Virus record (IMG/VR): IMGVR_UViG_3300010354_000527
Span: 1 to 26,591 of that record
Direction: 5' to 3' (one strand)
Length of the DNA stretch: 26,591 nt
Source of the DNA: a virus
Shown here: positions 1 through 26,591 of the stretch, in pieces
Layout of the letters: each line of letters begins with the position of its first letter
Numbering within the stretch: the stretch's first letter is position 1
Made by a program: the position numbers and the translations under genes
The notes under the pieces: generated by a model
Told to the model about the DNA's origin: nothing
The model's database searches: none
The model's input: the letters and a program-made list of their open reading frames with translations, nothing else

Positions 1-2
1 AT

Positions 3-566
3 AGTGGTCAAGAAGAATTCTCAGAAAAGGCATTAAAGGTTGCCAAGACAGAGTCCGAAGTAATTCTCTCGGAGGTACCTGCCTTCCTTGACAGGGAGTT
101 TCCGGAGTGGTCTGTGGTGGATGCGGAGCACGCCCTGTACGAATCGGTGGAGGGTCATCCTCACGCATTCAAGGGTTTCATCGATGGTGTGATCAAGTGC
201 AAAGGTAAGCGAGGAGAAGATCTCTACTGGATCATCGACTGGAAGACCTCCGCGAACGGTTGGCGCCGTGAGAAGCGTTCGGATGAGATGACCAAGGCCC
301 AATTGGCCCTCTACAAGAACTATTGGCACCAGAAGAACCCACAGGTTCCCTTCAAGGATATCAGATGTGCCTTCGCCATCCTCAAGAAGTCGGCGAAACA
401 GGGTCAGCACTGCGAACTCTTCTCCGTCTCCATGGGTGATGTTCCCATTAAGAAGTCTCTCAAGGTTGTCAGCAACATGATCACCTCAGTCAAACGCGGA
501 ATCGCCCTGAAGAACAGAGATTCCTGTACGTACTGCGAGTACAAGGGAACAGAGCACTGTACTTAG
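3..566 (+). CDS. PD-(D/E)XK nuclease (RecB/Cas4-like), 5' partial
   Basis: The frame is open from the left edge to TAG at 564-566, giving 187 visible residues; the true start lies outside. Counting from base 3, the PD-(D/E)XK core is visible: GFIDGVI with D61, then WIIDWKTS with D79 and K81, which are the metal-binding Asp and catalytic Asp-x-Lys. QLALY (Q100, Y104) matches the later Q-x3-Y motif of RecB-family nucleases. Near the end lies C-x2-C-x7-C (SCTYC...HC), resembling the C-terminal cysteines of Cas4/AddB-type nucleases that hold an Fe-S cluster, but a fourth Cys is not visible here. Such proteins are DNA exonucleases used in phage recombination or replication. The gene is about 57% G+C over 121-180 by hand count and favours GCC, ATC, AAG and CTC, unlike the A+T-rich genes after it. 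Superfamily call is firm; the exact role is not. Confidence 0.8.
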   Translation, partial: SGQEEFSEKALKVAKTESEVILSEVPAFLDREFPEWSVVDAEHALYESVEGHPHAFKGFIDGVIKCKGKRGEDLYWIIDWKTSANGWRREKRSDEMTKAQLALYKNYWHQKNPQVPFKDIRCAFAILKKSAKQGQHCELFSVSMGDVPIKKSLKVVSNMITSVKRGIALKNRDSCTYCEYKGTEHCT

Positions 567-574
567 TGAAACTT

Positions 575-604
575 TTGTTACAACTTTTCGTTTTTAGGTA
601 ATAT
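575..604 (+). promoter_or_regulatory. Weak sigma70-like promoter candidate
   Basis: The 45-bp gap between nuclease and first glycosyltransferase holds TTGTTA (575-580), an 18-bp spacer and TAATAT (599-604). A start site would fall close to the ATG at 612, leaving almost no leader, so this may be chance in A+T-rich DNA. No hairpin terminator is evident in the gap. Confidence 0.22.
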
Positions 605-611
605 AGGGACA

Positions 612-1865
612 ATGCAGAATCAAAAGAAGACGATACTATTTCTATCGGATCATCCTCTCTCAACTTCAGGTGTAGGTACACAAGCCAGGTGGTTGATAAG
701 CGGTCTGATTAATACAGGAAAATATAGCTTTAAGTGTTTTGGCGGAGCAATTCGACACGACAACTACGAAACTGTTGTAGTTAACCCAGATTTCATCATA
801 AAGCCTACGAACGGCTTTGGGGACAAGGCTCTTCTACGAAAGACACTTGCTCAAGTAAAGCCCGACGCGTTGTTCCTGTTTACAGATCCCAGATTCTTCA
901 TTTGGGTGTGGGAGATGGAAGACGAAATTCATCAGATTTGCCCAATTGTCTATTGGCACCTGTGGGACAATCCTCCATGGCCCGAATTTAATAGACCCCT
1001 GTATGAATCGAACGATGTTATTAACTGCATCAACTATCCCACTTATGAAATGGTAAAAGAGAAGTTACCAGAGAAGACGGGTTACATTCCTCATGCAGTT
1101 CCTCAAGACCTCTATTACCCACTTCCAAAAGAAGAATCTCTTAACTTTAAAAAGAAGCTATTGGGTGCAGATAGAGCTGATCATTTTACGTGCTTGTATG
1201 TTTCAAGAAATGCAAGAAGAAAAATGCCGAGCGATATCCTTGTTTCTTGGAAAATGTTTTTAGAGGATTTGCAGAACAAACAAGGTCATAAGAAGGCGAC
1301 TCTCGTACTTCATACTGATCCCATGGATCAAGAAGGAACGAATTTATTTCAAGTAATTGACTTATTGGGCATTAAAGACAACGTGGCCTTCTCTAAGGAT
1401 AGAATCGGCTTTAACGAAATGCGTCTCCTCTATAATGCATGTGATACGATTGTTAACAGGAGTTGCAATGAAGGTTTTGGTCTTCCAACTTTGGAAATGG
1501 CAATGTGCGGAAAGCCAATCATTGTACTGAAGACAGGTGGACTTACACGTCAGGTCGAAGACCCAGACACCGGAGAACAGTTTGGAATTGGAATGGATCC
1601 GGAAGTCAGGACGATGGTAGGAAATCACATGGTTCCTTACATCTACGAGGACTTTATTTCTCACGAAACTCTGAGGGACGCTTTTGTGAAGATGTATGAC
1701 ATGGGTCCTGAAGAAAGAGAAAAGCTTGGATTGAAAGCAATGCAAAGAGTGAGGAAAGAATACGACTTGAATAAGATGGTATCAGACTGGGACGATTCTC
1801 TTCAGAAAATTATTGACAAGTGGAACAACGATAGAGACCCAAGTTGGAAGGTAGAAGAACTATGA
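612..1865 (+). CDS. GT4-like glycosyltransferase (first of a tandem pair)
   Basis: This 417-residue protein looks like a GT-B fold retaining glycosyltransferase. The N-terminal Rossmann domain opens with a hydrophobic strand (TILFLSD) and a Gly-rich loop STSGVGTQARW (about residues 17-27). The C-terminal domain has the E-x7-E signature, NEGFGLPTLE with E287 and E295, followed by GKPIIVLKTGG, as in family GT4 nucleotide-sugar enzymes. Length is normal for a complete enzyme. The ATG at 612 is the first in-frame start after the preceding stop; the ribosome-binding sequence is weak (AGGGA only 2 nt before the ATG, or AGG 13 nt away). It overlaps the next gene by 4 nt (ATGA), so the two are probably translated together. 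Donor sugar and acceptor are unknown; candidates are virion protein, modified phage DNA bases, or host glycans. No nucleotide-hydroxymethylating gene is in the window to favour DNA. Confidence 0.85.
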   Translation: MQNQKKTILFLSDHPLSTSGVGTQARWLISGLINTGKYSFKCFGGAIRHDNYETVVVNPDFIIKPTNGFGDKALLRKTLAQVKPDALFLFTDPRFFIWVWEMEDEIHQICPIVYWHLWDNPPWPEFNRPLYESNDVINCINYPTYEMVKEKLPEKTGYIPHAVPQDLYYPLPKEESLNFKKKLLGADRADHFTCLYVSRNARRKMPSDILVSWKMFLEDLQNKQGHKKATLVLHTDPMDQEGTNLFQVIDLLGIKDNVAFSKDRIGFNEMRLLYNACDTIVNRSCNEGFGLPTLEMAMCGKPIIVLKTGGLTRQVEDPDTGEQFGIGMDPEVRTMVGNHMVPYIYEDFISHETLRDAFVKMYDMGPEEREKLGLKAMQRVRKEYDLNKMVSDWDDSLQKIIDKWNNDRDPSWKVEEL

Positions 1866-3073
1866 ATCAGCCTGATTTCAATTTTTTTAACTTGAGCAAC
1901 GGTTTCAGCAAGAAGAAAGTTTTGCTTAGAGGACCAGTATTGACACAGTCTGGGTACGGTGTACATGCACGTCAAGTAGCAAAATGGTTATTTTCTCGAG
2001 AAGATCTGGAGGTGGAAGTTCAAGCTCTCCCTTGGGGTGATACACCATGGCTAATCAATAGAGACTTGGACGATGGTTTTGTTGGCAAGTTAATGGAAAA
2101 GACCGTTGATCCGAAGGGTAAATACTACGACGCTTCAGTTCAAATACAACTTCCAAATGAATGGGATCCTACATTGGCAAAAATTAACATCGGGATAACA
2201 GCTGGTGTAGAAACTGACAGATGCAATCCTACGTGGACAAAAGATTGCAACAGAATGTCTGTTGTTATAGTTCCTTCAAGACATACAAAAAGCTGCTTAG
2301 AAAATTCTGGTGAAGTAACTGTGCCTGTACACGTGATCCAAGAGTCATTCTCTGAATCAATTTCAAAGTCAGAAAAAACAAAAATAGACGAGCTTGAGTT
2401 CTCAACGCCTTTTAATTTTCTAATTTTCGGTCAGCTGACGGGAAACAATCCAGAGAATGAGAGAAAGAATATTTTCTATACCATTAAGTGGCTTTGTGAA
2501 GCCTTTAAGAACGATAGAGATGTTGGAATCGTATTAAAGACAAATTCTGGGAGAAACACAAAGATAGACAGAAAGATAGTGGTACAAACCTTCGAAACTC
2601 TCATGAGAGAAGTCAGAAAGGGTCCTTATCCGCGTTTAAATCTGATACACGGGGACATGTCTGATTCTGAAGTGGCATCTCTATATAGACATCCAAAGAT
2701 AAAGGCATTAATAAGCTTAACAAGAGGTGAAGGTTATGGTCTCCCTATTCTTGAAGCTGCTGCCTCTGGTCTTCCCGTAATTGCGACGGGTTGGTCAGGA
2801 CACATGGATTTTCTCTCTCATGGGAAATTCATTGATATCAATTACACACTTTCAGAGATACATCCCACCAGAGTAGACAACAAGATCTTTATGAAAGGGT
2901 CTAAGTGGGCTCAGGTAAGTGAGGAAGATTTTAAGAGAAAAGTTCTTAAATTCAAGAATGCTTCTATTTCTCCGAGAGAATGGGCAAAGAATTTGCAACC
3001 AAAAATTCTATCCAATTATTCCATCGAAACAGTAAAAAGTTTGTACAATGAAGTCACAAAGGATCTGATTTGA
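1862..3073 (+). CDS. GT4-like glycosyltransferase (second of a tandem pair)
   Basis: A 403-residue GT-B glycosyltransferase. It shares the layout of its upstream neighbour: a start strand KKVLLRG, a Gly-loop TQSGYGVHARQ very like the neighbour's TSGVGTQAR, and a C-terminal RGEGYGLPILE with the E-x7-E pair at E290 and E298, then GLPVIATGWSG. I chose ATG 1862, which overlaps the previous stop as ATGA; an in-frame ATG at 1844 would add six residues and lengthen the overlap to 22 nt. The similar Gly-loop and motif arrangement suggest an old tandem duplication, although the middle segments have diverged strongly. As a pair they could add two different sugars in sequence. Substrate unknown; the fold and family are well supported. 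Confidence 0.85.
   Translation: MNQPDFNFFNLSNGFSKKKVLLRGPVLTQSGYGVHARQVAKWLFSREDLEVEVQALPWGDTPWLINRDLDDGFVGKLMEKTVDPKGKYYDASVQIQLPNEWDPTLAKINIGITAGVETDRCNPTWTKDCNRMSVVIVPSRHTKSCLENSGEVTVPVHVIQESFSESISKSEKTKIDELEFSTPFNFLIFGQLTGNNPENERKNIFYTIKWLCEAFKNDRDVGIVLKTNSGRNTKIDRKIVVQTFETLMREVRKGPYPRLNLIHGDMSDSEVASLYRHPKIKALISLTRGEGYGLPILEAAASGLPVIATGWSGHMDFLSHGKFIDINYTLSEIHPTRVDNKIFMKGSKWAQVSEEDFKRKVLKFKNASISPREWAKNLQPKILSNYSIETVKSLYNEVTKDLI
3058..3063 (+). promoter_or_regulatory. Ribosome binding site fixing a TTG start
   Basis: AAAGGA lies 6 nt before TTG at 3070, inside the end of the second glycosyltransferase gene. Its spacing supports TTG as the start of the small membrane protein; the next in-frame ATG is far downstream and would lose the membrane segment. 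Confidence 0.6.
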
Positions 3074-3378
3074 TTTTAACAGCAATTTTAACATTGTGTT
3101 TGATTGGAAGCTCAGCTTCATTGGCACTGAGCTTGAGAAAAAATATCGAATACATGGAAAAACTAGAAAATGCAGGAGAGGCAATTCAAATTTCTCTTGA
3201 TATTCTGGAAGAACAATATCAGATCATAGACAAGAAATCAAAAGTTGAATTATTCTCGGACGAGCCTATCGTTAAGGAACTAGTTCTCGATATTGCTGTT
3301 GCGAAAGCATCTGTTATGAATGTTGCAAAAATTCTCGACAATGTGTTGAGAGACAATGAAGATGACATAGAAGAATAA
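3070..3378 (+). CDS. Small N-terminally membrane-anchored protein
   Basis: A 102-residue protein starting at TTG 3070, overlapping the previous TGA as TTGA and preceded by AAAGGA at good spacing. Residues 2-22 are a single hydrophobic segment (ILTAILTLCLIGSSASLALSL without charges), followed by a Lys/Arg-containing turn and a long, probably helical, cytoplasmic or periplasmic part with an acidic end (DNEDDIEE). There is no clear signal-peptidase site, so an anchored protein is more likely than a secreted one. It sits 3 nt before the late sigma gene and is probably co-translated with its neighbours. I recall small membrane proteins of this build near gp55 in other T4-like phages, but I cannot verify a family match. 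No function is assigned. Confidence 0.7.
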   Translation: MILTAILTLCLIGSSASLALSLRKNIEYMEKLENAGEAIQISLDILEEQYQIIDKKSKVELFSDEPIVKELVLDIAVAKASVMNVAKILDNVLRDNEDDIEE

Positions 3379-3381
3379 AAA

Positions 3382-4203
3382 ATGACTAAGGAAACAAAGA
3401 GAAAGAGGTCCAGCAACTCAAAGAAAGAAAAAGTCATCAAGAAAGAAGATGACTCTGACCTATTTTCTGAAGTTGTCTTAGAAGAAGTAGTAAAAAGTGA
3501 TGAAGTAAAAGTTACTAAAACAAACTTAAAGCTTTACTTCAACGCAGGGACTCAAGAAGCAATAGTCAAGTATCAGGGAGAGAATGCAAAAAAGGAAAAG
3601 GACAAACTTTATGTCTCTTCTATACTTCCTGCATTTGAAAAACTAGTTGAAAATTTGATCAATATACACAAGTTTACCGGAATGCATGACACTTACGACG
3701 AATTGAAAAATGACTGTGTTAATTTTCTTTTTGAGACAATTCATAAGTTTGATGCAGAAAGAGGAACAAACGCTTTTTCTTATTTTAACGTAGTGGCTAA
3801 AAACTGGCTCATCATTAGAACCAAGCAGAAAACTCAAAGGACTAAAAAGAGTGTCAGTCTCGACGATCCAACAAGTCTAACGTCACATGAGACTTCTATT
3901 GTTGAGGAACACAATGTAGTTCAGTCTCAAGACATACTGTTCGACTCTGCAGGATCAGTTGAAAATACTATTAATTTGCTATACGAGATACGTGCTAAAG
4001 TAAAGACAGAAAATGAGTTAACATGCATCAACGCGATCATAACAATATTTGAAAATATAGACGAAATAGATCTTCTCAACAAGTCAGCTGTTTTGCTCTA
4101 CATGAGAGAATTGTCCGGTCTTTCTCCAAAACAGCTAACAACTGCTATGCAGTCCATCAAGAGACACTACAAAAAATCTAAATCAGATCTAAGAAACAGC
4201 TAA
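3382..4203 (+). CDS. 55: Late-transcription sigma factor, T4 gp55-like
   Basis: This 273-residue protein resembles the T4 gp55 late sigma factor, which recruits host RNA polymerase to late promoters. Residues 1-25 are very basic and probably disordered. Residues about 76-150 match sigma region 2: a helix ILPAFEKLVENLINIHKF, then KFDAERGTNAFSYFNVVAKN (from residue 122) and a basic RTKQKTQRTKK. The F-D-x-x-R-G-x-x-x-F-x-x-Y/F pattern is the usual core-binding and -10 recognition helix of sigma factors. T4 gp55 is about 185 residues; the extra C-terminal part ends in LSGLSPKQLTTAMQSIKRHY, which could be a helix-turn-helix. It stands upstream of the baseplate genes it would be expected to activate. 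The start at 3382 is the first ATG after the previous stop. Confidence 0.75.
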   Translation: MTKETKRKRSSNSKKEKVIKKEDDSDLFSEVVLEEVVKSDEVKVTKTNLKLYFNAGTQEAIVKYQGENAKKEKDKLYVSSILPAFEKLVENLINIHKFTGMHDTYDELKNDCVNFLFETIHKFDAERGTNAFSYFNVVAKNWLIIRTKQKTQRTKKSVSLDDPTSLTSHETSIVEEHNVVQSQDILFDSAGSVENTINLLYEIRAKVKTENELTCINAIITIFENIDEIDLLNKSAVLLYMRELSGLSPKQLTTAMQSIKRHYKKSKSDLRNS

Positions 4204-4213
4204 TAATTCTTAC

Positions 4214-4576
4214 ATGGCAAATAAAAACAAATCTACTGAAAAACACGGCTTAGAAGAAAAAATAAAAGACTTCTCAGAGCTTTTAGAACAAATAGATAGT
4301 GTGTCTGATAAAAAGAAAAAGCTGTGGAGAGAGATATACGAGAATGCTGTCACAGATAGGCAGAACGCTTATATCCTTTTCAATACTCTTGTAGAAATTG
4401 TAGAGAATAAAAGTACGGAACATGCAATTCATGGAAAAACGATAGCCACCTACATAGAAAGAATGAGCAAAGCGAACGATCAGATAATACGTCTAGCTGA
4501 GTTAGTTTCTAAGTCTGAAACAAAAGAGAGCGAAGACATTGATGCTGAAGAGATGTTCAAGAAGATAGGCGGCTGA
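4214..4576 (+). CDS. Helical protein, candidate small terminase subunit (gp16-like)
   Basis: A 120-residue, all-helical, charged protein. The central block, from ENAVTDRQNAYILF through STEHAIHGKTIATYIERMSK to NDQIIRLAELV, has the spacing seen in T4-type small terminase gp16 (paired helices around an S/P-R/E-H segment, then a helix with N/D-x-x-I/L-x-x-L). The acidic tail ends in EEMFKKIGG. If correct, it would form a ring that helps the large subunit recognise and cut concatemeric DNA; no large terminase (gp17) is in the window. An alternative is a late-transcription coactivator like gp33, since it follows the gp55-like gene directly and is of similar size (T4 gp33 about 112 residues). The ATG at 4214 lacks an obvious ribosome-binding sequence. 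The gene is firm, the function tentative. Confidence 0.5.
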   Translation: MANKNKSTEKHGLEEKIKDFSELLEQIDSVSDKKKKLWREIYENAVTDRQNAYILFNTLVEIVENKSTEHAIHGKTIATYIERMSKANDQIIRLAELVSKSETKESEDIDAEEMFKKIGG

Positions 4577-4577
4577 A

Positions 4578-6008
4578 ATGAGCAATAAGGCGGACAATTT
4601 AAGAAATTTCGCCGAGGGAAGAATCAACACACAGTTGTTGTCTAGTTCTCCTTCTCCAAAGTCTACTTTCGCAAGAATGATAGTTTTGGAGGTAGTTTCT
4701 GACCCAAATAAAGACCTGGTGGATGAAGTAAGAAAGACAACATGGCAGTCTATGGGAGTGTCAAACATGTCTTATGCTGACATACTTCCAAGAAACACAA
4801 TAATTGCAAAAAGAGTCGGAGAAGACGTAGACCCCATGTTCGTCTTTCCTTTCTTTCCCTCACATTTATCCATGCCATGTAAACCAGGTGAGTGTGTTTG
4901 GGTGATGTTTGAAAAACCAGAAAATGATTCTGACATGGCATTTTGGTTTTGTCGTATAACAGAACCTCATATATCCGACGATGTTAATCATTCACATCCC
5001 GGTAGATCATTTGAAATTTCATCAAGTCCTGGGACAAAAGACAGGATGAAGAACGAAAAAGAAGGGACTGCAGAGTCTGCAGACAACGTTTGGCATGAAT
5101 TAAGAAACGGACCTGTTGTAAAACAGGGCGATGACAGAATAACTGCAAGAGAAAATGTCATTCTCAAGGGAGAAGACGAAGATGTTTTTGAGAAACTAAT
5201 AACTCAAACAAATGCTTCAAAGTTAATGTCTTATGAAGCAGTACCAAGATTCAAGAAGAGACCTGGAGATATAGCGCTTGAAGGCACTAACAACACACTT
5301 ATAGTTCTTGGAACTGATAGAACGGGCCCATTAGAAAAAACTAAGAACGAGTCTGGGTCTATAGACATTGTCGTCGGTAGAGGACAGACAGACGATACTT
5401 TTGGGAAAGAAGTTCCTACAACAAGCATAAAGGATGCAAAAGGAAAGAAAAAAGGAACAGAGCTAAAGAAAGAACTCAACAAATCTCTTGACATTAAGCG
5501 AGAGAAAGAAGGAGACCCAGACTTTAAGAACGACAGAAGTAGAATATTGGTGTCTCAGTTGACTAACGTTGATCAGAACTTTGGTCTTAAAAGTTTTAGT
5601 GAATCATTAAAAACTCCCATAAAAGATTCAAGTGGCGGTGATGCTGCAATAGTGATAAAGACAGACAAGATTAGGATGATAGCTAGGTCAGACATTGAGA
5701 TAATAGTGACTGACAATAGTCTGAGAGAAGCACCCAATAAAAAGAAGATCAAAGATGAGACTTCAGACACAAAGAAGTGGGCCTCAATAGTCATAAGATC
5801 GAATGGAGACATTGTACTGACACCGTCAGATCTAGGAGTCCTAAAACTAGGAGGAGACGACGCAGATAAAGCAGTCCTTTGCAGTACTGCAATAGTGGCT
5901 GCAGGTCAAGTGACAGCGCCTCCACTAACAGACACTATGGGAGGTTCACTAGGAGTACAAGGCGCTCAACCTACCGGAGTTTTTGCAAAAAAAGTCGTTC
6001 TTAAGTAA
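4578..6008 (+). CDS. 5: Baseplate hub / central spike protein, gp5-like without lysozyme
   Basis: A 476-residue protein resembling gp5-type hub proteins. Residues about 30-135 form an OB-fold-like region with PGECVWVMFEKPE and DMAFWFCRI strands. Next comes RPGDIALEGTNNTLIVLG and ILVSQLTNVDQNFG, and a C-terminal beta-rich part (AAIVIKTDKIRMIARSDIEI, SIVIRSNGDIVLT) like a short trimeric spike. T4 gp5 (575 residues) has a lysozyme domain between the OB fold and the spike; here that position holds a Lys/Glu-rich linker (roughly residues 260-320) and no lysozyme motif, as in many marine T4-like phages. It starts one base after the previous stop. Its last 8 bp overlap the end of the minus-strand gene. 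Confidence 0.75.
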   Translation: MSNKADNLRNFAEGRINTQLLSSSPSPKSTFARMIVLEVVSDPNKDLVDEVRKTTWQSMGVSNMSYADILPRNTIIAKRVGEDVDPMFVFPFFPSHLSMPCKPGECVWVMFEKPENDSDMAFWFCRITEPHISDDVNHSHPGRSFEISSSPGTKDRMKNEKEGTAESADNVWHELRNGPVVKQGDDRITARENVILKGEDEDVFEKLITQTNASKLMSYEAVPRFKKRPGDIALEGTNNTLIVLGTDRTGPLEKTKNESGSIDIVVGRGQTDDTFGKEVPTTSIKDAKGKKKGTELKKELNKSLDIKREKEGDPDFKNDRSRILVSQLTNVDQNFGLKSFSESLKTPIKDSSGGDAAIVIKTDKIRMIARSDIEIIVTDNSLREAPNKKKIKDETSDTKKWASIVIRSNGDIVLTPSDLGVLKLGGDDADKAVLCSTAIVAAGQVTAPPLTDTMGGSLGVQGAQPTGVFAKKVVLK

Positions 6009-6273
6009 TTTTGCCTTTTAAGTCAACTGTCGACGGAGTTGTTATCTTTCCTTGAGTAAGACCTGGTACGGGCGCAGTTGGAGGTGCAGAAATTAGAAGA
6101 GCGCTATTAACGTCTATAGTATTCAACTCATTGACGTTAACTACGGCTTCTTGCTTAATGGCCTCGAATATTTCTTTAACTATAGCCCGCCAGCTTTCAG
6201 TAGGATCTTTTATAGACTTTGTTCTTTGAACTATTCTTGATGCTACTCTGTTTACAACTTCATCTGTCAACAT
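6001..6273 (-). CDS. Small minus-strand protein between hub gene and gp25 gene
   Basis: A 90-residue protein read leftwards from ATG 6273-6271 to TAA 6003-6001. The stop overlaps the 3' end of the gp5-like gene by 8 bp, and its start faces the gp25 gene across an 81-bp gap. That it fills the only large non-coding space on the plus strand, and has a sensible composition, argues that it is real. Residues 1-45 look helical (VVNRVASRIVQRT, then SWRAIVKEIFEAIKQEAVV), and the rest is a Pro/Gly/Thr-rich tail (APPTAPVPGLTQGKIT). The W-x-A-I-x3-I-x2-I-x3-A-V pattern followed by a G-K-I tail recalls small tail-associated proteins of other phages, so a baseplate or spike accessory is possible. No function is assigned. 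No clear ribosome-binding sequence is seen. Confidence 0.65.
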   Translation of the reverse strand: MLTDEVVNRVASRIVQRTKSIKDPTESWRAIVKEIFEAIKQEAVVNVNELNTIDVNSALLISAPPTAPVPGLTQGKITTPSTVDLKGKIT

Positions 6274-6336
6274 GATTCGATAATAGAACTAATTTTTTAT
6301 CAGTAAAGCTATAGTTCTTAGGTTTTCAACGCATTC

Positions 6337-6345
6337 TATAAAATA
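6337..6345 (+). promoter_or_regulatory. Candidate T4-type late promoter box
   Basis: TATAAAATA in the divergent gap differs by one inserted A from the T4 late consensus TATAAATA, the site read by gp55-type sigma factors. It sits in an inverted repeat (TCTAT-AAA-ATAGA, 6335-6347). It is the only such box in an intergenic space here. The ATG of the gp25 gene at 6355 is only 9 nt downstream, so a transcript would be leaderless or nearly so, which weakens the call. Confidence 0.35.
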
Positions 6346-6354
6346 GATAGATGT

Positions 6355-6822
6355 ATGGCGACCTATAGCTTTAAGAGTGTAGGAAAGACTCAAACACAAA
6401 TAGATGAAGAGACAACTAAAAAGTCTCTGATTCCTTATGGAATTAAGACTCCCATGCAGCTGGGAGACAAAGAAGGCATATTCTCAATGAATTACAGCCT
6501 AGAAGACCAATTTGCTGACAATCTAAAAAATCTTCTCTTGACAAATTGGGGAGAGAGATTGGGTCTTTACCAGTTTGGTGCAAACTTAAAACCTCTTACG
6601 ACCGAATTTGTTTCACAAGACGATTTTGATAGTGAGGCTATAGTAAGAATAAAAGATGCAGTCGAGAAATGGATGCCCTTCGTAGATCTTGAAGATTTTA
6701 GTTCTGAAGTCGACAGATTAGAAAACAAGAACACAGGCATAATAAAGATAAGCATCACATACAACGTACCTCTGATTAATGTGTCTAGAAAAGGTCTACA
6801 AATAGTCTTGTATGTGGTGTGA
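6355..6822 (+). CDS. 25: Baseplate wedge protein gp25
   Basis: A 155-residue member of the GPW/gp25 family, which joins the wedge to the hub and helps start the sheath; T4 gp25 is 132 residues. The hallmark block LEDQFADNLKNLLLTNWGER starts at about residue 49 and leads into RLGLYQFGANL, matching the family pattern of a helix ending in L-T-x-x-G-E-R and a following F-G. Residues after 90 (IVRIKDAVEKWMPFVDLEDF) give the second conserved helix and strand. It is the first gene of the plus-strand cassette after the divergent gap, and gp6 follows 37 bp later, the order known in T4-like phages. The ATG at 6355 lacks a good ribosome-binding sequence; an out-of-frame ATG sits 4 bp before it. Confidence 0.85.
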   Translation: MATYSFKSVGKTQTQIDEETTKKSLIPYGIKTPMQLGDKEGIFSMNYSLEDQFADNLKNLLLTNWGERLGLYQFGANLKPLTTEFVSQDDFDSEAIVRIKDAVEKWMPFVDLEDFSSEVDRLENKNTGIIKISITYNVPLINVSRKGLQIVLYVV

Positions 6823-6836
6823 CAATTCGTTATTTA

Positions 6837-6848
6837 CGATCATGATCG
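6837..6848. repeat. Perfect 12-bp palindrome in the gp25-gp6 gap
   Basis: CGATCATGATCG is a perfect palindrome with two GATC sites, lying 11 bp before the gp6 start in one of the few gaps of the cassette. It may be a binding site, a small RNA hairpin or chance. Confidence 0.4.
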
Positions 6849-6859
6849 GGCGGTAATAA

Positions 6860-8731
6860 ATGGCAATCAATGACAACAAAACTGCGCTGAAATCAATCAG
6901 GCAGAGAAATTATTTGGCAAGAGACTTCGATGGCTTCAGAGCCGTGTTGTTGGATTACGCCCGTCAATACTACCCGGATAGAATTCAGGACTTTTCAGAG
7001 TCCTCTGTTGGAGGTCTATTCTTGGACATGGCGGCCTACATTGGAGATAACATGTCTTTTTACATGGACCATCTCTATGGAGAGCTGAATAGTGATACAG
7101 TAATAGAAACACCAAACATAGAGAGGACTCTGAGAAATTCTGGTGTCCCTATAACAGGTGCTTCTTCAGCAGTAGCTAATGTAGACTTTTACATAGAAGT
7201 TCCTGTGCTAAATGACGGAACTCTAAGACCTGATCCTGCTTTGATTCCAACCATAAATGAAGGGTCAATAATTCAAGCTGATAATGGAGTTGAATTTCTT
7301 CTATTAGAAGACGTTAAGTTTTGGGTCTCTGACAAAATCAACGGGACAATAACAGTTGATCCTTCAGTCGAAGTAGTAAACGGAAGAAGAATAAACGGCA
7401 TCGTTACATCAAAAATACTTCGAAAAAGTGGAGTTTGCGGGTCTGGAACGGAAACAACTGAGTCATTCAGCATAGGTGATTTCGTACAATTTAGAAGAAT
7501 CTCTCTTTCACAAAATGACATAACACAGATAATAGATGTATCTGATGGTCTCGGAAATGTCTACTACGAAGTAGATAGTCTAACATCAGATGTTGTCTAT
7601 AGAAACGTTCTAAATACTGCAGACAACAGTCAATCACCCGTAACTGTCAAAGACAATCTAAAAGTAATACCTGCGCCTTATAGATTTGTTAGAGAAGTCT
7701 CACTGTCCGATAGGAGAACTACTCTAATTTTTGGAGGAGGGACTGCTGATAGCTTGGAAGATGACGTCATACCTGATCCTTCCGAATTCTCCATACCGCT
7801 ACCCTACTCGCAGTCATTCTCAAGAAAGCCTCTCAATCCTCAGAAACTTCTACAGACATCAACGCTTGGAGTTTCAGCTTCTAACACCGTTTTGACTGTC
7901 AGATATAGGTACGGCGGGGGTCTTTCACACAATGTCCCAGCAAATACAATAAGAAACATAGTAAATCTTGTTGTTACTTTCCCAAACAATCCATCAGCAG
8001 CTCAACAAGCACAGATAAGAAGCACCATAGAGGCCTCAAATCCTCTGCCTGCAGCTGGCGGAGAAGATTCTCCTTCTTCTGATGAACTTCTAGCATTGGC
8101 ACCCACAATGAAAGGTGCACAAGACAGAATGGTAACTAAAGAAGATCTACTCTCCAGAGTTTACACAATGCCCAGTAATTTTGGAAGAGTATTCAGAGAT
8201 GCAGTCGTTAAGAATCCTGACAACCCAATGGCGACCAGACTTTTCATAATATCAAGAGATAAAAACAGTGAGCTCGTGACATCTCCTGATAGACTCAAGA
8301 TAAACTTGAAGAGATACCTCAATTCCTACAGGATGATTTCTGATGCAGTTGACATAATGGACGCCCAAGTAATCAATCTCCAGTTATTCTTTCAGATAGT
8401 CGTTGATCCTTCACTCAATAAGCAGACTCTTTTACAAAGTATAATAAGTGATCTAAGAGACCAACTAAGCGTCACAAACTTTCACATAGGACAACCCATA
8501 GTGATATCAGATGTCATTACGACAATATTCTCAAAACAAGGTGTTATATCGGTAGACAAAATAAGATTTAATAATCTGAGTGGCACCGTAAACAACAGAG
8601 ACTACTCCCAGATAACATTTGATCCAAAGATGCACACTAAAAATCAGATACTGTACCCACCTGATGGAGGAATTTTCGAGATAAAATATCCTGACGTTAA
8701 CATCATAGGAAAGTGCGTTTCTAATAGGTAA
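6860..8731 (+). CDS. 6: Baseplate wedge protein gp6 (baseplate J-like)
   Basis: A 623-residue protein close in size to T4 gp6 (660), the dimeric clamp that forms the inner ring of the baseplate. The N-terminus RQRNYLARDFDGFRAVLLDY (from residue 15), then ESSVGGLFLDMAAYIGDNMS and FYMDHLYGELNSDT, is the characteristic start of gp6/J-type wedge proteins. The C-terminal half has a typical baseplate-J block: KGAQDRMVTKEDLLSRVYTM, the strand FIISRD, then LKINLKRYLNSYRMISDAVD and a repeat of alpha-beta units to the end. The ATG at 6860 follows a GGGCGGTAATAA leader. It lies between gp25 and the DNRLRE-like gene. Confidence 0.85.
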   Translation: MAINDNKTALKSIRQRNYLARDFDGFRAVLLDYARQYYPDRIQDFSESSVGGLFLDMAAYIGDNMSFYMDHLYGELNSDTVIETPNIERTLRNSGVPITGASSAVANVDFYIEVPVLNDGTLRPDPALIPTINEGSIIQADNGVEFLLLEDVKFWVSDKINGTITVDPSVEVVNGRRINGIVTSKILRKSGVCGSGTETTESFSIGDFVQFRRISLSQNDITQIIDVSDGLGNVYYEVDSLTSDVVYRNVLNTADNSQSPVTVKDNLKVIPAPYRFVREVSLSDRRTTLIFGGGTADSLEDDVIPDPSEFSIPLPYSQSFSRKPLNPQKLLQTSTLGVSASNTVLTVRYRYGGGLSHNVPANTIRNIVNLVVTFPNNPSAAQQAQIRSTIEASNPLPAAGGEDSPSSDELLALAPTMKGAQDRMVTKEDLLSRVYTMPSNFGRVFRDAVVKNPDNPMATRLFIISRDKNSELVTSPDRLKINLKRYLNSYRMISDAVDIMDAQVINLQLFFQIVVDPSLNKQTLLQSIISDLRDQLSVTNFHIGQPIVISDVITTIFSKQGVISVDKIRFNNLSGTVNNRDYSQITFDPKMHTKNQILYPPDGGIFEIKYPDVNIIGKCVSNR

Positions 8732-8744
8732 GCTGGAGACGAAA

Positions 8745-10250
8745 ATGCTGAAGATAGTCAAAGCTGATAAAGACACGTACATCACTAACAAAGTGATAAG
8801 AGGAAAAAGGAAGTTTAACAGCAATGTAGGTGCTGCAGGAACGCTAGACCTTTTCAAGCTCTATGGGGCATCGATGAGTGGGTCGACCCCAAACACAGAG
8901 CTATCCAGAATATTGGTCCACTTTGACTTGAGTGAAGTAAAAAAGCTTGTGTCTGAGGGCAAGTTAGACTACACGGATCCAAGCTTCTTTTGCAAGCTTA
9001 AATTGAAGGATGTATATGGAGGTCAACCAACACCTGTAAATTATACTGTCAATGTTTTTCCTCTATCTGCTTCTTTTGACGAAGGAATAGGAAAGGATGT
9101 TTCTTACTATTCTGATTACGACATCTGTAATTGGATTACTTCATCATTAACGACAAAGTGGGTCACACCTGGCTGTGGCAATGCATGCAATTCTACTTCA
9201 CCCGGTGACTACATAACTAGTTCAATAAGCTTAGCTTCTACAGTAGCTAGTCAAAATTTTGTCAAAGGAGATGAAGATCTCGTCATAGACGTTACGAAAT
9301 TGATGTCGGCAACTTTATCCAACGAATTGCCTGATAGAGGTTTTAGAATAAGCTTTTCTGAGAACCTTGAAAATGACAACAAGTCTTATTTCGTAAAGAG
9401 ATTCGCTTCAAGTAATGCTTATGATGAATCTAAAAGACCGCATCTCAGTGTGGGTTTTAATGACTCTATTTCGGACGACACACAAAATTTAGTATTCGAT
9501 TCTTCTTGTAAGTTGACTCTCTACAACACAGTCGCGGAAACTCTGTCTAATATAGTCTCAGGAAGCGCATTAATCCCTATAACAGGGAGCAACTGTTTAA
9601 AGCTAAAATTAATGACAGAAATATCGGGCGGATATTATTCTTTGACTTTCTCAGGGTCACAGTTTAGCTATGGATCAAATCCAGCAACAGGAATCTATCA
9701 ATCAAACGTTGTAATACCTTCTACAGACTCAACAATATCAGCAAAGATCATTCAATCTGGATCAGTAAACTTTACTCCCGTCTGGTTGTCAAATGATCAG
9801 ACGATTGCTTTTGTTACGGGAAGTGTTATAACGGCAAGACCTGCTTCAAGAAGATCTTCAAATTTGCCAAAGAACTATATTGTCACAACGCATGATTTGA
9901 AAGACACATATAGAGACAACGAAGAGTTCACAGTTAGAATAAACATATTTGACGAAAGTAATCCTTACATAAAAGCTAGTAAGTTACCAGTAGACTTACA
10001 AGGAATAGTTGTAAAAAACGCATATTATCAGATAAAAGATGTTACATTCGACAACGTTGTAGTTTCTTTTGACGATACAAATAATTCCACAAAGATTTCA
10101 AGTGACTCTTTGGGAATGTATTTCAAACTAGATACTTCCAACTTGACAGCAGGAAGATCCTATGTTATCGAAGTAATGATCAAGCAGAACGGTCAAAAGA
10201 CTACTTTCTATAACGTATCACCAGTATTCAGAATAGAAAAGTCGGAGTGA
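8745..10250 (+). CDS. DNRLRE-like virion protein between gp6 and gp7
   Basis: A 501-residue virion protein. Residues about 5-240 look like a DNRLRE-type beta-sandwich: DTYI at 9-12, a Gly-rich turn (SNVGAAGTL), SRILVHFDLSEV near 55-65, DLVIDVTKL, GFRISFSE near 198, and a closing FVKRFASSNAYDESKRPHLS block whose F-x-S/A-x-x...R-P-x-L/I form is usual for this fold. A Cys-containing loop (CGNACNSTSPGDY) is in the middle. Residues 245-500 appear to hold two Ig-like beta domains (VTHDLKDTYRDNEEFTVRIN). T4 has no counterpart between gp6 and gp7; the fold is common in extracellular and virion proteins, so an accessory wedge or fibre-attachment role is inferred. The start has a GGAG 8 nt upstream (CTGGAGACGAAA). 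Confidence 0.6.
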   Translation: MLKIVKADKDTYITNKVIRGKRKFNSNVGAAGTLDLFKLYGASMSGSTPNTELSRILVHFDLSEVKKLVSEGKLDYTDPSFFCKLKLKDVYGGQPTPVNYTVNVFPLSASFDEGIGKDVSYYSDYDICNWITSSLTTKWVTPGCGNACNSTSPGDYITSSISLASTVASQNFVKGDEDLVIDVTKLMSATLSNELPDRGFRISFSENLENDNKSYFVKRFASSNAYDESKRPHLSVGFNDSISDDTQNLVFDSSCKLTLYNTVAETLSNIVSGSALIPITGSNCLKLKLMTEISGGYYSLTFSGSQFSYGSNPATGIYQSNVVIPSTDSTISAKIIQSGSVNFTPVWLSNDQTIAFVTGSVITARPASRRSSNLPKNYIVTTHDLKDTYRDNEEFTVRINIFDESNPYIKASKLPVDLQGIVVKNAYYQIKDVTFDNVVVSFDDTNNSTKISSDSLGMYFKLDTSNLTAGRSYVIEVMIKQNGQKTTFYNVSPVFRIEKSE

Positions 10251-10254
10251 CATA

Positions 10255-13200
10255 ATGGCAACTAGATCCAACTCACCTTACGTCCCAACTTTTCTAAAGT
10301 CTTCGATTGTTGATTCGAAACCCATACAACTAACATACGCTGATTTTAATCTAGACGATTCAAGTGCAGGCAATACTGGGTCTTTCAAATATGATCCTCT
10401 CGGTTACCCACTAAAGAGTTCACAACAACTAAATGTAGATTGGTCAAAATTTGAAAATCACACTTTTTTCTCATCTGCAGAAGTAAAAGTAAATGAAGCC
10501 TTCAACAAGATAATCAATAACTTTCCTTTCGATGGATCCAAAAAAGAAGTAGAGATTTTTTTAGACTCGTTGACCGGTTTTGAAAAGTGGATCTTTGATA
10601 GATTTCCAAGATGGTCAGGCGCTCTTCATTTCTCTGGCACTCAAATAGGAGAAGTTCCTTCGACCACTGCTGGAAACTGGATAAGTGTGAAGGACAAATC
10701 CGGTAATCTTTACCCCGAACTAGCAAAAAATAGACAAGGTAAAACTGTAATAAATCCAGGAGATGACGACTCATTTACAATAGAAGCTTTGGTTTTTCTT
10801 CCAAAGATAACCAACGGTACGCAAGTAGTTTTTCAAAAAGCAGCTAGTCAATCTGACGGCATTACTTTACACTTAGAGCCAAGTACCTCTATCGATAGTG
10901 TAAATGCAGTTTTTAGTGTGACTTCAGGATCTTCTAGAAATAGTGTCTCAAGTACGCTATCGAAAGGATCATATAATCACGTCTGTGTTACTCTCAATAA
11001 GAACGACGTAAAAGAAAATAGCCTGCAGTTCTATCTCAATGAACAACTTGCATCAGAGAGTAGCAAGAAGGTAAGAATAAAAAAGATAAACGCTGATGAG
11101 TCAGATTTCTTGATAGGTTCAGGAAGTTCTTTTTATTACGAAAATACTCTTGTAACTCCGACACAAACATTCAGTGGAACTATTGACGAGCTTAGAGTTT
11201 TTCACGCTGTAAGAGACACAAAGATTCAGAGTCTGTATTCATCAAGAGGTCTTTACGCATCACCTGATTTAAAACTCTACTACAGATTCAATGAACCATC
11301 CGGCTCATTGACCATCAATAACAGCTCTGGAATTGAGTCCATAGTTCTTGATAGCTCTGGAAATTCTTTACATGCAAATGTGAATAATTTTTCTGCAAAT
11401 AGAAGAGTTAACTCTTACCTTGACGTGAAAAATGTCCTAGTCAATGAAAGAGACGAATTTAAGGTAGTTCTATTCCCAGCATTTCAAGAAATTGTGGACT
11501 TAAACATGGACCTGCTATTGTCAGCAAGCGAATATGACAGAGCAAATCCAAACAACATCTTGAGACTAGTTCCTCAGCATTATCTTCTTGAAGGAGCTTC
11601 ACAAGATGGATTTATCAATATTGAAGGCAATGGAGGAAACCCCTACGGGGGAGAGGGAATACCGGGCCAAGGAGAAAAAGGATCTGTTCAGATTATTCTC
11701 TCTTTCTTGTACATCTGGTCCAAATTTTTTGATGATCTAAAGACTTACATAGACTCTTTTGCAACTTTAAGGACAGTTAACTACGATCTATCAGACACTG
11801 TGCCTGACAATTTTCTTGACGACATAGTCCGTCAGTACGGTTTCTATCTTCCTAAGTTTTTTAGTAATGCTTCTTTAAGTCAGTTCTTAGATGGGCAACA
11901 AATCAATTCACTTGACGACATCTCTGTTGCCTTGAAAAAAATTCAATCGACTATGGTTAGAAGAGTTCTTGTAAATCTTCCTCAAATAGTTCGATCAAAG
12001 GGAACACAGCATAGCATTAGGACTTTTCTAAGGTCAGTTGGAATAGACCCTGACAATAGCTTAAGAATAAGAGAATACGGCGGTCCTACTGTCAAACAGC
12101 TAACAACCTCTAGAGAGAAAAGAGTAGAACCTGGGGCCATGGTCGACATGTCAGGTTCTAATTTAATTGTTACTCTGCCACTTTCGTCATCAAGAGTAGA
12201 ACCAGGATTTCCTACACCTGCTGGTTCATTTGTGTTAGACAGTGCAGGTTCAATAAAAGGAACTAACAAAAATTCAGACGGACTTTTGACTTCAGGTTCA
12301 TGGCACCTCGAAGGAGTCTTTAAGATACCTCCTCAGAAATTCACACAGATAACAGACTCTGATGGAAATCAGTCGCTAATGAGAATGTACGTGACAGGAA
12401 GCTCCGTGGGTTCAAAGCCCGGTCTTATCGTCAACGTAGTTGCAACACAATTCAAAGATCATCCATACACAAGTTCAAAAGTAAAAGCGTTCCTAAGACC
12501 AGGTTTCTCTAGTAATTCTCCACAGCTTGAACTAAGTCTAGACGTCGACGGCAAGGGAATATTTGATGGCGATAAGTGGAATGTATCGATCGGATGTTTT
12601 AGAAACGACGAAATTGAATCTCAAACATCGTCTTCTTATTATTTGAGAGTTGGAAAAAATGACTCGGGAGATCTTGCAGTAACATATACGACATCTTCTT
12701 ACTTTTATGAACAAATTACAAGTGAAGGAAATGCATTTAGAAGTGGATCTTCTCAATATAACTCTTCTGGTTCGTACATCGCCATAGGAAGAAATCAGAC
12801 AATTCCATCAGGAATACCTGCAGGAGGTTATCTTTTTCTTAATGACACACTAAACGTCGATGACATTGCAAGAACAGTCGACTTTTCAGGCTGGACATCC
12901 AATCTTAGATTTTGGTCAAAAGGTCTAGACATAGAAGAATGGAAAGAACACGTCAGGAACCCCAAATCTTTTGGTGTTTCAGATCCGCTAAAAAATTATA
13001 ACTTTGTTAAAAACATATCTGGGTCTTTTGGGAAACTTAGAATGGACACACTGCAAAAGCAACCTGAAAGGTACGCTGATGCTAATGGAAAACTAACTCT
13101 CTTGGACTTTAGTCAGAATGAAATAGAAGCAGAAGTAACTGGGTATGTCTCAGGAAGCAAATCTCTTCTTGGTGATTTGTTCAGTTACAGCTACATTTCT

Positions 13201-13764
13201 CCCATGTTTGATGAAGCTTCGACAGACGATAAGATTAGAGTTAGAAGTTTTCAAAGCCAAAATTTTCTCTCTGAAAATCCATGGGCTGTAGAGGCACCCA
13301 CTTATCTTAGCAATGACATGTTTCTTCAAGAAGAGCCTCAAGATGACTTAAGACTTTCAATAGAGTTCTCTATGGTAGATTCTATGGACAAAGACATCAT
13401 ATCGATGTTTTCATCTTTGGATATGCTGAATGATGTTCTAGGAAGCCCAGAGTTAATGTTCTCTCCTGACTACCCTGACCTTGAAAATCTTCGAGATGTT
13501 TATTTCAATAGGCTGTCTGGAAAGCCTGATTTTAGAAAATTCTTGGAATTTTACAGGTGGTTCGATTTTTCAATATCATCATTTGTCGAACAGCTAGTTC
13601 CAAGTAAAACTCTGTATAAAGGAACAAATTTTGTCATTGAGTCGCACATGCTTGAGAGACACAAGAACATGTACCGACACAGCAACAACTACTTGGGTGA
13701 GAGACAAACAATACAAGATAGTTTATTGTTACAGCAAATAGTAGGAAAGTTGAAGAAATTCTAA
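10255..13764 (+). CDS. 7: gp7-like baseplate wedge protein with two LamG/ConA-like domains
   Basis: A 1169-residue protein in the gp7 position (T4 gp7 is 1032). Residues about 172-365 form a LamG/concanavalin-like domain: DSFTIEALVFLP, YNHVCVTLN, QFYLNEQLA, GTIDELRVFHAVRD and a closing LKLYYRFNEPSG. A Gly-rich linker (GGNPYGGEGIPGQGEKG, around 461-476) follows. Residues 569-611 (RRVLVNLPQIVRSKGT, then HSIRTFLRSVGI and LRIREYGG) match the core shared by wedge and tail protein I families. A second ConA-like domain runs from about 675 to 905 (SGSWHLEGVFKIP, YIAIGRN, WTSNLRFWSKGLDIEEWKEH). The C-terminal domain ends with FVIESHMLERHKNMYRH, a motif I associate with wedge proteins of marine T4-like phages. 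The start is 4 nt after the previous stop. Its position and core support the wedge role. Confidence 0.65.
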   Translation: MATRSNSPYVPTFLKSSIVDSKPIQLTYADFNLDDSSAGNTGSFKYDPLGYPLKSSQQLNVDWSKFENHTFFSSAEVKVNEAFNKIINNFPFDGSKKEVEIFLDSLTGFEKWIFDRFPRWSGALHFSGTQIGEVPSTTAGNWISVKDKSGNLYPELAKNRQGKTVINPGDDDSFTIEALVFLPKITNGTQVVFQKAASQSDGITLHLEPSTSIDSVNAVFSVTSGSSRNSVSSTLSKGSYNHVCVTLNKNDVKENSLQFYLNEQLASESSKKVRIKKINADESDFLIGSGSSFYYENTLVTPTQTFSGTIDELRVFHAVRDTKIQSLYSSRGLYASPDLKLYYRFNEPSGSLTINNSSGIESIVLDSSGNSLHANVNNFSANRRVNSYLDVKNVLVNERDEFKVVLFPAFQEIVDLNMDLLLSASEYDRANPNNILRLVPQHYLLEGASQDGFINIEGNGGNPYGGEGIPGQGEKGSVQIILSFLYIWSKFFDDLKTYIDSFATLRTVNYDLSDTVPDNFLDDIVRQYGFYLPKFFSNASLSQFLDGQQINSLDDISVALKKIQSTMVRRVLVNLPQIVRSKGTQHSIRTFLRSVGIDPDNSLRIREYGGPTVKQLTTSREKRVEPGAMVDMSGSNLIVTLPLSSSRVEPGFPTPAGSFVLDSAGSIKGTNKNSDGLLTSGSWHLEGVFKIPPQKFTQITDSDGNQSLMRMYVTGSSVGSKPGLIVNVVATQFKDHPYTSSKVKAFLRPGFSSNSPQLELSLDVDGKGIFDGDKWNVSIGCFRNDEIESQTSSSYYLRVGKNDSGDLAVTYTTSSYFYEQITSEGNAFRSGSSQYNSSGSYIAIGRNQTIPSGIPAGGYLFLNDTLNVDDIARTVDFSGWTSNLRFWSKGLDIEEWKEHVRNPKSFGVSDPLKNYNFVKNISGSFGKLRMDTLQKQPERYADANGKLTLLDFSQNEIEAEVTGYVSGSKSLLGDLFSYSYISPMFDEASTDDKIRVRSFQSQNFLSENPWAVEAPTYLSNDMFLQEEPQDDLRLSIEFSMVDSMDKDIISMFSSLDMLNDVLGSPELMFSPDYPDLENLRDVYFNRLSGKPDFRKFLEFYRWFDFSISSFVEQLVPSKTLYKGTNFVIESHMLERHKNMYRHSNNYLGERQTIQDSLLLQQIVGKLKKF

Positions 13765-13766
13765 AC

Positions 13767-14810
13767 ATGGCACGTAGCATCGATTACCTCAATATTGACT
13801 CAGACGTCAACTACTACAATACTATTGAACAAATAAGGATCAAAAGTATCAAGTGGTTTGCAGATGCAACAGTGCCTTCAATTTTATCAGGATCACAAAA
13901 AGCAATTGGATTTTTTTCAAGCAGAAAACCAACTAAAAACTTAGGAAATACAGGAGTCTTATACGTAACAAGTTCTACTGTGGTAGATCTATCTGGTACA
14001 GAAAGAAAAATTTTATCTTCAACAAACGACTATCTTTCTGGGTCGACTGTCGACACGTACAAACAGGGAGTTGAAATAACTCAAGAGAAACACTGGACAA
14101 CAGGTTTAGCAAAAATATCTGCAGGAACGCCAGGCCACCTTTATGATCTCAATAGGTACGGAATAACAGACGCAAGTCTTATCTTAGAGGAAAATTACTA
14201 CACAGAGCTTGAGGTCTTCAATCCTGTTCATTTCGTAGAGACTGGTGGTATTTATGATTCTCCTGCGCGCTATCCTCTCTTTATTAAATCTGATTTTAAC
14301 CAGCCCGAAAAATTACTTCTAGATGGTGCAATTGAGCCTTTTGTAATAAGAACTTCGGTATCAAATTTTACACCGAGTATACCGTTTGAACCTCGATCTT
14401 TTAAGGGACAATTTGGAAATGGCAACACCAACTGGAGATTTTCATCGGACCAAGTTGTGTCAGTTGACTATAGATTAATTAGAAAAAATAGAGCCTGGTA
14501 TATGGATGATTATGGGACTATTGATTTTGGTGAGGGTGTATCTGTTGACCCTCTTGGTAATGCATCCATAATCGGTTGCACGAATCAAGAAGAGAACTAT
14601 TTCCCATCTTTCTCAGATGATAAAGTAAAGCCTCGTGGAAGTTCTTTATCATCAAATTATGGTGCACAGCTTTCTTCAGCAATTCTAGATCTGCCTGCAG
14701 GTGGAACAACTTACGTCTCCGAAGACGAAGTGTCTTCAACATGCGGATACACTTATGACAACGCTTTCCTTGGAACTGACTCGATTGCGTATGGAGGTAT
14801 GCTATACTAA
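13767..14810 (+). CDS. Peripheral virion protein, gp8 position
   Basis: A 347-residue protein placed directly after the gp7-like gene (2-nt gap), where gp8 lies in T4. The N-terminus MARSIDYLNIDSDVNYYNTI followed by a helix and many beta strands, with blocks such as EKHWTTGLAKISAGTPGHLY and a W-rich strand pair (NRAWYMDDYGTIDFGEG), fits a virion component. The C-terminal part has YFPSFSDDKVKPRG and a closing Gly-Gly-Met-Leu-Tyr. It also has three cysteines in the last quarter, but no family-defining motif I can name. I do not claim homology to gp8; the position and beta-rich make-up suggest a baseplate wedge or peripheral subunit. Its TAA overlaps the next ATG by one base (TAATG). Confidence 0.5.
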   Translation: MARSIDYLNIDSDVNYYNTIEQIRIKSIKWFADATVPSILSGSQKAIGFFSSRKPTKNLGNTGVLYVTSSTVVDLSGTERKILSSTNDYLSGSTVDTYKQGVEITQEKHWTTGLAKISAGTPGHLYDLNRYGITDASLILEENYYTELEVFNPVHFVETGGIYDSPARYPLFIKSDFNQPEKLLLDGAIEPFVIRTSVSNFTPSIPFEPRSFKGQFGNGNTNWRFSSDQVVSVDYRLIRKNRAWYMDDYGTIDFGEGVSVDPLGNASIIGCTNQEENYFPSFSDDKVKPRGSSLSSNYGAQLSSAILDLPAGGTTYVSEDEVSSTCGYTYDNAFLGTDSIAYGGMLY

Positions 14811-16036
14811 TGTCTTCTTCTCCAAAATCAAGCAGGACTTCTCCTTCAAATAAATTTGAAGATTACATACTGACTTACACAGTAGGACAGAGCTTGTATC
14901 CTATTAGATCAGATATTATGACCTATTTGGATTCTTCGGCGGGTCAACCTTTTACAGTAAATGCAAGCGATACAATTGACATCGGTTTCAGCTTTAAATT
15001 TGACAACAGAAGCTATAGGAGAGTCTATGTAAGTACCCGTGGTTTTGCTATCTTACTAGACCCTTCAGCTAATCCTTCTAATGTTATTACTGACACTATG
15101 GGTTCTGTCAGTGCGAATCACTCTGTGCTCAATGGACCGTGGTCTTCAGCTCATGTAATTTTGTCTCTGTGGTGGGACTCAAGAGTCAGAAGTATTTTTA
15201 GAAAAACTAGTGACTCAGACGCTTCTGACTACATAACTCTCAAAGGGACAACAATACCAAACATTAACTTAGGGATAGACCCCTACCCAGCAGGAATTGA
15301 TGGGATCCACGGAGGAATAAAGAAGTTCTATGGATTTGACAAGAGAGACGGTAAATTCCTTTTGCTGAGATGGAAAATATTTTCCTATGCACCGTTCTCT
15401 GAATTTATCTCAGGAAATCTCGGTGTGGTTAGTTTTGATCTCGTACTGTATGAATCTGGTATAATAGAATACAGATACGCTCCTCGATTTGAGATAAAAT
15501 CTGAACAGAGCGAAAATGCAACAATAGCCATCTTTGCAAGCGGAGGCTCAACTTACGCAAATAGGTACAGAGACTTCTCGTACGTCGTAAGACCAGACTC
15601 GAGAGGAAAGTATAGAAATGGAGGCGCTGTTTATGGAAATTCATACACAGACAATGACGGAACGAATACGTCACCCTATACAATTACTCTAAGAACAGAC
15701 AGAGATTGGCCGGGTCTAGACAGAGGAGCAATGTTTAGGCTAACACCTCCAAGAAACAAAAGAAAGCAGAGTCGAAAAGTATTAAACAGTAGAGACTCTA
15801 TTGATTTTGTGAAAACTGGCATGTTCAATGACCAAAAGACTATAAATTTTTCTAAACAGTCTGTGCATTTCCCATCTATGTTGCCCTTGGATTATGTAAC
15901 TTCCATGAATGACACAGACTCTATCAGTGTTGTAGAATTGCAGCGGTCTGGTAGTATAGAAGTTTCAGTTCAGATAAAATCAGGTCTTTTTGACGATGTT
16001 ATGTTTGATAGCTCAGTCGAGAGAGGTAAGAAATAG
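14810..16036 (+). CDS. Virion protein with nidogen-like beta-sandwich
   Basis: A 408-residue protein. Residues about 55-80 read IDIGFSFKFDNRSYRRVYVS then TRGFAILL, the typical start of a nidogen-like beta-sandwich found in extracellular proteins, and near residue 209 VVSFDLVLYESGIIEYRYAP is the matching late strand pair (V-x-L-Y-E-x-G-x-I-E-x-x-Y). The C-terminal region is basic (RNKRKQSRKVLNSRDSIDF) and then beta-rich. The similarity is by motif pattern and I cannot confirm a family. Placed in the cassette after gp7-like, it is likely a peripheral baseplate or fibre-associated subunit whose sandwich may bind surface glycans or a partner protein. GGAGGT (14793-14798) lies 11 nt before the ATG, inside the preceding gene. 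Confidence 0.5.
   Translation: MSSSPKSSRTSPSNKFEDYILTYTVGQSLYPIRSDIMTYLDSSAGQPFTVNASDTIDIGFSFKFDNRSYRRVYVSTRGFAILLDPSANPSNVITDTMGSVSANHSVLNGPWSSAHVILSLWWDSRVRSIFRKTSDSDASDYITLKGTTIPNINLGIDPYPAGIDGIHGGIKKFYGFDKRDGKFLLLRWKIFSYAPFSEFISGNLGVVSFDLVLYESGIIEYRYAPRFEIKSEQSENATIAIFASGGSTYANRYRDFSYVVRPDSRGKYRNGGAVYGNSYTDNDGTNTSPYTITLRTDRDWPGLDRGAMFRLTPPRNKRKQSRKVLNSRDSIDFVKTGMFNDQKTINFSKQSVHFPSMLPLDYVTSMNDTDSISVVELQRSGSIEVSVQIKSGLFDDVMFDSSVERGKK
16022..16027 (+). promoter_or_regulatory. Ribosome binding site fixing a GTG start
   Basis: AGAGGT lies 8 nt before GTG 16036, in the end of the upstream gene. TAG of that gene overlaps the GTG by one base (TAGTG). The site and overlap together fix the start, since no ATG occurs nearby in frame. 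Confidence 0.6.
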
Positions 16037-17922
16037 TGGCATCTTTTTCAGAAAATTCTTTGTTTGAGCAAGGCAGATTTAATGACCCCTTTTATGTGAC
16101 TGGGTCAAAATCTAGGATAGGAGAAGAACCAGGTTCTTTCTCATCAGCGCTGAGAGATAAGACACAATTAAAGGTAACTTTTCCAGTCAAGAACAAAGTA
16201 AAGATGCTTGCAAACAGTAGCAGTATCTACTATTACGACATAAAAAACGGTCAATGGAACATCCCACAAAAATCAAAAGCAGATTTGACTGGCTTCTCTG
16301 GACATACAGCTTTTGATTCCAAATCAACAGTTGTTGGAACTTCCGGTATATTCACAGGAATTGTCATACAGACAGGAACGTCTGGTTCCATCTTTGTGGA
16401 AGATGACAAATGGTTCGACACGCACGGGAATAGCCTGGGATCCGGAAGCATAGACATCTTCAATCCGATTAGATATTTTTTACTTGAAGACAGACGACAG
16501 AAAATACTTGAGGAAAGCTTTCCACCTTTAAATGTTATTAAGCCAGATAGGTGGAGCAATTTCTTGACCTATGACATGCCGAATAGCGTTCAAAGAAACT
16601 CAATGTACGACACTTCTAATGGCGAAACATTTACATTACCGATAACAGAGCCTTTCATGATTGAAAAAGTCGTTTTTGAAGTACCTTTCTGCTTCGGAAA
16701 CGGTTGGTTCAATGACAGAACTGCTTTGACTATAATGACCTCATCGGCAGGAGATTATACTGTAACTTTTTATGAGGGAGAAGCATCATACGATGTACAA
16801 GTTAAGAATCTAGTTGCAGACAGTAAAACATTCACTGACCTTTTTCTCAACGAATATCAGTTTATTGAAGTTGCAAAGAGTGGAAGTGCATCTGTCTACA
16901 ATTACGGCGGTCCTGGAATAACACTATCTCTCTTCTCAGAGAAACCAAATGGTCTTGGGAGAATTAGAGACCTTGTCTGTAGAGGATTTTTGACTCACGA
17001 AGAAGACACTAAAAGGGACATGAAATATGTTCCTGTTTTTGACGGAAAGTTTCAAAATTTCGGAGATTTCGATAATTTTTGGTGGCAATTAACGACTCTT
17101 GGTGTCGATACCAATGAGACAGAAGTTGATGCCGTCGTAAGTGCATCGTACATTGGAAGTAGCAAATTCTTTACAGGCAGTGTAATAGTCAAGTCCGAAG
17201 TCAATGTCTCTAATGGAATTAGAGTGATGCACACGAGAACTTTAAAAGGATATCCTGAATTTATACCTGGAGAAGAAGAAGATATATGGAATTACTACTT
17301 TAAATCTTATGAAGAGGGCATGTCCTTCGTTTCGGGATGTTTAGAGAACGAGTATGTTCCTCTTGGAGATGCTGTTCTCACTGGTATTGATGCTTTCGGA
17401 AGAGGAATGACAGGATTTTCACCGAGTGGTGGATCCATATTCGGAGGGGAATTTGTGACTGCCGGCACAGACGTAATCAGAAGGGATGGGTACATAAGAA
17501 ATCCCTCGTACATACCTGAACCAAATAGGACAGCAATACTTTCATATGTCTCGTCAAGTCTTACGTCATTTAATCAATATTACCCTGAATCTAATACCTT
17601 AGGTTTAAATGAGTATTACGCTTCTAATTTGAAGGTTCCTTGTTATTATTTCATTGGCTCAAGAAGAGAATCACCTTACCTCATATATCCGGGTGAAAAG
17701 CTCACGCTTTCTGTATCAAAAGAAAGACCGGCTTTTGTGAACTTTAAGGCCAACTTCTCTTCAGCATTACTTTATCTGTTTGGTCAAGCAAACATTCTGT
17801 CTTCATCATACTTGATGGACTTAAAAGACCCAGAAGGACATGACGTTCAACTGAACACAGGAGACATCAACATAACGTTCTACGGCTCTTATGTGAGAGA
17901 AGGAAATAAGTACATACCATGA
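16036..17922 (+). CDS. Peripheral virion protein (628 residues)
   Basis: A 628-residue protein beginning with GTG 16036, preceded by AGAGGT. It opens with ENSLFEQGRFNDPFYVTGSK and is beta-rich, with many Gly-Ser turns. Blocks that stand out are FNPIRYFLLEDRRQKILEES (around residue 140), a domain near 210-330 with FCFGNGWFNDRTAL and NYGGPGITLSLFSE, a Trp-rich strand (FDNFWWQLTTLGVD), FGRGMTGFSPSGGSIFGGEF (around 455), and a C-terminal domain with YFIGSRRESPYLIYPGEKLTL, a typical closing layout of large tail proteins. I recall similar blocks in tail proteins of marine T4-like phages but cannot name a family or a role. It overlaps the following gene by 4 nt (ATGA) and is flanked by other long tail proteins, so it belongs to the same virion assembly. 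Confidence 0.6.
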   Translation: MASFSENSLFEQGRFNDPFYVTGSKSRIGEEPGSFSSALRDKTQLKVTFPVKNKVKMLANSSSIYYYDIKNGQWNIPQKSKADLTGFSGHTAFDSKSTVVGTSGIFTGIVIQTGTSGSIFVEDDKWFDTHGNSLGSGSIDIFNPIRYFLLEDRRQKILEESFPPLNVIKPDRWSNFLTYDMPNSVQRNSMYDTSNGETFTLPITEPFMIEKVVFEVPFCFGNGWFNDRTALTIMTSSAGDYTVTFYEGEASYDVQVKNLVADSKTFTDLFLNEYQFIEVAKSGSASVYNYGGPGITLSLFSEKPNGLGRIRDLVCRGFLTHEEDTKRDMKYVPVFDGKFQNFGDFDNFWWQLTTLGVDTNETEVDAVVSASYIGSSKFFTGSVIVKSEVNVSNGIRVMHTRTLKGYPEFIPGEEEDIWNYYFKSYEEGMSFVSGCLENEYVPLGDAVLTGIDAFGRGMTGFSPSGGSIFGGEFVTAGTDVIRRDGYIRNPSYIPEPNRTAILSYVSSSLTSFNQYYPESNTLGLNEYYASNLKVPCYYFIGSRRESPYLIYPGEKLTLSVSKERPAFVNFKANFSSALLYLFGQANILSSSYLMDLKDPEGHDVQLNTGDINITFYGSYVREGNKYIP

Positions 17923-20900
17923 GTGTGTTCGAAAAAATTTTTACCGATTCAATCAAAGACGTCATAGGCAATGACCCTGTCGTAGATCAATTCGATACAG
18001 TCTATAATTCATCTTTCTTCGGAACTTCTCAAGATGATTACATTACAGGATCACTCCTGTCAGTCTCAAGAAGAGAAGGTAAGTTCGTATTTACAGAAGG
18101 GACAAGAGGAAAAGCGTTCAGTAAATACTTTTCTTCGATTCAGCCGCAGCTTTCTTACAATTTTTCTTCGAGAGATGTTTCACTAATCCCACAGCTATCT
18201 TACAGGCAAGTTGCTTGGAGTGATAGAGTTTCCAAGACATCCAATAGAATAGCTCAGTGCTTTGATTCAAAGGAAAGATACTACGACTCTTGCCTTCCTG
18301 ATCTAAACTATTGTTTAAAGCAAAACAACACAAGACCTTGGCATTTAAATACTAGATTTTCATTAAGTCCTTATGGCAATGTTGATGTAGACAACAATGC
18401 TTTTATGATATTCAACAGTATTCCTCTTAATAGAAGCAGTGAAGGTTTTAGCAATGATCCTACAGTAAACAATGAGTGGACATGGTCATATCCTTATGAC
18501 CCGAAATACAATCCCACAAGAAGAATGATAAAAGTCGAAGAGTCACTAGGGATTAGGTATTCTGATCTGAAAGCTGACTGGAATTTTGCAATTTCTGGAT
18601 CAAGCTATTTTTCTAATTGGAATATAAACATAGAAAACGTTACTAGCCTTGACAAGAATTCGCTAATATCAAAAAAGGGAATAATACCGATACTCCCAGG
18701 CAAGTTGGACTCGACCTCTATTTCTGCGCACGGAGGAAGAAATTCTCTACGTGGAGTTTTTGATCAGAAGTCTCCGTACTATACAAAGCTCATATATGGA
18801 ATAGACTCACAACTTGACAATAAGTTGGGCGTATCTCTTTTGGTTCCTTCTGATGTCAATCTCGGAAAATACGCTGATCACTCTTACCTTGGCGGACTTT
18901 CTGTGTCAGACCCAGGTTACGAATTGTTGACTGGCTCGATGACTCTTGACGATACTATCAAATTCTTCTTTGGATTTGGTGATCTCAACAATATGACTTA
19001 TTCTCGTTATAACTACGAAGAAACAAGCAAGCAATATGAGCAAGACTTTGAGATAGGTGAAAATATATTTTATTACTTTTGGGGCAATGCTGGTTCTTCA
19101 GACAGCCCAAGAGTAGACACAGAAGACAGGGCTTTAGATAGAGTACAGCAAACAACTACATACACAGTCTCCAGGTCAAGCGGAGGAGGAGAATTAGGAT
19201 TATCCGGATGGCTTTCTATTGGTTTCAATAGTTCGGCAACAACTGACACTTATTGGCTTACAGACTCTGGTGATCCAAATAGAACATCCATTCCTGCAGG
19301 GACTTGGACATTTCGGATCAATTGTTATGGAAACACATCCGGCATGCAGATAAAGGCAGAAATATACAAGCTGGCTGGATCTACTCCCACACTATTGGGA
19401 ACTTCCGAAGCAAAGTCTATTCCTGTTAACATGACATACATGAGGCTCGACTGGAATATCGCATCTCCAATTTCGGTCCTTTCTACAGATAGAATTGCTG
19501 TTAAACTTTTGATGTACGTCCCGCCTACAAATTATTTCATCAATCACATTGCTTATGTCAATAACAGATACTCTTACTTTGGATTTTTGCTCACAAGATA
19601 TTCGTCTTTGTCAACCAACATGATGAATACCTACAACCCAAACACGAAGTATAGAGAAGCAAAAGACACACCTACGTACAGCTTGGATGACTTAACAGTC
19701 AGATGGAACAATTCCACGTCGACAATGCCTTGGTGCACCGTCTATAGATCGGGTAGCACAACTATAGACGGAGCAGCTTATAACTTCTGGGGTCCTGCGC
19801 CTCTCTCTGGGACAGTCAGTCCATACAAGAGAGGTATATTTGGATTAACAGGCACAAATGAAGATTTTATCCTGTATGCGTCTGGAAGCTACGATACTTC
19901 TGTGCAACAATTTAGCAGATTTTGCCTGGACATAACTTCTTCAAGTCCGTGGTCAATTAGCTATGATAGAGCCGTTGCAGGTCCTCAGGAATTTTCATTA
20001 ATCTCATACATCGCAGGATACCCAGGAGTTCCCTCCCACCTTCTACCAGGAGGTGCGTTTTCATCTACTGAACTCATAGATGTTGTCACTGGTTCAAACA
20101 ACGATCCTGGAACAACACCGTCCCCATCAAGTCCAAAGTTTTATTTCGACACATTCAAAAATTTCGACTCCGCGTACGAATACAACGGTACAGCACAGAA
20201 TCCTACGACTTTTTATCCCGGTGAGTGGAGGTTTGTATTTTCCTTAAGTTGGGATGGCATCACGTCGAACGATTTCATAATGTCGGGTGTTGACAACATA
20301 AAGATAAAAACTTACAGTATAAGTGGTGACATTGACGGTCCGAAGATAGGCGGCAACAACTATCCTCAATTCAGAACATACAGAGTAGATCCTAGGAAAA
20401 ACGAGACAATTTCAATTACCTTGACTCCAACAGAGCTTACAGGATCAAAGCAGTTACACGAGGCCAACATCTTTGGCGTGTCACCTGTCATAAGAGGGTG
20501 GAAATACGGCCTAATCAACGGCCTTCCCACGAACTCAAAGGCTGTCTTCAGGAGGAATAGGTTTGGACAGTTCAGAGACATGCTCGAACAACGTCAATAC
20601 ACTAAATTCATAAATGTCGATGACTCACCGTCCGATGACGATGCGACAACTAGAAGCGGGTTCAACAAATTCACACAATCGAGACTGACCAGAACTATCA
20701 TAACTAACACGGTTGGTCCTTCAGTAGCTGAAGTAGGATTCTTTAGACAGAGATACAAGAAAGACGAAAGAGGAATTGGATTCATATACAACGAAAGTGT
20801 TAGTCCAAATCTCACCACTTCTCAGAATCTAAGCACAGAAGTTACTTCTTCATTTCCTTACTTTGATGGTGAAGCAAGAATTAGACAAGAGTCAGACCTC

Positions 20901-20966
20901 GCATTAATTACTGATGCAACTCTCACGTCGTTGCAAATAGATACGACAGGTCTGACGGTGGTCTGA
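17919..20966 (+). CDS. Large peripheral virion protein with jelly-roll-like insert (1015 residues)
   Basis: A 1015-residue protein. The N-terminal part ([20 protein letters not shown]; later [20 protein letters not shown]) is followed by several beta domains. Residues about 405-560 look like a jelly-roll adhesion domain: a long strand set with [39 protein letters not shown] and [16 protein letters not shown], a pattern frequent in carbohydrate-binding and phage receptor-binding modules. Near the C-terminus [20 protein letters not shown] continues into [17 protein letters not shown] (about residues 865-895), a strongly conserved-looking block I associate with large structural proteins of marine T4-like phages. 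It starts at ATG 17919 (ATGA overlap) and ends 1 bp before the fibre ATG, so it may be the fibre's attachment partner; that is inference. Confidence 0.6.
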
Positions 20967-20967
20967 G

Positions 20968-23900
20968 ATGACAATAGCCAAAAATTCCAATGACGCTCTG
21001 ATATACGTAACGGAAGCTGGAAAGCTCAGGCGAACGGTCGTCGCCTCGGACTTGCAAGTAGGATTCCCGGGCTCTCCTGGAGAGCTTCAGATAACAGGCA
21101 AACTAGTACAGAGCGTGAAGCCTGTGACAGTTTCTCCTGGTCAGTCTGTCACATTTTCTGGCGAAGTTTCAATTCTGACTCTGTCTATAAATGGATCTGG
21201 GTCTGGAACAGTTACTGTGGTCCTGCCGAACAAGTCAAAAATAGGACACACTTGCTTCATCAAAGACGTCGACGGGAAAGCTTCTACTCACAATATAGTC
21301 GTAAAGACCTCAGACCCCAACGTAAAAATAGACGGAAATACGACAAAGATCCTAACGTCGAATTATGAAAGCATAATTCTAGCTTGGACAGGAAGCAGCT
21401 GGAGCTCATTAGGAAACTCTTCGTCAGGAGGCGGTGGAGTAGGTCCAACAGGCCCTGCAGGCCCAACCGGCCCAACCGGCCCAGCAGGACCAAAAGGAGC
21501 AACGGGAGCAGCGGGAGCAGCGGGTGCAACGGGTGCAACGGGAGCAGCGGGGGCCACCGGCGCGGTGGGACCTACAGGCCCAACAGGTCCTGTAGGAGGT
21601 TCTGATACGCAAGTAGTCTTTAATGACGGAGGAGCAGCAGCAGGGTCTGCAGGTCTCACTTACAACAAGATCACGCAAGCATTAACGGGAACCTATGTCG
21701 TTGCAACGACGGGTTTCACAGGATCTCTCACAAAGTTAGTGGACGGTACATCTTATTTGATTGCTGGTAATAACATTGTTATATCAACCGGATCAATAGG
21801 CAATGTGACGATTAGTACATCAGGTATTGCTTCTAATTCTGCACAGTTTCTTACTTTAGCTTTAGATGGAGGTCTCACATCTGAAAGAGTCTTCACTGCT
21901 GGAACAGGACTATCAGGAGTCGATTCTGGTGCAAACGGAAATTACACACTATCAATAAATGATTCTGTGGTCGCCACAGTCAGTGGAACAACTTTCACAG
22001 GTGCGACTAGGCACAGCGCAGGTCTCAGTGGTTCTCTTACGAATCTAACTGATGGAACGTCTTATTTGCTAGCAGGTTCAAACGTAGCTATAAGCACTGG
22101 GTCCAACGGCTCTGTTACTATATCCGCTCCGAACCTTGCGCCATCAACCTCTGCTTTCGTAACAATAGGAAACGACTCAAATTTATCAAATGAGAGATCG
22201 CTGACTTCGGGTACTGGCGTAAACGTGACGGACGGCGGTCCAAACAACACTGTCACGCTCTCCATCAACGATTCAGTAGTAGCAACTATCAGTGGATCCA
22301 CTTTCACAGGTGCTGTTAAATTCAACCAGGGTCTAAGCGGTTCTCTTACCAATCTAAATGACGGAACTTCTTACCTGATAGCTGGCGGGAACATGGTTGT
22401 GACGACAGGGTCTAACGGATCAGTCACTCTATCCACCATCAACAGCGGAAGTGTCTTAGGTACAGGAACTCAAAATTATGTAACAAAATTCACGACACAG
22501 GACACTATCGGGAATAGTTCAATTTATGACAATGGGTCTGGTGTAAGTGTTAACACAACTACTGTTGCTGCAAGTTTGCTTGTGTCGGGATCTTCTACGA
22601 CTGCGTACCCATCATTTGTGGTTAGGTCAGGAGTTACTTCTTCTGTAGCATCAGTTCTTGATGTGCAAGATGTTAACTCTATTAGCAGGCTTTTCGTTTC
22701 AAGTTCTGGACAAGTTGGAATAGGAACTAACTCGCCAAGTGGATCTGCAGTATTTACTGTGCAGGGAAATTCATTCTTTGGAAATAAAAACAGCAGTATT
22801 GCACTGACTGACCCAAATTATCCAAAGAAATTCGTTGTTAATAACACAATATCTGATGGTGATTTTGGTAATTTTGGATCTGTAGGAGCATTGATCGGCA
22901 ACAATGCAGAAGGAACCGATAATACTAAAAGCACATACGGATTGATTTCTTCTCTTATTGTTCCATCAGGAACTGTATACACGGGCGCCGGCGGCGGAGG
23001 AATATATTCTGGGTACTTCTATGCTACAGCAAACAACACTGGTTCTGCGCCTAATCCCACATTCTCTTGGCTTGCAGGAGTGTACGGAACAGCATATGGA
23101 TCGAACGATCTCACCATGGGATCCCGCCTCTTAGGTGGTTATTTCCAAGGAACTTATAATGGACTCGGCGGTTACACAGGTGGCAATCCTGACTCACACG
23201 GAGTCTTTGGGTCACAGAACTTCTCCACTGCTAGAGGAGGAACTCACTCAAACGTGGGAGGAATCTACACCGGCGCAACAATATCGAGTGCGTCAACCAC
23301 AGCAAACGTCTACGGAATTAGGGCATATGCAAGCCTCGCAGGCAATGGAAGCGTCATAACGAGCGCGTATGGCGCATGGTTGCAGATGACTAAATCTGCA
23401 GGCACAGTCACTAACTCGTACGGTCTGTATATCAACGACGTCTCGTCAATAGGCACTACAAGCTATGCGATCTATTCTGTCGGAGGCCAGAGTTATCACG
23501 CAGGAAATGTAGGAATAGGAACGTCTGCATTTACAAGTAAGCTGGCTGTGAATGGCACAACAACTGCATACGGTCTCGTTCAACCTGGAACAAATAACAC
23601 ATATGATCTAGGTTCTTCTCCCGGAAATTTCTGGAAGACTGTCTTTGCCACCAACTTGACGGGTTCCTTAACAAGACTGTCCGATGGTACTTCATATCTC
23701 ATTGCAGGCAACAACATTTCTATCACAACGGGATCGTCAGGTGCAGTCACGATTTCAAACTCTGCACCAATTTTTTACCAATGGAATGAACTCTCACCCT
23801 CTCCAAGACTCAACACAACAGCGTCTGTGTCTATAGCGGGCACTCTTGGATCAAGTTATGCTGCTCAATCAGCAGGAACAGATGTTTTCTTCTTCGTCAG

Positions 23901-26591
23901 CGGATCATCATCGACTACGTTCGGTGTATCTGTCTTTGGGGGAGATCTTATGGTGAGTGGAACTCTAGAGACACACACAATAAGAAACTTCTCCACAAAC
24001 AACACGACTACGTCGCTTGCTTTAAGCGGTTCCACGTCAGGAACTACTCAGACAGGCAAAGGAATAGCACTAGTAGCTGCTGTTGGTGGAAGCAGCGTTG
24101 GAGGTGGCAATATATCAGTGACAGCAGGAGCCGGAACAGGTACCAGCTCTCCTGGTGGATCCGTCACAGTGACAGCAGGAGCCGGAACAGGTACCAGCTC
24201 TACGGGCGGGTCAGTTACGGTGACAGCAGGAAACACGAGCACCGTCGCGGCGGCAGGCTCCATAACTCTCTCGGCTGGCGACACAACTTCAACGGGAGCA
24301 ACGGCAAACGCCGGCAGCATAACGCTGAATGCAGGATCTCTGTCAAGCACGGCGAGCGGATCAGCAGGAAACATCTCTCTTACGACTGGTGCTGCTGCAG
24401 GTTCTGTTGCAACACCAGGAAATATAACACTGACTGCTCAGAGAGGCAGAGTGATAGTCAGGAGAGCATCAACCGCTGTCACAGTAGGGTCAGACGTCTT
24501 CATGTACGTGACTGGAACTATTGGAGGAAATGATAGAACAGTCTTTGCTGGGGACGTGAGGATTAGTGGTTCCCTCTTCACAGGAACAGGGTCTATTGAG
24601 ATAAATGAGAGCGAAGTCATAATCGGCACAGCTTCTCCACAAAATTCTGCCAAAGTTAGACTTACGAGGACCGATCAAGGCGATCTTATGTTCTACGATT
24701 GGTTCAATCCATTAGGAAAGTCGCTCAGCAACCTCACGTCATCACAAGCTCCAAACAACGCTTCCTATCTCGTCCTAAATGCAGATAGCTTGCTGACGAA
24801 TGAAAGAGTTTTCACTACAGGCATAGGACTATCATCTGTCAACGCAGGTCCGGGTAACAATTACACACTGTCCATCAACGACTCCGTCGTCGCGACAGTT
24901 TCCGGGACCACATTCACAGGTCCCGTAACATTCAATCAAGGATTTAGTGGATCTTTAACAAATTTACAGAATGGTTCTTCCTATCTTGTAGCAGGCAACA
25001 ATGTCACTATCACGACAGGATCGAACGGTCAAGTGACAATAGCGTCAAGCGCGCCCCCAGGAACAGTTAGCGGCACAGGTACGGCAAACTACGTACCCCT
25101 GTGGTCAGGAGCTAACTCTCTTGTAAACACAAGTATCATCTATAATATTGGAAACTCAGTTGGAATAGGAACAACGGAGACCAACGGAAACACCCTTTCA
25201 GTAAACGGGACAACTGCAATAACGGGGTCCATCCTACCAGGTCAGAATTTAAATCACGATATTGGATCGTCCACAAAATCTTGGCGTGACTTGTACGCAA
25301 GAACAGGATCTTTCAGCGGAGACATGATCATTTCAGGAGACTTGAGAGTGATGGGTACGTCGTCCATCATCAACTCTGAAGTTGTCAACATCAAGGACAA
25401 CGCGATCCTCCTCAACGCAGGCCCGTCTCCGATCAACTTCGGTGGCGTCTACGTGGCGGACACGACCGCCAACACGACGGGATCGATCATCTGGGACACA
25501 TCAACAGATAGATGGAAGGCAGGCCTCGTAGGAAACGAGACGAACGTGGTCCTCACGGGATCGACGGATAATCTCTACAATAAGACGATACCGATCACGG
25601 GTTCTGATTTAAACAATATTTCTGGTGGGACTTCTGGGGGCGTGGGATACTTCGACACCTCCACCAATCTCAAGTCGACGACTGCAGGAACTTCTGGTCA
25701 GCTGCTGCAATCCGCCGGTTCAAGTGTGCCCACGTGGGTTAACTTCGGCACATTGATGAGTGGAAGTTCGGTGATCACAGGAAGCGGTACATCAGGTTAC
25801 CTCTCGAAGTTCACAAGCGGAAATGCTTTGGCCAACAGCAATATGTTCGACGACGGAACGAACGTCGGAATCGGAACGACAGCATCACTAACCAGAAAAT
25901 TCAATGTACAAGGTACAGGTTACTTCAGCAGTGATGTTACTGTAAACTCTCTCATAAACACAACAAAAATAGGATCTTTGGATCTAATAAACTCCGACTT
26001 CAGAATCGGAACTTACTCCTCGAGAGACATAATTTTCGGTCAAGGATCCGGAGGCACGGAGTTCGGAAGATTCCTATCAAGTGGTCTCCTCGCCGTCACA
26101 GGGTCTTTGGAGCCTGGAAACGATCTTCAGTACAATCTTGGATCTACGTCTAAGAGGTGGCTAAATGTGTATGCTGCAAACATCAGCGGATCCCTCACAG
26201 GAAGTAATCTCACAGCAGGTCAGGTTGTCGTAGTCGGAACTGGCGGGGTCCTTAGCGGTTCTAACAACTTCTGGTGGGACAATACGAATGGAAGAGTGGG
26301 GGTTGGAACTTCGTCTTCTCTCACCGCCAGGCTATATGTCACAGGATCCTCTTCGGCGCCGGCTCTTGTGGTTCGGTCTGCCCTCTCATCCTCAAACTAC
26401 CCGTCGACAGAATTCCTGGATGATGCTGGTAACTCGCTGTTCGTGCTGAGCGGAAGCGGCAACATCGGAATTGGAACGAATCCTGGGTCAGGAAAAGTTA
26501 TAGTTTCTGGAAGCATTACCAGTGCTGGCAGTGGTTACGCAAGCGCCACTTATAGACAAGTTGCATTGACTGGTGGCACTGGCTCCGGCGC
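20968..26591 (+). CDS. Giant modular tail fibre, 3' partial
   Basis: Starting at ATG 20968, the frame stays open to the window edge: 1874 full codons without a stop, so the protein exceeds 1874 residues. In order I see: a beta-rich head (to about residue 150), 17 collagen-like Gly-x-y triplets (21442-21594), a repeat array of 35- and 41-residue units (21712-22434), a [11 protein letters not shown]...VGIGT module, an aromatic YGI/YGLY repeat domain (22999-23487), single repeat copies, a GxVTVTAG beta-helix (24100-24441), a further 41+35 pair, and more VGIGT modules (near 25153, 25861, 26299 and 26464) with D-L/I-G-S-S-x-x-x-W motifs at 23602, 25255 and 26131. These features are typical of trimeric phage fibres, and fibres with them usually end in an intramolecular chaperone (peptidase S74) domain, which would lie beyond the window. 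Role: host receptor contact. Confidence 0.85.
21442..21594 (+). repeat. Collagen-like Gly-x-y region of the fibre
   Basis: Seventeen uninterrupted Gly-x-y triplets: GPT/GPA first, GPK once, then GAT/GAA, and GPT again. Such stretches form triple helices in phage fibres and mark the shaft after the head domain. The DNA is G+C-rich and repetitive (GGNGCNACG patterns), unlike the A+T-rich genes upstream. Confidence 0.9.
21712..21816 (+). repeat. Fibre 35-residue repeat, copy 1
   Basis: Copy 1: [20 protein letters not shown] then a strand ending NVTIS. Shared core: G-S-L-T-x-L-x-D-G-T-S-Y-L-x-A-G-x-N, T-G-S, V-T-I/L-S/A. All five copies are exactly 105 nt. Confidence 0.85.
21880..22002 (+). repeat. 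Fibre 41-residue repeat, copy 1
   Basis: From [12 protein letters not shown] to SINDSVVAT and SGTTFTG; 123 nt, followed after 18 nt by the next 35-residue unit. Confidence 0.85.
22021..22125 (+). repeat. Fibre 35-residue repeat, copy 2
   Basis: [20 protein letters not shown] and a strand ending SVTIS. It begins exactly 309 nt (103 residues) after copy 1. Confidence 0.85.
22189..22311 (+). repeat. Fibre 41-residue repeat, copy 2
   Basis: From [12 protein letters not shown] to SINDSVVAT and SGSTFTG; again 123 nt and 18 nt before the next 35-residue unit. Confidence 0.85.
22330..22434 (+). repeat. Fibre 35-residue repeat, copy 3
   Basis: [20 protein letters not shown] and a strand ending SVTLS; 309 nt after copy 2. 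The regular array stops here and unrelated modules follow. Confidence 0.85.
22999..23487 (+). repeat. Fibre aromatic repeat domain (GIY/GVY/YGLY)
   Basis: Short Gly-aromatic strands recur about every 15-25 residues ([69 protein letters not shown]), as in a beta-helical fibre shaft. It ends just before a VGIGT module. Confidence 0.7.
23653..23757 (+). repeat. Fibre 35-residue repeat, copy 4
   Basis: [20 protein letters not shown] and a strand ending AVTIS. An isolated copy, about 1.2 kb after copy 3, following a YDLGSS motif at 23602. Confidence 0.85.
24100..24441 (+). repeat. Fibre GxVTVTAG beta-helical repeats with a 51-nt tandem DNA repeat
   Basis: About seven rungs of G-x-I/V-x-V/L-x-A/T-G type (ISVTAG, VTVTAG twice, ITLSAG, ITLNAG, ISLTTG, ITLTAQ). 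At the DNA level a 33-nt sequence beginning GTGACAGCAGGAGCC recurs identically at 24118 and 24169 and its first 12 nt again at 24220, a 51-nt (17-residue) period. Confidence 0.8.
24799..24921 (+). repeat. Fibre 41-residue repeat, copy 3
   Basis: From [12 protein letters not shown] to SINDSVVAT and SGTTFTG; 123 nt, and 18 nt before the fifth 35-residue copy, the same spacing as in the main array. Confidence 0.85.
24940..25044 (+). repeat. Fibre 35-residue repeat, copy 5
   Basis: [20 protein letters not shown] and a strand ending QVTIA. It is followed by an SGTGTANYV...VGIGT module, as copy 3 is followed by GTGTQNYV. Confidence 0.85.

Follow-up and report, generated by a model that had tools for sequence, protein, structure and literature searches.

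A probable portable repeat block in a fibre-like protein of a virus record and its relatives among large uncultured phages

Introduction

The cells to which a phage can attach are usually determined by its long fibres, and in uncultured large phages much of the sequence of these proteins belongs to no named family. A block that is recognisable, keeps a preferred spacing and recurs in many contigs of this kind is of use as an anchor for splitting such fibres into modules and for locating exchange between them. The last gene of the virus record IMGVR_UViG_3300010354_000527, a linear record of 26,591 bases that is referred to as a whole as the window, encodes a fibre-like structural protein in which units of 35 residues (A) and 41 residues (B) recur, some at a constant spacing and others far apart. 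The question raised by this locus is how such a mixture of regular and isolated units arose. In an earlier note on the same sequence, it was read as one array into which receptor-binding modules had been inserted or swapped. We consider it likely that the fibre was instead assembled from interchangeable modules, where the repeat is a portable block of 82 residues, consisting of B, six residues and A (B-6-A), with a variable linker in front.

Results

Gene and Genomic Context

The fibre-like gene is located at 20968..26589 on the + strand, as are all the features described below, and its ORF of 1874 aa is open at the contig end. The name "fibre" is a putative assignment based on this ORF, a collagen-like Gly-X-Y stretch, baseplate-gene neighbours and a match to BclA. 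The Gly-X-Y stretch at 21433..21600 (about aa 156–211) is recognised in the sequence itself, by Pfam Collagen (E 5e-05, 23.4 bits, under the cut-off of 27.2) and by BclA, which was obtained together with collagen-containing chains and two kinesin constructs when the whole protein was compared with solved structures at E <= 1. The PHROG tail fiber family phrog_10972 matches aa 156–213, and phrog_38806, a family of unknown function, matches aa 129–274 (E 1.4e-07). The position of Gly-X-Y near the N-terminus is likewise seen in collagen-containing phage fibre proteins; in the window protein, the match to phrog_10972 is limited to the collagen stretch. Together with the N-terminal domain and an FNDGG module, the collagen-like stretch makes up the first part of the protein (20968..21711, aa 1–248), which also takes first position in the related loci L002, L003, L009 and L010.

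The chain is long (1874 aa or more) and repetitive and contains Gly-X-Y, and its low-pTM structure model, described below, consists only of strands. It also lies in a tail/baseplate neighbourhood, where baseplate wedge PHROG families are matched upstream at 6355-6822 (E 0.00063) and 6860-8731 (E 5.4e-11), and Pfam GPW_gp25 is matched among the upstream genes below its cut-off.

Repeat Units in the Window

The five A units begin at aa 249, 352, 455, 896 and 1325 (nt 21712, 22021, 22330, 23653 and 24940), and the three B units begin at aa 305, 408 and 1278 (nt 21880, 22189 and 24799), in agreement with the earlier note. In 3/3 cases, the 41-residue B is followed by a gap of 18 nt (6 aa) and a 35-residue A, and A1, A2 and A3 are spaced by 309 nt, both as had been described. 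The isolation of the fourth A unit and of the pair of B3 and A5 also holds, since arithmetic on the coordinates gives 1218 nt from A3 to A4 and 1041 nt from A4 to B3.

The period of 103 residues proposed in the earlier note is found in three full copies; however, a linker of 21 residues before every B had been missed. The full unit is composed of the linker (21), B (41), six residues and A (35), which gives 103 residues. Module copy 1 occupies 21817..22125 (linker 21817-21879, B1 21880-22002, gap 22003-22020, A2 22021-22125), module copy 2 occupies 22126..22434 (linker 22126-22188, B2 22189-22311, gap 22312-22329, A3 22330-22434), and module copy 3 occupies 24736..25044 (linker 24736-24798, B3 24799-24921, gap 24922-24939, A5 24940-25044). 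The other two A units, A1 (21712..21816, 35 aa, with no B before it) and A4 (23653..23757), stand alone. The linker is also present before B3, although no A precedes it there. A linker profile built from 23 distinct linkers of other loci ranked positions 387, 284 and 1257 at the top among the 21-mers of the protein with 56.4, 28.5 and 18.6 bits, respectively, where the next score was −3.0.

The protein identity is 63–77% over the 10 A pairs, corresponding to 22–27 of 35 identical residues, and 63–78% over the 3 B pairs, and the DNA identity is 56–74% for the A pairs and 61–70% for the B pairs. The best 35-residue match was 29 in the real sequence and 15 in 20 shuffles of aa 212–1874. The A pairs have a pS of 0.55–0.89, which is near saturation, and a pN/pS of 0.26–0.43, which indicates that the copies are old and that the protein was kept by selection, as the earlier note had supposed. 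The stretch of the window that matches L002 (aa 1363–1643) has a pS of 0.66 and a pN/pS of 0.19 between the two; thus, the A copies are about as diverged synonymously as these two phages.

These values bear on an explanation in which A and B are DNA-level recombination targets valued for their nucleotide sequence, where the conservation of the protein is a by-product. Such targets would agree with the changes in module order at A units described below. However, the synonymous sites are near saturation while the protein is kept, and the longest exact DNA match within the window is only 6–11 nt between A copies and 11–12 nt between B copies; it reaches 17 nt when the A units of the window are compared with those in the main fibre ORF of L002. 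We regard this explanation as highly improbable.

Units across Related Fibres

Related loci were collected from viral_contigs by scans with the fibre, which gave five loci, with the upstream gene, where the best 80 of 125 relatives were taken, and with the module, where the best 80 of 193 relatives were taken, amounting to 64 loci; several loci are pieces of one contig. Units were assigned using A and B profiles at E <= 0.001, and the ends of partial matches were extended to the full profile. In the collected loci, units were found in 180 ORFs (both units in 127, A only in 45 and B only in 8), which together hold 426 different A sequences and 276 different B sequences.

The gap from B to A is exactly 6 residues in 150/239 distinct adjacent pairs and differs in the remaining 89/239, where the next commonest gaps are 5 (14 pairs), 12 (13), 17 (10) and 18 (8). 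Among the best 80 loci of the scan with the upstream gene, which were selected independently of the module, 50 carry units, and the gap is 6 in 21/37 of their pairs (21/32 when the gap is <=30). The gap from A to B is looser, with peaks at 3–6 and 21–25 residues. L092 (1351-6678) contains 15 consecutive B-6-A copies with a gap of 6 throughout, along which the linker shifts from 22–25 to 4–8 residues and B from 41 to 39. The preferred gap of 6, while the linker and the A-to-B gap vary, indicates that B-6-A is the steadier block and that the period of 103 residues is one form of it.

In the relatives, A often stands alone and short arrays are frequent, and the units are spread over two, and once three, ORFs of a locus, and two or more ORFs carry units in 49/120 unit-bearing sources (the window included, some sources sharing a contig). 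The fibres of L002, L004 and L005 carry arrays of linker, B, six residues and A at other places than the window fibre. As judged from these sequences, the best explanation would be that many large uncultured phages use B-6-A as a single copy or in arrays, short or long, and frequently in several ORFs.

Module Order in the Window and Its Relatives

The stretch up to A1 is common to L002, L003, L009 and L010 at 49–58% identity, and after A1 the fibres diverge. In the window, A1 is followed by the two tandem module copies and then by a segment of aa 490–895 (22435..23652), a candidate variable part for which no close full-length relative was found among the collected related fibres. Its first 95–99 residues match L143 and L130 at 45–48%, its longer alignments to L145, L002, L003 and L010 have about 26% identity, and its core (aa 591–861) has a single match of 59 residues in viral_contigs. 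BLASTP between whole fibre proteins was of little help, as it produced long alignments of low identity. In the corresponding place after A1, L002 has a 90-residue segment and a short form of B, and B is absent there from L004 and L009.

After A4, a conserved intervening domain (23758..24591, aa 931 to about 1208) is common to L002, L009 and L088 at 61–67%. In these three fibres, it runs directly into an A unit, and the extra piece of about 116 aa in the window (24592..24939), which consists of 47 aa, the linker, B3 and the 6-aa gap, is absent at the matching site. The segment of L088 after that A resembles window aa 1128–1323 (41.6% over 197 columns), which indicates that the extra piece is itself used elsewhere; a gain and the loss of an A out of an L088-like order would account for the window equally well. 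Following A5, a conserved block (25045..25899, aa 1360–1644) is common to L002, L004, L010 and partly L005, with 70–81% identity over 249–307 aa.

The alignments show that module orders change across A units among the relatives. The earlier note had proposed to check whether the intervening modules vary while the repeats stay. After A4, the domain is conserved while the B module comes and goes, and from A1 to A4, the repeats and the other modules both vary.

Within the conserved intervening domain, a glycine-rich stretch contains a tandem duplication of 51 nt (17 aa) at 24116..24217 with 88% DNA identity, at which the alignments to L002 and L009 shift by 17 residues on the diagonal. This duplication is probably the most recent repeat of the gene.

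Ancestry of the Copies

The tree of B-6-A cores was built from 72 sequences, to which 119 exact 41-6-35 cores had been thinned at 97% identity. A single clade of the three window copies appeared in none of the 200 bootstrap trees (0%) and had an AU p of 0.018, from an alignment of 82 columns in which the bootstrap had not settled. With the same 82-column tree, a clade of the tandem copies 1 and 2 had an AU p of 0.027. Copy 2 of the window joins the copies of L003 and L010 (98/91), apart from copies 1 and 3. The three copies of L002 cluster with one of L103, and four of the six copies of L005 cluster. The nearest relative lies within the same locus for 22/52 of the copies that have a locus mate. 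In this tree, the copies within the window fibre are shown to have separate ancestry, and local duplication and exchange are, by its topology, both at work among the copies.

An original array of 103-residue units within this fibre, into which receptor-binding modules were then inserted, would account for the exact lengths and spacing of the units and for a segment such as aa 490–895 with no close full-length relative, and long uninterrupted arrays exist elsewhere, as in the 15 copies of L092. However, the window copies are not one clade; the post-A4 domain of L002, L009 and L088 is followed by A with no linker and B; linker, B, six residues and A form arrays elsewhere in the fibres of L002, L004 and L005; isolated A units and short arrays occur frequently in relatives; and no non-unit block is listed as common to L092 and the window. 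The single interrupted array is rejected on the copy tree and the matching sites in the relatives, and we hold a history of this kind to be quite improbable. What remains of the earlier reading is that old copies were maintained by purifying selection and that the module content changes, whereas its one ancestral array is not supported. Assembly from interchangeable modules with a portable B-6-A block is retained as the preferred reading.

The A Unit as a Probable Boundary

Block ends were counted when they fell within 5 residues of an A unit or of a mock 35-aa mask. Before the mock control, the ends appeared to be enriched two- to threefold near A (19.5% vs 9.2%; 15.3% vs 4.8%). This enrichment was rejected as a masking artefact, because 111/712 ends were near 333 A units and 92/712 were near 285 mock masks. 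The boundary claim thus rests on an unmasked flank test.

In the flank test, a 35-residue stretch was taken when one of its flanks matches another fibre, and its second flank was then examined for a continuation along that diagonal. The sample consisted of 54 fibres with three or more A units (the window included) of 129 non-redundant ORFs; flanks that run into a further A or B unit were excluded, so that the test concerns A units outside arrays. The homology breaks across A in 340/419 cases and across random 35-aa stretches in 13040/32448, where the cases are not independent of each other. When the comparison is confined to the 238 ordered fibre pairs in which A and random stretches both occur, the breaks at A amount to 270/340 against 190.4 expected, and the break rate at A is higher in 109 pairs, lower in 22 and equal in 107. 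Other motifs show fewer breaks than A, with 98/143 at DLGS, 228/381 at GIGT and 12/28 at FNDGG; DLGS and GIGT break above random, and FNDGG breaks at about the random rate. The best reading of these alignments would be that A is a common boundary element of fibre modules.

A stronger form of this reading is that A is a shared interface standard, a 35-residue coupler common to the fibre genes of large phages that differ in other respects. We regard it as conceivable but doubtful. If true, such a standard would let domains be swapped without loss of the fold and would be an element of the grammar of phage fibre evolution.

Fold and Sequence-Family Searches

The AF2 single-chain model of A-linker-B-6-A contains strands and no helix, with a pLDDT of 77 and a weak pTM of 0.39. 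Chains that intertwine in a trimer may be modelled badly when taken singly, so this model neither supports nor refutes a trimer. At E <= 0.001, the model had 0 matches in the PDB and 2 in BFVD with TM-scores of 0.35–0.37 by query; one of the two BFVD matches is named as an uncultured Caudovirales phage. The module profile compared with solved structures at E <= 10 gave one lipoprotein chain and no fibre.

Pfam CBM_X2 (PF03442) weakly matches the core of A in 26/43 stretches at E <= 0.01 and was found in 9 of 10 stretches scanned singly, where L101 alone passes the cut-off (31.7 vs 28.9 bits). RbmA-like_FnIII also matches aa 249–489 weakly (21 bits, cut-off 27). These matches would be consistent with A being a small CBM_X2-like carbohydrate-binding or adhesive unit whose repetition serves multivalent attachment to the surface of the host, and not mainly a structural coupler. 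However, the window stretch itself stays below the CBM_X2 cut-off (19.3 vs 28.9 bits), and the matches span 21–42 residues within profile positions 22–62 of 83, so that a quarter to under half of the profile is covered and not most of the domain. Moreover, A is too short for a whole CBM_X2 domain. A mainly carbohydrate-binding A is considered unlikely, and a role as a boundary or coupling element is preferred.

Over the 43 stretches, PHROGs gave four families, each in 1–3 members, and NCBIfam gave two stray matches; in the libraries searched, the repeat block has no named family. The whole protein had no match among phage records at 1e-5, where near records may be left out. Pieces of the fibre weakly matched MT836178.1 (E 0.7) and MW202545.1 (E 0.07), and the part after A5 matched LR745206.1, an uncultured phage of 634,780 bases, with 36.9% identity over 82 residues (E 1e-5). 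A scan of genome_contigs with the module gave 28 pattern matches and no relative. A literature search with module peptides gave no match, which says little because papers rarely print such sequences.

Discussion

The protein is probably a mosaic, trimeric beta fibre of shuffled modules, whose fold and trimeric state are inferred. In such a fibre, three chains would be intertwined and B-6-A would form a single rigid beta element, which would fix its length and leave the linker free to vary. The A unit would act as a coupling element beside which different domains attach. Both recombination among fibre genes and tandem duplication would have propagated the copies. Contact with the host would be made by variable segments, aa 490–895 among them, which may possibly bind receptors.

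Shuffled fibre repeats are already known in principle, and the block described here is one with no named family in the libraries searched. As stated in an excerpt of PMC3004832, a short repeat is common to several fibre proteins of T4, with seven in gp34, six in gp12 and one in gp37, and an excerpt of PMC5537660 describes the mixing, matching and duplicating of domains in gp34. The T4 quasi-repeats resemble B-6-A in that a short repeat is shared across fibre proteins of one phage. They differ from it in that, according to the same excerpt of PMC5537660, the T4 repeats hold alpha-helices in a three-helix bundle, whereas the window model has strands only, at low confidence. A T4 fibre was sought among the sequence matches of the module profile and the whole protein to solved structures, and none was found.

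The tail-associated BACON arrays of crAss-like phages are attributed in an excerpt of PMC6949934 to sequential duplication in one lineage and largely to horizontal domain transfer in two. They are alike to the window fibre in principle and consist of a different domain; the Pfam matches listed for the window protein and for the 43 stretches include no BACON. By analogy, the B-6-A block may work like the T4 quasi-repeats and the BACON arrays, to neither of which a sequence link was found.

Other genes of the window gave several minor observations. Two overlapping neighbour ORFs at 612-1865 and 1844-3073 both match the glycosyltransferase family phrog_2170, and the ORF at 3382-4203 matches phrog_234 (E 6e-07), a family of late sigma transcription factors. 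A gene of 1169 residues at 10255-13764, which sits between the baseplate-like genes and the fibre, has a concanavalin A-like lectin match above the cut-off (Laminin_G_3, E 1.5e-11). The gene directly before the fibre (17919-20966, 1015 residues) has relatives in contigs of up to 369 kb, some of them with <30% identity, and is a possible marker for this phage group.
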